Below are positions 1-64,000 of a stretch of DNA of 64,000 bases, piece by piece. The notes beneath the pieces are model-generated. The model was not told the DNA's origin. It did not search any database and was given only the letters and a program-made list of their open reading frames with translations. Positions within the stretch are counted from its first letter, which is position 1, and every line of letters begins with the position of its first letter. Source of the stretch: Saccharopolyspora galaxeae (lineage in GTDB: Bacteria > Actinomycetota > Actinomycetes > Mycobacteriales > Pseudonocardiaceae); contig NZ_JADDUE010000008.1 in NCBI RefSeq assembly GCF_016526145.1, forward strand, positions 62,001 through 126,000. Direction: 5' to 3'. Position numbers and translations under genes: made by a program.

Positions 1-165
1 TGCGCCGAGCACGACGCCGAGCGCGTAGGCGGAGACCAGGTTCCCCGCGTCGGCGACCGGGACGGACAGCCCTGCCGCCACTTGCGGCAGCAGCCCCATG
101 ATCACGAATTCGGTGGTGCCGATGGCGAACGCGCCCAGGGCGAGCGCGAGCAACGCCGGAGCCAT
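1..165 (-). CDS. MFS transporter, DHA1/AraJ-like (N-terminal part, cut by window edge)
   Basis: Only the first 55 codons are inside the window. They start at an ATG at 165 and begin MAPALLALALGAFAIGTTEF, followed by VIMGLLPQVA. This is the standard first membrane segment of the drug/sugar-efflux MFS transporters related to AraJ and YdhP, with the typical GTTEF..MG..P motif. The product should be a 12-helix inner-membrane proton antiporter. It is divergent from the LacI-type regulator at 461, with a palindromic LacI-style operator between them, so the regulator probably controls it. The substrate cannot be told from this fragment. Confidence 0.85.
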   Translation of the reverse strand, partial: MAPALLALALGAFAIGTTEFVIMGLLPQVAAGLSVPVADAGNLVSAYALGVVLGA

Positions 166-280
166 AGAACATGACCTTTCACGACGGGATGAGATCGGGA
201 AGCGGCGGCACGACACCGGGCCGACCACGCGGCACCCGCCCTGGCGCTCGGGCGATCGGGACCGACCGCGGAGCAGCTCT

Positions 281-296
281 TTTAGCACGTGCCAAA
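281..296. promoter_or_regulatory. LacI-family operator
   Basis: TTTAGCACGTGCCAAA is a 16-bp palindrome with a single mismatch pair and the central CG typical of LacI/GalR operators. It lies in the divergent gap between the MFS gene (start 165) and the LacI-type regulator (start 461), about 115 bp from the former. The likely ligand is the regulator next door; this is inference from position and symmetry. Confidence 0.7.
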
Positions 297-460
297 TACA
301 GGGTTCCAGTCGATCCGCGCGGCCTTCAAGCCACGCCCCTGTGATGTGACTCGCGAGCACTCGCGGCAACGGCGACGAGTACCCTGCCGGTGACCGCGCG
401 GCCGTCCGGAGCGACAAGTCAGCAGCGGCCGGTCGGACGGGTCGGCCAGGAGGAACGGGA

Positions 461-1498
461 ATGCCAGGTCCGCAGGACCGGAACACCGCCCGTGGCAAGC
501 GCCCCACCATGGCCGATGTCGCAGCCGAGGCGGGTGTCTCGCGCCAGACCGTCTCGCTGGTCCTCGGCGACAAGCCGGGGCCGAACCCCCGCACCAGGCA
601 ACACGTCCTGCGCGTCGCCGAAGACCTCGGTTTCCACGCCGACATCGCCGCCCAGCTGCTGCGCCGCGCACGCAGCCGCCAGCTCGGCGTGCTGTTCACG
701 CTGGGGCATTCGCTGGACCCGCACGTCGTGGAAGCGCTCTACGCCGCGGCTTCACGGCTCGACTACAGCATCGTGCTCAGCGCGATCCTGCCCAGCCGCA
801 ACGTGCGCCACACCGTCGACGAGCTGCTCGGACTGCGCTGCGAAGCGCTGATCCTCATCGGGCTGGCCGTGGAGGCGCCCGCGCACCTCGGCCGGATCGC
901 CGAGCGCATTCCCGTGGTCGAGATCGGCCAGCACACCGGCGCCGCCGGGATCGACAGCGTGCGCACCGATGACACCGGAGGCGCTCGGCTGGCCGTCGGC
1001 CACCTCATCGGCCTCGGACACCGCAAGATCGCGCACGTCGACGGCGGAACGCTGCCGGGAGCCGCGCAACGCCGCGACGGCTACCGCGCGGCCATGCGCG
1101 AGCACGGGCTCGACGCGCACATCGAGGTCCTGCCCGGCGACTACACCGAGGAGTCCGGAGCCGACGCGGCACGGGAACTGCTCAGCAGGCTCGACCTGCC
1201 CACGGCGGTCCTGGCGGGCAACGACCTGTGCGCCGGCGGCTTGATCACCACGCTGCTGCGGGCCGGGGTCCACGTCCCCGGCGACATCTCCGTGGTCGGC
1301 TACGACGACAGCCACAGCGCCGGTCTGTCCTATGTGGACCTCACTACGGTGCACCAGGACACCGGGCGGATGGCGGAGTTCGCCATCCGCTCCTGCACCG
1401 AACGCCTCGACGAGCAACGCGCCACGAGCACCGACGTCGTGCTGACTCCCGAACTCACGGTGCGCGGCAGCACGAGCCCACCCCGCGCAACGGACTGA
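461..1498 (+). CDS. LacI family transcriptional regulator
   Basis: A 345-residue LacI/GalR-type repressor, the usual length for the family. Residues about 16-60 form the DNA-binding helix-turn-helix and hinge (TMADVAAEAGVSRQTVSLVL, then a typical RTRQHVLRVAEDLGF). The rest is a periplasmic-binding-protein-like effector domain, with GLGHRKIAHVDG and the C-terminal GDISVVGYDD signature. The ATG at 461 is preceded by AGGAGGA at 448-454, which fixes the start. It is divergent from the efflux gene at 1-165 and probably represses that gene and itself through the palindrome at 281-296. The sugar-like effector is unknown. Confidence 0.92.
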   Translation: MPGPQDRNTARGKRPTMADVAAEAGVSRQTVSLVLGDKPGPNPRTRQHVLRVAEDLGFHADIAAQLLRRARSRQLGVLFTLGHSLDPHVVEALYAAASRLDYSIVLSAILPSRNVRHTVDELLGLRCEALILIGLAVEAPAHLGRIAERIPVVEIGQHTGAAGIDSVRTDDTGGARLAVGHLIGLGHRKIAHVDGGTLPGAAQRRDGYRAAMREHGLDAHIEVLPGDYTEESGADAARELLSRLDLPTAVLAGNDLCAGGLITTLLRAGVHVPGDISVVGYDDSHSAGLSYVDLTTVHQDTGRMAEFAIRSCTERLDEQRATSTDVVLTPELTVRGSTSPPRATD

Positions 1499-1528
1499 TC
1501 CGGGCGCTCAGGAGTCAGCCGGGGACTC

Positions 1529-1566
1529 AGGGGCCGGTCGGGCGCTCAGGGGCCGGTCGGGCGCTC
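1529..1566. repeat. Perfect 19-bp tandem duplication
   Basis: The unit AGGGGCCGGTCGGGCGCTC occurs twice back to back (1529-1547 and 1548-1566) between the convergent LacI-type and SorC-type regulator genes. It is probably a replication-slippage duplication. No function is visible. Confidence 0.8.
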
Positions 1567-1586
1567 ACCGATCAGCCCGGGCGCGC

Positions 1587-2510
1587 TCAACCGAGCGCCA
1601 GCAGCTCGCCCGCGACCCTGGCGTCGGTGACCAGCCCGTGGATCAACCCGGAGCGGATCGCGGCGAGCACCGCCTTGATCTTCGCACTGCCGCCGCCGAC
1701 GGCGATCACCTCGGGAATCTCGCGCAGCCGGGCGGTCGGCACGGCGATGCAGCGGTCCTCCAGCCCCTCGACGACCTCGCCGTCCGAGTTGAGCAGCGTC
1801 CCGCAGATCTCGGCCCGCACTCCCCGGCCGGAGAGCTTGCGCCGCTCCTCCACCCGCAGCGAATCGTGCAGCTGCGAGTCCGGCGGGTCCCAGCTGCCGA
1901 CGCCGACCACCGCGCGGGTCACCATCCCGTGCAGTTCGAGCGCCCGGGAGATCCCGGCCTGCCCGCGCAGCCCGCGCGCCGTGGCCGCGTCGGCGACCAC
2001 CAGCGGCGCGTAGATCGGGTTCGCGTGCCCGCCGTTGACCGCGCACATCTGGCGGACCAGCTCCATCGTGTTTTCCGAGATCGTGCCCGCGACCCCGGTC
2101 AGCTGGACGATCGGGCAGGTCGCCAGCTTGCTCAGCGCACCGGGGATCGCGCTGAGCGTGCGGCCCCACGCGATGCCGAGGCAGTCGTCCTCGGTCACCA
2201 CGTCGGTGAGCAGGTCGGCGGCGGCCTGGCCGAGCTGCTTGCGCCGGGTGGCAGGCTCATCGGCAGTCGACACCGCCAGCGCGCGCTTGAGACCGAAGTG
2301 CCTGCGCAGCCGGTTGGACAGGTCGGCGTCCACGCCGGAGGGCAGCTCGACGGTGATGCGCACGATGCCCTCCGAGTGCGCCGCCTCCAGCAGCCGCGCC
2401 ACCTGGAACCGGGACAGCGACAGATCTTCCGCGATCTGCGACTTGGTCTGCTTGTTCAAGTAGTGCTGCGTTGCGACGAGCGCGGCGAGGATCTGGCGCT
2501 CCGGTCCCAC
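1587..2510 (-). CDS. SorC/DeoR-type sugar-binding transcriptional regulator
   Basis: A 307-residue regulator of the SorC family (DeoR-like winged helix plus phosphosugar-binding domain). The N-terminal helix-turn-helix is at about residues 20-45 (TKSQIAEDLSLSRFQVARLL). The C-terminal region carries SorC signatures such as GIAWGRTL, VQLTGVAG and the glycine-rich VGGGSAKIKA near the end. The start is a GTG at 2510 with GGGGGAG just upstream on the minus strand. It is divergent from the tetritol dehydrogenase gene at 2861, and the 340-bp gap between them has clear inverted repeats. It probably controls the polyol cassette 2861-6306, responding to a phosphorylated tetrulose or similar sugar; that ligand is inferred. 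Confidence 0.9.
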   Translation of the reverse strand: MGPERQILAALVATQHYLNKQTKSQIAEDLSLSRFQVARLLEAAHSEGIVRITVELPSGVDADLSNRLRRHFGLKRALAVSTADEPATRRKQLGQAAADLLTDVVTEDDCLGIAWGRTLSAIPGALSKLATCPIVQLTGVAGTISENTMELVRQMCAVNGGHANPIYAPLVVADAATARGLRGQAGISRALELHGMVTRAVVGVGSWDPPDSQLHDSLRVEERRKLSGRGVRAEICGTLLNSDGEVVEGLEDRCIAVPTARLREIPEVIAVGGGSAKIKAVLAAIRSGLIHGLVTDARVAGELLALG

Positions 2511-2533
2511 GTGCTCCCCCGTCCTACCGAGTG

Positions 2534-2572
2534 ACCGCTCATTTGAGCGACGCCTATTGACGTATGAGCGGT
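2534..2572. promoter_or_regulatory. Inverted-repeat operator for the SorC regulator (putative)
   Basis: ACCGCTCAT at 2534-2542 and its exact reverse complement ATGAGCGGT at 2564-2572 are 9-bp arms separated by 21 bp. A related TTGAGCGA lies between them at 2543-2550. The element sits directly upstream of the SorC gene start and 290 bp upstream of the dehydrogenase. A second, weaker pair (CTGTTG 2806-2811 and CAACAG 2833-2838) lies just before the dehydrogenase. The rest of the 2511-2860 gap shows no gene. Confidence 0.55.
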
Positions 2573-2860
2573 ATTGAACGGAAGGTTACCGCACTTCGCC
2601 TGACGTTGGGCTGATCGAGTGAGGGAGATCGGTGCGTGGCTGCTGGCCGGGCCAGGCCGGGACACCCGGCCGGCGAGCTGCCGGGCCGAGCAGCCTTCTC
2701 GCTGGTCACGTCCGGGGTGAGCCGCCCTCCACCGGACGGCAGCGGGACTCGGCACCGGCGGCCTCGGCACCCGGCGCCTGCGACGTCGTGCGAGCCTACG
2801 GTCCGCTGTTGTTGCAGCGCAGGCCGTTTTTTCAACAGTTGACCAGCAATGGAGGCAAAG

Positions 2861-3952
2861 GTGCCGCAATCCATTCCCAGCCGGATGCAGGCGGTAGTCG
2901 TGCACGGCCCGGAGGACTACCGGCTCGAAGAGGTGGACGTGCCCACGCCCGATCACGGCGAGCTGCTGATCGAGGTGGAAGCGGTCGGCGTCTGCGCGAG
3001 TGATCTGAAGTGCTACCACGGCGCGGCGAAGTTCTGGGGCGACGACAACCGCGCCGCCTGGGCGCAGAAGGGCGTCATCCCCGGGCACGAGTTCGTCGGG
3101 GTCGTCGTGGCCGGTGACCGCAAGGGCCTGGACCACCACGGGGTGGAGCTCGGCGACCGGATCGCCTGCGAGCAGATCGTGCCCTGCGAGGAATGCCGCT
3201 ACTGCCGCCGCGGCCAGTACTGGATGTGCGGGCCGCACGACATGTTCGGCTTCCGCAACTACAACGGCGCGATGGCGCAGTACACGCTCGTGCCGATCAA
3301 CGCACGCGCGCACAAGGTCTCGCACGAGCTCAAGCCGCACCACGCCGCGTACGCCGAGCCGCTGTCCTGCGCGCTGCACGCGGTGGAGCGGGCGAGCATC
3401 AGCTTCGGCGACGTGGTGGTCGTCGCGGGCTGCGGCCCCATCGGCCTGGGCCTGATCGCCGGGGCCCGGCAGAAGAACCCGATGACCCTGGTCGCGCTCG
3501 ACCTCGACGACGACAAGCTCGAGCTGGGGCGCCAGTGCGGTGCCGACGTGACGTTCAACCCCGCCAAGGACGACGTGGTCGCCCGCGTCGCCGAGCTGAC
3601 CGAGGGCTACGGGGCCGATGTCTACCTGGAGGGCACCGGTGCCACTCCCGCGGTCGGCCAGGGGCTGAACCTGCTGCGCAAGCTCGGGACGTACGTGGAG
3701 TACTCGGTGTTCGGCTCGGACGTGACGGTCGACTGGTCGATCATCTCCGACGACAAGGAGCTCAACGTCCTCGGCGCGCACCTCGGGCCGCACTGCTGGC
3801 CCGCCGCGATCAAGCTGCTGGAGCAGGGCAAGATCCCGGTCGAGCAGATCTGCACCCACCAGGTCGGGCTGGGCGAGTTCCAGCAGGCGCTGGACCTGGT
3901 CGCGGACACCTCGGGCGCGTCCGTGAAGGTCTCGATCCTGCCCAACAAGTGA
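2861..3952 (+). CDS. eltD: Erythritol/L-threitol dehydrogenase (zinc MDR family)
   Basis: A 363-residue zinc-dependent medium-chain dehydrogenase. Catalytic zinc ligands Cys45 (VGVCASDLK) and His76-Glu77 (PGHEF) and the four structural-zinc cysteines 109, 112, 115 and 123 are all present. The Rossmann glycine motif is VVAGCGPIGLG. Sequence features (CYHGAAKFWGDDNR, GLNLLRKLGTYVEY, DWSIISDDKELNVLGAHLGP) match, from memory, EltD of Mycobacterium smegmatis, which oxidises erythritol and L-threitol to L-erythrulose. I chose the GTG at 2861 because GGAGG at 2851-2855 is correctly spaced. The in-frame ATG at 2849 would overlap that ribosome-binding site. The polyol transporter gene follows 17 bp later. 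Confidence 0.85.
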   Translation: MPQSIPSRMQAVVVHGPEDYRLEEVDVPTPDHGELLIEVEAVGVCASDLKCYHGAAKFWGDDNRAAWAQKGVIPGHEFVGVVVAGDRKGLDHHGVELGDRIACEQIVPCEECRYCRRGQYWMCGPHDMFGFRNYNGAMAQYTLVPINARAHKVSHELKPHHAAYAEPLSCALHAVERASISFGDVVVVAGCGPIGLGLIAGARQKNPMTLVALDLDDDKLELGRQCGADVTFNPAKDDVVARVAELTEGYGADVYLEGTGATPAVGQGLNLLRKLGTYVEYSVFGSDVTVDWSIISDDKELNVLGAHLGPHCWPAAIKLLEQGKIPVEQICTHQVGLGEFQQALDLVADTSGASVKVSILPNK

Positions 3953-3969
3953 ATACGGGGACGAACACG

Positions 3970-5289
3970 ATGAACACCGCAACCACCACCGGTCCAGCCC
4001 GCGAGACCTTCCTCGACCGGATCGGCATCCCGCACTCGCTGCGCTGGGGATTCCTCGCCGTGCTGATCTTCATGACCGGCAACGGCACCGAGACGAACTT
4101 CATCGAACCGCACATGGGCGAGGTGCTGGGCTCCGGCACCGCCACCGTCGGCACCATCATCTCGATGTACAGCTTGGCCGCGCTGATCGGCAGCTACTTG
4201 TCGGGAGCGCTCGCCGACCTGTGGGGACCGCGCCGGGTGATGCAGCTGGGCGCCGCCGTGTGGATCGTCTTCGAGCTGCTGTTCCTCGCCAGCCTCGCCA
4301 TGGGCAGCCTGCCCCTGGTGTTCCTCACCTACTTCCTGCGCGGTTTCGGCTACCCGCTGTTCGCGTTCGCGTTCCTGGTCTGGGTCAACGTGGTCACGCC
4401 GGTGGAGCGCAACGGCAAGGCGGTCGGCTGGTTCTACGTCATGTTCACCGGCGGCCTGCCCACGCTGGGCTCGCTGTACGCGCTGGGCATGATCCCGGCC
4501 TTCGGCGGCGGGACCGCCGGTGAGACCGGTGCGATGGTGGCCTCCATCGCGCTGGTGGTGATCGGTTTCCTGCTCGGCCAGTTCGCGGTGCGCGAGCCGC
4601 ACGGCGACAGCCGCATCGCACCGGCGGGCAACTCGACCGCCGCGGTGCTCACCGCCGGGCTGCAGCTGACCGTGCGCCGGCCGAAGATCCTGATGGGCTT
4701 CCTGGTGCGGTTGATCAACACCGCGCCGCAGTACGGCATGTTCATCATCCTGCCGACGGTGATCGCCGAGGAGCTGGGCTGGGGCCAGTCCCGCTGGCTG
4801 ATCATGACGACGCTGGTCTACGCGTCCAACATCCTGGTCAACGCCGTGTTCGGGGCGATCGGCGACCGCTGGGGCTGGCGGCGCACCGTGCAGTGGTTCG
4901 GCGTGTTCGGCTCCGCGGTCGGGCTGCTGGCCTGGTGGTACGTGGCGCACTGGGTGCCCGCCGGAACGTCGTGGGGCTTCTGGACCGCCACGGCCGCGGG
5001 CTGCCTGTTCGGCGCGCTGCTGGCCGGGTTCGTGCCGATGGGCGCGATCATGCCCGCGCTCGCCCCGGACTACAAGGGCGCCGCGATGGCCATGTACACC
5101 ACCGCGGCCGGTGGTTCGGCGTTCCTCGGTTCGGCCGTGCCCGCCGTCGTGCTGGCTGTCGGCCTCGGCAACGTGAGCGTGGTCTGGGCGTTCGTGGTGC
5201 TCTACGCGGCCGCCTTCGTGATGGTCGGTTTCCTCAAGGTGCCGGAGGACGAGAACCGGCGGCGCAAGCCCGCCGCGGCGACTGCCTGA
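3970..5289 (+). CDS. MFS polyol transporter, RbtT/DalT/CsbX-like
   Basis: A 439-residue, 12-helix MFS permease starting at the ATG at 3970 (GGGGACG upstream), 17 bp after the tetritol dehydrogenase. The opening GIPHSLRWGFLAVLIFMTGN followed by GTETNFIEPHM resembles the RbtT/DalT/CsbX group, which includes the ribitol and D-arabinitol permeases of Klebsiella. Conserved MFS loop motifs are visible (LADLWGPRRVM after helix 2, IGDRWGWRRTVQW after helix 8). With an EltD-type dehydrogenase upstream and a tetritol-type SDR downstream, the likely substrate is erythritol or threitol taken up by proton symport. The substrate is inferred from the neighbours. Confidence 0.85.
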   Translation: MNTATTTGPARETFLDRIGIPHSLRWGFLAVLIFMTGNGTETNFIEPHMGEVLGSGTATVGTIISMYSLAALIGSYLSGALADLWGPRRVMQLGAAVWIVFELLFLASLAMGSLPLVFLTYFLRGFGYPLFAFAFLVWVNVVTPVERNGKAVGWFYVMFTGGLPTLGSLYALGMIPAFGGGTAGETGAMVASIALVVIGFLLGQFAVREPHGDSRIAPAGNSTAAVLTAGLQLTVRRPKILMGFLVRLINTAPQYGMFIILPTVIAEELGWGQSRWLIMTTLVYASNILVNAVFGAIGDRWGWRRTVQWFGVFGSAVGLLAWWYVAHWVPAGTSWGFWTATAAGCLFGALLAGFVPMGAIMPALAPDYKGAAMAMYTTAAGGSAFLGSAVPAVVLAVGLGNVSVVWAFVVLYAAAFVMVGFLKVPEDENRRRKPAAATA

Positions 5290-5365
5290 CCTTGCGCCCG
5301 GCACCGGATCCGGCGGCTTCGCCCGGCAAGCGGCTGGTCCGGTGCCGACCGGCGCCCGGGTTTCC

Positions 5366-5416
5366 GGGTGAACGGCCTGTTCGCCTGAACCAGTGGGACC
5401 AACGGTCCGTTCGCTC
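5366..5416 (+). repeat. 51-bp palindrome-ended repeat, copy A
   Basis: First of six 51-bp elements in the window. It keeps the conserved frame (N)GTGAACGG-N31-CCGTTCGCTC, but its terminal arms have diverged at two positions. The inner part contains CCAGTGGGACCAA, as in copy E. It lies between the polyol transporter and the SDR gene. Confidence 0.8.
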
Positions 5417-5462
5417 AGCAAGACCGAACACCCCAACCCCACCCGTCCAACCGGTTCTCTCC

Positions 5463-5513
5463 GAGTGAACGGCCTGTTCGTCCCACTAGATTGGGCGTGC
5501 GGTCCGTTCACTC
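5463..5513 (-). repeat. 51-bp palindrome-ended repeat, copy B (inverted)
   Basis: Perfect 10-bp terminal arms GAGTGAACGG / CCGTTCACTC. The asymmetric core reads CACTAGATTGGG, the reverse complement of the CCAATCTAG(T/C) core in the other copies, so this copy lies in the opposite orientation to copy A. The two copies start 97 bp apart, within the 5290-5586 gap upstream of the SDR. Confidence 0.85.
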
Positions 5514-5586
5514 CGGAGGCCGCCGGTGCGCGACGCAGGTGTTTCGCCGCCTCCGGGCGGAAACCACGTACAAGGACGACTCAGCC

Positions 5587-6306
5587 ATGTTTGAACTCAC
5601 GCAGAAAGTGGCCCTGGTGACCGGAGCGGCTTCCGGGATCGGCGCCGAGGTGACCCGCGTGCTGGCCGAACGCGGGGCCACGGTCGCGGGCGCCGACCTC
5701 GTCGCCGACCTGCCGGAGTCGTGCGCTTCGGCGCACCGGGTGGACGTCTCCGAACCGGACTCGGTGCAGGACTGCGTACGGGAGGTGCTCGACCGGCACG
5801 GCCGGATCGACGTGCTGGTCAACTCCGCCGGTGTCGCCCGGCTGGCACCGGCCGCCGACATCGTCATGGACGACTGGCGCGCGACCCTGGACATCAACCT
5901 CACCGGGAGTTTCCTGATGTGCCAGGCGGTCGGGCGCGGCATGGTCGAGCAGGGCTCCGGGCGGATCATCAACCTCGCCTCGCAGGCCGCGAGCGTCGCG
6001 CTGGACCAGCACGTCGCCTACAGCGCCTCGAAGGCCGGAATCCTCGGCATGACCCGGACGCTGGCTTTCGAGTGGGCGCGCAGCGGCGTCACCGTCAACG
6101 CGGTTTCGCCGACCGTGGTGCTCACCGAGCTCGGCCGCGCCGCCTGGGACAACCCCGCTGGCGAGGCGCACCGGGAGGACATCCCGGCGGGCCGGTTCGC
6201 CGAGCCGGCGGAGATCGCGGCCGCGGTCGCCTACCTCGCCACCGAAGAGGCCGCCATGGTCAACGGCACCGACCTGCGGGTGGACGGCGGATTCACCATC
6301 CGCTGA
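5587..6306 (+). CDS. dthD: SDR dehydrogenase, GolD / D-threitol dehydrogenase-like
   Basis: A 239-residue classical short-chain dehydrogenase. The NAD-binding TGAASGIG is at residues 12-19, the NSAGV motif is present, and the catalytic Ser/Tyr/Lys set appears as LASQAAS...YSASK. The stretches NLTGSFLMCQ, ASQAASVALDQHVAYSASKA and NAVSPTVVLTELG match the GolD family (Listeria glycerol dehydrogenase) and D-threitol dehydrogenases, as I remember them. In the cassette it would oxidise D-threitol to D-erythrulose, complementing the EltD-type enzyme. The ATG at 5587 has AAGGA at 5572-5576; a longer reading from 5491 would run through repeat copy B. No erythrulose kinase or isomerase gene is adjacent, so the pathway is incomplete here. 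Confidence 0.82.
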   Translation: MFELTQKVALVTGAASGIGAEVTRVLAERGATVAGADLVADLPESCASAHRVDVSEPDSVQDCVREVLDRHGRIDVLVNSAGVARLAPAADIVMDDWRATLDINLTGSFLMCQAVGRGMVEQGSGRIINLASQAASVALDQHVAYSASKAGILGMTRTLAFEWARSGVTVNAVSPTVVLTELGRAAWDNPAGEAHREDIPAGRFAEPAEIAAAVAYLATEEAAMVNGTDLRVDGGFTIR

Positions 6307-6365
6307 CGCTCGATCCGACATCTATCCACAGTGGAATAACTCGGGTTCGCTGCGCCGGTCACCGA

Positions 6366-6430
6366 GACTTCCGCCGCCGCGCGGCACCGGAACTTCCGCC
6401 GCCGCGCGGCACCCGAGCTTCCGCCGCCCT
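6366..6430. repeat. 25-bp tandem repeat (2.5 units)
   Basis: CTTCCGCCGCCGCGCGGCACC occurs at 6368-6388 and 6393-6413, and a shortened CTTCCGCCGCC at 6418-6428, a 25-bp period. It lies in the 6307-6553 gap, which otherwise holds no visible gene. Confidence 0.8.
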
Positions 6431-6553
6431 GCCACGACGGACCGAGCGCAGTCGCGATCGGCACTACGCGCATCAGCCGACCCAGTGATTGACATCCCGG
6501 ATCACCGGGTAGGCGAAGAGGGTCTTGCCCCACTGCGCTTGGAGGAGATCCCC

Positions 6554-6709
6554 GTGATCACCCTAGGTGTCATCCTGCTGATCCTCGGCCTGGTGCTGAG
6601 CGTCCCCGTCCTCTACACGATCGGCGGCATCCTGATCGTCGCGGGCCTGGTCCTGTTCGTGCTCGGCCGAATGGGCACCAAGGTCGGCGGCCGCGCCCAC
6701 TGGTTCTGA
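6554..6709 (+). CDS. DUF6131 family small membrane protein
   Basis: A 51-residue, very hydrophobic protein: ITLGVILLILGLVLSVPVLY, then TIGGILIVAGLVLFVLG, ending in a polar GGRAHWF tail. Two short membrane helices separated by a proline turn and the Gly-Gly-Arg-aromatic ending fit DUF6131, a small actinobacterial family of unknown function. I chose the GTG at 6554 because GGAGGAGA at 6541-6548 is correctly placed. The longer reading from 6485 adds a polar leader that the family lacks. Confidence 0.8.
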   Translation: MITLGVILLILGLVLSVPVLYTIGGILIVAGLVLFVLGRMGTKVGGRAHWF

Positions 6710-6806
6710 CCGGCCACAGTGGACTGGCGTGCGGATGGACCGGAACCCGCATCGCCCCGCCGTGCGCACGAACCGAGCCCCGATGTTCCGAGGGCGACGC
6801 GAAGCC

Positions 6807-8060
6807 ATGACCGGAGGCGACACGACCGGACGGACCGCGGTCCACCGGGCGAAGGAACGCGCCGAACGCCTCATCGGCACGCTGCGGCGAGGTCTGGGCC
6901 ACGCCGGCCGGGACCGCGACGCGATGTTGTCGATCGTGAAGAGCGTGTTCGCGGCAGCCGTGGCCTGGCTGATCGCGAACAACCTGCTGCACGCGCCTTC
7001 GGCGACGTTCGCCCCGTTCACCGCGTTGCTGATGGTGCAGGCGACGGTGTCGCAGTCGGTGGACCAGTCCGCCCGCTACGCCGCGGCGATGGTGGCCGGC
7101 GTGGTTCTGGCCGGGGTGCTCACGCCCACGCTCGGTGCCGCGATGTGGACGTTCGCGGTACTGATCCTGGTCGCGCTGGTTTTCGGGCGCTGGCGCAAAC
7201 TCGGCCAGCAGGGACCGCAGGTCGGGGTGGCCGCGCTGTTCGCCTACTCGTCGTTCACCCAGTCACCCGCGCTCTCCGCCAGCTATCTCCAGCTGGCCAG
7301 CATCGCCGGGCTGGTGCTGCTGGGTTGCGCGCTGGGAGTGCTCACCAACCTCGTGATCGTGCCGCCGATGCGCTACCGCAGCGCCGAGCACGGCATCGGT
7401 TCACTGGCCCACTCGCTGTGCGACCTGCTCACCGACGTGTCGGAGGGCTTGCACGGCGGTGTGCCGGACCGGGAATCGGCGCAGGCGTGGCAGCACCGCG
7501 CCGACCAGTTGCCGGAGTCGGTGGCGCAGGCGCGCGCCACCGTCGAGCACGCCGCCGAGACCATGCGGTTCAACCCGCGCAGGTTGTTCATGCGGGACTC
7601 CACCTCCTTCGCCGGCCACCGCACGATCCTCAACGCGCTGGAGCGCGCGGGTGAGCAACTGAACTCCGGCCTGCGCGGCGTGCACAACGCCGCCGCCACC
7701 GACCACCCGCAGGACCGGGCACACCACCGGTTCATCATCGGCTACGCCGAACTGCTCGCTGCAGCGGCCGAAGCGGCTCGAAACCTCGGCCGGTTGCACA
7801 GCGCCGACGACACGCCACAATTGCGCGAACTCGACGACGCCACTTCCCGGGCCGAACGCGCTTACCGCGAGCTCGCCGAACAGGCCGGGGACGAAACGCT
7901 CGACAGCCCGCGGCAATGGCCGATCTACGGCGCCCTGCAAACCGACGCGCACCGCTTGGTCGAAGAGTTCATCCACGCCCGCCATTCCCTGTCACACCTG
8001 CTCGAACCCGACCGGGAAGAACCCCAAACCGCAGGCTCCGCTGCGGAACGAAGCGAATGA
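6807..8060 (+). CDS. FUSC/aromatic acid exporter-like integral membrane protein
   Basis: About 417 residues. The N-terminal half has at least five to six hydrophobic helices beginning MLSIVKSVFAAAVAWLIANN, with the TFAPFTALLMVQ motif typical of FUSC/ArAE (fusaric acid resistance, aromatic acid export) proteins. The C-terminal half is a long, Arg/Glu/Ala-rich helical cytoplasmic domain. The start is uncertain: in-frame GTG 6729, ATG 6783 and ATG 6807 all exist. I prefer 6807 because GAGGGCGA lies just upstream. The substrate is unknown. It follows the DUF6131 gene by about 100 bp and converges on the EmrB-type pump. Confidence 0.82.
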   Translation: MTGGDTTGRTAVHRAKERAERLIGTLRRGLGHAGRDRDAMLSIVKSVFAAAVAWLIANNLLHAPSATFAPFTALLMVQATVSQSVDQSARYAAAMVAGVVLAGVLTPTLGAAMWTFAVLILVALVFGRWRKLGQQGPQVGVAALFAYSSFTQSPALSASYLQLASIAGLVLLGCALGVLTNLVIVPPMRYRSAEHGIGSLAHSLCDLLTDVSEGLHGGVPDRESAQAWQHRADQLPESVAQARATVEHAAETMRFNPRRLFMRDSTSFAGHRTILNALERAGEQLNSGLRGVHNAAATDHPQDRAHHRFIIGYAELLAAAAEAARNLGRLHSADDTPQLRELDDATSRAERAYRELAEQAGDETLDSPRQWPIYGALQTDAHRLVEEFIHARHSLSHLLEPDREEPQTAGSAAERSE

Positions 8061-8160
8061 CCTCGGCTACACCACAACCGCGTCGTGGAGGCAGAACTCC
8101 TGCAGCACCGACAACGCACTATCCGAGACGACGAGCGTCGACGGCGCCCGCAACGTCACG

Positions 8161-10399
<2,239 letters not shown>

Positions 10400-10406
<7 letters not shown>

Positions 10407-10415
10407 TCTTGCACT
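10400..10415. promoter_or_regulatory. TetR operator
   Basis: AGTGCA-TTCT-TGCACT is a perfect inverted repeat with 6-bp arms and a 4-bp spacer. It overlaps the first codon of the longest TetR reading. Related GTGCA/TGCAC words occur nearby at 10383-10388 and 10428-10432. It probably binds the TetR protein. Confidence 0.65.
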
Positions 10416-10498
10416 ATGGCTTGCTGAGTGCAGACGGCGGGGTCGTTCGCCCTGTCGCGCTCGCGACCTGCTGCGGCAGTCGCTCGGGTGCGTGGGAC

Positions 10499-10541
10499 AA
10501 AAAAAGAGGGCCTTCGCGGATGGTGCGTCGCGAAGGCCCTC
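10499..10541 (-). terminator. Intrinsic terminator of the ricin-like gene
   Basis: On the minus strand, a 13-bp stem (GAGGGCCTTCGCG / CGCGAAGGCCCTC, arms 10529-10541 and 10506-10518) is followed directly by seven T residues. This is a textbook rho-independent terminator 30 bp downstream of the stop at 10572. It also separates this gene from the TetR promoter. Confidence 0.93.
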
Positions 10542-10571
10542 TCGGCCGCTGGGCTGCGGCGGCGCGTTCGA

Positions 10572-11102
10572 TCAGGGCAGGGTGAACAGGCTTTCCCTGG
10601 ACTTTTCCGAACTCGCGCGGTCCTTCAGCACGAGCGGACTGCGCCCACCGGGCTTGCTGAGCTCGCGGACCGAAACCGCCAGCGCCGGATCGTTCTTCGG
10701 CGTGATCACCAGAGTTCCGCCGTCGCCCGGTTCGACCTTCCACTTCTGCAAGTCGTCGTGCTGCTCGCACGGACGCACCTGCACCGCCGAGTCCGGCTCG
10801 ACGAGCTCGGTGGCCGCGCACTTGTTCGTCTTCGCGTTCTTGATGCTCACGTGGTCGCCACCGGCATCGGAGATGATCCACTTGTGGCTGGTGTACTCGG
10901 GCCGGTTCTTCAGCTGCGCACTGTCGATCTGCGGCCCGGTGTCGCCGTCCAGCACCCAGCGGGTGCCGTCGGCCGCGCTCGCGATCTGGCCGCGATGCAC
11001 GATGTCGCCGGGGGCCGCTTCACCCTGGGCGAACGCGGGCGCGGCCGCGGCGAACCCGAGCGCCGCCAGCGCGCCGATGGCGACGAGATGAGATCGGTTC
11101 AT
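10572..11102 (-). CDS. Secreted ricin-B-lectin-like protein
   Basis: A 176-residue protein. Residues 1-26 form a Sec signal peptide (MNRSHLVAIGALAALGFAAA, then APAFAQ) with a clear AxA cleavage site. The mature part has spaced W/Q and C residues (GTRWVLDGD, KWIISDAGGDHV, TNKCA..., VRPCEQHDDLQKWKV), consistent with one beta-trefoil (ricin B, QxW-like) domain with a probable disulfide. It is likely an extracellular carbohydrate-binding or inhibitor-like protein; no catalytic domain is present. The ATG at 11102 has GGAGGAAAG upstream on the minus strand. It is a single-gene unit with its own terminator. Confidence 0.7.
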   Translation of the reverse strand: MNRSHLVAIGALAALGFAAAAPAFAQGEAAPGDIVHRGQIASAADGTRWVLDGDTGPQIDSAQLKNRPEYTSHKWIISDAGGDHVSIKNAKTNKCAATELVEPDSAVQVRPCEQHDDLQKWKVEPGDGGTLVITPKNDPALAVSVRELSKPGGRSPLVLKDRASSEKSRESLFTLP

Positions 11103-11261
11103 GACTTTCCTCCGTCCGGATCGCCGGCTTGCGGTGTCGAGATCGGCGATTCCGCGCAACGTCATACCCGGCTCGGCCCACCTCGGCCCGACGACGCACC
11201 GCAACGGGTGATCGCCCGGAGCGGTCAGCGGTGGAACCGGAACCAGTTCAGGAAGGCGATT

Positions 11262-11519
11262 TCATCGGCGCGGCGGCGGTGAGACGTCGGGTTGCGCCAG
11301 CACGGCCCTCGCGCGTGCTTCGCGAAGCGCCTTTCCTGGAGTTCGGCGGCGTCGTCCGCGGGAAGCTCCGGCGAGAGCTTCAGCTCTTTGACCGCCACCG
11401 GGCGGTGCAGCAACTCGTCGGTATTCGACCACACGGTCCCCCATCGCACCGCGACATGTGCTGCTCTCCAGCCGGTACCGGCTCCCGATGACGCGGTACG
11501 CGGGTGCGGCCGCGTCGTG
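11262..11519 (-). pseudogene. Remnant of a Ser/Thr protein kinase (N-lobe only)
   Basis: Two reading frames together spell a kinase N-lobe. Frame 1 gives YRVIGSRYRLE...CRGAMG. Near 11440 it shifts to frame 2, which continues GTVWSNTDELLHRPVAVKEL with the VAVK lysine, through AAELQER. Near 11332 it returns to frame 1 for ALREARARAVLAQPDV. This is the Gly-rich loop, catalytic Lys and alpha-C region of actinobacterial Pkn kinases. No start codon, no HRD or DFG motif and no C-lobe follow, and a stop comes soon after. It is a truncated, twice-frameshifted relic. The 11520-11913 gap beyond it holds only the promoter region of the Tct operon. Confidence 0.75.
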
Positions 11520-11766
11520 TTAGCGCCGAAAAACCGGGGCGGGCGGCGGCTTTTCCATTCAGCCGATCCATAGTGGACAGACATTGTGGATACCGCCGTT
11601 CAGCGGATCGCGCGCTTGGCCAACGGACCACATCGGGCAACGCGAACGTAGCTAGACAGCAGCGCCCTCCGCGGCGGATCGCGGCTTCCGGATCCACCCG
11701 CAGCCCGGACCAACGCCGGAGCACTTCGCGGACACCGGCCGTTGACCGCCACCCGCCCGATGCTTA

Positions 11767-11792
11767 TTGTTCGGACTCGCAACTTAGTACGA
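11767..11792 (+). promoter_or_regulatory. Putative GntR operator/promoter of the tctCBA operon
   Basis: TTGT-N13-TTAGTACGA is 26 bp long. It matches, in word order and exact spacing, the element TTGT-N13-TTAGTACAA right before the aconitase gene (16177-16202). It lies 122 bp upstream of the tctC start. The GntR regulator between the two transcription units is the probable ligand. Two occurrences of a spaced motif next to functionally linked genes support it, but binding is inferred. Confidence 0.6.
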
Positions 11793-11913
11793 CTTGCACC
11801 TGGGGCGCTCGACCGGAGCGCCGACCAGGAGCGGCGCGTAGGAGACCCATGGCGATCACCGCCGATCGTTGCCCGGCCGACGGCGCCCGCCGCGCGGGAC
11901 GGAGGTCGACACC

Positions 11914-12909
11914 GTGACCACACGCAAGATCCTGCTGCGCACGGTCGTGACCATGCTGAGCCTGGTGCTGGTGGTCGCCGGCATCGCCGAGGCGCACGAG
12001 TCCGCAGGCTCCGGCGCGGGAGCGCGGGACAAGCTCAAGATCATCGCTCCGGCCGCGCCCGGCGGCGGGTGGGACACCACCGCCCGCGAGCTGCAGAACG
12101 CGGCGCAGGCCAACGACCTCACCGCCGCGAGCGAAGTCCTCAACGTGGAAGGCGCGGGCGGCACGATCGGCCTGGCACGGCTGGTGAACCAGCCCGGCGA
12201 TCCGAACACGCTGCTGCTCACCGGCACGACGATGCTCGGCGGCGTCGAGATCAACGGCTCGCCGGCCGAGGTCGCCGACACCACCCCGATCGCCAAGATC
12301 AGCGAGGACTACGACGCGATCGTCGTTCCCGCCGACTCCCCGCTGCGCACCATCGACGACCTGATGGGCCGGTGGCGGGCCGATCCGGGAGGCGTGGTCG
12401 TCGGGGGCGGCTCGATCGGCAGCCTGGACCACCTGCTGGCGGGCTCGGCCGCGAGCGCCGCCGGGGTCGGGCCTGCGGGGTTGAACTACATCGCCTACTC
12501 CGGCGGCGGCGAGATGGTGGCGTCGCTGCTCGGCGGCCACCTCGACGTCGGGGTGGCGAACACGAACGAGATCAGCGATCAGGTCACCGCCGGGCAGCTG
12601 CGGGTGCTGGGCGTTTCCGCGCCGCAGCGCACCGCCGATCTGCCCGGAGCGCCGACCCTGCGGGAAACCGGGATCGACATCGTGCTGTCGAACTGGCGCG
12701 GCCTGGCCGCCGCACCGGGGATCACACCGGCGCAAGCCGAGGACATGCGCGCGTTCGCCCGGCAGCTGGTCGCCACCCCGCAGTGGCGGGATGCGTTGCG
12801 GCGCAACAACTGGATCGACGCGTTCGTGGACGGCCCGGCATACGACCGCTACCTGCGGGCGGAGACCGGGCGGATCCGGGAGATCACCAAAAGGTTGGGG
12901 CTGGCATGA
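11914..12909 (+). CDS. tctC: Tripartite tricarboxylate transporter substrate-binding protein (TctC)
   Basis: About 331 residues. The N-terminus has a signal-anchor or signal peptide (ILLRTVVTMLSLVLVVAGIA), followed by a type-II periplasmic-binding fold of the Bug/TctC family. Family motifs are present: IIAPAAPGGGWDTTAR for the ligand-binding first loop, NVEGAGGTIGLA, and the C-terminal YDRYLRAETGRIREI helix. The PGGGWD version is typical of TctC proteins for citrate-like tricarboxylates. No lipobox is obvious, so anchoring is probably by the N-terminal helix. The GTG at 11914 has GGAGG at 11901-11905; the 11869 start lacks one. It is first gene of a tightly overlapping tctCBA operon. Confidence 0.88.
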   Translation: MTTRKILLRTVVTMLSLVLVVAGIAEAHESAGSGAGARDKLKIIAPAAPGGGWDTTARELQNAAQANDLTAASEVLNVEGAGGTIGLARLVNQPGDPNTLLLTGTTMLGGVEINGSPAEVADTTPIAKISEDYDAIVVPADSPLRTIDDLMGRWRADPGGVVVGGGSIGSLDHLLAGSAASAAGVGPAGLNYIAYSGGGEMVASLLGGHLDVGVANTNEISDQVTAGQLRVLGVSAPQRTADLPGAPTLRETGIDIVLSNWRGLAAAPGITPAQAEDMRAFARQLVATPQWRDALRRNNWIDAFVDGPAYDRYLRAETGRIREITKRLGLA

Positions 12910-13502
12910 CGACCGCTTCCGGCGAGCAGCACGAGGAACCCGCGCGGCCCGAAGGCACCGGGCAGCCCGAAGGCAGTGCGCAGCACGAAAACACCGGGCA
13001 GCACGAAAGCACCGGGCAGCACGAGGCAGCCGACCCGCACTCGCCCCGGGCGGACCGGGTGCTCGCAGGACTGGTGCTCGTGACCGGGCTTTTCCTGGTG
13101 CTGCAGGGACTTCGGCTGCCGTTGCCGCTCAACGTCGGCTACCTGGGACCGCAGTGGTTCCCGATCGCGGTCGGCGTCCTGCTGATCGCACTGGGCTGCG
13201 TCCTGACCATTCAAGCGGTGCGAAAGCCGACGGTCAGCGCACCGGCCGCGGAGGCGTCGTTCGACCGGCGCGCGTTCGGACTCGTGGTCGCCACCTTGGC
13301 CGTGCACCTCGTGGTGCTCCTGCTGCTCGGCTGGATTCCCGCCGGAACAGCGCTGTTCTGGGGCGTCGCGCGGGCGCTCGGCAGTTCGCGGGCGCTGTTC
13401 GACCTGGGCGTGGCAGCGGTGTTCTCGTGCACCGTGCAGCTCGCCTTCACCGCCGGGCTCGGCATCGCGCTGCCGGTCGGCCTGCTGCCGGAGGTGCTGT
13501 GA
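12906..13502 (+). CDS. tctB: Tripartite tricarboxylate transporter small membrane subunit (TctB)
   Basis: A 198-residue protein whose start overlaps the tctC stop by 4 bp (ATGA). After a polar N-terminal tail, four hydrophobic helices follow (about residues 55-75, 82-100, 120-140 and 165-195), with GYLGPQWFPI, the TctB-type loop after helix 1. The N-terminal 50 residues are unusual: residues 17-40 are four hexapeptide repeats (GTGQPE, GSAQHE, NTGQHE, STGQHE) encoded by an 18-bp tandem repeat at 12954-13025. This tail is cytoplasmic and probably a recent expansion. TctB pairs with TctA to form the sodium- or proton-driven permease. Confidence 0.88.
   Translation: MTTASGEQHEEPARPEGTGQPEGSAQHENTGQHESTGQHEAADPHSPRADRVLAGLVLVTGLFLVLQGLRLPLPLNVGYLGPQWFPIAVGVLLIALGCVLTIQAVRKPTVSAPAAEASFDRRAFGLVVATLAVHLVVLLLLGWIPAGTALFWGVARALGSSRALFDLGVAAVFSCTVQLAFTAGLGIALPVGLLPEVL
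12954..13025 (+). repeat. 18-bp coding tandem repeat in tctB
   Basis: Four consecutive 18-bp units encode a (N/S)TGQHE-type hexapeptide in the N-terminal tail of TctB. The last two units are nearly identical at DNA level (ACCGGGCAGCACGA shared). This suggests slippage-generated length variation. Confidence 0.8.
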
Positions 13503-15001
13503 TGGACGCTTGGAACCTCCTGCTCAGCGGGTTCGCCGACGCGCTCACGCCGGTGAACCTGCTGCTGTGCTTCGTCGGCGTGGTGCTGGGCACGGCGGTC
13601 GGGGTGCTGCCGGGGCTGGGCAGCTCGATGGCGGTGGCGATGCTGATCCCGCTGACCTTCCGGCTGGAGCCGACCGGCGCGTTCATCATGCTCGCCGGGG
13701 TGTACTTCGGCGGGCAGTTCGGCGGCGCCACCACGGCGATCCTGCTGAACACGCCGGGGCAGTCCTCGTCGATGGCCACGGCCTTCGAGGGCTTCCTGAT
13801 GAGCCGCCGCGGCCGTGCGCCGCAGGCGCTGGCGACCTCGGTGATCGGCTCCTTCGTCGGCGGCACGATCGCCTGCGTCGCGGTGGTGTTCTGCGCGCCG
13901 TTCCTGGTCGATTTCGCCCTGCGGTTCGGGCCTGCGGAGTACTTCGCGCTGGTGCTGTTCGCGTTCGCGGCCACCGCGGCGGTCGTCGCCGACTCGGCGG
14001 TGCGCGGGCTGACCGCGCTCGGGCTGGGCCTGGCGCTGGGCGTGGTCGGCATCGACGCGCAGACCGGCGTGGCGCGCTACACGCTCGGATCCGGTCCGCT
14101 GCTCGACGGGATCAGCGTCGTCGTGGTGACCGTCGGAATGCTCGCCATCGGCGAAGTCCTGCACGTCGCCGCGCGCAACCGCAGCGGGCAGCGGCTGCAG
14201 GACATCGACACCGGGCGGCCCTGGCTCGACCGCAAAGACGTGCGCCGGTCGTTCCTGCCGTGGATGCGCGGCACCGCGCTGGGCTTGCCGTTCGGCGCGA
14301 TCCCGGCCGGTGGCTCGGAAATCCCCACGTTCCTGTCCCTCGGGTACGAACGGAGGCTGGCGCGGCGCCGCGGCGGTTCGGAGTTCGGCCGGGGCGCGAT
14401 CGAGGGCGTCGCCGCGCCGGAGGCCGCGAACAACTCGACCACCGCGGTGTCGCTGGTCCCGCTGCTCGGGCTGGGCCTGCCCACCTCGGCCACCACCGCG
14501 ATCATGCTCGGCGCTTTCCAGCAGTACGGGATGCAGCCGGGGCCGCTGCTGTTCCAGGACGAGGGCGAGCTGGTGTGGGCGCTGCTGGCGAGCCTGTTCA
14601 TCGGCAACGTGCTGCTGCTGGTGCTGAACCTGCCGTTCGCGCCGGTCTGGGCGAAGCTGCTGAGCATCCCGCAGCACTACCTGTACGCCGCGATCGCCGT
14701 GTTCGCGACGCTCGGCGCCTACGCGTCGAAGCTGGCGGTATCGGACATCGTGCTGGTCTACCTGGTCGGTCTGCTGAGTTTCCTGTTGCGCCGTACCGGG
14801 GTTCCGCTGGCGCCGGTGTTGATCGGCGTCATCCTCGGGCCGCTGGCGGAGCAGGAGCTGCGCCGGGCGATGGCCGTCGGCCAGGGCAACGTGCTCGTGC
14901 TATTCGACAGTCCCATCGCGGTGAGCCTGTACGCGGTGCTGGCGGTCGCCGTGGTCGGCACGCTCGTGCTGCGGCGGCGCTCGCGGCGAACCGCCGCCTG
15001 A
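13502..15001 (+). CDS. tctA: Tripartite tricarboxylate transporter large membrane subunit (TctA)
   Basis: A 499-residue, about 12-helix integral membrane protein. It opens with the TctA pattern [20 protein letters not shown] and has the two conserved glycine/proline hairpins ([34 protein letters not shown] followed by [17 protein letters not shown]). The ATG overlaps the tctB TGA by one base (TGATG), so the subunits are translationally coupled. Together with TctC and TctB it would import a tricarboxylate (citrate, aconitate or similar). The linked aconitase at 16210 supports a citrate-type substrate. Confidence 0.92.
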
Positions 15002-15063
15002 CCGGGCGGAGGTTTGCGAGCCGCCCGATTAGCATGGTCGGCGACCAGACCGGCGAGGAGATC

Positions 15064-15942
15064 ATGCCCCCAAGCATCGCGATGCAGGTCGTCGACCTGA
15101 TTCGACGCTCCGAATTGGACCGGGGCGCGCACGTGCGCGAGCAGTGGGTCGCCGACGCGCTGGGCATCTCGCGGTCGCCGGTGCGCAAAGCGCTCGGCTA
15201 CCTCGCCGAACTCGGGCTGGTCGCGCAGGAACCGAACCGCGGGTACTTCCTCACTCGCGCCGCTCGCGAATTGGCCCACGTGGACCTTTCCGCGGGACCG
15301 GACAACGAGGAGGACGCCTACTTCCGGATCGGTGACGACTACCTCAGCGGCCGGTTCGCGTGCGAGTTCACCACCGCCGAAGTACGCCGCCGCTACGGCC
15401 TCACGACGCGGGAGGCCGATCGGGTACTGCTGCGCATGGAGCGCGAGGACCTGATCCGGCGCAGGCCGGGCCGCGGCTGGGCGTTCCAGCACTTGCTGTC
15501 CACCGCGCAGGCGCACGATCAGAGCTACCGCTTCCGCATGATCGTGGAGCCCGCGGCGGTGCGCGAACCGGGTTTCGCGATCGACGCGGAGAAGTTCGCG
15601 CTGCACCGCAAGCAGCAGGAATCGTTGCTGCGCGGGGACGCGCTGCTGCTGCCGCGCGGCGAGCTGTTCCGCGTCAACGCCGAGTTCCACGAGATGATCG
15701 TGGGTTGCGCGGGCAACGCCTACCTGCTCGACGCGGTCTGCCGGGTCAACCGGGTGCGCCGCCTCGTCGAGTACCGGCACCAGACCGACCGGCAACGCCT
15801 GGTCCGCCAGGCCAGGGAGCACCTGGAACTGCTCGATCTGCTGGAAACCGGCGACCACGCGGCCGCGGCCCGCTTCCTGCACGAGCACCTCGACGAGGTC
15901 CGCGAGCTCAAAACCCGAATCCCCGCCGCTCAATCCGAGTGA
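15064..15942 (+). CDS. GntR-family regulator with two winged-helix segments
   Basis: A 292-residue regulator. Residues 21-64 form a GntR winged helix (HVREQWVADALGISRSPVRK followed by ALGYLAELGLV). Residues 90-142 form a second, similar winged helix (FTTAEVRRRYGLTTREADRV, RMEREDLIRRRPGRGW). Residues 150-285 are an FCD-like all-helical ligand domain (EFHEMIVGCAGNAYLLDAV). The ATG at 15064 has GAGGAGA at 15054-15060. It sits 62 bp after tctA and before the aconitase, so it probably senses a tricarboxylate and controls both units through the 26-bp motifs. Its stop codon (TGA 15940-15942) lies inside repeat copy C, so the repeat provides the gene's end. Confidence 0.85.
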   Translation: MPPSIAMQVVDLIRRSELDRGAHVREQWVADALGISRSPVRKALGYLAELGLVAQEPNRGYFLTRAARELAHVDLSAGPDNEEDAYFRIGDDYLSGRFACEFTTAEVRRRYGLTTREADRVLLRMEREDLIRRRPGRGWAFQHLLSTAQAHDQSYRFRMIVEPAAVREPGFAIDAEKFALHRKQQESLLRGDALLLPRGELFRVNAEFHEMIVGCAGNAYLLDAVCRVNRVRRLVEYRHQTDRQRLVRQAREHLELLDLLETGDHAAAARFLHEHLDEVRELKTRIPAAQSE

Positions 15943-15987
15943 ACGGCCCGTTCGACCAATCTAGCCGGACCAAAGTTCCGTTCACTC
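15937..15987 (+). repeat. 51-bp palindrome-ended repeat, copy C
   Basis: Perfect arms GAGTGAACGG / CCGTTCACTC around a core with GACCAATCTAG and GGACCAAAG. Identical over all 51 bp to copy D. Its first six bases, GAGTGA, are the last sense codon and the stop codon of the GntR gene. Confidence 0.9.
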
Positions 15988-16056
15988 CCAACGCACCCCC
16001 GCTGATCGCGCGACGCGCGGGCGTGTCGGCGCCGCGCCACCCGCGCCGGAACTCCC

Positions 16057-16107
16057 GAGTGAACGGCCCGTTCGACCAATCTAGCCGGACCAAAGTTCCG
16101 TTCACTC
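16057..16107 (+). repeat. 51-bp palindrome-ended repeat, copy D
   Basis: Identical to copy C and 120 bp downstream of it in the same orientation. The spacers that follow C and D also share GGGCGTGTCGGCGC, so the two copies may be parts of a duplicated unit of about 120 bp. It lies just upstream of the aconitase promoter. Confidence 0.9.
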
Positions 16108-16176
16108 GGAATGCGCCTGGGCTGCTCGGGTGGCGTACGGGCGTGTCGGCGCGGGGGCGGCCACTTCCAGCGAGTG

Positions 16177-16209
16177 TTGTACTTGTGAGCGGTTTAGTAC
16201 AATCGCTGT
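16177..16209 (+). promoter_or_regulatory. Aconitase promoter and GntR operator; likely leaderless start
   Basis: TTGTACT at 16177-16183 and AGTACAA at 16196-16202 are exact 7-bp inverted arms. They also look like a promoter: TTGTAC as -35, and TACAAT (16198-16203; five of six consensus bases) as -10, 15 bp apart. Only six bases separate the -10 from the ATG at 16210, which would put the transcript start at or near the A of the start codon. No ribosome-binding site is visible. The mRNA is therefore probably leaderless, and repressor binding to the arms would block the promoter. Confidence 0.65.
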
Positions 16210-18885
16210 ATGGGTGCTGCGCGGACTGCTGAACTTGCCGTTGGAGAGCGTGCGTATCGGTACGTTCCGCTGCTGGAGCTGGCCGCGGAGCGGGAGCTGG
16301 CCACGCTGCCCTACGCGATCCGCGTGCTGCTGGAGAACGTCGCCCGCCGCGCCCCCGGTTCGCTGGAGGCGGTCCTGCGGCGCGCGCTCGAACGCCGCGG
16401 CGACTGCGAGGTGCCGCTGCACCCGAACCGGATCATGCTGCACGACACGACGTGCCTGCCCGCGCTCGCCGACTTCGCCGGAATGCGCGACGGCGTCGCC
16501 GACCTCGGCGGTGACCCGGCACTGCTGCAACCCGCCATCCCGGTCGACCTGACCGTCGACCACTCCGTCATCGCCGAGGAGTACGGCACCGCCGACGCCG
16601 CCGAGCGCAACCTGCTGATCGACTTCCGGCGCAATCGCGAGCGCTACGAGTTCATCAGGTGGGCCGAGCGCAGCATCGAGAACTTCCGGGTGGTGCCGCC
16701 GGGGACCGGGATCATCCACCAGGTCAACATGGAGTCGCTGGCGCGCGTGGTGTGGACCGACCCGGCGGGAGATGCGCCGCTGCTGCACCCGGACCTGCTG
16801 GTGGCCACCGACAGCCACACACCGATGATCAACTCGATCGGCGTCGTCGGCTGGGGCGTGGGCGGATTGCAGGCGCAGGCCGCGATGCTCGGCGAACCGG
16901 TCGTCGTTCCGTTCCCAACCGTGGTGGGCGTCCGGCTGCTCGGCAGGCTGCGCAGCGGCGTGACCGCCACCGACCTGGCGCTCACGGTGACCGAGGTCTT
17001 GCGCGCGCACGGCGTGATCGACAAGTTCGTGGAGTTCGTCGGCCCCGGCGCGACCGGCATCGGCTGGGCCGATCGCGCCGCGGTCTCGAACATGGCTCCG
17101 GAGTACGGCGCGACCTGCGCGTTCTTCCCGTTCGACCAGAACGCGCTGGACTACCTCGCGCTCACCGGCCGGGACGCGGCGCACCGCGAAGTGGTCGCCG
17201 AATACCTGCGCGCGCAGGGATTGTTCCGCACCGGAGCCGAACCGGAACCGGTCTACGACGAGACGATCACGATCGACCTGGACACCGTGGAACCGAGCGT
17301 GGCCGGTCCGCGACTGCCGCACGAGCGCGTCCCGCTTTCGGCCGTGCCGGGCACTTTCCGCGCGGCTGCGGGAAATCCGGAACCCGCGTCGGGCGGCTCC
17401 GAGGAACCCGCTGGGCAACTCGGGCTTTCCGAACAACCGAGGTCCTTCGCGGAACCCGTGCCCGCAGGCGCGGTCGCGATCGCGTCGATCACCAGCTGCA
17501 CCAACACCGCGAACCCGGCGCTGATGGTGCAGGCAGGGTTGCTGGCCCAGCGTGCCGCCGAGCGCGGCCTGCGCGCCAAGCCGTGGGTGAAGACCTCGCT
17601 GTCACCGGGCTCCCGCGTCGTCAGCGACTACCTCGACGCGGCCGGACTGCTCGCGGCGCTGGCCGACACCGGTTTCCACGTCGCCGGATTCGGCTGCATG
17701 ACCTGCATCGGCAACTCCGGGCCGTTGCAGTCCGATATGGACACATTGGTCGAACGAGGATTCACGCCTGCCGCAGTGCTTTCCGGAAACCGCAACTTCG
17801 CCGGGCGGATCAACCCGAAGATCTCGCTGGCCTACCTCGCCTCGCCGCCGCTGGTGGTCGCCTACGCCCTGGCCGGGTCGGTGCTGCACGACTTCACCAC
17901 CACCCCGATCGGCCACGACCGCGACGGGGATCCGGTGCACCTCGCGGACCTTTGGCCGTCCGATGTGGACGTTCAGCGCGTCGTGGCCGACTCCGTGCAA
18001 CCGGAGCTCTTCCGCGCGAACACGGCGAAGCTCCGCGACGGAACCGAGCACTGGCACGCCTTGCCCGCGCCGGAGGGAACCAGGTTCTCGTGGGACGAGG
18101 ACTCCACCTACATCCGCAAACCTCCCTACCTGACGGGACTTTCCCGCACTCCCCCGGCCGGGCTCGGCTTCCGGAACGGCCGGGTCCTGCTGTGGCTCGG
18201 GGACGACGTCACCACCGACCACATCTCCCCCGCGGGTGCGATCCCCGCGGACAGCGCCGCGGGCGAGTACCTGCGCGAGCGCGGCACTCAACCGCGCGAT
18301 CTCAACCAGTACTCCACCCGGCGCAGCAACCACGAAGTCATGCTGCGCGGCGCGTTCACCAACCGAGCCGTCGAAAACCTGCTGCTGCGCGAGGAATCCG
18401 GATCCGGCGGCCGCGCGCTGGACTCGGCCGGGCACGTCAGCCCGGTCTACGACGCCGCGATGTCCTGTCATGCCGCGGAAATCCCGCTCGTAGTGATCGC
18501 GGGCCGGAACTACGGCGCCGGATCCAGCCGGGACTGGGCCGCGAAAGCCCAGTCGCTGCTCGGCGTGCGCGCGGTGGTGGCGGAGAACTTCGAACGGATC
18601 CACCGCAGCAACCTGATCGGCATGGGCGTGCTTCCGCTGGTGTTCGAGCCCGGCGAATCCGCCGACGACCACGGCTTCCACCCCGGCGACGAACTCGACC
18701 TGCACGTCCCGGACGCACTCGAAGTGGGCCTGAACCGGGTCACGATGACGATCACCCGGCTCGGCGGAGCGGTTCGGGAACTGCGGCTGCGGCTGCGCCT
18801 CGACTCGCACAGCGAGATCAGCTACCTCGAGCACGGCGGAACGCTGCCTTACGTGGTCCGCAAGTCACTGCCCGCCGCCGAGTAA
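16210..18885 (+). CDS. acnA: Aconitate hydratase (AcnA/IRP type), second-type copy in a tricarboxylate cluster
   Basis: An 891-residue monomeric aconitase of the AcnA/IRP architecture: domains 1-3, linker, swivel domain 4. The [4Fe-4S] ligands are Cys430 (ITSCTNT), Cys496 and Cys499 (GCMTCIGNSG). Substrate-binding motifs include VATDSHTPMINSIGV, GRNFAGRINPKIS-like GNRNFAGRI, TTDHISPAG and AGRNYGAGSSRDWAAK. The reaction is citrate to isocitrate via cis-aconitate; related AcnD-type enzymes act on methylcitrate. The linker around residues 395-420 is Glu/Pro/Gly-rich. Linkage to tctCBA and a shared operator suggest a catabolic rather than the housekeeping aconitase. The ATG at 16210 is directly behind the -10 box. 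Confidence 0.88.
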   Translation: MGAARTAELAVGERAYRYVPLLELAAERELATLPYAIRVLLENVARRAPGSLEAVLRRALERRGDCEVPLHPNRIMLHDTTCLPALADFAGMRDGVADLGGDPALLQPAIPVDLTVDHSVIAEEYGTADAAERNLLIDFRRNRERYEFIRWAERSIENFRVVPPGTGIIHQVNMESLARVVWTDPAGDAPLLHPDLLVATDSHTPMINSIGVVGWGVGGLQAQAAMLGEPVVVPFPTVVGVRLLGRLRSGVTATDLALTVTEVLRAHGVIDKFVEFVGPGATGIGWADRAAVSNMAPEYGATCAFFPFDQNALDYLALTGRDAAHREVVAEYLRAQGLFRTGAEPEPVYDETITIDLDTVEPSVAGPRLPHERVPLSAVPGTFRAAAGNPEPASGGSEEPAGQLGLSEQPRSFAEPVPAGAVAIASITSCTNTANPALMVQAGLLAQRAAERGLRAKPWVKTSLSPGSRVVSDYLDAAGLLAALADTGFHVAGFGCMTCIGNSGPLQSDMDTLVERGFTPAAVLSGNRNFAGRINPKISLAYLASPPLVVAYALAGSVLHDFTTTPIGHDRDGDPVHLADLWPSDVDVQRVVADSVQPELFRANTAKLRDGTEHWHALPAPEGTRFSWDEDSTYIRKPPYLTGLSRTPPAGLGFRNGRVLLWLGDDVTTDHISPAGAIPADSAAGEYLRERGTQPRDLNQYSTRRSNHEVMLRGAFTNRAVENLLLREESGSGGRALDSAGHVSPVYDAAMSCHAAEIPLVVIAGRNYGAGSSRDWAAKAQSLLGVRAVVAENFERIHRSNLIGMGVLPLVFEPGESADDHGFHPGDELDLHVPDALEVGLNRVTMTITRLGGAVRELRLRLRLDSHSEISYLEHGGTLPYVVRKSLPAAE

Positions 18886-18910
18886 CGGCACCGCCCCGAG
18901 CGGGCGCCGC

Positions 18911-19795
18911 TCAGCCGTGGTCGCCGGGCGCGTCCTCGACCAGGTCCTGAGTCGCGGCCCAGCTGGCGAGCATCTTCAGTGCGTCGGCGGTGGGCGTGTC
19001 CGGCGGCGTGGTGTAGACGTTGAGCGTCAGGCCCGGTTCGGAGGGCAGTTCCATCGACTCGTAGTCGAGGTCGAGCTGGCCGACGACGGGATGGTGCAGC
19101 CGCTTCTGCCCGCTGCGGTGGAACTGCACGTCGTGCGATGCCCAGCGCTGGCGGAACACCTCGCTGCGGGTGGACAGCTCGCCGACCAGCTCGATCAGCT
19201 CCTTGTCGTGCGGATTGCGCCCCGCCTCCAGGCGCAGCATCGCCGCCCCGTCGTTGGCGATCAGGTCCCAGTCGACGAAGAAGTCGCGGGCGGCCGGGTT
19301 CAGGTAGACGAACCGCGTGGTGTTGGCCGGGCGGCGCGGATCTTCCAGGACCGGTGAGTAGAGCGCTCGGGCGAGCCGGTTCATCGCGACGATGTCGTGG
19401 CGCGCGTTGCGCACCCACGCCGGGGCCTCGGTGATCGCGTCGAGCACGTGCTGAACGGTCGGCCGCACGCTGGTCGGCGAGGCGCGGCGGCGCTTCGGAC
19501 TCTGCCCCGAGGCCCGCGCGAGCGCGAACAGGTGGTCCCGTTCCGCCTCGTCGAGCTGCAGGGCGCGGGCCAGCGCGTCCAGCACCGGCTCGGAAGCGCC
19601 CGAGAGGTTGCCGCGCTCCATACGCACGTAGTAGTCGACGGACACGCCCGCGAGCATCGCGACTTCTTCCCTGCGCAGGCCCTTGACCCGGCGTTTCCCG
19701 CCGTAGGCGGGCAGCCCCGCCTGCTCGGGGGTGATGCGCGCTCGCCGCGAGCTGAGGAACTCGCGGACCTCGGCGCGGTGCTCCGTCTGGCCCAT
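18911..19795 (-). CDS. MmyB-like XRE transcriptional regulator
   Basis: A 294-residue actinobacterial regulator. Residues about 8-75 carry the extended XRE helix-turn-helix with the family hallmark RRARITPEQAGLP..GGKRRV, then KGLRREEVAMLAGVSVDYYV. Residues about 110-280 are the MmyB-like ligand-binding (PAS-like) domain, with NARHDIVAMNRLARALYSPV and NTTRFVYLNPAARDFFVDW. Members commonly control a divergent oxidoreductase gene, and here an aldo/keto reductase starts 160 bp away on the other strand. The inverted repeat at 19888-19904 is a plausible operator. The ligand is unknown (a fatty acid in characterised homologues). Confidence 0.9.
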   Translation of the reverse strand: MGQTEHRAEVREFLSSRRARITPEQAGLPAYGGKRRVKGLRREEVAMLAGVSVDYYVRMERGNLSGASEPVLDALARALQLDEAERDHLFALARASGQSPKRRRASPTSVRPTVQHVLDAITEAPAWVRNARHDIVAMNRLARALYSPVLEDPRRPANTTRFVYLNPAARDFFVDWDLIANDGAAMLRLEAGRNPHDKELIELVGELSTRSEVFRQRWASHDVQFHRSGQKRLHHPVVGQLDLDYESMELPSEPGLTLNVYTTPPDTPTADALKMLASWAATQDLVEDAPGDHG

Positions 19796-19843
19796 ACCTC
19801 CAGGTTAAGCACCTCGCGCGCGGGAGGGAGGGTCCGGCAATAC

Positions 19844-19874
19844 CCCTTGAGCCCGCGACGCCCTTGAGCCCGCG
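19844..19874. repeat. 14-bp direct repeat in a divergent promoter region
   Basis: CCCTTGAGCCCGCG occurs at 19844-19857 and again at 19861-19874 (17-bp period) between the MmyB-like regulator and the aldo/keto reductase. It may be a pair of regulator half-sites or a simple duplication. Confidence 0.6.
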
Positions 19875-19887
19875 CCCGGCGGCACGG

Positions 19888-19904
19888 GGGTACTGCCGGT
19901 ACCC
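19888..19904. promoter_or_regulatory. Inverted repeat operator GGGTAC-N5-GTACCC
   Basis: Perfect 6-bp arms with a 5-bp spacer, 50 bp upstream of the aldo/keto reductase start and 93 bp from the regulator start. Position and symmetry suggest the binding site of the MmyB-like regulator. Confidence 0.55.
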
Positions 19905-19944
19905 GGCTCTGCGGACACTGCCGGGCCGGTGGTGGCGGGCTTAG

Positions 19945-21876
<1,932 letters not shown>

Positions 21877-21964
21877 GGCCGCGGTCGGCGCGGTCGGGAA
21901 ACCGCGCTACAGAAGGAGATTCGGGCGGTACAGAGCCAAATTCTCCGGTTTGTGATGCGAAACC

Positions 21965-21995
21965 GGCTCCCGTGCCCAAGCTTGGCACGGGGGCC
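21965..21995. terminator. Hairpin terminator between convergent genes
   Basis: A 12-bp stem, GGCTCCCGTGCC / GGCACGGGGGCC (one G-T pair), with a 7-bp loop. It lies between the stops of the aldo/keto reductase (21876, plus) and the alcohol dehydrogenase (22019, minus), so it may serve both. It has no long T tract, as is common in high-GC actinomycetes. Confidence 0.75.
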
Positions 21996-22018
21996 GCGCA
22001 CGCGTGTTCCGCGATGGA

Positions 22019-23055
22019 CTACGTCAGATCGGCCATGTCGAGCACGAAGCGGTAGCGGACGTCGTTGCGCGCCAAGCGGTCGAGAGCTTCGCGCACGCGC
22101 GTTGAGGGGACGAGTTCGATGTCCGCGGTGACGTCGTGCTCGGCGCAGAACTCGAGCATGGCGGCCGTCGCGGGACGGCCCCCGCTACCCGCCGAGCTGA
22201 GCTTCTTGCGTCCTATCAGCAGATCGGTGGCCTGCACGGTGACCGAGCCCAGGTGTCCGAGGTGGCTGAGGGTTCCGTCCAGGGCCACGAGTCCGAGGTA
22301 AGGGGCGACGTCGTGCGGGACGGCCACAGTGTCGATGACGACGTCGAACCTGTCCCGAGCCGCGGTCATTCCTCGTCGGTCCGTGGACGCGATCAGGTCG
22401 TGGGCACCCAGGCGGCGGGCGTCGTCGGCCTTGTCGGCGGATCGGCTGATGACCGTGGTCTCCGCCCCGAGTGCGACGGCGAGCTTCACCGCGAGGTGCC
22501 CGAGGCCGCCGAGCCCGGCCACCGCGACTCGGGTGCCGCCCCCGACACCGAGGGCCCGCAGCGGCTCCCAGACGGTGATCCCCGCGCACAGCAATGGAGC
22601 CGCGGACGCGGGATCGAGCCCGGCGGGAAGCGGGTAGGCGAAGCGGTCGCGGACGACGTACTCGCGGGAGTAGGCCCCCAGCGTGGTGGTTCCGTCGTGG
22701 CGGTCGGTGCCGCCATAGGTCAGGGTCGGGAACTCGTGGCAGAAGTTCTCCTGCCCTGCCCGGCACATGGCGCACACGTCGCACGAGTCGACGATGTTGC
22801 CAACGGCCACCCCGTCACCGGCGGCGAATCGGGTGACCGCACGCCCGACGTCGGTCACCACTCCCGTGAACTCGTGACCGGGCACGACCGGTACTTCGCC
22901 GTTGCCGGTGCGGACGGCGTGGAGATCGGTATGGCAGACGCCGCAGTAGTCCACGCGCACGGCGACGTCGTCGTCCCGCAGTTCCCGACGTGCGAGCGGA
23001 ACCGCCGCAACGCGGTCCCGGCGCCGTCGGCTTGCCAGCCCACGGTGCTCCTCAT
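22019..23055 (-). pseudogene. Zinc alcohol dehydrogenase with a 5' frameshift
   Basis: The body is a complete CAD/YahK-type zinc dehydrogenase: CGVCHTDLH, PGHEFTGVV, a four-cysteine structural-zinc lobe (CDVCAMCRAGQENFCHE) and GLGGLGHLAVKLA. The natural N-terminus (MRSTVGWQADGAGTALRR, ATG 23055, GGGGGAG upstream) is in another frame. Loss of a single base near 23001-23006 (CGGCGG before TTCC) separates the two frames; adding one G restores ALRR-VPLARRELRDDDVAVR. The reading could only start at a GTG a few bases upstream (23060) with no ribosome-binding site and an odd Arg-rich leader. Either a recent pseudogene or a base-calling error; the rest of the gene is intact. Confidence 0.75.
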
Positions 23056-23123
23056 GGCCCACTCCCCCGGCAAGCAGGATGTTCGGTTTCACAACCGTAG
23101 CGGACTCCGGCCCGAACCGGTGC

Positions 23124-23912
23124 TCACGGAATCGTGGCGAGGAATCGTTCGATGTCGGCCGCGCAGGTGTCAGGAGTTTCGACGAACGGAACGTGCGCGA
23201 TGTCGTAGTACACCTGCAAACCGCAGCGCGGGATGGCCTGCTGCGTGGCGAGGTGGTTGCGCAGCGGTATGTGCTTGTCGCGATCACCGCAGACCAGCAG
23301 TGTCGGCAGAGCTGCCAGGGCGGCGAGGTCCGGTTGGCGGGTGAACGTCCGCATCGCGTGGGCCGCGCCCTCCATGTGTTCCGGCGACGCCGATTCGACC
23401 GCGCTGATGAGGTCGCGCAGGTATTCCTCGGGCGGTGGGCGGCGGAACGCTGCGCGGGCGAACGCTTGCTGCTGCTCCCGCGTCGGGTGCGCGAGCGCCT
23501 CGAAGCTGGCCTCATCGGGCAGGAAGTCGAAACCGGAGGTCGACGACGGGGCGACCAGCACGATCCCGGCGAACCGCTCAGGATCTTCCAAGGCGGCGCT
23601 CAGCGCGATCACACCGCCCAGGCTGTGCCCGATCACGACGGGCCGGTCCATGCCGCGCCGGTCGCACAGCGCGGTGAGGTCGGCGGCGTACTCGTCGATC
23701 GTGCAGCGCTGCGGCGTGGCCGGGCGTCCGCTCGCGCCGCAGCCGACCAGGTCGAACCGCGTGAACCGGTATCGCTCCTGGTCGAGCCGGTCGACCAGCG
23801 GGCTCCACGCCCTGTGGTCGTGCTGGAAGCCGTGCACCAGCACGAGGTCGCGGTCACCGCTGCCGGACTGCTGAAACGCCAGGTCAGCGCCTCGAATCTG
23901 ATCATGCTGCAC
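23124..23912 (-). CDS. Alpha/beta hydrolase
   Basis: A 262-residue alpha/beta-hydrolase fold enzyme of normal length. The oxyanion HG motif is LVLVHGFQHDHRAW. The nucleophile elbow is GHSLGG (Ser near residue 96). The acid is probably the Asp in CGDRDKHIPL, and the His is in YYDIAHVPFVETP. The FDLVGCGASGRPA motif after beta-4 is typical of esterase and dienelactone/haloperoxidase-like members. The substrate cannot be told. It lies upstream of the frameshifted dehydrogenase on the same strand (68-bp gap) and may be co-transcribed with it. Confidence 0.88.
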   Translation of the reverse strand: MQHDQIRGADLAFQQSGSGDRDLVLVHGFQHDHRAWSPLVDRLDQERYRFTRFDLVGCGASGRPATPQRCTIDEYAADLTALCDRRGMDRPVVIGHSLGGVIALSAALEDPERFAGIVLVAPSSTSGFDFLPDEASFEALAHPTREQQQAFARAAFRRPPPEEYLRDLISAVESASPEHMEGAAHAMRTFTRQPDLAALAALPTLLVCGDRDKHIPLRNHLATQQAIPRCGLQVYYDIAHVPFVETPDTCAADIERFLATIP

Positions 23913-24001
23913 GGCCGGAGCCTACCGCTCGCAGGCGAACCGCCGGAACCTCCACGCGCTCAGCCCGGGCGAAGGCCCCACGTCCGTCGAGCTGCGGTTG
24001 C

Positions 24002-24889
24002 TCAGCGCAGCTCAAGCCGGTCGACGACCGCTGCGACCGCGGCACGGTCCGCATCGGGAAGACCACGCAGCGGGCGGGGCAGGTTCGGGTGCCCGACCAG
24101 CCCGAGGTGCTCGGCGATCGCGGAAACGACGCGGAGGCTGCCGTGGCGGGCGAACAACTCCCACAGCGGTCGCAGCCGCTCCGATTCCGCGGCTGCGGAC
24201 GCCGCAGCGCAGCCGCGGGCGGCGCGAGTGATCGCCAGCGCAGGTTCCGGCACCGTCCCGGCCAGCACCGAGTACCAGGCGTCGCACCCGGCGTTGAGCC
24301 CGGTCGCGGCGAGCGGATCACCGCTGACCCCGATCGTCACCGCGGGCAGCAGCGCGCGGAGCCGCGACACGCGCCGCCCGGCCTCGCCCGGATCGGCAGG
24401 GACTCCGGGGATCTTGATCGAGGCGACGTTCGGGAGCTCGGCGACGCGGGCGTAGAGCTCGTCGGTGAAGGTGAAGTGCGTGGTGCCCGGGTTGTCGTAG
24501 ACCACGAGCGGCACCGACAGCTCGGCCGCGACGTCCTCGTAGAACCCGAACACCTCGTCCGCGGTCAGCGCTTGGTACGACACCGGCGCGAGCAGCACTC
24601 CAGAAGCTCCGACGGCCTGCGCGTCCTCCGCGAGTTCGAGGACGCCGCGGGTGCGCAGCGCGCCGATTCCGACGAGCACCGGGGTGTTCCCGGCGTGTTC
24701 GACCGCAAGCCGCGCGACGTGGGCACGTTCCTCGCGGTCGAGGTACGGGTAGGAACCGGTGGAGCCGAGCGCGGTGATCGAGTCGACGCGCGCGGCCGCG
24801 AGCCGCCCGACGAGCGCGGCGAACGCCTCCTCGTCCACGCCGTCGTCGGTGATGGGGGTGAGCGGGAACGCGCTGAGTCCGGTGAGCAT
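24002..24889 (-). CDS. Dihydrodipicolinate synthase/N-acetylneuraminate lyase family aldolase
   Basis: A 295-residue (beta/alpha)8 class-I aldolase of the DapA/NanA superfamily. Typical features are FPLTPITDDGVDEEAFAALV, the ALGSTGSYPYLDREER version of the pyruvate-binding GTTGE loop, VVYDNPGTTHFTF with the catalytic Tyr, and the Schiff-base lysine in ASIKIPG. The loop changes suggest it is not the lysine-pathway DapA but a catabolic 2-keto-acid aldolase. I prefer the ATG at 24889, with GGGAGAG directly upstream; a TTG at 24907 would overlap the upstream gene by 4 bp. It follows the PLP enzyme at 26109 in the same operon. Confidence 0.87.
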   Translation of the reverse strand: MLTGLSAFPLTPITDDGVDEEAFAALVGRLAAARVDSITALGSTGSYPYLDREERAHVARLAVEHAGNTPVLVGIGALRTRGVLELAEDAQAVGASGVLLAPVSYQALTADEVFGFYEDVAAELSVPLVVYDNPGTTHFTFTDELYARVAELPNVASIKIPGVPADPGEAGRRVSRLRALLPAVTIGVSGDPLAATGLNAGCDAWYSVLAGTVPEPALAITRAARGCAAASAAAESERLRPLWELFARHGSLRVVSAIAEHLGLVGHPNLPRPLRGLPDADRAAVAAVVDRLELR

Positions 24890-24903
24890 GACTCTCCCGT
24901 TGG

Positions 24904-26109
24904 TCAAGCGGGCAGTGCGGTGTCGAGCGCTGCGCGGATGTCGGCGATCAGGTCGCCCGGCTCCTCCAGGCCGACCGCCAGCCGGAGGTGCCCGTAGCGC
25001 TGGAACGGTTCGGGGTAGTACTTGTCCCCGCCGCGCGTGCCGGGTGCGACGTGCACGATCAGCGTCTCGTCGTGCCCGAGCGAGACCGCGGATGTGATCA
25101 CTCGCAGTGCGTTGACGAACCGGTTCTGCACCTCGGAATCGCCTTCCAGCGCGAAGGAAAGCACCGCACCGTAGCCGCGGTCGCCGAACTGGCGCTTCGC
25201 CAGCTCGTGCTGCGGATGGTCGGTCAGCCCGGGATAGGCGACGAAGGCGATCCGCTGCTCGGCGGCCAGGAACTCGGCGATCCGCTGCGCGTTCGCGAGG
25301 TGCTGGCGCAGCCGCAGCGGCAGCGTGACCGAACCCCGCATGATCAACCAGGCGTTGAACGGCGCGAGCACCCCGCCGACGTCCACGCCCGCATCACCGC
25401 GGATCTTGCCGACCAGCTCGTGCGAGCCGATCACCGCGCCGCCCATCGCGTCGCCGTGGCCGTTGATGAACTTGGTCAGCGAGTGGATCACCACGTCCGC
25501 GCCGTCGGCCAGCGGCCGGTACAGCGGGGGCGGAGTGAACGTGCCGTCCACGCTCAGCAGCGCACCGCCCTCGTGCGCGATCTCGGCGACCGCGGCGATG
25601 TCGGTTACCGCGGTGGTCGGATTCGCGATGGTTTCGACGTGCACCAGTCGTGTGTCCGGGCGCATCGCCGCGCGCACCGCGTCGAGGTCGGTGGATTCCA
25701 CGAACGTCGCCTCGATGCCGTAGCGCTCCGGCAGCAGCTCGGCGAACAACCGGTGCACCGCCTCGTAGGCCACTGCCGACACGACCACGTGATCACCGCT
25801 GCGCAGGTGCGTGAAGAACATGGCGTGCAGCGCGGCGACGCCGCTGGCGAAGACCACCGCCTCTTCCCCACCGTCCAGCGCGGCGAGCTTGGTCTCCAGC
25901 GCGCGCTGGTTGATGTGCCCGTTGCGCGCGTAGATCAGCTCGCTGGAGTCCGACCAGCTCAGTTGCGAGGCGTCCTCGGGCAGCACGTAGGAATTCGCCG
26001 CCACCAGCGGAGTGCGCAGCGCACCGAAGGCGTCGGAGGAATTGCCGCCGTGCACCGCCCAGGTCAGCTCGTCGACTGTGGACGGATCGTGCCTGTCCGG
26101 AGTGGACAT
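24904..26109 (-). CDS. Cys/Met-metabolism PLP-dependent enzyme (cystathionine gamma-synthase/lyase-like)
   Basis: A 401-residue fold-type I PLP enzyme of the trans-sulfuration family. Visible motifs: ARNGHINQRALETKLAALDG, the phosphate-binding VVFASGVAALHAMFF, VSVDGTFTPP as the Asp region, and the Schiff-base lysine in VIHSLTKFINGHGDAMGG. Family activities include cystathionine gamma-synthase, gamma-lyase and methionine gamma-lyase; residues do not decide between them. The ATG at 26109 has AAAGGAA upstream; a longer upstream reading runs into the divergent gene. It is grouped with the aldolase at 24889, an unusual pairing that suggests amino-acid or keto-acid catabolism. Confidence 0.88.
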   Translation of the reverse strand: MSTPDRHDPSTVDELTWAVHGGNSSDAFGALRTPLVAANSYVLPEDASQLSWSDSSELIYARNGHINQRALETKLAALDGGEEAVVFASGVAALHAMFFTHLRSGDHVVVSAVAYEAVHRLFAELLPERYGIEATFVESTDLDAVRAAMRPDTRLVHVETIANPTTAVTDIAAVAEIAHEGGALLSVDGTFTPPPLYRPLADGADVVIHSLTKFINGHGDAMGGAVIGSHELVGKIRGDAGVDVGGVLAPFNAWLIMRGSVTLPLRLRQHLANAQRIAEFLAAEQRIAFVAYPGLTDHPQHELAKRQFGDRGYGAVLSFALEGDSEVQNRFVNALRVITSAVSLGHDETLIVHVAPGTRGGDKYYPEPFQRYGHLRLAVGLEEPGDLIADIRAALDTALPA

Positions 26110-26346
26110 CCGTGTTCCTTTCGTCCGGACCGCAGCGAGAGCACGACGCGGCTGCGATCTTGCGGCTGCTGCGGTTGCTGATCGTGACACCATCCTAGGC
26201 ACGTTCTCGACGCTGATCACCAGGTCAAGGCAGGCTCCGGAACCGCGCCCGCCATCCGGACCCGCGGCCGAACGTCGATCGAGGTCGTGCGCGCCGCAGG
26301 TATCGTCGGCGCCGCACCTGATCATCCCGACGAGCGAGGACCCCGC

Positions 26347-26769
26347 GTGGACACCATCGACACCTTCCGCACCGCCGTGCAGCAGCGCGACGTCGCCGCG
26401 CTGGAGCCGCTGTTCGCGGCCGAACCGCGGATGTTCAGCCCGATCAAGTTCCGGCCGTTCGAGGGCCGCAGCACGGTCCTCGGCGTGTTCGGCGTGCTCA
26501 TGCACCGGGTCTTCGAGGAGTTCCGCTACGTCGGCGACCTTGGCGGCACGGCGGAGACCGATGCGGGCGACGCCACCGACGCGCACGTGCTGGTGTTCCG
26601 GGCGACCGTCGCGGGCAAGCAGATCCACGGCATCGACCTGATCCACCTCGACGACGACGGCCTGATCTCGGAGTTCACGGTCATGGTCCGGCCGTTGAGC
26701 GCGGTCACCGCGCTGGGCGAGGCCGTCCACGCCGGACTCGTCGCCGAAGGCTTGGCACCCGCCGAGTGA
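26347..26769 (+). CDS. NTF2-like/SnoaL-type protein
   Basis: A 140-residue protein of the NTF2-like alpha+beta barrel fold: an N-terminal helix pair (IDTFRTAVQQRDVAALEPLF), then PRMFSPIKFRPFEGRSTVLG, and the C-terminal beta signature IHGIDLIHLDDDGLISEFTV. Small relatives act as isomerases, dehydratases or ligand-binding proteins; the reaction here is unknown. The GTG at 26347 has GAGGA at 26336-26340. It is divergent from the PLP enzyme, and a hairpin terminator follows two bases after the stop. Confidence 0.82.
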   Translation: MDTIDTFRTAVQQRDVAALEPLFAAEPRMFSPIKFRPFEGRSTVLGVFGVLMHRVFEEFRYVGDLGGTAETDAGDATDAHVLVFRATVAGKQIHGIDLIHLDDDGLISEFTVMVRPLSAVTALGEAVHAGLVAEGLAPAE

Positions 26770-26771
26770 TC

Positions 26772-26800
26772 GGCCCGCTCCAGGAATCCGGGAGCGGGCC
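26772..26800 (+). terminator. Hairpin terminator after the NTF2-like gene
   Basis: A perfect 10-bp stem GGCCCGCTCC / GGAGCGGGCC with a 9-bp loop, beginning two bases after the stop codon. No T tract. Confidence 0.75.
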
Positions 26801-26823
26801 TGCCCGCTCGATCGGACGTCCCT

Positions 26824-26874
26824 GAGCGAACGGCCTGTTCGACCAATCCAGTGGGACCAGAGTTCCGTTCACTC
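26824..26874 (+). repeat. 51-bp palindrome-ended repeat, copy E
   Basis: Arms GAGCGAACGG / CCGTTCACTC (one mismatch) and a core with GACCAATCCAGTGGGACCA. It lies between the NTF2-like gene's terminator and the convergent flavoenzyme gene. Confidence 0.85.
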
Positions 26875-26929
26875 CGGATGCAGCTTCGGCGCGTCGGCCT
26901 ACCGGTGTCGCACCGCGCGAACAGGGTCC

Positions 26930-26980
26930 GAGTGAACGGACCGTTTGACCAATCTAGCCGGACCAGCGGTCCGTTCACTC
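26930..26980 (+). repeat. 51-bp palindrome-ended repeat, copy F
   Basis: Perfect arms GAGTGAACGG / CCGTTCACTC with core TTGACCAATCTAGCCGGACCA. Same orientation as copy E, 106 bp further on, and 20 bp from the stop of the flavoenzyme gene on the minus strand. Confidence 0.88.
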
Positions 26981-26999
26981 CGAACACCCCGGATGGCGC

Positions 27000-28166
27000 T
27001 CAGTCCGTTGGCCAGCGCGGCTCGGCGCCGGGATCGATGTTCAGCGCGGCCTTGCCGATCGTTTCCAGCGCGACGTCGTTGTTCGGCGGGTGGAACTGGC
27101 CCGCGCGCACGTCGCGGTAGTACCGCTCCAGCGGCAGCTTCCGGAAAATGCCCTGGCCACCGACCATGCGGATGCAGCGGTCCACGGCTTCGTCGGCCGC
27201 GTTCACGGCCACGTGCTTGATCGTGTTGAGGTCGGCCGGGCTGAGCAGCCCGGTCTCGGCGCGGCGATGCAGCCCGTCCGCGACCAGCGCCTCCGCGGGC
27301 CGCAGCAGCAGTTCGATCTCGGCCGCGCCGTAGACCTGCGCGGGCTGGCGCGCCATCGGCAGCGAAGCGCCGGTGACGGTCCGGCTGGTCACGCGGTCGT
27401 AGGAGAAGCGCACGGCCGTGCGGGCCAGTCCGAGGTAGATCGAGGCGATGGTGAAGGCGAACCAGGAGAATCCGCGTTCCCTGGCGGCATCCCAGACGAG
27501 TTCTTCGTCATTGGCGGCCAAATCCTGCTGCACGGCCGCATGGGGCACGAAGACGTCATCGAAGACCACGTCCCAGGAACCGGTGCCGCGCATCGCCATC
27601 GTGTCCCAGGTGTCCACGAAGTTCAGGCCCGGCGTTTCCCGATTCAGGCCGAACAGCAGCAGATTCCCGGTCTCGGTATCGGCCGCGGTGCCCCAGAAGA
27701 AGTTCAGCACCGGAGCCAGCGAGCAGAACGACTTGCGCCCGGAGATGACGTAGCCGCCGTCGACCGGCTTGGCCGGTGTCGCCGAGGTGCGCACGTTCAG
27801 GCCGGTGGCCGCATCGGTCAGGCTGCCGCCGACGATCGTGCCGCCCGCGACCATCCGGAACAGCTGCTCGGCGCCGCGATCTCCGGCGTACCAGCCTTCG
27901 GCCGCGGAGCCGAGGCCGAAGACGTGCATGTTGACCGCCAGCGCCGTGGAGGCGCAGCCGCCGGCGAGGATCCGCTGGCACGCGGCGACGGTCGCGAGGT
28001 CGGCCCCACCGCCGCCGAACTGCTCGGGCACCGCGATGGTGAGGTAGCCGACCTCTTTCATGCGCTCGATGTTCCGCACCGGGAACTGTCCACTTCGGTC
28101 GGTTTCCGCGGCGGTTTCGGCGAATTCCGCGGCCAGCCCGGTCGCGACCTCGGTCCAGTCTGTCAT
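27000..28166 (-). CDS. Acyl-CoA dehydrogenase-like flavoprotein
   Basis: A 388-residue protein with the three-domain acyl-CoA dehydrogenase fold: N-terminal helices (VGYLTIAVPEQFGGGGADLA), middle beta domain (GGYVISGRKSFCSLAPVLNF), and C-terminal helices with GGQGIFRKLPLERYYRDVRA. The sequence ends at the C-terminal ALETIGKAAL helix. It could be a true dehydrogenase, or an FMN monooxygenase of the DszC/HsaA type that shares this fold; no catalytic Glu can be placed with confidence. It is the last gene of an operon whose neighbours are monooxygenase and dehydrogenase genes. The ATG at 28166 overlaps the previous stop (TGATG). Confidence 0.87.
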   Translation of the reverse strand: MTDWTEVATGLAAEFAETAAETDRSGQFPVRNIERMKEVGYLTIAVPEQFGGGGADLATVAACQRILAGGCASTALAVNMHVFGLGSAAEGWYAGDRGAEQLFRMVAGGTIVGGSLTDAATGLNVRTSATPAKPVDGGYVISGRKSFCSLAPVLNFFWGTAADTETGNLLLFGLNRETPGLNFVDTWDTMAMRGTGSWDVVFDDVFVPHAAVQQDLAANDEELVWDAARERGFSWFAFTIASIYLGLARTAVRFSYDRVTSRTVTGASLPMARQPAQVYGAAEIELLLRPAEALVADGLHRRAETGLLSPADLNTIKHVAVNAADEAVDRCIRMVGGQGIFRKLPLERYYRDVRAGQFHPPNNDVALETIGKAALNIDPGAEPRWPTD

Positions 28167-29191
28167 CACGGCTCCACGATGATCTTGCAGTGCTCTTCCG
28201 GGCGGTCGAGGGCTTCGAAGGCCCAGCCGATGTCGTCGAGCGGTATCCGCGCAGTGATCAGGGGTGCCACGTCGATCTCCCCTTCGGCGATCGAACGCAG
28301 CGACCGCGCGAACTCAGCCGGGTCGTACCCCAGCGCGAACTGGACGTTGATCTCCTTGCTGATCCCGAAGAACGGGCTGATCGTGTCGTTTTCCATGCAC
28401 ACGCCGACCACGAGCACCCGCGTCCCGCGCGGTGCACGACGCAGCACGTCGTTGATCATTCCCGGCACGCCGACGGCCTCGAACACCACGAGCGGCCCGT
28501 CACCATCCGCGCCCCACGGAGTCTCCGCGGCGGGATCCACGGTCCGGTGCGCGCCCATGTCCGCGGCCAGATTCCGCCGCGCGGGCGAGAAATCGGAAGC
28601 CAGGATCGGTTCGATGCCCCGCACCCGCAGCGCCGCGATCACCGCCAGCCCGACCGGTCCGCAGCCGAGCACCAAAGCGTTTTCGCCTTGCTGAATCCCG
28701 GATTTATTCACCGCGTGGCTGCCGACCGCCATCGGCTCGGTCAACGCCGCGTGGTGCGCGGGAAGTCCATTGGGGACTTCGAGCAGCAATTGGGAGGACA
28801 ACAGCAGTTGCTCGCCGTAACCCCCGTTGACGCTGTTCGAGTAGACGATCGGCTGGATACCGCCCGGACTCGTAAGCAGCGGCATCGCGGTCACGTGCGC
28901 GCCGATCGGCGCGGATTCCTCCGTGTCCGGGCCGAATTCCAGCACCTCGGCGGAGAACTCGTGTCCCATGTAGACGTCGCGGTCGAGCTCGACGAGATCG
29001 GCCGAGCCGCCCGTACCGTCCATTTCCCTGCCGAGCGCGAGCATCCGCTCGCCGTGCCGGGCGAAGTGCAGGTCGGAACCGCAGATCCCGCACGCCCGCA
29101 CCCGCGCCAGCACCTGACCGGGGCCGGGCCGCGGGGCGGCGACGTCGTCGCGGACCGCGATCCGGCCCGCGTTGAGCACGGCGGCGCGCAT
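28166..29191 (-). CDS. Zinc-binding alcohol dehydrogenase (MDR family)
   Basis: A 341-residue MDR dehydrogenase. Catalytic zinc ligands are Cys37 (CGICGSDLH) and the GHEF His-Glu pair (YMGHEFSAEV). The Rossmann motif is LVLGCGPVGLAVIAAL. The usual four-cysteine structural-zinc lobe is missing: the segment reads GAHVTAMPLLTSPGG. It therefore belongs to the single-zinc subgroup, often active on non-ethanol substrates. It starts with ATG at 29191, overlapping the stop of the LLM gene (TGATG), and its own stop overlaps the flavoenzyme's start. This tight coupling suggests consecutive steps of one catabolic pathway. Confidence 0.9.
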   Translation of the reverse strand: MRAAVLNAGRIAVRDDVAAPRPGPGQVLARVRACGICGSDLHFARHGERMLALGREMDGTGGSADLVELDRDVYMGHEFSAEVLEFGPDTEESAPIGAHVTAMPLLTSPGGIQPIVYSNSVNGGYGEQLLLSSQLLLEVPNGLPAHHAALTEPMAVGSHAVNKSGIQQGENALVLGCGPVGLAVIAALRVRGIEPILASDFSPARRNLAADMGAHRTVDPAAETPWGADGDGPLVVFEAVGVPGMINDVLRRAPRGTRVLVVGVCMENDTISPFFGISKEINVQFALGYDPAEFARSLRSIAEGEIDVAPLITARIPLDDIGWAFEALDRPEEHCKIIVEP

Positions 29192-30375
29192 CAGCCCTTC
29201 TCCCGCACGTGCGACTCGATCGCGTTGCTGATCGCCTGGCCCGCGCGGCCGAAGAGCTGATCGCGCTTGTCCACCGCCCACTGCTGCGCCGCGCGCGGCG
29301 CGGCCAACCGGCCCTTGAAGTGCGGCAGGACGTACTGGGCGAACAGCCGGTAGGAGTTGATCGTGCGGTCCGGCGCGGCCCAGTCGTGACCCAGCAGCAG
29401 GAACGTCCCGAAGCCGCCGGACTGCTCCAGCAGGCGCTCGATGTAGGCGATGGCGTCGTCGGGGGTTCCGATGACAACGCTGTCGGATTCGGCGTAGTCC
29501 GCGACGAATTCGCGGCGCGACTTCGGCTCGCCGCCGGTGTTCTCGGCCAGCGGGACGAAACCCGCTCCGCCGCCGAAGTAGTTCGCGAACTCCGGCAGCC
29601 CGTAGGTGCAGTCCTCGATGGCCTGGTCCCTGGTCTCGGCGAGGTGCATCGTGCCGAGCACGCGCCAGGTAGACCGATCCGGTGCCGGTTGCCCGGCGAG
29701 TTGCGCCTGCTCCTCGACGACCTGCCAGGCCTTGCCGATCGCGGCGAACCCCTCGCTCGCTGCCGACATCGACAACGACAGCAGCGAAGCACCGTACTTG
29801 CCCGCAAGCCGTGGCCCGGACGGCGAAACCATCGCCGCCACGGCCACTTCCGGATGCGGCCACGAGTACGGGCGCACCTGCAAGCGCCCTTCGTTGAGCT
29901 CGAACCAGTCGGTACGCCGGTCGATCGGCTCCTCGCGGCGGAACAGCGCGAGGATCGTCTCCAGCGATTCCTCCATCATGCGGCGCTGATCGACCGGATC
30001 GATGCCCATGATGTGCGCGTCGGTCGGCAACGCGCCCGGTCCCGCACCGAAGATCAGCCTGCCGCGGGTGAGGTGGTCCAGGGTGACCAGCCGATCGGCC
30101 AGCAGCCACGGGTGGTGGTACGGCAGCGACACCACACCGGTGCCCAGCTTGATGTGCCGGGTGCGTTGCGCGGCTGCGGCGATGAAGATCTCCGGCGATG
30201 CGATGATCTCGTAGCCGCCGGAGTGGTGCTCGCCGAACCACGCCTCGTCGAAGCCGAAGCGGTCCAGCGCCTCGACCCGTTCCAGGTCGTACTCCAGCGC
30301 CAGCGTGGGGTCCTGCCCGACGGGGTGGAAGGGGGCGTAGAAGACACCGAAGTTCAGGGGCCTGCCATCGGTCAT
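29191..30375 (-). CDS. LLM-class flavin-dependent oxidoreductase
   Basis: A 394-residue bacterial-luciferase-like TIM-barrel monooxygenase. Motifs: NFGVFYAPFHPVGQDPTLAL, FDEAWFGEHHSGG (flavin/substrate loop), IKLGTGVVSLPYHHPWLLAD and GRLIFGAGPGALPTDAH. These resemble LuxA-like alkanal or limonene-type monooxygenases using FMNH2 (or F420). The start overlaps the epoxide hydrolase stop by 4 bp (ATGA) and its end overlaps the dehydrogenase start. Together with an epoxide-hydrolase relic and two oxidoreductases this suggests oxidation of a hydrophobic or terpene-like compound; that substrate class is inference. Confidence 0.9.
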   Translation of the reverse strand: MTDGRPLNFGVFYAPFHPVGQDPTLALEYDLERVEALDRFGFDEAWFGEHHSGGYEIIASPEIFIAAAAQRTRHIKLGTGVVSLPYHHPWLLADRLVTLDHLTRGRLIFGAGPGALPTDAHIMGIDPVDQRRMMEESLETILALFRREEPIDRRTDWFELNEGRLQVRPYSWPHPEVAVAAMVSPSGPRLAGKYGASLLSLSMSAASEGFAAIGKAWQVVEEQAQLAGQPAPDRSTWRVLGTMHLAETRDQAIEDCTYGLPEFANYFGGGAGFVPLAENTGGEPKSRREFVADYAESDSVVIGTPDDAIAYIERLLEQSGGFGTFLLLGHDWAAPDRTINSYRLFAQYVLPHFKGRLAAPRAAQQWAVDKRDQLFGRAGQAISNAIESHVREKG

Positions 30376-31334
30376 GCGGTCACCTCGTTGCGGCTGACGG
30401 AATCGAAGAAGCGCAGGAGGGCGGCGTTGACCTCGTCCGGCGCTTCCTGCTGAACCCAGTGGCCCGCACCGTCGACGAGCACGTTGCCCCGGTGGTCGGT
30501 GAGCCACTGCTCCTGCGTGGACGGGGAAACTCCGGCCAGCACCGGGTCGGCGGCGCCGCCGATGAAGAAGCTGGGCACTTCGACCCGGGCACCTTCCAGC
30601 TGCGGCGTGCGTTCCCAGTTCCGGTCGAAGTTGCGGTACCAGTTGAGCCCGCCGGTGAAGCCGGTGCGGCGGAACTCCGCGGCGTAGAAGTCGAATTCGG
30701 CCTGGCTGAGCCAATCCGGCAGCGCCGCGGGTTCCGGGAAGCGCTCCACGAATCCCCGCCCGTCGTCGGCGGAGACCAGACCACCCGGGGAGTCGACGTC
30801 GGTGTGGACTCCCGACAGCAGCCGTCGCATCGTCTTTTCCGGATCGGCGCCGAGGTCGGCGTCGGCGACACCGGGCTGCTGGAAGTACAGGATGTAGAAG
30901 AACGAGCCCGCGAACCGCGCCCGCATCGCCTCGGTCGGCGGAATGGGCGTGCGCGGCTGGAACGGCACGCTCATCCCGCACACTCCCGCGACGCGGTCGG
31001 GATGCAGCAGCGCCGTGTGCCACGCGACCATCGATCCTCAGTCGTGGCCCACGAAAATCGCCTTCTGCTCGCCGAGGTCGTCGAGCAGCACGATGAGATC
31101 GCCGACCAGGTGCGTGATGTCGTAGTCCTCGATCCGGTGCGGCCGCGAGGTCTTGCCGTAGCCGCGCTGATCGGGCGCCACCGCCCGATACCCGGCCGCG
31201 GCGACCGCGGGCAGCTGGTGGCGCCAGGAGTGGGCGAGTTCCGGGAAACCGTGCGCGAAGATCACCGGCGGCCCGCTGCCCTCCTCCACGACGTGCAGAT
31301 CAACACCCTGGCAAGCGACTGTGCGCTCCGGCAT
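30372..31334 (-). pseudogene. Epoxide hydrolase-type alpha/beta hydrolase interrupted by an in-frame stop
   Basis: Reading from ATG 31334 (GAGGGAG upstream) gives a normal EphA/EphB-type epoxide hydrolase of 320 codons: VIFAHGFPELAHSWRHQLP (oxyanion HGxP), the GYGKTSRP loop, nucleophile Asp at residue 98 in GHD, and C-terminal GAGHWVQQEAP with the His. Codon 99, directly after the nucleophile, is TGA (31038-31040). Relatives have Trp (TGG) there: GHDWG. After the stop the same frame continues GSMVAWHTALLHPDRV without any other defect. A single G-to-A change explains the break, so either a very recent pseudogene or a sequencing error. It heads the operon regulated by the divergent TetR. Confidence 0.85.
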
Positions 31335-31397
31335 CGCGGCTCCCTCGGCAGGCGGGAAATGGGCGGCCGTGCGGGGCGCGAGCCGCACGGCCATTCT

Positions 31398-31443
31398 GGT
31401 AACGCCCGTTTCCAGACTCTAGGTTAAGGTTACGGGCGTTGCC
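31398..31443. promoter_or_regulatory. Paired TetR half-sites in the divergent promoter
   Basis: GGTAACGCCCGT at 31398-31409 and ACGGGCGTTGCC at 31432-31443 are 12-bp inverted arms (one mismatch) separated by 22 bp. Each contains the near-palindromic word AACGCCCGTT or its partial complement. The pair lies between the epoxide hydrolase start (31334) and the TetR start (31439), as expected for an operator serving both. Confidence 0.65.
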
Positions 31444-32095
31444 AACCTCCGACGATCATCCGAAACCGACCCGCTGGGCGGGCGTCCCCGCCGCCGACCG
31501 GGTCGCCGAACGGCGCTCGCTGCTGCTGGCGGCAGCCCTGGAACTGCTGGGCACCGAAGGCTGGTCGGCCACGTCGGTGCGCGCGATCTGCCAGTCCGCG
31601 CGGCTGAATCCGCGCTATTTCTACGAAAGCTTCGACGACCTCGACGACCTCGTGGTGGCCCTGTACGACCAGCTCGTCGCCGAGCTGCACGCCGAAGTCA
31701 CCACTGCTGTGCGGGCGGTGGGCGAAGATCCGCGGGCGGCTCTGCGGGCGGTGGTGGAAACGACGGTGCGCTTCGTCGACGAGGACCACCGGCGCGCGCG
31801 GGTGCTGTACGTGGAGGCGCTGGGCAACGAAAAGCTCAACCGCCGCCGCTTGGAGACGGGGTTCAGCATCGCCGGTTACGTGCAGGCCGACAGCGCCAGA
31901 CGCAACGCGCCCGCGAGCGAGCAGGTCGGGATGCTCACCGGCTCGATACTCGTCGGCGGCTTCAGCGAACTCCTGCTGGCCTGGACCGACGGAGCGCTCG
32001 AAGTCGGCCGCGAGCAGCTGGTCGAGGACGCCACGGAGCTGTTCGGCGCGATGGGCGATGCCGCCGCGACCATCTCCGCACGCAGGCGGAAGTAG
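31439..32095 (+). CDS. TetR family regulator of the adjacent oxidoreductase operon
   Basis: A 218-residue TetR-type repressor: helix-turn-helix at about residues 45-65 (WSATSVRAICQSARLNPRYF, then YESFDDLDDLVVALY), followed by an all-helical ligand domain. The only in-frame initiator near the operator is a TTG at 31439, inside the right operator arm, with no ribosome-binding site. The transcript may be leaderless or the true start slightly downstream. It is divergent from the epoxide hydrolase/LLM/dehydrogenase operon and probably represses it and itself. It ends seven bases before the convergent PdxA-like gene. Confidence 0.85.
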   Translation: MPTSDDHPKPTRWAGVPAADRVAERRSLLLAAALELLGTEGWSATSVRAICQSARLNPRYFYESFDDLDDLVVALYDQLVAELHAEVTTAVRAVGEDPRAALRAVVETTVRFVDEDHRRARVLYVEALGNEKLNRRRLETGFSIAGYVQADSARRNAPASEQVGMLTGSILVGGFSELLLAWTDGALEVGREQLVEDATELFGAMGDAAATISARRRK

Positions 32096-32102
32096 TCCGG
32101 AG

Positions 32103-33089
32103 TCAGCCGACGCGCCTGCGGCCGCCGATCCGCACCGCGAGGTCGAAGGCGTTGCGCACCGATCCGGTGTTGGCCACGCCTTCGCCGACCACGTCGAACG
32201 CCGTGCCGTGCGCCGGAGTGCAGATCGGCACCGGCAGGCCGCCAGCGATGGTCACCCCGCCGTCGAAGCCGAGCAGCTTCATCGCGATCTGGCCCTGATC
32301 GTGGTACATCGTCAGGATTCCGTCGAATTCCTTGGCACGCAAGAATATCGTGTCCGATGGGAAGGGGCCGCGGACGTCGATCCCCTCCCCCGCCAGGTCT
32401 TCGACCGCTGGTCCGATAATCTCGATCTCGTGGCGGCCGAACTTGCCGCCTTCACCCGCGTGCGGGTTCAGCGCGCACACCCCGATCCGCGGATGGTCCA
32501 CACTGGACTCAAGCAGGACCTCGTGCAGCAACCTCCCCGCGGACACCACGTTTTCACGAGTGACTCCTTCGGCGACCTGTCCGATCGACACGTGCGAAGT
32601 GACCCGCGCGGTCCACAGCCCGGGTAGCACGTTCAGCTCCGAGGTGAACCCCTCGACGCCGAGCACCTTCTCGAACCAGCGCAGCTCGTCGTTCTCGGTC
32701 ATTCCCGCCAGGTGCAGCGAAGTCTTGTTCAGCGGGGCGAAGAGGATCGCGTCGACCTCGCCGCGACAGGCCATGTCCAGAGCGCTGCGCAGGTTCGCCA
32801 GCGACCAGCGACCACCCTCCGCAGTGGACTCGCGGCGCCGGAACCTCGGCACCGGCCGGGCGGAGCCGTTGTCGTGCAGCAGCGGCAAGCCGTCGGCCGG
32901 CTCGGTGGCGAAGGCGATGGGCGCGCCGGAATCCGCACCTGCCACCTTCAGCTCGTCCTCGTCGGAGATCAGCACGATGTCCGCGGCCGCGGTGGTTTCC
33001 GGATCGGCGAGCAGGCGGGCGATCAGCTCGGGACCGATCCCGGCCGGATCTCCGAGGGTCACCGCGACGCGCGGCCTGGCAGCGGTCAT
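32103..33089 (-). CDS. PdxA-like 4-hydroxythreonine-4-phosphate dehydrogenase family protein
   Basis: A 328-residue PdxA-family oxidative decarboxylase. Conserved features: TLGDPAGIGPELIAR, APLNKTSLHLAG, the metal-ligand histidines in VTSHVSIGQV, MYHDQGQIAMKLLGFDGGV and PAHGTAFDVVGEG. All residues needed for divalent-metal and NAD chemistry seem present. The gene lies in a catabolic cluster (Tct transporter, GntR, TIM-barrel isomerase) rather than with pyridoxal genes, so it is probably a PdxA2-type enzyme acting on a phosphorylated aldonate or a dihydrodiol dicarboxylate. No DUF1537 kinase, the usual partner for tetronate pathways, is nearby. Its start overlaps the tctA stop by 4 bp. Confidence 0.88.
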   Translation of the reverse strand: MTAARPRVAVTLGDPAGIGPELIARLLADPETTAAADIVLISDEDELKVAGADSGAPIAFATEPADGLPLLHDNGSARPVPRFRRRESTAEGGRWSLANLRSALDMACRGEVDAILFAPLNKTSLHLAGMTENDELRWFEKVLGVEGFTSELNVLPGLWTARVTSHVSIGQVAEGVTRENVVSAGRLLHEVLLESSVDHPRIGVCALNPHAGEGGKFGRHEIEIIGPAVEDLAGEGIDVRGPFPSDTIFLRAKEFDGILTMYHDQGQIAMKLLGFDGGVTIAGGLPVPICTPAHGTAFDVVGEGVANTGSVRNAFDLAVRIGGRRRVG

Positions 33090-34600
33090 GGTTGTTTCTC
33101 CTCCTGTTGTTCGGCGCTCGCGGGCGCGCGCCCGCGCAACGCCCGCATCAACGCCGGTCCGAGTGCGAGCGCGGCGGCCACGGCGAGCACCAGCAGCGCG
33201 GTGCCGCTGCCCGCGATCTGCGAGAGCACGTCCCCTTCACCGAGCGCTGAGGTCTGCACCAGCGCCTTCTCGAACAGCGGCCCGATGACCAGCCCGAGCA
33301 CCAGCGGCGCCACCGGCATCCCCAGCCGTTTCATGGCGTAGCCGACCAGGCCGAACACGAGCACGATCCACACGCTGAGCATGTTGTTCTTCACCGAGTA
33401 CGCGCCGACCAGGCTGGTGACGATGATCAGCGGATACAGGATCGAGTACGGCACCCGCAGCAGCTGCGCGAACACCGGCGCCAGCGGCAGGTTCAACAGC
33501 AGCAGGATCAGGTTGCCGATGAAGAACGAGGCCAGCAAGCCCCAGATCAGCACCGGCTGGTTCTCGAACAACAACGGGCCCGGCTGGATGCCGTAGATCA
33601 GGAAAGCACCCAGCAACACCGCGGTCGTGGCACCGCCAGGGACGCCGAGAACCAGCGTCGGCACGAAGTTCGCGTTGGAGGCGGCGTTCGTCGCGGCGTC
33701 GGGAGCGACCACCCCTTCGATGGCGCCGGTGCCGAGTTTCTTGCGATTGCGGGAAAATCGCTTCTCCGCGCCGTACGCCATGAACGAGGCCAGCGTCGTA
33801 CCGGCTCCGGGCAGGCAGCCGAGCAGGAAGCCCACCACCGTGCCGCGCGCCGTGGCCGGAGTGGCGCGGCGCAAGTCCTCGCGGGTCAGCAGCAGGTCGC
33901 GGAAGCGGGTGCGGATCGGCTCGGCCATGCCGATGTGCAGCTGGTTGAGCAGCTCACCGATGGCGAACAGGCCGATCATCACCTCCACGTAGGGCACCCC
34001 GCCGAAAAGCTGCACCTGCCCGAAGGTGTAGCGGGGCGTGCCGGAGCCGACATCGACGCCGACGCAGGCGATCAGCACGCCGACCAGGCCCAATCCGGTG
34101 CCCAGCAACAGGTTTCTTCCCGAGAACACCACGATGGTGCACAACCCGAGGATCATCACCGCCAGCATCTCCGGCGGCCCGAAGTCCAGCGCCAGCCGGG
34201 CGAACACCGGCGCCACGGCCGCGAGCGCCACCAGCGACACCATCGCGGACACGAACGCACCGAGCGCGGAGATCGCCAGCGCCGGACCGGCCCGTCCCAG
34301 CCGCGCCATCCGATAGCCGTCCAGAGTGGACACCACCGAGGACGCCTCCCCCGGCGTGGCGATCAGGATCGCGGTGATCGTCGCGCCGAACTGCGAACCG
34401 TGGTAGATCCCGGCGAGCATGATCAGCGCGGTCAGCGGGTCGAAGGTCAGCGTGACCGGGATCAGGATCGCCACCCCGGTCGCCGAGCCCAGCCCAGGCA
34501 GGATGCCGACGATCGTGCCCAGCAGCACGCCGACGAAGCACCACAGCAAGTTCTCCGCGCTCAGCGCCGCACCGAAGCCGGTGATGATGTGCTCGATCAC
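33086..34600 (-). CDS. tctA: Tripartite tricarboxylate transporter large membrane subunit (TctA), second system
   Basis: A 504-residue TctA with about 12 helices. Motifs: LLWCFVGVLLGTIVGILPGL, HGSQFGATITAILIATPGEA and GAIEGVVAPDAATNAASNAN, then LGVPGGATTAVLLGAF. The GTG at 34600 has GGAGGG upstream and overlaps the tctB stop (GTGA). It differs from the first TctA (13502-15001) in the substrate-loop sequence (ATPGEASS instead of NTPGQSSS), so the two systems probably carry different acids. Confidence 0.92.
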   Translation of the reverse strand: MIEHIITGFGAALSAENLLWCFVGVLLGTIVGILPGLGSATGVAILIPVTLTFDPLTALIMLAGIYHGSQFGATITAILIATPGEASSVVSTLDGYRMARLGRAGPALAISALGAFVSAMVSLVALAAVAPVFARLALDFGPPEMLAVMILGLCTIVVFSGRNLLLGTGLGLVGVLIACVGVDVGSGTPRYTFGQVQLFGGVPYVEVMIGLFAIGELLNQLHIGMAEPIRTRFRDLLLTREDLRRATPATARGTVVGFLLGCLPGAGTTLASFMAYGAEKRFSRNRKKLGTGAIEGVVAPDAATNAASNANFVPTLVLGVPGGATTAVLLGAFLIYGIQPGPLLFENQPVLIWGLLASFFIGNLILLLLNLPLAPVFAQLLRVPYSILYPLIIVTSLVGAYSVKNNMLSVWIVLVFGLVGYAMKRLGMPVAPLVLGLVIGPLFEKALVQTSALGEGDVLSQIAGSGTALLVLAVAAALALGPALMRALRGRAPASAEQQEEKQP

Positions 34601-35136
34601 GACGCCCTCCACACGGCCGGATCCAGCAGGCCGAACGGCAACGGCACCCGCAGCACCACGATGAACAGCACGTAGGAGACCGCGAGCACGCCCACCGCAG
34701 CCGCCACCGAGGTCCGCCAGCGCAACCGCTCGACGAACTTGGTCAGGCACAACGTCAGCAATGCCAACGCGGGCAGCATTCCGAGGAATGGAATCAGCAG
34801 TGCTGCGACGAACATCCCGGCCGTGACCAACACCAGCTTGCGGCGAATTTCGCGCAGCTGCGCGGAATCGTGCGCTGCTTCCGCCGCGACATGGCCGTCA
34901 CCTTCCAGCACCGAACCCGACCGCAACTCCTGCCTGCACAGGCCGATTCCCACGATCAGCAGCAGAAACCCTGCCGTGCGGGGCAAAACCGCCGCGCCGA
35001 TCGTGCCGTCCTCCGGATTGGTCCAGGGATAGGCGAACGATCCCAGGAAGAACGCGGCACCGACCGCCGCGAGCACGAGGTGCGCGGCGAGCACCGGACG
35101 ACGTCCCCGGGCCTGCACGTCCTGCACGTCGCTCAT
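34597..35136 (-). CDS. tctB: Tripartite tricarboxylate transporter small membrane subunit (TctB), second system
   Basis: A 179-residue, four-helix TctB-like protein: helix 1 VLAAHLVLAAVGAAFFLGSF, then the loop GTIGAAVLPRTAGFLLLIVG, a variable cytoplasmic loop rich in Glu/His, and paired helices with LIPFLGMLPALALLTLCL. The last segment VPLPFGLLDPAVW is typical. The ATG at 35136 overlaps the tctC stop by 4 bp, so all three subunits are translationally coupled. Confidence 0.87.
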   Translation of the reverse strand: MSDVQDVQARGRRPVLAAHLVLAAVGAAFFLGSFAYPWTNPEDGTIGAAVLPRTAGFLLLIVGIGLCRQELRSGSVLEGDGHVAAEAAHDSAQLREIRRKLVLVTAGMFVAALLIPFLGMLPALALLTLCLTKFVERLRWRTSVAAAVGVLAVSYVLFIVVLRVPLPFGLLDPAVWRAS

Positions 35137-36098
35137 CGGAACACCTCGCGCATCCGCCGGTCGTACTCGTCGAGGTAGCGGGCGAAGTCCGCGCCCGCGA
35201 GATCCGCCGGAATGAGCAGGTCCTCGGCCAGGTAGTCGCGATAAGCCTGCGACCGCATCGCCCGGTGGATCGCGTCGATCCAGTACTCCCGCTGCACCTC
35301 GTCGATCCCGCCCGGAGCGAAAATCCCGCGCCACATCGTCACTTGCGCGTCGAGGCCCTGCTCCCGCGCAGTGGGCAGCGAGCCGAGCACGGGGTCGTCG
35401 TAACGCTCGCCGCTCAGCGTGCACAGCGCCTTGAGGTCACCGCTTTCCAAGTACGGCTTCGCCGAGGAAGCACTGGCCGGAGCGGCCTCGATCTGCCCGC
35501 CGAGCAACCCGGTGATCACTTCACCGGTGGAGCCGTAGGGCACCACGGGGAACTTCCCGCCGTTGCGCTCGAACTCCGCCACGACCAAGGCATCCGCTCC
35601 CGTTTTGCCGCTGGAACCGGTCTTGATGGACCGGCTTCCGGCGGCGGCCACCAGCTCGGAGCAACTGTTGTACGGGGTGTCCTTGCGGGCGACGACGATG
35701 CGCGAGTCCTCGGCGAACATCACCAGCGGGGTGAAGTCGCGATAGGTGAACGGCACGTCGTAGACCAGCGGCAAGGTGTTCAGCGCGGTCTCGGCGACCA
35801 GCAGCGCGTTGCCGTTGCCCTCCTCGGCCAGGAAGGTCGCCCACCCGACCGCGCCGGAACCGCCGTCGGTGTTCTCGACGTTGACGTTGAAACCCGCGTC
35901 GAGCTCGTTGAGCCCCTGCGCGAGCACGCGCGCCGACCGGTCGCTGCCGCCGCCGGGCGCGAACGCGACCACTGCGGAGACCGACCCGCGCGGAGTCCAA
36001 TCGTCGGGGACGGCGGGGCGCGCGTTCAGCGTCGAGCACCCCGAGACGAGCGAAACGGCGCCGGCCAACGCCAGTGCCAAGCGCAGGGATGACCTCAT
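35133..36098 (-). CDS. tctC: Tripartite tricarboxylate transporter substrate-binding lipoprotein (TctC), second system
   Basis: A 321-residue TctC/Bug-type binding protein. The N-terminus is a lipoprotein signal (LALALAGAVSLVSGC, lipobox VSGC with Cys21), so it should be anchored to the outer face of the membrane. The ligand loop is VVAFAPGGGSDRSARVLAQG, a Ser-Asp version rather than the Trp-Asp of the first system. NVENTDGGSGAVGWA and the C-terminal DFARYLDEYDRRMREV helix follow the family. Upstream, the 36099-36369 gap holds a GATCCTAT-type operator (36163-36177) and no other gene. Confidence 0.9.
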   Translation of the reverse strand: MRSSLRLALALAGAVSLVSGCSTLNARPAVPDDWTPRGSVSAVVAFAPGGGSDRSARVLAQGLNELDAGFNVNVENTDGGSGAVGWATFLAEEGNGNALLVAETALNTLPLVYDVPFTYRDFTPLVMFAEDSRIVVARKDTPYNSCSELVAAAGSRSIKTGSSGKTGADALVVAEFERNGGKFPVVPYGSTGEVITGLLGGQIEAAPASASSAKPYLESGDLKALCTLSGERYDDPVLGSLPTAREQGLDAQVTMWRGIFAPGGIDEVQREYWIDAIHRAMRSQAYRDYLAEDLLIPADLAGADFARYLDEYDRRMREVFR

Positions 36099-36162
36099 CG
36101 TCAGAGCCTTCTGTCCCGCACGGACCTCGCAGCGACGGCATGATGCGGAGCCGCAGATCCGA

Positions 36163-36177
36163 GATCCTATTGGATAT
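36163..36177. promoter_or_regulatory. Putative GntR operator upstream of the second tctCBA
   Basis: GATCCTATTGGATAT carries the near-palindrome ATCC-TATT-GGAT and shares the word GATCCTAT with the gntR/isomerase divergent promoter (37177-37184). It lies 65 bp upstream of tctC. It is likely bound by the FCD-type GntR protein encoded next to it. Confidence 0.5.
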
Positions 36178-36369
36178 GTGCGAGCAAGCTAAGGTGCACG
36201 TGCGGTTCTTGGCAAGAGCCGCGGCAAGGGAAACGGCCGAAGCGGCCCGGGCGGACCGCTGCCGAAGCCCGCCGGCCTCCGCTCATGCGCCGGCGCGCGC
36301 CGACCGGAGTTGAGCCCCGGCCGACGAAAGCGCGGACCCGCCGCTTGACCAGCGCTGGGTGTCTGCGGC

Positions 36370-37119
36370 TCAGCCGCCCGCGCGGGACCGCCCGGCGACC
36401 GCGGCCAGGTGCTCGCGCATCGCGATCTTCGGCTGCTCCGGATCGCCGGACTCGAAGGCGGCGAGGATCGCGGCGTGCTCGTCGACGGCCTGATCGATGT
36501 CGATCGTGCCGCGGTCGGCCGTCTGGCGCAGCCGGTGCACGTGCGCGCTCAGCGAGTCCGCGCTCTGCAGCAGGAATCGGTTGCCCGCAGCGCGGATGAT
36601 CGTGCGGTGGAACTCCCAGTCCGCGGCGAAGTACTCGCGCAGATCCGCGAAATCGCCCGGCCCCGCACCGGATTCCTCGCCCGGCCCGCGCAGCTTGCGC
36701 ACCCGGTGCGCGCACAGCACGTGCTGGGCGTGCGCGACCCGCAGTTCCGGAACGAGGTCGTCGGCGTTGGCCGCGGCGCGTTCGACCGCGGCGGTCTCCA
36801 GCACGCTGCGCATGTCGAACAGCTCGGCCAGCTGCTCGTCGGTCATCGGCTCGGCGACGCGATAGCCCTTCAGCGCCACCCGCGAGACCAGGCCGGTGTG
36901 CTCCAACTGCACCAGCGCTTCGCGCACCGGAGTCGGCGAGACCTCCAGCTCACGCGCCAGCGGGTCGATGCCCAGCGAGCTGCCCGGCGGCGTGGAGCCG
37001 TCCAGCAGCTTCTCCAAGATCGCGTCGTAGACGCCGTCGCGCAGCGCGCGCCGCGCCACCACAGGCTGCTTGCGGGCGGGCGGGCGCACGGCCGCCGCGC
37101 GGTTGTCATCACTGGTCAT
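36370..37119 (-). CDS. GntR family (FadR/FCD) regulator
   Basis: A 249-residue GntR regulator. The winged helix is at about residues 22-85 (RRALRDGVYDAILEKLLDGS, then LARELEVSPTPVREALVQLE and GLVSRVALKGYRVA). The FCD domain has LFDMRSVLETAAVERAA, FHRTIIRAAGNRFLLQ and a C-terminal DEHAAILAAFESGD, AMREHL with the usual metal-binding His and Asp positions. The start is the ATG at 37119. It lies between the Tct operon and the isomerase, and matching GATCCTAT sites sit in front of both, so it probably regulates the whole 32.1-38.2 kb cluster. Confidence 0.9.
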   Translation of the reverse strand: MTSDDNRAAAVRPPARKQPVVARRALRDGVYDAILEKLLDGSTPPGSSLGIDPLARELEVSPTPVREALVQLEHTGLVSRVALKGYRVAEPMTDEQLAELFDMRSVLETAAVERAAANADDLVPELRVAHAQHVLCAHRVRKLRGPGEESGAGPGDFADLREYFAADWEFHRTIIRAAGNRFLLQSADSLSAHVHRLRQTADRGTIDIDQAVDEHAAILAAFESGDPEQPKIAMREHLAAVAGRSRAGG

Positions 37120-37175
37120 CGCACCCGAAATCCTAGCGAAACGGCTGCACTCGCCGAGCCTACCGGGCCCAACAT

Positions 37176-37188
37176 AGATCCTATATGG
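37176..37188. promoter_or_regulatory. Putative GntR operator in the gntR/isomerase divergent gap
   Basis: AGATCCTATATGG repeats the GATCCTAT word seen before tctC. It is followed by TTGGATC at 37191-37197. It lies 46 bp before the isomerase ATG and 57 bp from the gntR start. Confidence 0.5.
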
Positions 37189-37233
37189 TGTTGGATCTGG
37201 ATCGACGCTTTCCCCGCACGAGGCCGGAGGACC

Positions 37234-38172
37234 ATGCCGCACACCGCTCAGGACTGGCCGATCGGCGCCGCGCTCCTGCAATTCCCGGGCACCACCCGCG
37301 ACGGCCGCTCCGTGCAGGATCTGCCCGCGCAGCAGTGGGGACGAGTGCTGCGCGAGGTCGCCGCCGAGGGGTTCGAGCACCTCGACCTCACCGACAGCTG
37401 GCTGCGCCCGGCCGACCTGAGCCCGCAGCGCCGCCAGGAGTTCGCCCGCACGCTGCAGGAAAACCGGCTGGCCGTCTCCGCGCTGTCGGTGACCCGGCGC
37501 AGCGTGCTCGACCCGGACACCGGGGCCGCCAACTTCGACTACCTGCTGCGCAGCATCGACGCCGCGGCCGAGCTGGGCGCCGGAGTGGTCTGCGCCGGGC
37601 TGCACCGGCCGCTGACCGATGCGCAGCGCGCCGCGGTCTGGTTCTGGCACCAGCCGGGCGCTGGCGACGACCCGGCGGACGAACGCGCTTGGGAACTGGC
37701 CGTGCAGCGGTTCCGCGCCGCAGGTCAGCGCGCCGCGGGCCGGGGTGTGGCGCTGTCGCTGGAGATGTACGAGGACACCTTCCTCGGCACGCCGGAAAGC
37801 GCGGTCCGGCTGGTGCGCGACATCGGCCTGGCGAACGTCGGGCTCAACCCGGACATCGGCAACCTGGTGCGGCTGCACCGTCCGATGCCGCACTGGGAGG
37901 AGCTGCTGGTGCCGACCCTGCCCTACACCAACTACTGGCAGATCAAGAACTACTACCGCGACCACGACCCCGCGACCGGGGCTTACGCCACCTCACCGGC
38001 CCCGGTCGAAAGCGGCGCCATCGACTACCGCAAAGCGCTGGAACTCGCGCTGGAAGCCGGTTTCGACGGCCCGATCTGCACCGAGCACTACGGCGGCGAC
38101 GGCCTCGGCGTCTCCGCCCGCAACCGGGATTACCTGCGCCGGGTATTGGCCGTGAAGCTGGCCGCCGCCTGA
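37234..38172 (+). CDS. Sugar phosphate isomerase/epimerase family TIM-barrel protein
   Basis: A 312-residue protein of the xylose-isomerase-like TIM-barrel (AP_endonuc_2) superfamily. Metal-ligand candidates are visible: Glu in VALSLEMYEDTF, Asp/His in GLNPDIGNLVRLHRPM, and a Glu/His in DGPICTEHYGGDG. The ATG at 37234 has GGAGG at 37226-37230. It is divergent from the GntR gene, shares its operator and belongs functionally with the PdxA-like enzyme and second Tct system. Members include hydroxypyruvate isomerases, epimerases and inositol dehydratases; nothing visible picks one. Confidence 0.82.
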   Translation: MPHTAQDWPIGAALLQFPGTTRDGRSVQDLPAQQWGRVLREVAAEGFEHLDLTDSWLRPADLSPQRRQEFARTLQENRLAVSALSVTRRSVLDPDTGAANFDYLLRSIDAAAELGAGVVCAGLHRPLTDAQRAAVWFWHQPGAGDDPADERAWELAVQRFRAAGQRAAGRGVALSLEMYEDTFLGTPESAVRLVRDIGLANVGLNPDIGNLVRLHRPMPHWEELLVPTLPYTNYWQIKNYYRDHDPATGAYATSPAPVESGAIDYRKALELALEAGFDGPICTEHYGGDGLGVSARNRDYLRRVLAVKLAAA

Positions 38173-38199
38173 ACGTCGCGCTCCTCTCGGTGCGACACC

Positions 38200-38216
38200 G
38201 GCAACCTTTCGTTGCC
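38200..38216. terminator. Short hairpin between convergent genes
   Basis: GGCAAC-CTTTC-GTTGCC, a 6-bp stem with a 5-bp loop, in the 46-bp gap between the isomerase stop and the stop of the convergent membrane protein gene. It is a weak terminator candidate. Confidence 0.4.
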
Positions 38217-38218
38217 CG

Positions 38219-39658
38219 TCACGTTCGCGATTCGGCCCATTCTCGAACGTCGCGGCGAAGGAAAAGGAGCGTGGCGATGGGCGGGGCGGCGAGATTGACC
38301 ACGAATGTGTTGATCCCGAGCCAGAGCGGCGCGACACCGAACGTCAAGCTCGCGAGACCACCGGCTATCAGAAAGAAAATTCCCAACGGTATCGCGGACA
38401 CCAGCAGCGCGATTCCCTGCGAAATACCGGCCACTTGCAGCATCAGAATGGCCACCGGCCCGCCGCGCAAAACCCGGCGCATCCACAAGGCCACCGGTAA
38501 CGGCCAGATCAGCAGGACCAACAGGGTTATGATCAGGAAGTCGAGGGTGGGATTGCCGGTCGCGAGCAGGCCACTGCTGGTGTAGGTGCCGCCTCCGCCG
38601 CTGGAGCCGCCGGGGCCGACCAAGAACTTCACCACCCCGAGGGCCGCGCTGTAAAAAAGGAGGCAGAACGTCACTACGAGAGCGGGCAGCGGGAGAGCGA
38701 ACAGCACAACGCCCAGCACCACCTCCTTCGGCCGCGGCTTGGTCGGCCTGTTCTTGCGCGGTACCGGCACACCGGCCCGTTCGTAAACCGGCCGCAACGC
38801 GCGTGGCAATGCGTGCTGCGTCCGGGTGGCGGCACCGCTGAGCGGGTATTTGCCGTCGAGCATTTCCAGGTGTGGTGTCCAGTCCGGATCGAACCAGATC
38901 GCGGCACGGACGTACCGGCCCCGGAACAGGCGGTGCCGCGCCCGCGGCTGCGGATAGTCCGGCAATCCTTTCGGAAAGTACTGGTGCACTGATTCCCGGA
39001 ACTGCGCGTACTGCGACCGGTCCCGGCTGACGAGGATCACCAGCCGAGCCGGATCACGCCGCACCACCTGATCGACTTCCCATTCCAGGCCCTTCCCCGG
39101 ACCGGCGGCCAGCAGGACCAGGCCGGCCCGGTCGAGCCCGGTGAGCACTTCGTCCTGCCACTGCTCGTCGGCGACGTAGCTGCGCTCGGCACCGGGTTGC
39201 GGTAGCTGATCCGAGGGCTTGCCGAGCGCGACCATCCGGCCGAACGCCGCGACCCCGCGGGCGACCTGCTGCTCCTCCGTGCGGAGATCGGCCAGTGTCG
39301 GCGGCCACTGCAACACGTCGCGAATCCGCGTTCCCCCCATCCGCGCGAAGCCTCGATCATCGGAGAACGACCGGAGATACAGCACGACCCGCGCGTCCGC
39401 GGGCAAGAACCGAAGGCCGGGCACCACCGGCGTCAAGTGCCGGCGACCGCGCACCAGCGCCCACACTCCGACGCCGACCAAGGCGAAGCCGACCACAAAC
39501 TCCAGTGCGCCCAGCCAGATCGAGTCGTGCTGGAAATCTGCCAGCAGGCACACAGCGCCCGCCAGCACTGCGACCGAGCCCCACCTGTCCAGCCGTCTGC
39601 CACGTTGTAGAGACCGCTCGAGCGCAGCAGGCGATTGGGAGGGGTCCCGTTCTGCCAT
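38219..39658 (-). CDS. Multi-TM protein with central soluble alpha/beta domain, divergent from a SLATT gene
   Basis: A 479-residue protein with no certain family assignment. Two helices come first (about residues 27-45 and 48-68). A soluble domain of about 230 residues follows, with the ordered motifs VVLYLRSFSDDRGFARMG, EEQQVARGV, MVALGKPSDQLPQPGAERSY, WQDEVLTGL, LVLLAAGPGKGLEWEVDQVV and LVILVSRDRS. This is an alternating strand/helix pattern suggesting a TIR- or Rossmann-like fold. Four to five more helices close the protein (about residues 315-470), with a Gly/Ser loop. The divergent neighbour encodes a SLATT-type 2TM effector-like protein, so a paired sensor/effector role is possible. The ATG at 39658 follows GGACGGGA. 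Confidence 0.6.
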   Translation of the reverse strand: MAERDPSQSPAALERSLQRGRRLDRWGSVAVLAGAVCLLADFQHDSIWLGALEFVVGFALVGVGVWALVRGRRHLTPVVPGLRFLPADARVVLYLRSFSDDRGFARMGGTRIRDVLQWPPTLADLRTEEQQVARGVAAFGRMVALGKPSDQLPQPGAERSYVADEQWQDEVLTGLDRAGLVLLAAGPGKGLEWEVDQVVRRDPARLVILVSRDRSQYAQFRESVHQYFPKGLPDYPQPRARHRLFRGRYVRAAIWFDPDWTPHLEMLDGKYPLSGAATRTQHALPRALRPVYERAGVPVPRKNRPTKPRPKEVVLGVVLFALPLPALVVTFCLLFYSAALGVVKFLVGPGGSSGGGGTYTSSGLLATGNPTLDFLIITLLVLLIWPLPVALWMRRVLRGGPVAILMLQVAGISQGIALLVSAIPLGIFFLIAGGLASLTFGVAPLWLGINTFVVNLAAPPIATLLFLRRDVREWAESRT

Positions 39659-39950
39659 TCCCGTCCTATCGTCGGATTTCGTCGTCGCCGTCTCGATGGA
39701 TCCGTCGCACACCGCCGGTGGAGGCCGAAGAGTATCGACCGACGATGTTGCAGGCGGCTCCGGGCCCATCACCGCGATTACGTCGGCGCAATGAACCCGA
39801 CAATTCGGCGCACACCAGCCGCCGTTATGCATATTCGCGCGCGAACACCGCCGCCGAAATCCGCAGCGCTGCAGATTACACCCGAATGGCGGCTTTCCGA
39901 ATGCGCCCGCCGCGAGATCGACTGAATCATCCCCAATGTGCGGAGCGTGG

Positions 39951-40835
39951 ATGTCGAGCACCGATCGGTTGCAGTCGTTGGCACCCCAGGACTACCCGGG
40001 GCTGTTCCAGGCGGCGGATGCCGTCTCGGTGGCACAGCAACGCAGCTATCTGCGCGCCGTTCGAGCCCGGCTGGTGCTCACCGTCGCGGCTGCCGTCTTC
40101 GCCGCGTTCGAACTTCCCGTCGGCGGCGGGATCGAGCTGTACGCGGTGGGGACCGCACTCGCCTTCATCGGCGTGATGGCCGTGGAGCTGGCCGTGGCCG
40201 GGAACCGGCCGGACAAGCTCTGGTACGAAGGCCGTGCTCTCGCGGAGTCGCTGAAAACCCTGACCTGGCGCTACGTCGCGGCCGCCGCTCCGTTCAACGG
40301 CGAGCGAGCCGACGAGGAGTTCGTCGAGCGCATCCGCGCCCTGCAACGCAACATGCCGGAGGTTCCGCCGCAGCCGAGCACGGCTCCGGCGATCAGCGAG
40401 CGGATGCGCGCGATGCGAAGTGCCCCGCTGGCCGCGCGCAAGGAGGCGTACCTGACCTGCCGGGTGCGCGACCAGCAGGACTGGTACGCCGACAAGGCCG
40501 TTTACCACCACCGGCGCGCGCGGATCTTCTGGACCCTGACGTTGATCATGGAAGTGGCGGGTATCGCGGGCGCGCTGGCCAAGGCCTTCGGCCTCGTCGA
40601 CTTCGACCTCGCCGGAATCGTGGCGGCACTGGTCTCGGCGCTGGCCGCGTGGAACTCCACCCGCCAGCACAACTCGACCGCGACCGCTTACGTGCTGGCT
40701 TCGCACGAACTCGCGGCGGTCCGCGACCAGCTCTCGCACGACCTCGACGAGCAGGAGTGGTCCGACGCCGTGGTCGACGCCGAAACGGCGATCAGCCGCG
40801 AACACACCATGTGGCACGCCAACAGGGCGCGGTGA
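39951..40835 (+). CDS. DUF4231/SLATT-type membrane protein
   Basis: A 294-residue protein with two membrane hairpins. The first is at about residues 38-80 (RLVLTVAAAVFAAFELPVGG and LYAVGTALAFIGVMAVELAV). The second is at about 178-225 (IFWTLTLIMEVAGIAGALAK and FDLAGIVAALVSALAAWNST). Each is followed by a long cytoplasmic helix; LWYEGRALAESLKTLTWRYV after hairpin 1 and TAYVLASHELAAVRDQL after hairpin 2 are typical. This is the double-SLATT (SLATT_3 plus SLATT_1) layout of DUF4231. SLATT domains were proposed as pore-forming effectors in nucleotide-signalled conflict systems (Burroughs and colleagues). The ATG at 39951 has GGAG at 39942; the gap to the divergent gene is about 290 bp with no other gene. 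Confidence 0.8.
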   Translation: MSSTDRLQSLAPQDYPGLFQAADAVSVAQQRSYLRAVRARLVLTVAAAVFAAFELPVGGGIELYAVGTALAFIGVMAVELAVAGNRPDKLWYEGRALAESLKTLTWRYVAAAAPFNGERADEEFVERIRALQRNMPEVPPQPSTAPAISERMRAMRSAPLAARKEAYLTCRVRDQQDWYADKAVYHHRRARIFWTLTLIMEVAGIAGALAKAFGLVDFDLAGIVAALVSALAAWNSTRQHNSTATAYVLASHELAAVRDQLSHDLDEQEWSDAVVDAETAISREHTMWHANRAR

Positions 40836-40963
40836 TCGTTCCAGCGCGGCGAGTCAGCAGCGCGCTCCGGCGGTCGCATCGGGCGCGCGGACGAATGCCT
40901 ACCGCACGCCCATATCGTGCGGTTTCGCTGACAGCGCCGCGACGGAGTGGTTACGGTAAGAAC

Positions 40964-41251
40964 ATGCGATGCCAGGAATGCGGCCGCGACAGCGCTTCGG
41001 CCGACGCGGACGGGACCTGCACCGTCTGCGCGGCGCAGGCCGAGCGCGAAGTGGCCGAGCTGACCGGTGACCCGCCGGTCGAGTACTGCGAGCTCGCAGG
41101 CAAGCGTGTCCGCGTGACCGGGTTGCCGCCACACGTGCCGCTGGCCGACACCAGCGGCGAGCAGCCCGACCATTCCGTTCCCGGCTCCGTCCTGAACGCT
41201 CCGGACGTGGAGCACGAGTTCTTCATCCGCTACGGAATCGGCGGCGGGTAA
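40964..41251 (+). CDS. Small zinc-ribbon hypothetical protein
   Basis: A 95-residue protein. The first 25 residues hold two CxxC pairs (MRCQECGRD...GTCTVCAAQ), a likely zinc ribbon. The rest is acidic with EYCELAGKRVRVTGLPPHVP and ends in GIGGG. I recognise no family. It follows the SLATT gene by 129 bp on the same strand and could belong to the same unit. There is no strong ribosome-binding site (GGTAAGAAC before the ATG). Base composition matches its neighbours, so it is probably real. Confidence 0.6.
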   Translation: MRCQECGRDSASADADGTCTVCAAQAEREVAELTGDPPVEYCELAGKRVRVTGLPPHVPLADTSGEQPDHSVPGSVLNAPDVEHEFFIRYGIGGG

Positions 41252-41596
41252 CCGCCCACAGCGGTAACGCGGCGGGTGCGCCGTACCGGTCGGATGCTCG
41301 CCCGTCGGCGATCTTCCAGTGTCCGATGTGGACCGGAAGTGACCGCTTCCGCGGCCAGGGCAGAAGCGCAGGCGAAGCCCGGATCTCGTTCGGCCGCGCG
41401 GAGAATCCGCTCGGCACGTTGACACCCGGTCGCCGCCACCTTAGCGTTTCCGGATCGACCCGGTCGTGACACAGCCTACACAGACCCGGAACACCGCTCC
41501 GGCCCGGGAAGCGCCACCCACCCCGGAACCTCCGAACAGCCCGGACGCCCCGAACAGCGGGCGACATCGCGGGACACCCATCCGATCCGGAAGACC

Positions 41597-41671
41597 CCTG
41601 TACCTCCGAAAAGGCCTGTACCTCCGAAAAGGCTCTATACCTCCGGAAATACCCCTGTACCGCGGAAATAC
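41597..41671. repeat. Array of four ~18-bp direct repeats upstream of the dehydratase gene
   Basis: The word CTGTACCTCCGAAAAGG appears at 41598-41614 and 41616-41632. Degenerate copies follow at about 41635-41650 (TATACCTCCGGAAAT) and 41656-41670 (TGTACCGCGGAAATA). The period is 18-20 bp. The array ends 10 bp before the ATG at 41681, so it lies in the leader or promoter. The rest of the 41252-41680 gap shows no convincing gene. Confidence 0.8.
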
Positions 41672-41680
41672 GGAGTGCCG

Positions 41681-43225
41681 ATGGCTGCCACAGCGGAAGC
41701 TCCGACGGTCGTCCACTTGCACGAGTCCGACCACGTCGCGATCGCCGGGTCCGATCTGGCCGAGGGACTCGAAGTCCGCGCAGGTGGACAGCTGATCAGC
41801 GTCCGCGAGGAGGTCCGGCGCGGGCACAAGATCGCGGTGCGTTCGGTCGCGGCTGGCGAGCCCGTGCGCCGCTACGGGCAGGTGATCGGCTTCGCGGCGG
41901 TCGACATCCGGCACGGCGAGCACGTCCACCTGCACAACCTCGAATACCGGGAGTTCGAGCGGCATTACGAGTTCGCCGCCGAAGCGCGCGCGGAAGACGT
42001 GGTCCCCGAGCCGCGACGCACCACCTTCCAGGGCTACGTGCGTTCGGACGGGCGCGTCGGCACCCGCAACTACCTGGGCGTGCTCACCAGCGTCAACTGC
42101 TCGGCCACCGCGGCCAAGCGGATCGCGCAGCAGGTGCGGTTCTCCGGAGCGCTCGAGGACTTCGACAACGTCGACGGCGTGGTGGCGCTGACCCACGGCA
42201 CCGGATGCGGAATGGCGCCGGACGGCGAAGGGATCGAGGTGCTGCGGCGGGTGATGCGCGGCTACCTCACCCACCCCAACTTCGCCGGATTCCTCGTGCT
42301 GGGGCTCGGGTGCGAGGACAACCAGATCGTGCAGCTGACCCGGGACGTGCCGCTGCGGGCGGACCTGCCCGTGGTCACCACCACGATCCAAGAACTGGGC
42401 GGCACCGCGAAAACGGTGCGCGAAGGCGTCGCGCGGCTCACCGAAATGCTGCCGGAGGCGAACAAGGCGGGGCGCAGCACCGTGCCGGTGAGCGAGCTGG
42501 TGCTGGGCACCAACTGCGGCGGATCGGACTCGTACTCCGGTATTACCGCCAATCCCGGGCTCGGTGCGGCAGTAGACCGGCTCGTCGCGCAGGGCGGCAC
42601 CGGAATCGTCGGTGAGACACCGGAAATCTACGGCACCGAGCACATGCTGGTCCGTCGCGCCGAAAGCCGCGCGGTCGGCGAGAAGCTGCTCGACAAGATC
42701 GCTTGGTGGCAGGACTACACCGCGAAGAACGGCGGCTCGATGGACAACAACCCGTCCCCCGGGAACAAGGCGGGCGGTCTCACCACGATCCTCGAGAAGT
42801 CGCTCGGTGCCGTGGCGAAGGGCGGGACCACCACGCTGCGGGACGTCGTGGATTACGCCGCTCCGGTCAGCAGCCGCGGTTTCGTCTTCATGGACACGCC
42901 CGGCTACGACCCGGTGTCGGTGACCGGGATCGTCGCGGGCGGCGCGAACGTCGTCTGCTTCACCACCGGCCGCGGGTCGGCCTTCGGCTGCACCCCGGTG
43001 CCGAGCCTCAAACTCGCCACGAACACCCCGCTGTACGAGCACATGCGCGAAGACATGGACGTCAACTGCGGAGGCGTCGTCGACGGCGCGACCACCATCG
43101 ACGAACTCGGGGACGAGATCTTCGAGCACGTGGTGCGGGTCGCCTCCGGCGAACGCACCAAGAGCGAGGAATTCGACTACGGCGAGGAGGAATTCGTCCC
43201 GTGGCACCTCGGCACCGTCATGTGA
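41681..43225 (+). CDS. UxaA/GarD family altronate/galactarate-type dehydratase
   Basis: A 514-residue sugar-acid dehydratase combining the SAF-like N-terminal domain (UxaA-N, residues about 10-95, HLHESDHVAIAGSDLAEG) with the catalytic domain. Motifs include YVRSDGRVGTRNYLGVLTSV, ALTHGTGCGM, GLGCEDNQ, GTNCGGSDSYSGITANPGLG, MDNNPSPGNKAGGLTTILEK, GRGSAFGCTPVPSLKLATNT and DMDVNCGG. The conserved cysteines and metal ligands are intact. It should dehydrate an aldonate or aldarate (altronate, galactarate or similar) to a 2-keto-3-deoxy acid. The ATG at 41681 has GGAG at 41672. A transporter gene follows 74 bp downstream. The 18-bp repeat array ahead suggests dedicated regulation. Confidence 0.9.
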   Translation: MAATAEAPTVVHLHESDHVAIAGSDLAEGLEVRAGGQLISVREEVRRGHKIAVRSVAAGEPVRRYGQVIGFAAVDIRHGEHVHLHNLEYREFERHYEFAAEARAEDVVPEPRRTTFQGYVRSDGRVGTRNYLGVLTSVNCSATAAKRIAQQVRFSGALEDFDNVDGVVALTHGTGCGMAPDGEGIEVLRRVMRGYLTHPNFAGFLVLGLGCEDNQIVQLTRDVPLRADLPVVTTTIQELGGTAKTVREGVARLTEMLPEANKAGRSTVPVSELVLGTNCGGSDSYSGITANPGLGAAVDRLVAQGGTGIVGETPEIYGTEHMLVRRAESRAVGEKLLDKIAWWQDYTAKNGGSMDNNPSPGNKAGGLTTILEKSLGAVAKGGTTTLRDVVDYAAPVSSRGFVFMDTPGYDPVSVTGIVAGGANVVCFTTGRGSAFGCTPVPSLKLATNTPLYEHMREDMDVNCGGVVDGATTIDELGDEIFEHVVRVASGERTKSEEFDYGEEEFVPWHLGTVM

Positions 43226-43299
43226 AACCGGAATCCCGCTGAGCGGCGGAATAGGCCACTCGCCGGCTCGGGCGCCTCTCCCCTGCCTGGAGGCTCGTG

Positions 43300-44709
43300 A
43301 TGTCCACCTACGCGGAATCGCCTGACACGCAACGAGATCCTTACGCGCTGACCGCCGACGAGATCCGGGAACCGCCCCGGACCTGGCGGGCGAGCCTGCG
43401 CTTCTTCGGTCCAGGGTTGATCGTGAGCGCCTCGGTGGTCGGCTCCGGCGAGCTGATCGCGACCACGGCGCTGGGCGCCGAGGCCGGATTCGCGATCCTG
43501 TGGCTGATCATCGTGAGCACGTTCGTCAAGGTCGCCGTGCAGATCGAGCTCGCCCGCTGGACGATCTCCACCGGCCAGCCGGTGATGACCGGGTGCAACA
43601 AGGTCGCGCCCCGGATCGGGCGGATCGGGTGGATCACCGTGCTGTGGCTGATCATGGCGGTGGCCAAGCTGATCCAGCTGGGCGGCGTCATCGGCGCGAC
43701 CGCAACGGCGTGCAGCATCCTGGCGCCGGTGGGCGGCGATCCACTGGGGACGACTTCGCTTGCAGTGTGGACGGTGGCGCTGGCCGCCGCGACCATCGTC
43801 CTGCTCTACTCCAACCACTACTCCCTGATCGAACGGGGTGCGGCCGCGCTGGTCGCGATCTTCGTCGTGATCACCGTGGTGATCGCCGCCGGGTTGCCGT
43901 TCACGCCGTTCGCCTACGGGACCTCGGATGTCCTCAGTGGACTCTCATTCGGCATTCCGCCCGGGGTGGTGGGCGTCGCGATCGCCGCGTTCGGCATCAC
44001 CGGCATCGGGTCCGACGAGATCATCGCCTACCAGTACTGGTGCCTGGAGAAGGGCTACGCGCGCTGGACCGGTCCGGCCGACGGCAGCGATGCCCGCACG
44101 AAGCGGGCCGACGGCTGGATCCGGGTGATGTACCGGGACGCGCTGCTGTCGTGGGTCGTCTACACGCTGGCGACGCTGGCCTTCTTCGTCATGGGCGCGG
44201 CCGTGCTGCACCCGCAGGGACTCGTTCCCGAGGGCAACGGGATGCTCACCACGCTGTCCAGGATGTACACCGACACCCTTGGAAACTGGGCAGGCGTGCT
44301 GTTCCTGATCGGCGCGATCGCGGTGCTCGGCTCGACGCTGTGGGCCTCGCTGCCCTCCTGGGCTCGAGTGTGGACCAACACGCTGGCCCTGCTCGGCGTG
44401 CTGGACTGGACCGACCAGCGGGCCCGGACGAGGTGGCTGCGGATCTTCACCGTCGCCCTGCCGATCACCTGGAGCGCGGCCTACCTGCTGCTGTCCGAAC
44501 CGGTGGTCATGGTCCAGGTCGGCGGGATCTCCGGAGCGCTGTTCCTGGTCGGTGTCGTGGTCGCGGTGTGGTACCTGCGCAACACCGAAACCGACCCGCG
44601 GCTGCGCGGAAGCCGCGCGTTCAACGCGGCCCTGGTGATCAGCAGCGCGGCGATCGGACTGCTCGGCGTCTACACGCTGCTGACCACCGTCGGCGTCGAG
44701 TTCGGCTGA
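43300..44709 (+). CDS. Nramp-like transporter lacking the DPGN metal motif
   Basis: A 469-residue, about 11-helix protein of the LeuT-fold Nramp superfamily. Helix 1 reads FFGPGLIVSASVVGSGELIA: the metal-binding DPGN of true Nramp Mn/Fe transporters is replaced by VGSGEL. Helix 6 has GITGIGSDEIIAYQYWC in place of the usual MPH(N/S) motif. It is therefore unlikely to carry Mn2+ in the standard way. Placement directly after a sugar-acid dehydratase suggests an organic-acid or related substrate, an inference. I chose the ATG at 43300 with GGAGG at 43289-43293. Confidence 0.8.
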   Translation: MSTYAESPDTQRDPYALTADEIREPPRTWRASLRFFGPGLIVSASVVGSGELIATTALGAEAGFAILWLIIVSTFVKVAVQIELARWTISTGQPVMTGCNKVAPRIGRIGWITVLWLIMAVAKLIQLGGVIGATATACSILAPVGGDPLGTTSLAVWTVALAAATIVLLYSNHYSLIERGAAALVAIFVVITVVIAAGLPFTPFAYGTSDVLSGLSFGIPPGVVGVAIAAFGITGIGSDEIIAYQYWCLEKGYARWTGPADGSDARTKRADGWIRVMYRDALLSWVVYTLATLAFFVMGAAVLHPQGLVPEGNGMLTTLSRMYTDTLGNWAGVLFLIGAIAVLGSTLWASLPSWARVWTNTLALLGVLDWTDQRARTRWLRIFTVALPITWSAAYLLLSEPVVMVQVGGISGALFLVGVVVAVWYLRNTETDPRLRGSRAFNAALVISSAAIGLLGVYTLLTTVGVEFG

Positions 44710-44885
44710 GCACCCCGGTCCGAACCGCTCGCTCCACGGTCCCCTCCTCCCGGCCGGAGACGCCAACGGCCGTGCAAAACCGCGAAAGGTGCCGCAGATC
44801 ACGCTGCGCGCACTTGAGTGTGCCGCAGCGGCACGGCTTTTCGTGGAGCACGGCTCACCGCGCGTCACCGAACGAGAGGAACGAC

Positions 44886-46766
44886 ATGGCACTGCCGGAT
44901 CTGCGGCCGGTCGAGGACTTCTTCGGCCAACCGGAACGTGCCGGCGCATCGATTTCGCCGGACGGAACGAGGATCGCCTACTTGGCGCCGTGGCGGGACC
45001 GGCTCAACGTGTGGGTCCAAGACCTCGACTCCGGTGCTCAACCCCGCTGCGTCACCGCTGATGATTCCCGCAGCGTGCTCAGCTACCAGTGGACGAACGA
45101 ACCGCGCTGGCTGCTCTACACCCAGGACGAGGGCGGCGACGAGAACTGGCACGTGCACCGGGTGGATCTGCACGACCCGGACGCCCCGGCCGTCGACATG
45201 ACCCCGTTTCCCGGCGTGCGAACCCTGGCGCTGGAACAGCCCGCCACGCGTCCCGGGAAAGCCGTCCTGCACCTGAACGCCCGCAAAGCCGCCGAATTCG
45301 ACCTGCACGAACTCGACATCGCCACCGGCGAGCTCACGCTGCTGGCGCGGAATCCCGGCGACGTCGCGTCCTGGCTCACCGCGGGCCGCGAGTTGTTCGC
45401 ACTGCGCTACACCGCCGACGGCGACATCGAGTTGTCCCGCTGGGACGGTGAAACCGCTCAACCGCACCGGATCACGACCTTCGACGGCGACGACTACCCG
45501 GTGGGCGTCTGGCCGTTCGAGATCACTCCGGACGGAACCGCGGCATGGATCGGATCCAATCGGGGAACCGACCGGACCCGCCTGGTCCGGCTCGACCTGA
45601 CCACCGGTGCCGAGACCGAGGTCGACAGCCACCCGAGCTTCGACCTCGACACCCGCGCGCACGTCTTCGCGGCCCTGCCATCGCCGCTGATCCGGCAACG
45701 GGGCACCGGCGAGCTGCTGGGCGCGCGCTATCTCGGCGAGCGCCAGGTGATCCACGCCTTCGATCCAGATTTCGCCGAGGTGCTCAAGAACCTCGAACCG
45801 CTCTCCGATGGCGATCTCGCGGAGGTCTCCTCGGACGAGAACGGCCTGCGCTGGATCGTTTCCTTCACCCGCGACCGCGATCCCGGTGTGACCTGGTTCT
45901 ACGACCACGCCACCGGTGAATGCCGGCTGCTGTTCCGCCCCTACCCGCACCTCGACCCGGATTCGCTGGCCGCGATGCACCCGGTCACGATCACCGCGCG
46001 CGACGGGCTGGCGCTGCCGTCTTATCTGACGTTGCCGGTCGGGATCGAGCCCTCCGGACTGCCGATGGTCCTGATGGTCCACGGTGGACCGTGGACGCGG
46101 GACTCGTGGGGGTGCGACAAAGCCGTGCAGTTGCTGGCCAATCGCGGCTATGCCGTGCTTCAGGTGAACTTCCGCGGCTCGACCGGCTTCGGCAAGGCCC
46201 ACATGCGGGCCGCGATCGGGGAATTCGCGGGCGCGATGCACGACGACCTGATCGACGGCGTCGACTGGGCCGTCGAGCGGGGGTACGCCGATCCGGACCG
46301 CGTCGCGATCTTCGGCGGTTCCTACGGCGGCTACGCCTCCCTGGTCGGCATCACCTTCACCCCGGACCGGTTCGCCGCGGCCATCGACTACGTCGGCATC
46401 TCGAACCTGGCCAACTTCATGCGGACGGTGCCGGAATTCGCCAAACCGGGCCTGATCGCCAACTGGTTCCGCTACGTCGGCGATCCCGGCGACCCGCAGC
46501 AGGAAGCGGACATGCTCGCCCGCTCCCCGATCACCCGGATACCCGAGATCCGCACCCCGCTGATGGTGGTGCAGGGCGCCAACGACGTCCGGGTCGTGCA
46601 AGCCGAATCGGACCTGATCGTCGACGCGCTGCGCGCCCGCGAGGCCGATGTGGACTACCTCGTCTTCCCCGACGAAGGCCACAGCTTCGTCAACCCGGAG
46701 AACCTGATCGCCATGTTCCGCGCCGCGGAGCGCTTCCTCGCGCGACACCTGGGAGGACGGGCGTAG
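44886..46766 (+). CDS. S9 family (prolyl oligopeptidase-type) peptidase
   Basis: A 626-residue serine peptidase. The N-terminal two-thirds is a beta-propeller built from repeats such as ISPDGTRIAYLAPWRDRLNVW. The C-terminal alpha/beta hydrolase domain holds the triad: Ser479 in GGSYGGYAS, Asp in QGANDVRVVQAES and His in DEGHSFVNPEN, with HGGPWTRDSWG as oxyanion segment. No signal peptide, so it should act in the cytoplasm as an acylaminoacyl-peptidase or oligopeptidase. The ATG at 44886 has AGAGGAA upstream. It stands about 175 bp after the Nramp-like gene and is probably a separate unit. Confidence 0.92.
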   Translation: MALPDLRPVEDFFGQPERAGASISPDGTRIAYLAPWRDRLNVWVQDLDSGAQPRCVTADDSRSVLSYQWTNEPRWLLYTQDEGGDENWHVHRVDLHDPDAPAVDMTPFPGVRTLALEQPATRPGKAVLHLNARKAAEFDLHELDIATGELTLLARNPGDVASWLTAGRELFALRYTADGDIELSRWDGETAQPHRITTFDGDDYPVGVWPFEITPDGTAAWIGSNRGTDRTRLVRLDLTTGAETEVDSHPSFDLDTRAHVFAALPSPLIRQRGTGELLGARYLGERQVIHAFDPDFAEVLKNLEPLSDGDLAEVSSDENGLRWIVSFTRDRDPGVTWFYDHATGECRLLFRPYPHLDPDSLAAMHPVTITARDGLALPSYLTLPVGIEPSGLPMVLMVHGGPWTRDSWGCDKAVQLLANRGYAVLQVNFRGSTGFGKAHMRAAIGEFAGAMHDDLIDGVDWAVERGYADPDRVAIFGGSYGGYASLVGITFTPDRFAAAIDYVGISNLANFMRTVPEFAKPGLIANWFRYVGDPGDPQQEADMLARSPITRIPEIRTPLMVVQGANDVRVVQAESDLIVDALRAREADVDYLVFPDEGHSFVNPENLIAMFRAAERFLARHLGGRA

Positions 46767-46780
46767 CCGCCCGGCCGGGA

Positions 46781-47614
46781 CTAGCCCGTGTTCCCGGCCT
46801 CGCGGTAGACGTTGCCGGTCGGGTTGGGGTGTGCGCCGTCGTAGAGGCCGGTGGGGCTGGTTTCGGTGGAGAGCGTGAACCAGGCGTAGCGCTCGACGAA
46901 CGGCAGTTCTTCGAGCATCGCGGTGGAGTTCCGGACGAACTCGGTTTGCTGCTGCTGGCTCGGGTAGCGCGGCGTCGCGCCGGAGAAATCGATCAGCGCG
47001 TATTCGGTGAGCCAAACCGGTTTCCGGTAGCGGTCCTGAACGGCTTGGACGTAGCTGCGCAGCTGCTCGGTCGCCGCGGGTGAGAAATCCGCGCCGTACC
47101 AGTGCAGCGGGATGAAATCGACCCGGTAGCCGCGTTCGGCCGCGCCCTGCATGAACCGGTCGAGCCAGCCGCCTTCCTGATCGGCACCGGTGGCCACCGC
47201 GGGTGCGCCCAGCCGCATCCCGGTTTCCTGCAGCTGCGGCCACAAATCGAGTGCCTGCTCGACGGACATGTTCGCCTGCTCCACCATGTCCGGTTCGTTG
47301 AAGCTCAGCAGCGTCGAGCCCGAATTCTTCGCCTCGTCCAGCTCTTGCCGGTTGACCGCATCGGCGCCCCAGATCGTCGGGACGAATTCCGTGCCCTCCG
47401 GTGCTGCGATGCCCTGCTCATCGGCGGACCAGTCGTAGAACCAGCTCGTACCGGCGTCGCCGAGCGCTTCGTCCACACCGGACACATCGGTCGCGCTGAC
47501 ACCTTTCTTGCCGGGATCTTCGACGGTTCCCGGCCCGGCTGCTGCGGCCGAGGGCGCGAGCAGCACTGCCACCACCGCCGCCAGCGCGGTCCGCAGCGAT
47601 GTCCCGGCGACCAT
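46781..47614 (-). CDS. Secreted GH128 (Asl1-like) glycoside hydrolase
   Basis: A 277-residue secreted protein. Residues 1-26 form a signal peptide (TALAAVVAVLLAPSAAAA). The mature part is the short TIM-barrel 'glycosyl hydrolase catalytic core' of GH128: SWFYDWSADEQ, EFVPTIWGAD, LLSFNEPDM with the acid/base Glu, IPLHWYG, and WLTEYALIDFSG with the nucleophile Glu. Family members cleave beta-1,3-glucan, so a fungal or plant glucan target outside the cell is likely. I chose the ATG at 47614 with GGGGGA upstream; the 47713 start adds 33 polar residues that would bury the signal peptide. Confidence 0.85.
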   Translation of the reverse strand: MVAGTSLRTALAAVVAVLLAPSAAAAGPGTVEDPGKKGVSATDVSGVDEALGDAGTSWFYDWSADEQGIAAPEGTEFVPTIWGADAVNRQELDEAKNSGSTLLSFNEPDMVEQANMSVEQALDLWPQLQETGMRLGAPAVATGADQEGGWLDRFMQGAAERGYRVDFIPLHWYGADFSPAATEQLRSYVQAVQDRYRKPVWLTEYALIDFSGATPRYPSQQQQTEFVRNSTAMLEELPFVERYAWFTLSTETSPTGLYDGAHPNPTGNVYREAGNTG

Positions 47615-47880
47615 CAAATCCCCCGATGGCAGGCCACGCCGAGGCCGAACGACGTGCGGGTACCGGCGAGCAAGCGAGCTGATTTCCGCATGAGTCCTCT
47701 TCGAGGTGTGCACGACCAGGAAAGTTCGAGAGCATCATAGGAACGCGCACGCGCCAGGTCCCGGCACGAATTTTCCCGGATTTCGCGCCGCGCCCCGGAT
47801 TCACCCGCGCAGCGGTTTCGCCCGAGTTCGGCGCACGCCGGACTGGAAGCCGAGCACCACCATCGGGAAGGAGCACCTCC

Positions 47881-49482
47881 ATGACGCGGTTCGACTACAT
47901 CATCGTCGGCGCCGGAACAGCTGGTTGCGTGCTCGCCAACCGCCTCTCCGCCGATCCCGATGTCAGCGTGCTGCTGATCGAGGCGGGCGAGCAGGACGCG
48001 AACCCGCTCATCGCCATGCCGCGCGGATTCGCCGAGCTCATCGGCGATCCCAGCACCGCGTGGCACTACCCGACTCGCCCGTTCGGACCGGCCCGGCAGG
48101 TCGAGCACTGGGTGCGCGGCAAGACGCTCGGCGGGTCCAGCTCGGTCAACGGCATGGTCTACAACCGCGGCAACCGCGCCGACCACGATGCGATCGCCGA
48201 GCTCGGCAACCCGGGGTGGGGCTGGGACGAGATGCTGCCGGTCTTCAACACGATCGAGGACAACCCGCTCGGCGCCACCGAAGCGCGCGGCGCGGGCGGC
48301 CCACTGCAGCTCTCGACCGCCGAAGGCGGTGACCCGCTGCTCGAGGACGTGCTCACCGCCGGTACCCGACTCGGCTGGCAGCGGGCGCGGGACCTCAACG
48401 AGACCGACGAGGAACGCATCGGCTACACGATGGCCACGATCCGCGACGGCCGCAGGTGCAGTGCGGCGACCGCGTTCCTGCACCCGGTCATGAACCGGCC
48501 GAACCTGACCGTCGCGCTGCGCACCGACGTCGATCGGGTCGTGCTCGACGGTGACCGGGCGTGCGGCGTGCGAGCCAGGCAGGACGGGCGGGCCGTCGAA
48601 TACGGCGCCATCCGCGAGGTGATCCTGTCCTCCGGGGCGCTCGCCACGCCGAAAATCCTTCAGCTCTCCGGGATCGGTGATCGCGAGACGCTGCGCGCCG
48701 CCGGGGTCGGCATCGCCGCGGAGAGCCCGAACGTCGGCGCCCGGATGCGCGAGCACCGCGTGCTCTACGCGCAGTTCCGGCTCGCCGAGGACATCGGGTA
48801 CAACCGGCTGCTGAACACGCCGGAGGCCCAGCAGCGGGCAATGACCGAGTACCAGGCGACCGGAGGCGGGCCGATGGCCGCGCCGTCGTTCGACATCGTC
48901 GGATTCTTCAAGACCCGCCCCGAGCTCGCCCGCCCCGACGCGCAGCTGCAAGTCGCGCCGTACTCGATGCTGCCGCCCGAACCCGGCAAGGGCATTCAGC
49001 TCGAGCAGGAGCCGGGGATGGTGTGCATCGCCTACCTGCTGCGGCCGGACAGCGCGGGCGGCGTCCGCATCACCTCGGCGGATCCGGACGCGCCGCTGGA
49101 TATCGATCCGGGGTACTTCAGCACCGAGCACGACCGAACGACCTCCGCGGCCGCCTTCCGCGTGATTCGCGGGCTGTTCGGCACCGCGCCGCTCGCGCAG
49201 CGGATCGAGCACGAGATCTCGCCCGGGGACGACGTGCAGACCGATCAGGAGATCATCGACGCCGGGTTGCTCGGCGGCGCTTGCGGTTACCACGCGAGCG
49301 GGACCGCCGCGATGGGGCCGAACGACGACGACGTGGTCGACTCGCGGCTGCGCGTGCGCGGTGTGGCCGGGCTGCGCGTAGTGGACGCCTCGGTGTTGCC
49401 GATCATGGTTTCCGGCAACCTCAACGGGCCGGTCACGGCGTTGGCTTGGCACGCGGCCGATTACATCCTCGAAGACGCCTGA
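47881..49482 (+). CDS. GMC family FAD oxidoreductase (choline dehydrogenase-like)
   Basis: A 533-residue glucose-methanol-choline oxidoreductase. Residues 4-35 are the FAD-binding Rossmann motif (IIVGAGTAGCVLANRLSADP ending LLIEAG). GGSSSVNGMVYNRG is GMC signature 1, and SSGALATPKILQLSGIG is signature 2. The catalytic His is in GGACGYHASGTAAMG, and the C-terminal NGPVTALAWHAADYI ends the fold. It oxidises an alcohol to an aldehyde; the alcohol is unknown. The ATG at 47881 has GGAAGGAG about 10 bp upstream. No clustered aldehyde dehydrogenase is seen. Confidence 0.92.
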   Translation: MTRFDYIIVGAGTAGCVLANRLSADPDVSVLLIEAGEQDANPLIAMPRGFAELIGDPSTAWHYPTRPFGPARQVEHWVRGKTLGGSSSVNGMVYNRGNRADHDAIAELGNPGWGWDEMLPVFNTIEDNPLGATEARGAGGPLQLSTAEGGDPLLEDVLTAGTRLGWQRARDLNETDEERIGYTMATIRDGRRCSAATAFLHPVMNRPNLTVALRTDVDRVVLDGDRACGVRARQDGRAVEYGAIREVILSSGALATPKILQLSGIGDRETLRAAGVGIAAESPNVGARMREHRVLYAQFRLAEDIGYNRLLNTPEAQQRAMTEYQATGGGPMAAPSFDIVGFFKTRPELARPDAQLQVAPYSMLPPEPGKGIQLEQEPGMVCIAYLLRPDSAGGVRITSADPDAPLDIDPGYFSTEHDRTTSAAAFRVIRGLFGTAPLAQRIEHEISPGDDVQTDQEIIDAGLLGGACGYHASGTAAMGPNDDDVVDSRLRVRGVAGLRVVDASVLPIMVSGNLNGPVTALAWHAADYILEDA

Positions 49483-49763
49483 CCAAGGCTGACTGCGGGA
49501 CCGCCGGCGAGGGCTGGTGCCGTTCCCCGGTCGGCGGCGTCCACCGCGTCATCACACTCGGATAGAGCAGTCCGAAATCCGCACGGCTACGGGCAGAACC
49601 TCGACTGCCCGAACACGACCAACCGTTCGTCGCAGCAACACGACCGCACAACGGAGCAACACGGGAAAATTCATTGCCTCCCAGTTACCGCCGGTGATTT
49701 CATATGCGTCCCATCGGGGAGGGATTAGCTCGGAAGAAGGAAGCAACACTGGGAGGTAAGCTC

Positions 49764-49946
49764 ATGCAAGCCGAGGTCATGCACGACGGCATCACCCACC
49801 GCGCGAACGTCTCGATCTGGGACAGCCGGGCGATCTCGCTGTGCGGCAAGGCGTTCCCGGAGCACACGTACCGGACGAAGACCTTCCACGGCAGCGTCAC
49901 CTGCCCCGACTGCAAGCACGCCAAGCGCCTCGGCAAGCGCCCCTGA
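49764..49946 (+). CDS. Small cysteine/histidine-rich (zinc-finger-like) protein
   Basis: A 60-residue protein: MQAEVMHDGITHRANVSIWD, then SLCGKAF, and VTCPDCKHAKR at the end. Three cysteines plus a histidine could bind one zinc. Short proteins with this HRANxxxWD...LCG...VTCPDC pattern appear in Pseudonocardiaceae-type genomes; the role is unknown. I chose the ATG at 49764 because GGGAGG at 49751-49756 is well spaced; the 49704 start is upstream of that site. The preceding 49483-49763 gap holds no other visible gene. Confidence 0.65.
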   Translation: MQAEVMHDGITHRANVSIWDSRAISLCGKAFPEHTYRTKTFHGSVTCPDCKHAKRLGKRP

Positions 49947-50008
49947 GCGCGGTCGCACCGCACCGTTCGCGAACCTGGCGGTCATTTCCCGGTCACCGCC
50001 GCCGTGCC

Positions 50009-50854
50009 ATGATCAACAGCATGTCGGACACGAAGCGTGCCGCGCTGTTCTCGTTCGGTGCCGAACAGTTCGCCGCGCTGCACGAATGCTGCGAACAGCA
50101 CGGCTACGCCCCCGTCGCCTACGTGCACACCGCGGCGAAGCGGCCCGGGCGGGCGCGGACCGGGAAGGCCGCCGGTGAGCTGCTCGGCTCGATACCCGGC
50201 GACGTCGACTTCCTGGTTCCCGGCAGTGCCGCGGGATTGACCGGCGCGCTGCGCGGCTACCAGGTGGATCTCGCGGTGGTCTACGGGTTCAACTGGCCGC
50301 TTCCAGCAGACCTGTTGCGGAGCCTGCCGGACGGCGCGCTCAACGTGCATCCCTCGTCGTTGCCGCGATACCGCGGTCCCGCGCCGGTGCACTGGGCGCT
50401 GCGCAACGGCGATCCGTCGATCGGCGTGACCGTGCACCGCATGACGGAGCAGCTCGACGCCGGGCCGATTCTGGCTCAACGCAGCGGAATTCCCCTCGAC
50501 GAGGAGATGACGCAAGAACTGCTGTGGGAACGGATCGAACCGGTCGTCCGGGAGCTGCTCGGCACCGCGTTGGGCCGGGTCGCGGCAGGCGATCAGGGCG
50601 AACCGCAGGACGAGTCGGCGGCCACTCGGGCCGGATACCTGGAGCCCGGTTTCTCCGTCGTCGACTGGTCGAACCGCGCCACGGACATCCACAACCAGGT
50701 GCGCACCAACCGGTTCATGCGAAGGAGCCCGACCGCGCGGCTGAACGGGAAGCAGGTGCGGATCCTGCGCACCAGCACGACTCCGGGCGACGGTGTCCGG
50801 GTCGAGTGCGCGGACGGTCCATTGTGGATAACGGATTACGCTTGCGCGGAGTGA
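50009..50854 (+). CDS. Formyltransferase-family protein (Fmt-like)
   Basis: About 281 residues with the formyltetrahydrofolate-binding Rossmann-like domain of methionyl-tRNA and sugar N-formyltransferases. Key motifs: DLAVVYGFNWPLPADLL, the catalytic Asn-His pair in NVHPSSLPRYRGPAPVHWAL, IGVTVHRMTEQLDAGPILAQ with the catalytic Asp, and a shortened C-terminal domain ending LNGKQVRILRTS. It is about 30 residues shorter than standard Fmt and opens AALFSFGAEQFAALHECCEQ, unlike the housekeeping enzyme. It is therefore probably a second formyltransferase of specialised use. The start is 50009 or 50021; neither has a clear ribosome-binding site. It converges on, and overlaps by 19 bp, the STAND gene. 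Confidence 0.78.
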   Translation: MINSMSDTKRAALFSFGAEQFAALHECCEQHGYAPVAYVHTAAKRPGRARTGKAAGELLGSIPGDVDFLVPGSAAGLTGALRGYQVDLAVVYGFNWPLPADLLRSLPDGALNVHPSSLPRYRGPAPVHWALRNGDPSIGVTVHRMTEQLDAGPILAQRSGIPLDEEMTQELLWERIEPVVRELLGTALGRVAAGDQGEPQDESAATRAGYLEPGFSVVDWSNRATDIHNQVRTNRFMRRSPTARLNGKQVRILRTSTTPGDGVRVECADGPLWITDYACAE

Positions 50855-53214
50855 TCGCGGATCCGGCGCGCGACCCGCTCGCGCATCGCCATCGCGACCG
50901 GGTCCTCGAAAGCTCTCAGACAGCCCGCGGCCTCCCGCCAGGAATCCACCGCTCGCTCCGACTCACCACCGGCTGCTGCGGCGGCTGCGAGACCATCGGC
51001 GGCCGCAGCGAGCTGCCAGTCGTCGCCCAGTTCCCGGTGGATCGCTGCTGCGCGCCGGTGGAAGTCGGCGGCGTCGCCGAAACGTCCGAGTTCGCGGTAG
51101 GTCTCACCGATGCCGTGCAGCGCCATCGCTTCCCGGCTGCGGTCGCCCAGCTGTTGCTGCAGGACCAAGGAGCGCTGGTAGGAACTCAGCGCCTCGCCGG
51201 GTGTTCCGAGCGCGCGCTGCACCCGGGCCAGCTCGGTCAGCCAGTACGCCTCCCACATGCGGTTGCCGAATTCCGCGGCGAGGGCGAGGGCTTCCGAGAT
51301 CGCCGAGTGCGCGGCCGGTGCGTCGCCCGATTCGCGCTGCGCCCGGCTGAGCAGGAACAGCGCGTTGCCTTCCCGGGCGCGGTCGCCGCGTTCCCGGTAC
51401 CTGCGCAGGGCGGTGTTCAGCTGCGCCGCGGCGGCCGGGATGTCGCCGAGTTCGCACCGGACCTCCCCGAGGTTGCACGCGGCCAATGCCTGCCAGCCGA
51501 CGTCGCCCGCTTGCCGGGCCAGGTCTGCGCAGCGTTCGAAACGCGCACGGGCCTCGGTCAGTTCCCGGGCGCGCAGCGCCACCAGGCCCAGCGCATTGAT
51601 CGAGGCGAGCAGGCCGGGCCGGTCGTCGATCTCCCGGCGGATCTCCAGCGCCGCCCGGTGGTGCCGCTCGCTGTCGGCGAGTCCGCGGCATTGCAGATGC
51701 GCTTTGCCGAGGCTCTCGTGCAGTTCCGCCGCGCCGTAGCGGTCACCGATCTGCTCGGCCGAGGCCAGCCCGATCCGGGCGGTGGTGAACCAGTCGTCGA
51801 ACTCGTTGCGGTTGGCGTGCGCGTTGCGCAGCAACGCGGCCAGTCGCCAGGAGGTTTCGTGCGCACCGTGCTCGGCCGCGGCCCGCACCACGGCGACCAG
51901 GTTCACCCGTTCCGCCTCGTACCACTCCAGCGCACGGGTGCGGTCGTCGAATGCGATCCGGTCCCCTGGCGCGAACTCCGGGCGCCGGGCGTGCGGGAAG
52001 ATCACGCCCAACGCCGAACCGGCCGAGCGCGCGTACCAGCCGAGCACTCGCCGCACGGCGAGCCACCGGTCCTGCTCGGACTCCTCGTGCAACGCCTGGT
52101 CGGCCGCGTAGGCGCGCAGCAGGTCGTGGAGCTGGTAACGACCCGGCGCACGCTGGTCGATCAAGTGCGCGCCGACCAGCACGTCCAGCAACCGCTTGGC
52201 TTGCGCGGTGGAGCCGTCCAGCAGCGCGGCCGCGGCGTCGGTGCCGAACTCCGGGCCGGGATGCAGCCCAAGCCGCCGGAACAGCCGCGCCGCGTCCTGC
52301 GGCAACGCCCGGTAGGACCAGGCGAAGACGGTGCGCACGGCGTCGGATTCCTCGTCGTCCTCGGCGGTGAGCGCGTCCCAGAGCGAGGATTCGTCGCGCA
52401 GGTCGGAGATCAGGTCCGCCAGGCTCATCAGCGGTCTGCTGGCGGCGCGTTCCGCGGCGATGCGCAACGCCAGCGGCAACCGGGCGCACAGCCGCGCCAA
52501 CTCCAGCAGTTCGGCCTGGTCATCGGCCGCGCGGTAGCTCGCGGTGAGCTCGCGCAGCAGCTCGGCGGACTCGTCCGCGGTGAGCACGCCCAAGTCGACC
52601 CGCCGCGCACCGTTGCGCACCACCAGCCCGGACAGCCGACTGCGGCTGGTCACGATCACCAGGCAATCCGAGGTCCCGGGCAGCAGCGGCCGCACCTGTC
52701 CGACCGAGCCCGCGTTGTCCAGCAGCACCAGCATCCGCTGGTCGGCCAGCCGGGAGCGGTAGAGCGCGGCGCGATCCTCCGGCTCGGCCGGGATCGACCC
52801 GGCCGGTACGCCGAGCGCGCGCAGGAAGCGGTCCAGCACTTCCCCGGCGGTCACCGGCTCGCCCGGGTCGTAGCCGCGCAGGTTCACGTACAGCTGGCCC
52901 TGCGGGAAGCGGTGCCGGACCCGGTGCGCCCAGTGCACCGCCAGCGAAGTCTTGCCGACCCCGGCGGTGCCGGTGATCACGACCACCCCGGGAGGATCGG
53001 CGTCCTCGAGGACCGCGTCGAGATCGCCCGTCTCCGCGACGCGGTTGACGAAACTCCGCACGTTCCCGGGAAGTTGCTGCGGCGTGTCGACCGGCGCGCG
53101 GTCGCCGCCGTGGAAGTGGACGTCGCCGTACACGCGTCCAGCCTGCACGACATCGGCAGCATCTCCGGAGATCTCCGAGCGGTTCCGGGACGTCCGGCCG
53201 TGCGCCTGCTCCAT
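50836..53214 (-). CDS. STAND NTPase: NB-ARC plus TPR, with short N-terminal amyloid-like motif
   Basis: A 792-residue signal-transduction ATPase. Residues 14-35 (EISGDAADVVQAGRVYGDVH) are a short Gln/Gly/Val motif. The NB-ARC follows: P-loop TGTAGVGKTS at 81-90, Walker B LVLLDNAGS near 162-170, sensor TSRSRLSGL and GLPLAL-like RLPLALRIAAE. Winged-helix elements follow at about 310-390 (YQLHDLLRAYA). Residues about 480-790 are tandem TPR repeats (helical pairs such as GEALSSYQRSLVLQQQLGDR). The architecture matches AfsR/NLR-type switches that oligomerise on a signal. No DNA-binding or enzymatic effector domain is fused, so the N-terminal motif is the only candidate output element. Confidence 0.88.
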   Translation of the reverse strand: MEQAHGRTSRNRSEISGDAADVVQAGRVYGDVHFHGGDRAPVDTPQQLPGNVRSFVNRVAETGDLDAVLEDADPPGVVVITGTAGVGKTSLAVHWAHRVRHRFPQGQLYVNLRGYDPGEPVTAGEVLDRFLRALGVPAGSIPAEPEDRAALYRSRLADQRMLVLLDNAGSVGQVRPLLPGTSDCLVIVTSRSRLSGLVVRNGARRVDLGVLTADESAELLRELTASYRAADDQAELLELARLCARLPLALRIAAERAASRPLMSLADLISDLRDESSLWDALTAEDDEESDAVRTVFAWSYRALPQDAARLFRRLGLHPGPEFGTDAAAALLDGSTAQAKRLLDVLVGAHLIDQRAPGRYQLHDLLRAYAADQALHEESEQDRWLAVRRVLGWYARSAGSALGVIFPHARRPEFAPGDRIAFDDRTRALEWYEAERVNLVAVVRAAAEHGAHETSWRLAALLRNAHANRNEFDDWFTTARIGLASAEQIGDRYGAAELHESLGKAHLQCRGLADSERHHRAALEIRREIDDRPGLLASINALGLVALRARELTEARARFERCADLARQAGDVGWQALAACNLGEVRCELGDIPAAAAQLNTALRRYRERGDRAREGNALFLLSRAQRESGDAPAAHSAISEALALAAEFGNRMWEAYWLTELARVQRALGTPGEALSSYQRSLVLQQQLGDRSREAMALHGIGETYRELGRFGDAADFHRRAAAIHRELGDDWQLAAAADGLAAAAAAGGESERAVDSWREAAGCLRAFEDPVAMAMRERVARRIRDHSAQA

Positions 53215-53251
53215 CTGCTCGGGTCACCCCCGTCGCGGCACAACCGTCACG

Positions 53252-53854
53252 TCACCGCACGCCCGGTACGAGCCCGGAGCGGTCGGCGAACGCGGCCAAC
53301 TCCTCCCCGCGGTCGTAGAGGTCCCTGATGAAGCCGCGGCAGCGCGCGATCAGTTCGGGGTCGCGGTAGCGGATTCCGCCCGCGAGCGCGCCATCGGTGT
53401 CGTAGCGGACCTCGTACATGACTTCGTCGCCGAGCGTGCAAACTTCCGGCAACGGGCCGGATTCCTCGAACCGCTCGACCTGGTCCTCGCGCACCACGCG
53501 CATTCCGGCGCCGTACTCGCTGCGCAACCGCAGCAGTTGCAGCTCCCAGCGCAGGTACGGCGTGAGCGGTTCGGCGAGCACCCGGACGCGCTTGGTGCGG
53601 AAACCGGCCTCGGCGATTCTGCGGTAGTAGTCCGCGATTTCCGGGCGCTGGTCTTCGAGGCGGTGCATCGCCTCGTCCCACGCACCGCGGGCGAACGCCT
53701 GCCAGCTCGGGCTGCGGGGTTCGGCGAAGGTCTGCTGCCGTTCCAGCTTCCAGAACCCGGCCGCGCCGATCCGCCAGAAGTGCTGCTGGAAGTCCGCCTG
53801 GTAGTCCTTCAGCGGCAACCGCGCACCGCGCGCCGCTTGCAGCAGCTCACGCAT
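53252..53854 (-). CDS. DUF6879 family protein
   Basis: A 200-residue soluble protein of a family restricted to actinomycetes: RLPLKDYQADFQQHFWRIGA-like start with FWKLERQQTFAEP, then YLRWELQLLRLRSEYGAGMR, and VMYEVRYDTDGALAGGIRYR near the C-terminus. These motifs match DUF6879, often found beside XRE/DUF397 pairs and of unknown function. Its start overlaps the end of the small gene at 53847-54230 by 8 bp, so the two are co-transcribed. They lie upstream of the STAND gene on the same strand (37-bp gap), so all three probably form one operon. Confidence 0.75.
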   Translation of the reverse strand: MRELLQAARGARLPLKDYQADFQQHFWRIGAAGFWKLERQQTFAEPRSPSWQAFARGAWDEAMHRLEDQRPEIADYYRRIAEAGFRTKRVRVLAEPLTPYLRWELQLLRLRSEYGAGMRVVREDQVERFEESGPLPEVCTLGDEVMYEVRYDTDGALAGGIRYRDPELIARCRGFIRDLYDRGEELAAFADRSGLVPGVR

Positions 53855-54230
53855 CGGGGATGTCCTCCTTGGCGGCCAGCAAGGTCGCGCGCGGCACGAC
53901 CACGAGCCGCTCGTCGGCGGCCACCATCGCCCCGTCCGGCAACCGGCCTGCGTACTCGCCGGTGAGATCGCGGCCGATCACGGCGACATCGCCGTTGGCC
54001 AGTTCCCAGACGTCCGGGCAACCGTCGTCGTCGCCGCTGGTTCCCAGTTCCCTGGCGGATTTGCCCAGCCGCCGCGCGAGCGGCGACGAAGGATCCGCCT
54101 CCCAGCTCCGGGCCATCTCCCCCACCTCCGATACCGCCAACGGCCGCGTGGAGAGCGGAATACCGGCCGTCCACAGCTCGATCGATACTGTTCGTGCCGT
54201 TACCGGCGCGTACAGTACCATGTTGATCAT
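53847..54230 (-). CDS. Small hypothetical protein preceding DUF6879
   Basis: A 127-residue soluble protein; I do not recognise a named family. It contains WEADPSSPLARRLGKSAREL, then CPDVWELANGDVAVIGRDLT and LVVVPRATLLAAKEDIPDA. The DVWELANGD-type segment resembles small actinomycete proteins encoded beside DUF6879 genes. ATGs at 54230 and 54221 are both possible, and neither has a strong ribosome-binding site. It is the first gene of the probable operon with DUF6879 and the NB-ARC/TPR protein. Confidence 0.65.
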   Translation of the reverse strand: MINMVLYAPVTARTVSIELWTAGIPLSTRPLAVSEVGEMARSWEADPSSPLARRLGKSARELGTSGDDDGCPDVWELANGDVAVIGRDLTGEYAGRLPDGAMVAADERLVVVPRATLLAAKEDIPDA

Positions 54231-54585
54231 GGTCGGCGGCGCGACCCGATCAATGTTCCAACGTTCGGAGTCGATGTCCGGCCCGGTTCGGTGAACCCAC
54301 CACGTCGATCGGTCGCCGCTGTTCGGGTCAACCGCAGGTGATTTCCTGGGCGGCCACCGCTACCGAGTACCCGGTCAGCGAGGAAGTCCAGGCGCTGATC
54401 TCCAGTGCGTTCGGCACGATGCAGGCCCGCAACTCATCTACTTGGACGGGAAGACCGCCTACTTTGCAACCTCCGCCACCGCCGCGAACGCGCTGAGACG
54501 ATTCCACGGGTGCACTGTGCGCCGGCCGGCGGGCCACCGGATCCGGTCGTCCGGTGAACGCGGCTTCTGTTCCACTATGGACGAT

Positions 54586-54619
54586 CCGGGCCGTGAGCGA
54601 ATTTCCGCTCACGGCCCGG
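54586..54619 (-). terminator. Hairpin terminator of the membrane STAND gene
   Basis: A perfect 14-bp stem CCGGGCCGTGAGCG / CGCTCACGGCCCGG with a 6-bp loop, 93 bp after the stop of the minus-strand gene at 54712. No T tract. The surrounding 54231-54711 gap also contains a 375-bp reading frame (54328-54702, minus) that I do not consider a gene. Confidence 0.75.
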
Positions 54620-54711
54620 GTTTCCGCCGCCGGGGTCGCGGCGACCGTCAGCGCGCAGGAGGTTCGTCCGCGCTGGGACCGGTCATGGTGCCGCGACCGC
54701 ACCCCAGGTGC

Positions 54712-57321
54712 TCAGCCAGGGGGCTCGCTGACCACGGCTGCCCCGTTCGGGCGCCATCCTTGCACGACCAACGCGCCGCCTTGGAGCGTTGCGGAGAGCA
54801 TCGGTTGCATCCGCGTGCCGAGTTCGTCCGGGATGCCTCCGAGGTGGGCGTAGGACACCCGGCTCGGATCATCTTGGTGGCGGACGAAGATGTTCACGGC
54901 TCCGGACTCGTCGGACGCCACGATCGGCAGGCCGGTGTAGGCGTCTGGGAGTTCGGGAACGGGATACCACTCCTGCGGCCACTGGTTGGGGCCGAGGTCC
55001 CGGCTCTCGGGCAGCTGCCGCAAGGCGCGATTGCCGTCCAGCGCGAACAGCACCAGCCGGTCGTCGATCATCATCACCGCCGGTGGACTGTGCAGCTGGG
55101 CGTTGCCGAGAGGAGGCTCCCGGAACTTGAAGTCGCCGGAGACCTCCTGCGCCCATGTGCGCATGTAGTGGCTCCTGTCCAGCACGAACACGCGCAAGAA
55201 GCCCGAATCGTCCCGGTGGACCTTCGGGTCCTCGTCGGTCAGCGTTCCGTCCAGCATCTTGCGTTTCCAGCCCTCGTTCTGCGCCAGTCGCCAGACGCTC
55301 CCGCCGGAGTCCCTGGTGATCACCACGAGGTTCCCGCTGCGGTCCTGGGCCGCCGCCGGCGTGCCGGACATGCCGGTCGCGATCTCTTTCCAGTCGTCTG
55401 CCTGCGACGGAACGCCCGGCTCGACGTTCGGGTTGTACAGCAGCCTCCCGGCCGTGTCGGTCACGAACCCGACCAGCCTTCCGTTGCGGTCCGGCACGAG
55501 CACCGGACGGGTTTCGGCCATAGCGCTCACACCGAGATCGCCGTCCGGTTCCGGTGCCGTTGCAGCGGAAGATTGCACGTATCGGTGCACCGTGCCCGGG
55601 CCGCTCCCAAGCGTGACGAGGCTGCCGTCCCCGGCCTGAGCCGTCGAACGGGCCGGGAGATCGCAGTCGGGGCGGTCGCACTCGGCCGACGATGCGGGCG
55701 GTGCCTGCGGTGGCGGCTCCGCGGCGGCTGGAGGTTCCGGCGTGGGTGCCGGGTTGGGCGTCGTGGCCGGTGGCGGCCCGGGAATCTGCGCAGGCGGCAT
55801 CTGTCGCACCGGCGGCGGTTCGGCCGGTGGCCCGTCGCGGCCGACGTCCAGCTGCGCGGCGAACGCGACTCCCGCGGACAGCACCACGGCAGCCGGAACG
55901 CCCACCAACACCGTCCGGCGCACCCGGCGGCCGCGCGACGCCTTGCGCCCCGCGGATTCCCGGGCCAGCGCGGAGCTCGCCGGGATCTGCACTCCGGGCT
56001 GGGACCGATCCGCCGCACGGCGGTGGAAATGGCCCTGCGCGCGCAGGTACGGATCGGATTCCGGCGACACCGCCGCGGCTCCCGATCCCGATTTCCCCGC
56101 CGATTTCGGCTGGAACGAACCCAGGAAGGCCCGGTGGTATTCGGGCAGCTCGGCGCCGACCCGCTTGCGCAGGTAGTCACCGACGACATCGTGCACCTGA
56201 ACGGCGGGTGCGTCGCCGACCCAGCACCGCTGCACCAAGGCCAGCTCGTCGAGCCGCGCGAGCAGATCCTCGACCGCGTCCGCGGTCATGCCCGCGACAC
56301 GACCCCAGTACGTCCGCAACGTCTCGGGCGGGATGAACGCGTCCCCGGGGAAGATCGCGAGGTCGAAGCACCGCTGCCGGTGCTGCTCGCCGAGCAGGGA
56401 CAGGTTCAGCTCGATCATGGCCGAGGCCGTGTCGCAGCGCTGCGTCACGGCCGTGCGGTCCACCTCCTGCGCACCGCGGGAGAGCCGATCGGCCACTTTT
56501 CGCGCCGCATCGGAAAGCGAACGCCCGCCGTTGACGTACTTGTGCACGGCACGATTGGCCAGCGCCAGCATCAACGGCCACCCGTGCGTGCGGGCCAGCA
56601 GCGGATCCACCTGATCCGGATGGTGCGTCGACCACCCCGCGCACAACACGGCCTGAGCTTGGTCCGGCTGCATCGCCCCGGCAGTCACCGGCGCGGCGCC
56701 CTGCGCCAGCAACTCCGGGAACCTGGTGGTGACCAGCTTGCGGCAGTTCGTGCCCGCGGCCGCGAACGGTTCCAGCTGCGAACGCCGCCACACGTCGTCG
56801 ATCACCAGCAGGCAGCGCTTGTCCGCCACGAGGTTGCCGAGATGTTCACCGGCCTTGTCCGGGCCGGTGAACGACGGGCGGCTTCCGGACAACCGCTCGG
56901 ACAGCTCGTTGAGCTTGGTCGCCAGGTCCGGCCCGGCGGCGTCGTACCCGATCGTCGTCCACAGCACGCCGTCGGGGAACGACTCGGCCACCCGCGCGTC
57001 GCGGCACGCCATTGTGGCCAGCGTGGTCTTGCCGAACCCGCTGTCCCCGGTGACGCCGGTCGGCAGCTCGGTTCCGGCGGCACCGCGCAATGCCTCGATC
57101 AGTTCGTCGAGCAGCTCCGGGCGAGGCACCGCGGAATGCGCGGGAATCGGCAACGAGTCTCCGGTGCTCGGGCGAACCGACGACGATCCGCCCGTGTTGA
57201 TCGTGAGACCACCGGAAATACTGCCGCCGACTTGCATCGCCAGACCGACGTGGTCGCCGACCTGGTTCGACGTCGACGCCACTTCCGCTGCGGCGTCGTC
57301 GCCTTCCGACCTTTCCGACAA
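54712..57321 (-). CDS. Transmembrane STAND NTPase with C-terminal beta-propeller-like ectodomain
   Basis: An 869-residue, unusual multidomain protein. Residues 19-43 are a Gln/Gly-rich motif (NQVGDHVGLAMQVGGSISGG). The NB-ARC domain spans about 65-400: P-loop TGDSGFGKTT at 91-100, Walker B LLVIDDVW at 171-178, sensor LVTTRFPELL and GWPLMLALANRA. A basic stretch (RKASRGRRVRRT) precedes one membrane helix at 471-490, so the NTPase should be inside. A Pro-rich linker (about 498-544) and two cysteines follow. Residues about 560-869 are repeating beta-rich blades (SLVTLGSGPGTVHRYVQSS, RPVLVPDRNGRLVGFVTDT, AAAQDRSGNLVVITRDSGGS, and others), like a PLL-type lectin propeller, placed outside. The upstream 57322-58110 gap holds its promoter and no other clear gene. 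Confidence 0.82.
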   Translation of the reverse strand: MSERSEGDDAAAEVASTSNQVGDHVGLAMQVGGSISGGLTINTGGSSSVRPSTGDSLPIPAHSAVPRPELLDELIEALRGAAGTELPTGVTGDSGFGKTTLATMACRDARVAESFPDGVLWTTIGYDAAGPDLATKLNELSERLSGSRPSFTGPDKAGEHLGNLVADKRCLLVIDDVWRRSQLEPFAAAGTNCRKLVTTRFPELLAQGAAPVTAGAMQPDQAQAVLCAGWSTHHPDQVDPLLARTHGWPLMLALANRAVHKYVNGGRSLSDAARKVADRLSRGAQEVDRTAVTQRCDTASAMIELNLSLLGEQHRQRCFDLAIFPGDAFIPPETLRTYWGRVAGMTADAVEDLLARLDELALVQRCWVGDAPAVQVHDVVGDYLRKRVGAELPEYHRAFLGSFQPKSAGKSGSGAAAVSPESDPYLRAQGHFHRRAADRSQPGVQIPASSALARESAGRKASRGRRVRRTVLVGVPAAVVLSAGVAFAAQLDVGRDGPPAEPPPVRQMPPAQIPGPPPATTPNPAPTPEPPAAAEPPPQAPPASSAECDRPDCDLPARSTAQAGDGSLVTLGSGPGTVHRYVQSSAATAPEPDGDLGVSAMAETRPVLVPDRNGRLVGFVTDTAGRLLYNPNVEPGVPSQADDWKEIATGMSGTPAAAQDRSGNLVVITRDSGGSVWRLAQNEGWKRKMLDGTLTDEDPKVHRDDSGFLRVFVLDRSHYMRTWAQEVSGDFKFREPPLGNAQLHSPPAVMMIDDRLVLFALDGNRALRQLPESRDLGPNQWPQEWYPVPELPDAYTGLPIVASDESGAVNIFVRHQDDPSRVSYAHLGGIPDELGTRMQPMLSATLQGGALVVQGWRPNGAAVVSEPPG

Positions 57322-57993
57322 GGATCTACAGTTCCTCTCCGCGGACCGGACCGGTCCACACGTCCGACTAGTTCGAGTTCCGGCCGCACAACGCCGAAGA
57401 ACCGAAGCGCCGCCCGGACATCGCGGGGACGATGCCCGATGCAGGCAGAACGGGCGGACATGGGCTACCGCTGCGGAACGAGAAGCTCCGGCAGCGCGCG
57501 AATTCCGCCCGAAAGCACCCGGGCGACGGTTCCATCAGCGAGCACGCAACGGGCACGCCGTTGCGGTTCGCCCGAGGCGGACCGAGCTCGCACCCCTGAC
57601 TCGGCCCGGTGCTGTGCGCTCCGGGAGGCGCGCGAACACGCCTCCTGCGATAAGTTGATCAGTTGTCGCTCGCTACCACTTCTCCCCGGCACAACGTCCG
57701 CACACGCTTCTTCGGAATATGCAGCAATCGCCGATACCGGCGATTAATCCAGTCCTGATGCGGGACAGTCAACTTACTTGAACTTGAATTCGCTGCGGGA
57801 TCGAGCAGGATTGCGACGAGCGGGCATACCGATCGACGAGCGGTCGCTTCCGAACGACGAATGACGAGCGCAAGTTCGTCCCGGCCGAACTCGGCCGGGC
57901 GCACGAACAATAATCGTTGCTTACTGAACCAGCACTGCCGCAAACAAATTGATTCCGAAATCATTGCCCTGGTCCGCGACGGCCGATGAATCG

Positions 57994-58035
57994 GCCACAG
58001 TGGACGCTCCGATCGCGGAGTGTCCACTGTGGCCG
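57994..58035 (-). terminator. Long palindrome, probable terminator of the FMN-binding protein gene
   Basis: A 19-bp stem (arms 57994-58012 and 58017-58035, one mismatch) with a 4-bp loop; the arms begin GGCCACAGTGGAC and end GTCCACTGTGGCC. It starts 75 bp after the stop of the minus-strand gene at 58111. It could alternatively be an operator, but no gene starts next to it. Confidence 0.65.
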
Positions 58036-58110
58036 GTATCGGCGCGCGTTCCGGGCCGGTTCGCGAGCGGCGGAGCCTGCGGTCGTGCGGGACCGCCACC
58101 GGACTTCCTG

Positions 58111-58536
58111 CTAGAACGACCCCATCTCGGCCGACAGCCAATGCTCCGGGCGCATGTAGATGGTCACGTGCTCACCGAGCTCCGTGCGCTCGTACTCCAC
58201 GAAGTTCGCGGCCGCCTCCGGCGGCAGGTACCGCTCGGCCATGCGCCGGGAGGCTTCCTCGCTCCCCGCCTCGATCCGGGTGACCGGACCTTCCACCGAG
58301 ACGTAGCGCACGGTCGGCTCGATCCGCTGCGCCAGCAGGCTGAACCGGCCCGCGGCGCGGATCGCTTCGGCCTTGCGCGACTGCGCCCCGGTGCTGATCC
58401 AAAGCTCCTCGCCGGGCGAGTAGTGGTACCAGATCGGGACCGTCATCGGCGCGCGACCGTTCGTCCACGCCACCGCGAGCGATCCCGTGTGCGGTTCGGC
58501 GAGGAATTGCTCTCGTTCCTGTGCAGACAGTGCCAT
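58111..58536 (-). CDS. Pyridoxamine 5'-phosphate oxidase-like FMN/F420-binding protein
   Basis: A 141-residue split-barrel flavin-binding protein: SAQEREQFLAEPHTGSLAVA opens the fold, then MTVPIWYHYSPGEELWISTG and SRKAEAIRAAGRFSLLAQ follow. RYVSVEGPVTRIE and a C-terminal VTIYMRPEHWLSAEM match the small actinobacterial FDOR/PNPOx-like proteins that use FMN or F420 to reduce small molecules. I chose the ATG at 58536 because the sequence after it matches the family start; the 58560 reading only adds eight residues. It precedes no obvious partner and is followed by a large palindrome. Confidence 0.82.
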   Translation of the reverse strand: MALSAQEREQFLAEPHTGSLAVAWTNGRAPMTVPIWYHYSPGEELWISTGAQSRKAEAIRAAGRFSLLAQRIEPTVRYVSVEGPVTRIEAGSEEASRRMAERYLPPEAAANFVEYERTELGEHVTIYMRPEHWLSAEMGSF

Positions 58537-58593
58537 GCACTCGAAGATAGCGGCGGTCACCGACGATCGCCCGCGTCCGCGGAAGCTCGCAGC

Positions 58594-60054
58594 TCACGAC
58601 GAGCACGCCGCCGGCGCGGGTTCGATGCTGTCCCGCACGGCGCGCCAGGACGCGAACAGGTCGCGGTATCGCCGGGCTCGCGCCGGGTCGGGTTCGATGG
58701 CGTGCAGTCGGCAACCGAGCAGCGTGCGGGCTTCGTCCAAGTTCCCGGCCGCATCGGTGGCGACAAGGGCGACCGCGGCGGCGCCGAGCAGCGTGACGTC
58801 CGGGTCGGAGCACACCATGGTGGTCCGCTCCAGCACATCCGCCCGCAACCGGGCGGCGACCGGTGACCGGGTGATGCCGCCTGCCAGCACGATCGGCCGC
58901 GGTGCGCCGTTGGACGGCGGGTCCAGCAGGTCCACCCCTTCCCGGACGGTGAACGCCGCACCTTCCTGCGCCGCGCGCAGGAAATGGGCCGCGGAGTGCG
59001 CGGGGGTCTGGCCGAGCACGGCACCTCGGTCGGTGGGGCGCCAGCGCGGAAACCGGCTGCCGGTGGTGGACGGCAACACCACCAGCCCTTCGGAGCCGGG
59101 CGGCACCGCTTCGAACTCGTCGTCCTCGACGCGACCGAGGAGCCGGCGCCAGCGCGCCACCGCGCCCCCGGTCATCCCGGACGCGCCACCCGCCAGCCAG
59201 CGGTCCCCGATCAGCGCGGGATTCAGCATCGCCGCGGGCGGTGCCGAATCCGCGTCGTCCAGCTGCCGCCCCACCATGTCGGTCGTGCCGGCCACATCGG
59301 CGATGGCACCGGTGTCCGAGCCGAGCAGCAGGCCCGTCCCGATCGACCCGTCCGGCCCGCCCGCCAGCACCGGTGTCCCGGACGGCAGTCCGCAGCGCTC
59401 GGCAGCCTCGCGGTGCACCCGGCCCACGACGTCCGCGGGCCGCACTTGCCGGGGCAGCCACGCCTGGTCGATCCCGAGCGCACGAACTGCGGTCTCGTTC
59501 CACGACCGGCCAGTGACGTCCGCGAGCAGCGTGTAGGCGGCGTGCACCCCGTCGGTGACGATCTCGCCGGTGAGCCTGGCGACCAGGAAGTCCTTCGGGG
59601 TGAGCAGGTGCCGCACCCAGGCAGCGGCTTCCGGGGTGCGCAGCAGCGCCAGCGCGCGAGCGAGGAATCCGCCGCTCAGCGCGGGGCGCCTCGATGCCTG
59701 CAGCAGCGCTTCGCGCAGCTCGCCGTCGATCGCCTGCAGCTCGGCGAGGCCGCGCGGATCGGACCAGCCGCCCGCGCGGTCCACCGGGCGCAGCCCCTCG
59801 TCCACCGCGACCGTCCCGACGTGCGCGGTGATCACCACGGCGGAGACCGTCCGGCCCGTAAGGTCCAGCGCCGCGACCGCCGAGACCACGTCGCTGAACA
59901 ACCGCTCCGCGTCGAAGTGCTCGCCACCGCGGTCGGGGCGTTCCACGCGGCTGCGGTCGCGAACCTCGCCGGATTCGGTGACCAGCGCCGCGCGGACCGC
60001 GGACGTGCCTGCGTCGACGGCGACCACACCGCGTTGCGCGGCACTCATCGGCAT
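58594..60054 (-). CDS. FGGY family carbohydrate kinase (xylulokinase-like)
   Basis: A 486-residue FGGY kinase with the two-domain actin-like ATPase fold. The N-terminal phosphate loop is VVAVDAGTSAVRAALVTESG. LTPKDFLVARLTGEIVTDGV is the FGGY-type hinge region. GGPDGSIGTGLLLGSDTGAI gives the catalytic Asp and second phosphate loop. IVLAGGITRSPVAARLRADV is the adenosine motif. It phosphorylates a sugar or polyol that is not determined. The ATG at 60054 has AGGATGAG upstream. It lies 118 bp downstream of the CoA-transferase gene and could be its operon partner, although kinase and CoA-transferase chemistry do not obviously connect. Confidence 0.88.
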   Translation of the reverse strand: MPMSAAQRGVVAVDAGTSAVRAALVTESGEVRDRSRVERPDRGGEHFDAERLFSDVVSAVAALDLTGRTVSAVVITAHVGTVAVDEGLRPVDRAGGWSDPRGLAELQAIDGELREALLQASRRPALSGGFLARALALLRTPEAAAWVRHLLTPKDFLVARLTGEIVTDGVHAAYTLLADVTGRSWNETAVRALGIDQAWLPRQVRPADVVGRVHREAAERCGLPSGTPVLAGGPDGSIGTGLLLGSDTGAIADVAGTTDMVGRQLDDADSAPPAAMLNPALIGDRWLAGGASGMTGGAVARWRRLLGRVEDDEFEAVPPGSEGLVVLPSTTGSRFPRWRPTDRGAVLGQTPAHSAAHFLRAAQEGAAFTVREGVDLLDPPSNGAPRPIVLAGGITRSPVAARLRADVLERTTMVCSDPDVTLLGAAAVALVATDAAGNLDEARTLLGCRLHAIEPDPARARRYRDLFASWRAVRDSIEPAPAACSS

Positions 60055-60171
60055 CCGCTCATCCTGGACCTCCAACCTCGCGGCCCGCTGCCCGACCCGC
60101 GCCCGTCGGTGCGTTTCGAGCGGCACCGGCCGCGTGCGCGCTCGTTCGGCGACGGGCGTTCAGCACGCGGT

Positions 60172-61371
60172 TCACAATGCACCGCTGTCGCGCAGCTCAG
60201 CCAGCTCCTCCTCGGTGCGGCCGAGGATGGTGCGGTAGACGTACTCGTTGTCCTCGCCGACCCGCGGCGGCGCCTTGCGGGTGGTCGGCTGGCTCCGGTC
60301 CATCTTCACCGGGTTGCCGGGCAACCGGAGCACTCCGAGATCGGGGTGCTCGACCTCCGCGATCATCTCGCGGGCGGCGATCTGCGGCGAAGCGGCCACC
60401 TCGGCGACGGATTCGACCTTCGCGCACGGGACGCCCGCTTCGTCGAGCAGGTCGCCGATTTCCGCGCAGGTGCGGGTCTTCGCCCAGTCCGCAACGGCCT
60501 GCTCCAGCGTCTCCTGATCCGCCATCCGTCCGGGGACGGTGCGGTACTCGGGCACTTCCAGCAGGTCGGTGCGGCCGATGCTGCGGCACAGCTTCGGGAA
60601 CAGGCCGTTGGTGCCCGCCTGGATGTAGACGTCGCCGTCGCGGGCCCGGTACACGTTGACCGGTGCGGTCAGCAGGTCCCGCGAGCCGCTGCGCGGCATG
60701 TCCAGGTCCAGCATCAGGTGCGCGATCAGGCGGGTGCCGAGGGTGGCGAACATCGAATCCAGCGAGGCGACGTCGACCCGCTGGCCCTTCCCGGTCTCCT
60801 TCTTGTCCGCCAGCGCGGCGAACGCGCCGATCGCCGCCTGGTAGCCGCTGACGTAGTCGGCGATGTAGGTGCCGGTCAGCGTCGGCTCGCCGGAAGCCTC
60901 ACCGGTGATCGACATCAGCCCGGAGGAAGCCTGCGAGATCGCGTCGAACAGCGCTCGCTGCGCCATCGGGCCGGTCTGGCCGAACCCGGAGACCGACACC
61001 AGGATGATCTCCGGGTGGAGCTCGGTCAGCCGCTCGTAGCCCAGCCCCATCCGCTCCATCGTGCCCGGCCGGTAGTTCTCCACCACCACATCGGCCCAGC
61101 GGACCAGGTCTTCGAGGATCGCGGCCGCGCTCGGGTGGCGGGTGTCGAGCGTGGCGCCGTGCTTGTTGCGGTTGTAGAGCATCGTGTAGACGCTCTCGCC
61201 CCGGTAGTAGGGCTCGTGGTGGCGCGCGTCCTCACCGCCGGGACGTTCGATCTTGACGACCTCGGCGCCGAAATCGGCGAGGATCTGCGCGCAGACCGGT
61301 CCCGCGATGAACCTCGACAGGTCGAGCACTTTGAGCCCGCCGAGCGGGCCGGGCGTTGCGGATGGCGTCAT
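60172..61371 (-). CDS. CaiB/BaiF family (class III) CoA-transferase
   Basis: A 399-residue class III CoA-transferase. Motifs: LKVLDLSRFIAGPVCAQILA, DFGAEVVKIERPGGEDAR, NRNKHGATLD and VVENYRPGTMERMGLGYE, plus SVSGFGQTGP and GEPTLTGTYIADYVSGYQAA. The catalytic Asp expected in the middle of the protein is probably the Asp of YIADYVSG, a position occupied by Asp in formyl-CoA transferases. It swaps CoA between carboxylic acids. The ThDP enzyme gene immediately upstream makes an oxalyl-CoA-type or 2-hydroxyacyl-CoA pathway conceivable. The ATG at 61371 has GGGAAGG upstream. Confidence 0.9.
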   Translation of the reverse strand: MTPSATPGPLGGLKVLDLSRFIAGPVCAQILADFGAEVVKIERPGGEDARHHEPYYRGESVYTMLYNRNKHGATLDTRHPSAAAILEDLVRWADVVVENYRPGTMERMGLGYERLTELHPEIILVSVSGFGQTGPMAQRALFDAISQASSGLMSITGEASGEPTLTGTYIADYVSGYQAAIGAFAALADKKETGKGQRVDVASLDSMFATLGTRLIAHLMLDLDMPRSGSRDLLTAPVNVYRARDGDVYIQAGTNGLFPKLCRSIGRTDLLEVPEYRTVPGRMADQETLEQAVADWAKTRTCAEIGDLLDEAGVPCAKVESVAEVAASPQIAAREMIAEVEHPDLGVLRLPGNPVKMDRSQPTTRKAPPRVGEDNEYVYRTILGRTEEELAELRDSGAL

Positions 61372-61447
61372 TGCCTTCCCCTTCCCTGCCGCCGGGCGGG
61401 CCGCCCGGCGCGATCGGAGCACATCGATCCCGCTACCGGCACCCGGA

Positions 61448-63142
61448 TCAGGCCGGGCGGTGCGGCGCGAACGCGGGATAGGTCCAGGCGTTCGCCGTGC
61501 GGTCCAGCGCGACGTCGATGAGGAACGGGCGGGCGGTGGCGAAGGCGTCCTTCGCGGCGGCCATCAGCTCGCCGACCTCGGTGACGCGCAGGGCCGCCAC
61601 CCCCATCCCGGCCGCGACCTGCGCGAAATCGATCTCGCCGAAGTCGACTCCGGTGGTGCGGCCGCGGAAGTGCAACTCCTGCTCCTGGCGGATGTTGCCG
61701 TAGCTGGAATCGTTGAACACGGCCAGCACCACCGGCCCGCCCCCGCGCGCCAGCGTTTCCAGCTCCCCCAGGCTCATCCCGAGCGAACCGTCGCCGATCA
61801 GCGCGAGCACCGGCCGCTGCGGCTCGACCGCGACGGCCGCGATGGCGGCGGGCAGCGCGAAACCCATGTTTCCGAAACCGACGGGTTTGAGGTAGCGGTG
61901 CGGCAGGTCCATCTCCCACAGGAACGACCACACCCCAGGGTTGCCCGCATCCGGGATGAGCACCGTTTCGGCCGGGGACACCTCGCGCAGCGCGCGGACC
62001 GCGGCCGGTGGCGCGATCCGGCCTTCGGTTTCCGAGGTGCGGGATTCCGAGAGCTGCCACCAATCCCGCTCGGCCTGCCGGAGCTGCTCGATCCATCCGG
62101 CGCGGCCGGCGCGCGCCCGTTCGGCTCCCCCTGCGGTGGCCGTGCGCAGGTCGCGGCTGAACACGGCGAGGTCGCCGACGACACCGGTGGTGCTCTCCGC
62201 GTAGTAGCGCCCGATCACCGCCGGGTCCACGTCGACCTGCACGATCTCCGGTAGCCGCAGCCGCCACCGGCCGGTGGAGACCGCGTTGAGGCTGTTTCCC
62301 AGCGCCAGCACCAGATCCGACTCCGCGACCACGCGGGAACTGAGGTTCGTGCCCATCCGGGACAACGCGCCGAACACCAAGGGATGCGTTGTGGGCACCG
62401 CGCCGATCCCGTTGAACGTGGTCACCACCGGGATGTTCAGCGCCTCGGCCAGCGCCAGCACCGCATCGCAGGCGCGCGAGCGGTTGCCGCCGTTTCCCAG
62501 CCACAGCACCGGACGTTCGGCAGCGAGCACCCGCTCGGCGACGGCCTCGATCTGGTCCGGAGCGGCGATCGGGCGGTCTTGCACCCACTCGCGCGCGGGG
62601 TGCACCGCGGGAACCGGCGGTGCCTCCGGGAGCGCTTGTTCGATGGTGTCCCGGGCGAAGTCGAGGTGGACGGGACCGGGATTGCCGGTCATCGCGTTCA
62701 CGTACGCCTCCGCCATCGCCTGCTTGATCGCCGAACCGTGCGCGACCAGCCGGGAGTACTTGGTCAACGGCTTGAACAGCTGCACGTGATCGGCGTTCTG
62801 CGCGTCGTCGTTGTGGATGTTCTCGCCGTTGTTGTTGCAAGTGATGATGATCGCCGGACTGGAGTCGCGAAACGCGCCGCCGACACCGGTGAGCAGGTTC
62901 GTCGCACCCGGCCCGGTGGTGGCGATGGCCACCGCGGGACGACCGGTGAGACGGCCGTGCGCATCGGCCATCACCGCCGCGGCACCTTCGTGCCGCGTGT
63001 GCACGAACTCGATCGACGGGGTGTCGATGAGGGCGTCGGTGATCGCGAGGGTCTGCCCGCCGACCACGCCGAAAACGTGGGTGACGCCGAGCGATTCGAG
63101 CATCCGCACGACGAGCCGCCCGCCGGTGAACTTCTCCGACAT
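61448..63142 (-). CDS. Thiamine-pyrophosphate enzyme (acetolactate synthase/decarboxylase family)
   Basis: A 564-residue ThDP-dependent enzyme with PYR, central and PP domains. The catalytic Glu is in FVHTRHEGAAAVMADAHG. The central domain has LWLGNGGNRS. The ThDP/Mg2+ motif is LIGDGSLGMSLGELETLARG, ending FNDSSYGNIRQEQ (GDG...N). The substrate region (ITCNNNGENIHNDD) departs from acetolactate synthase. Candidates are a carboligase, oxalyl-CoA or phenylpyruvate-type decarboxylase; the adjacent CoA-transferase favours an acyl-CoA substrate, which is inference. Start at ATG 63142. A divergent MHS transporter starts 356 bp away, with promoter and palindrome between. Confidence 0.88.
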   Translation of the reverse strand: MSEKFTGGRLVVRMLESLGVTHVFGVVGGQTLAITDALIDTPSIEFVHTRHEGAAAVMADAHGRLTGRPAVAIATTGPGATNLLTGVGGAFRDSSPAIIITCNNNGENIHNDDAQNADHVQLFKPLTKYSRLVAHGSAIKQAMAEAYVNAMTGNPGPVHLDFARDTIEQALPEAPPVPAVHPAREWVQDRPIAAPDQIEAVAERVLAAERPVLWLGNGGNRSRACDAVLALAEALNIPVVTTFNGIGAVPTTHPLVFGALSRMGTNLSSRVVAESDLVLALGNSLNAVSTGRWRLRLPEIVQVDVDPAVIGRYYAESTTGVVGDLAVFSRDLRTATAGGAERARAGRAGWIEQLRQAERDWWQLSESRTSETEGRIAPPAAVRALREVSPAETVLIPDAGNPGVWSFLWEMDLPHRYLKPVGFGNMGFALPAAIAAVAVEPQRPVLALIGDGSLGMSLGELETLARGGGPVVLAVFNDSSYGNIRQEQELHFRGRTTGVDFGEIDFAQVAAGMGVAALRVTEVGELMAAAKDAFATARPFLIDVALDRTANAWTYPAFAPHRPA

Positions 63143-63316
63143 CCGTGCATCCCTTCGCGTTGAGCGTTTCCGCCGGTGCTACGGCGGGTTGTCGCGGGCG
63201 CAGCCGTGCGAGCCGGGCCGCCCGAGCACGTCGAATCCGGGGAACCGGCCTCGGAATCGGCCGGTGTGCGGGAAAAAATCCTGCGGGGCCGCGGACCTTC
63301 GCGGGGCAGGGACCTC

Positions 63317-63346
63317 TTGACTGGCGCTGCGCGCCGGGGCTTTACT
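63317..63346 (+). promoter_or_regulatory. Putative promoter for the MHS transporter
   Basis: TTGACT (63317-63322) and TTTACT (63341-63346), 18 bp apart, resemble a sigma-70-type -35/-10 pair on the plus strand, 150 bp before the transporter ATG. The palindrome at 63358-63375 sits just after the expected transcript start. Confidence 0.45.
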
Positions 63347-63357
63347 GTACCGTGTCC

Positions 63358-63375
63358 AGACTAGTTGTCTAGTCT
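63358..63375. promoter_or_regulatory. Palindromic operator AGACTAG-TTGT-CTAGTCT
   Basis: A perfect inverted repeat with 7-bp arms and a 4-bp spacer in the divergent gap between the ThDP enzyme (start 63142) and the MHS transporter (start 63499). CTAG is rare in such DNA, which makes the double occurrence notable. The size and symmetry fit a GntR- or MarR-type repressor. No regulator gene lies within the window here; it may lie beyond 64000. Confidence 0.65.
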
Positions 63376-63498
63376 TCTTTCGTCCCGAGTCCGGCCGGCC
63401 CGCAGCGCACGCGGCGACACCGCCCCCTGGCGACGGGGCAGCAGAAATCCGAGCAGCAACCGCAGCGACCTCAACCGCAGTGACAACGGAGTCAGCAC

Positions 63499-64000
63499 AT
63501 GGTCAGTGGTCCGGCATCCTCACCCGCACAACCGCCCGGCCCGGAGGAAGCCGGTGCCCGCGACGAACCCAGCGGCGCGGACGGCTACGCGTCCCGGCGC
63601 CTCGCTCGGCGCGCGGCGTTCGCCAGCCTCGTCGGCACCGCCGTGGAGTGGTACGACTACTTCATCTTCGGCACCGCCTCCACGCTGGTGTTCGGCCGGT
63701 TGTTCTTCCCCGGCGACGATCCGCTGATCGGCACCCTTTCGGCGTTCGCGGTGTTCGGCGTCGGGTTCTTCGCCCGCCCGATCGGCGGCATCGTGTTCGG
63801 GCACCTCGGGGACCGGATCGGGCGCAAGGCCGCACTGGTCACGACGTTGCTGATGATGGGCACCGCGACGTTCCTCATCGGACTGCTGCCGACCGCGGCG
63901 GCGATCGGCGTGTGGGCGCCAGTGCTGCTGGTGGTGTGCCGGCTGGTGCAGGGGCTCGGCGTCGGCGGCGAGTGGGGCGGGGCCTCGCTGGTGGCCGTCG
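63499..64000 (+). CDS. MHS family MFS transporter (N-terminal part, cut by window edge)
   Basis: The first 167 codons of a metabolite:H+ symporter. After a polar tail of about 40 residues it reads SLVGTAVEWYDYFIFGTAST and FAVFGVGFFARPIGGIVFGH, followed by LGDRIGRKAALV and RLVQGLGVGGEWGGA. These are the defining helix 1, helix 2/loop and helix 4 motifs of the MHS group (ProP, KgtP, ShiA). Substrates in this group are small carboxylates or zwitterions, consistent with the divergent CoA-transferase/ThDP cluster. ATG 63499 has GGAG at 63488-63491. Confidence 0.9.
   Translation, partial: MVSGPASSPAQPPGPEEAGARDEPSGADGYASRRLARRAAFASLVGTAVEWYDYFIFGTASTLVFGRLFFPGDDPLIGTLSAFAVFGVGFFARPIGGIVFGHLGDRIGRKAALVTTLLMMGTATFLIGLLPTAAAIGVWAPVLLVVCRLVQGLGVGGEWGGASLVAV

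Follow-up and report, generated by a model that had tools for sequence, protein, structure and literature searches.

The locus encodes an NB-ARC protein with a predicted membrane helix and propeller

The window, meaning the whole stretch of 64,000 nucleotides of Saccharopolyspora galaxeae DNA that was analysed, carries a genuine minus-strand gene that reads from a TTG codon at 57321 down to 54712 and encodes an 869 aa protein (Table 1). The preliminary description had listed this interval as an ORF and gave no strand; it is indeed coding, and the gene lies on the minus strand. GC content by codon position is 0.72/0.54/0.86, and the third-position value is 0.84–0.89 in the five neighbouring genes measured. 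A large overlapping ORF on the plus strand (54442–57747) was rejected because the minus frame has both homology and a coding-type third-position GC. PADLOC returned a single weak hit, located in the linker (E 0.014). There was no sign of phage (no PHROG match, and no propeller match confirmed in one viral-contig scan) and none of plasmid origin, a search of 72,556 plasmid records with the propeller having found nothing at E 0.01. When ten ORFs of the window were compared with four stretches from sister species, chosen around a PPOX-type oxidoreductase gene, only that gene was found.

Table 1. Positions of the gene, its encoded parts and a neighbouring NB-ARC gene in the window
Feature	Position	Strand	Basis or remark
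869 aa NB-ARC / transmembrane / PLL-propeller protein	54712–57321	minus	TTG start at 57321; GAGAGGAA ~10 bases upstream of TTG
RHIM/BASS-like motif, residues 19–43	57193–57267	minus	divergent copy with one extra residue; homology to L091 motif
NB-ARC, HD1 and winged-helix domain, residues 65–404	56110–57129	minus	homology
P-loop, residues 92–100 (GDSGFGKTT)	57022–57048	minus	G92 and GFGKTT invariant in 4/4 aligned NB-ARC proteins
His377-Asp378, which we take to be the HD of an MHD-type motif	56188–56193	minus	invariant in 4/4 aligned NB-ARC proteins
Junction, residues 405–457	55951–56109	minus	alignment; homology to NB-ARC-WD40 proteins stops at ~residue 441
Basic juxtamembrane stretch, residues 458–469	55915–55950	minus	8 K/R within the 20 residues N-terminal to the helix, 2 C-terminal to it
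Single predicted membrane helix, residues 470–489	55855–55914	minus	hydropathy
Pro-rich stalk, residues 490–547	55681–55854	minus	24 of the 70 residues that follow the helix are Pro
Cys548 and Cys553	55663–55680	minus	only cysteines C-terminal to the helix; pair common to four caspase-linked propellers
PLL-type propeller, residues 560–869	54715–55644	minus	homology; seven repeats by spacing
Neighbouring NB-ARC-TPR protein with N-terminal VVQAG motif	50836–53214	minus	family match and motif alignment

The N-terminal half is an APAF1-type switch. Pfam NB-ARC matches residues 71–227 (E 8e-14), and homology to APAF1 extends over residues 65–404 (phmmer, E 1e-12; profile against APAF1, E 5e-25). 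The P-loop (G92–T100), Walker B (L171–W178), a sensor-type TTR and a winged helix with its HD motif are all kept, as in STAND/NB-ARC (AP-ATPase) switches, which bears out the NB-ARC assignment made earlier with a P-loop at 91–100 and Walker B at 171–178. Outside its own genome, 26 NB-ARC matches were recorded; longer sequence was retrieved for 23 of them, and 19 of these yielded an ORF; five NB-ARC rows (L022, L023, L025, L026 and L030) had no tblastn match. The closest NB-ARC homologue found, L091 from the same genus, is 44% identical and ends in WD40 repeats (Pfam), while beyond ~residue 441 the 869 aa protein has the helix and the PLL-type propeller instead. A WD40 identity for this C-terminal part was rejected, the PLL blade model scoring at most -0.3 bits on L091. 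Orthologues lacking the membrane segment had been named beforehand as evidence against the architecture, and L091 is literally such a protein; yet its WD40 end more probably reflects a domain swap, given that sister species retain the membrane-propeller module on caspase-like proteins.

Hydropathy and charge point to a propeller outside the cell

The mean Kyte-Doolittle hydropathy over 19 residues exceeds 1.6 at one stretch only of the protein, with a peak of 2.27 at residue 471. Since a peak this high also appears in 1.5% of 5000 shuffled versions of the protein, composition alone is not decisive for a helix. The same segment was looked for in related propeller proteins: 15 of 18 rows were extracted (for L016, L020 and L028 another copy nearby in the locus was picked instead), and a hydrophobic segment was found in 14 of the 15 (12 of 13 distinct), the exception being L011. 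In every protein with the segment, the 20 residues before it hold 5–8 K/R and those after it 0–3, so that, by hydropathy and charge only, an N-in/C-out orientation suits each of the 12 distinct module proteins in which a helix could be detected. The 869 aa protein follows this pattern, with one helix and positive-inside flanks that indicate a single pass. The single helix (471–490), the six or more Arg/Lys ahead of it and the Pro-rich stalk of the preliminary description were all recovered. All 5 distinct propellers that are linked to an NB-ARC or caspase-like part have a Cys pair and, by reading of the proteins, PLL-like propellers elsewhere in actinobacteria sit mostly on exported proteins. 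The positive-inside pattern, the Cys pair and these exported relatives support the earlier proposal of an outward-facing sensor, short of proof.

The outer end of the helix carries AFA-AQ, a possible signal-peptidase site. Cleavage after AFA (486–488) would split the propeller from the NB-ARC part, or regulated shedding might itself be the signal. We regard this as quite improbable: in the four caspase-linked relatives the residues are AVA and then T-P or V-Q, the four membrane-only rows (three distinct) have no AxA at the helix end, and internal helices this distant from the N-terminus are usually left uncut by signal peptidase.

The C-terminal part resembles PLL/PHL lectin propellers

The last ~310 residues are homologous to the Photorhabdus PLL/PHL lectin propellers, with an E-value of 3e-10 for the single sequence and a best value of 3e-59 for a profile of eight sequences. 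All eight PDB matches of the profile at E ≤ 0.01 come from Photorhabdus; five are named PLL, PLL2, PLL3 or PHL and three are labelled by genome segment only. Blades were modelled from seven other proteins, with cuts at positions chosen on the 869 aa protein, and the model found six of its seven blades. Four of these exceed every one of 200 shuffles (best 7.9 bits) and two (5.5 and 5.6 bits) do not; the seventh is placed by spacing. The ~300 residues of beta repeats noticed earlier, for which a PLL/PHL comparison had been proposed, are hence supported as a PLL-type, lectin-like propeller with putative sugar binding.

The membrane-propeller module is shared with caspase-like proteins

Four proteins from three sister species combine a Peptidase_C14 domain (above Pfam's cut-off) carrying GHG and DCC motifs with the same helix, stalk and propeller; the caspase-like domain of one of them, L009, had no PDB relative by phmmer. 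Their propellers form one clade with that of the 869 aa protein (support 100/99), within which the latter sits on a long branch, far from its caspase-linked kin; the module is therefore old, the fusion not necessarily so. These data suggest that the outside part can be joined to either an NB-ARC switch or a caspase-like protease, as a plug-in cell-surface alarm. Orthologues that keep the NB-ARC/helix/propeller order were seen in two of six genomes of the genus, two strains of one species only; the helix-propeller module has the wider distribution. A search for related loci with the whole protein found none, and one with the propeller alignment found a single locus, which encodes an exact copy of a protein in the set. 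One candidate scan scored 15 first-look candidates per genome, and misses are possible there.

Several helix-plus-propeller proteins of the genus have no obvious signalling domain, and for two of them, L002 and L010, Pfam gives no match. Together with the other actinobacterial PLL-like propellers, which by reading sit mostly on exported, wall- or sugar-acting proteins, they lend weight to an envelope self-monitor or anchor, in which the propeller would constitutively hold a wall polymer or the capsule of its own cell and merely tether the NB-ARC switch or report envelope damage, with no recognition of an invader. We consider such a role somewhat unlikely; the strain differences described below bear on it as well.

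A divergent N-terminal motif and two candidate effectors

Residues 19–43 are homologous to the N-terminal motif of L091 (z 5.3, P 5e-4) and can be aligned with nine others. In leave-one-out profiles this copy stays below the best shuffles (-0.4 against 7.3 bits and 2.5 against 11.6 bits), and the L091 motif reaches 14.6 bits. RHIM/BASS-like motifs also occur in other NTPases of the genome, and in a scan of the same genome two small proteins, candidate effectors, were each seen to end in a weak one: a 123 aa protein and a 272 aa cyclase-like protein (E 0.005 and 0.01). Motifs of several other receptors pair with these candidates above shuffles; that of the 869 aa protein did not rise above shuffles with either (P 0.34 and 0.63). 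Pairing it with the 123 aa candidate through a similar last turn was rejected on that alignment P of 0.34, while L091 does pair (z 5.6).

In the own-genome scan no motif-bearing effector adjoins the gene, the neighbour with a motif being another NB-ARC protein. Two adjacent ORFs were rejected as effectors: 57659–58141 (third-position GC 0.63, no family match) and 54328–54702 (third-position GC 0.72). Neither the N-terminal motif nor the caspase-linked version of the module figures in the preliminary description.

Differences between strains fall in the outer half

The two strains differ at seven amino-acid positions, all within residues 498–859 and none within 1–460; equal rates per site would put all seven in the outer part with probability 0.005. 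This is a weak hint at a changing ligand or at weak constraint, and it speaks weakly against a constitutive self-monitor. Three synonymous changes accompany them, one inside and two outside, against which the inside and outside parts do not differ significantly (Fisher ~0.3), and therefore neither constraint nor diversification of the propeller is established.

dN/dS is 0.84 for the whole gene and ~1.0 in the propeller. With the restriction to one species, the divergent N-terminal motif and the long tree branch, these values would fit a young fusion of little or no function, formed when an NB-ARC-WD40 gene fragment recombined with a membrane-propeller gene in one species and now drifting. We hold this to be unlikely, since the frame is intact over 869 codons in both strains with normal third-position GC, the NB-ARC motifs are kept, residues 1–460 are free of amino-acid change and the module was already old, though the fusion need not be.

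Discussion

NLR and STAND proteins are textbook intracellular sensors. Of the tripartite NLR layout, the 869 aa protein has the switch; its C-terminal propeller is predicted outside, and its N-terminal motif is recognised by homology to L091 only. On balance we favour a single-pass N-in/C-out NLR-like cell-surface receptor, in which the cytosolic sensor has been swapped for a surface module and the NB-ARC part signals inwards. Directly behind its winged-helix domain, an APAF1-type switch would have gained a preformed surface sensor made up of helix, Pro-rich stalk, Cys pair and PLL propeller. The propeller may bind a repetitive glycan or other polymer outside, whether the cell's own wall or capsule or the surface of a phage, rival or host. 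Multivalent binding would cluster the receptors, and the crowded NB-ARC domains would then exchange nucleotide and oligomerise. The gathered N-terminal motifs might in turn attract an effector whose gene lies at another site in the genome, or act as a template for it; the 123 aa and the 272 aa cyclase-like protein are candidates, and growth arrest or death would be the putative outcome.

The fuller claim is put forward tentatively, as possible rather than probable: a true cell-surface NLR in which recognition of a glycan outside causes, across the membrane, the NB-ARC domains to assemble and a death effector to be seeded by RHIM-type amyloid, and whose receptor cassette plugs into NB-ARC or a caspase-like protease. 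If true, bacteria would have an equivalent, assembled from apoptosome components, of death receptors and of immune receptors at the cell surface. A switch inside and a lectin-type propeller outside, beside the caspase-linked sisters, would show how a single surface sensor can serve two core components of death machinery. Activation of an NB-ARC switch across the membrane would become directly testable in an actinobacterium, and one genus would offer a natural comparison of a cytosolic WD40 and a predicted extracellular PLL sensor on homologous switches.

Comparison with known systems

In the open-access literature we found no recognised NB-ARC/STAND receptor with a membrane helix and an outer propeller. 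A comparable layout is that of the EACC1 and GAP1-N2 membrane conflict systems (PMC7159879), which likewise join a cytoplasmic enzyme through a membrane helix to an extracellular domain, there a periplasmic-binding protein or cadherin domain; their core is a caspase or GTPase, whereas here it is an NB-ARC switch. An EACC1-like partner gene was sought among ORFs of at least 30 aa, and none of the 13 in the 789-bp upstream gap or the 7 in the downstream gap has a segment of at least 1.6, by hydropathy only. To BASS amyloid signalosomes, formed by Bell and NLR proteins (PMC7889193, PMC8086366 and PMC12261475), the likeness lies in an NB-ARC protein with an N-terminal RHIM-like motif and a small protein of the same genome with a C-terminal one; here, by contrast, the effector is not adjacent, the motif is divergent and the sensor is predicted outside the cell.

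Actinobacterial APAF1-type NB-ARC-WD40 proteins (closest found L091, L089 and L090) have the NB-ARC and winged helix in common with the 869 aa protein, L091 and L089 also the start of the helical arm, and L091 the N-terminal motif; all three end in WD40 repeats (L091 by Pfam, L089 and L090 by reading) instead of a helix, stalk and PLL-type propeller predicted outside. The seven-bladed Photorhabdus PLL/PHL proteins are homologous over the propeller, with seven repeats of ~46 residues by spacing, but they are free lectins, whereas here the propeller is a membrane-anchored C-terminal domain with more degenerate blades. Finally, the caspase-like proteins of sister Saccharopolyspora (L006/L031, L007, L009 and L014) share the helix, stalk, Cys pair and propeller clade, and differ in bearing a caspase-like cytoplasmic part where the 869 aa protein has its NB-ARC switch.

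Gene and genome setting

The gene located by the preliminary description is present as a minus-strand reading frame of 869 codons, with a third-position GC of 0.86, while five neighbouring genes have 0.84-0.89. A plus-strand frame of 1101 codons over the same bases was rejected, since both the homology and the gene-like third-position GC belong to the minus-strand frame. The nearby NB-ARC-TPR protein is AfsR-like, but without the DNA-binding part of AfsR. The genome is 6.4 Mb and the GTDB genus is small (6 genomes). Collinearity with the second strain of the species (L130) ends just upstream of a PPOX-type gene, and the block from window ~58625 onwards looks strain-variable, because the CoA-transferase-like and TPP-enzyme-like genes and, save for its final bases, an FGGY-kinase-like gene (labels assigned by reading) are absent from the fetched L130 stretch.

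Location of the window protein, its neighbour, candidate partners and propeller carriers of other actinobacteria
Feature	Location	Strand	Remarks
Window protein ORF	window 57321 to 54712	-	TTG start; GAGAGGAA ~10 bases upstream
NB-ARC-TPR neighbour	window 50836-53214	-	N-terminal VVQAG motif; adjoins DUF6879 gene
123-aa candidate Bell-like effector	L128:5791-6162	+	motif at very C-terminus, E 0.005
272-aa cyclase-like candidate effector (by reading)	L129:5693-6511	-	C-terminal motif, E 0.01
NACHT-like protein (by reading)	L140:3612-5774	+	N-terminal motif; five hydrophobic segments after NTPase domain
NACHT-like protein (by reading)	L141:4452-6428	-	N-terminal motif; four hydrophobic segments after NTPase domain
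PLL-like propeller, other actinobacterium	L087:1935-4232	-	
PLL-like propeller, other actinobacterium	L088:2724-4355	-	

An NB-ARC switch and the probable replacement of its WD40 sensor

The NB-ARC switch and the single membrane helix read earlier from residue pattern were both borne out. Pfam NB-ARC matches residues 71-227 (E 8e-14), phmmer aligns APAF1 to residues 65-404 (E 1e-12), and a profile combining the protein and three homologues retrieves APAF1 first (E 5e-25), followed by a plant NLR and AfsR; the P-loop, Walker B, TTR and winged-helix HD pair are invariant in all four aligned NB-ARC proteins. Hydropathy is maximal at residue 471 (2.27), the sole stretch above 1.6, and this peak is attained by 1.5% of shuffles.

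A search of 41 genomes (own and relatives) with residues 1-400 gave hits at E 1e-10 in 16. Leaving the own genome aside, the top hits were L091 (from the same genus, 44% identical by tblastn), L089 and L090, in all of which WD40 repeats follow the NB-ARC, as called by Pfam for L091 (in a scan of its partial copy, L005) and by reading of the sequence for the other two. In L091 and L089 the homology reaches approximately residue 441, where the helical arm begins, and in L090 only about residue 414; past its end the window protein continues with a basic stretch and the membrane helix, and then with a stalk rich in Pro and a propeller of another kind. Other genomes gave 26 NB-ARC matches, of which 23 were fetched at length; among the 19 that yielded an ORF, none has a hydrophobic segment of at least 1.7 located more than ~370 residues past the point where the NB-ARC match starts, L112 being borderline (1.65). 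Hydrophobic segments lie within or ahead of the NB-ARC region in L095, L096, L105 and L108, and L089 has two N-terminal ones. We hold with high confidence that the protein has this architecture, the cytosolic WD40 sensor having given way to helix, stalk and PLL-type propeller. The two NACHT-like proteins of the own genome also carry hydrophobic segments C-terminal to the NTPase but lack a large outer domain; therefore membrane-bound STANDs are not in themselves new here.

The propeller and its relatives

The propeller assignment was also upheld, as the region matches the Photorhabdus lectins PLL, PLL2, PLL3 and PHL with the single sequence (E 3e-10). When eight propellers are combined into a profile, all eight PDB sequences matched at E <=0.01 are from Photorhabdus (best E 3e-59), five named PLL, PLL2, PLL3 or PHL and three bearing a genome-segment label only; PLL lectins and their binding sites are described in PMC6943638. 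A blade model of 45 units from seven other proteins, with cut positions chosen by us on the window protein, recovers six of its seven blades, the seventh being set by spacing alone; four beat all 200 shuffles (best 7.9 bits), and the remaining two (5.5 and 5.6 bits) fall short of that. Applied to the cytoplasmic half and to the WD40 homologue L091, the model scores no higher than 0.3 and -0.3 bits, respectively.

Among the 41 genomes, the propeller occurs in 5/5 of the genus and weakly in 2/36 others; of the weak matches, one (L088) carries a signal-like segment and the other (L087) an enzyme-like N-terminus lacking such a segment. In a survey of 148 genomes from the class, with 15 candidates scored in each, it was found in the own genome and, as seven weaker matches, in six others. 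Judged by reading and not by family search, five of these matches show either a signal-like stretch at the N-terminus or a part that looks like an enzyme, and the other two (338 aa) show neither. The PLL-like propellers of other actinobacteria (L087, L088, L132-L137, L139) sit, by reading, mostly on exported- or enzyme-like carriers.

Within the genus, a hydrophobic segment with positive charges ahead of it is present in 14/15 extracted propeller rows (12/13 distinct; 18 rows in total). A Cys pair precedes the propeller in all five distinct NB-ARC- or caspase-linked proteins and is missing in the membrane-only rows compared (four, three of them distinct). The propeller of the window protein is thus placed, very probably, outside the cell.

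Four proteins from three species of the genus (L006, L007, L009 and L014, two of them in genome G002) carry a Peptidase_C14 domain above the Pfam cut-off (E 4e-6 to 1e-7) with GHG and DCC motifs; helix, stalk, Cys pair and propeller follow, the helix-to-propeller part being 35-38% identical to the window protein. The copy in Saccharopolyspora sp. NFXS83 (L031) is identical to that of G005 (L006), and phmmer found no PDB relative of the caspase-like part of L009. Other proteins of the genus have a short N-terminus, helix and propeller. A tree built from 17 propellers groups the window propeller and its second-strain copy with the four caspase-linked ones in one clade (support 100/99); the branch of the window propeller is long, and the program flags long branches. 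It is possible that the caspase-linked proteins are surface receptors acting directly on a protease.

Between the two strains, all seven amino-acid differences fall within residues 498-859 and none in 1-460, a placement with a probability of 0.005 under equal rates per site; there are only three synonymous differences (one inside, two outside), and the inside/outside contrast against them is not significant (Fisher ~0.3). The dN/dS of the whole gene is 0.84, which does not prove constraint, and that of the NB-ARC-TPR neighbour is 0.18.

Proposed signalling and the N-terminal motif

The best-supported explanation, which we favour by a modest degree, is an N-in/C-out receptor: the propeller would bind a ligand outside the cell and cluster the NB-ARC switches, which would gather the N-terminal motifs, and these may then recruit an effector. 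Inward signalling as such appears reasonably likely; amyloid-type transfer is less likely than not.

The N-terminal motif of L091 can be aligned to residues 19-43 of the window protein (z 5.3, P 5e-4); the alignment of these residues with the 'VVQAG-x-V-x-GG' motif of other NB-ARC proteins is less clear. Scanning the own genome with a ten-row motif alignment gave 13 matches at E <=1, the three best being places of alignment members that match by construction. Among the remainder are, by reading, more NB-ARC proteins, the two NACHT-like proteins and two C-termini just before the stop, those of the candidate effectors; the two weakest matches (L126, L127) appear fortuitous. The 123-aa candidate has a weak Pfam FliT match under the cut-off (E 4e-4), and the 272-aa candidate has no Pfam match.

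In two leave-one-out profiles, the C-terminus of the 123-aa protein scores 8.7 and 14.9 bits, that of the 272-aa protein 20.0 and 19.7, and the L091 motif, likewise left out, 14.6; the window motif scores -0.4 and 2.5 bits, while shuffling its own N-terminus 1000 times gave up to 7.3 and 11.6. With a model of window protein and L091 only, the candidate C-termini reach 5.7 and -2.0 bits, below the best shuffle (8.9). In pairwise tests the window motif does not exceed shuffles with either C-terminus, while motifs of several other receptors do. That these suit both candidates better counts slightly against the receptor reading and, separately, against an amyloid-seeding cell-surface NLR.

Comparison with known systems

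The motif family resembles the amyloid motifs of BASS/RHIM type that have been reported in bacterial NLRs (PMC7889193, PMC8086366, PMC12261475, PMC7885112, in the sections consulted), the window copy being divergent. STAND proteins with lectin-fold domains are described in PMC8195603, whose consulted sections do not mention this topology, and nothing in the open-access literature searched was recognised by us as describing an NB-ARC switch that bears an outer PLL-type propeller. A cytoplasmic conflict or death enzyme joined by a membrane helix to an outer domain is documented, as far as the consulted sections go, in caspases carrying periplasmic-binding-protein domains and in GAP1-N2 GTPases carrying cadherins (PMC7159879) and in a cyanobacterial metacaspase with CHASE2 (PMC3501461). 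Periplasmic C-type-lectin domains are predicted for some retroelement-diversified conflict proteins, in one of which the NACHT domain is likewise assigned to the periplasm (PMC10907252).
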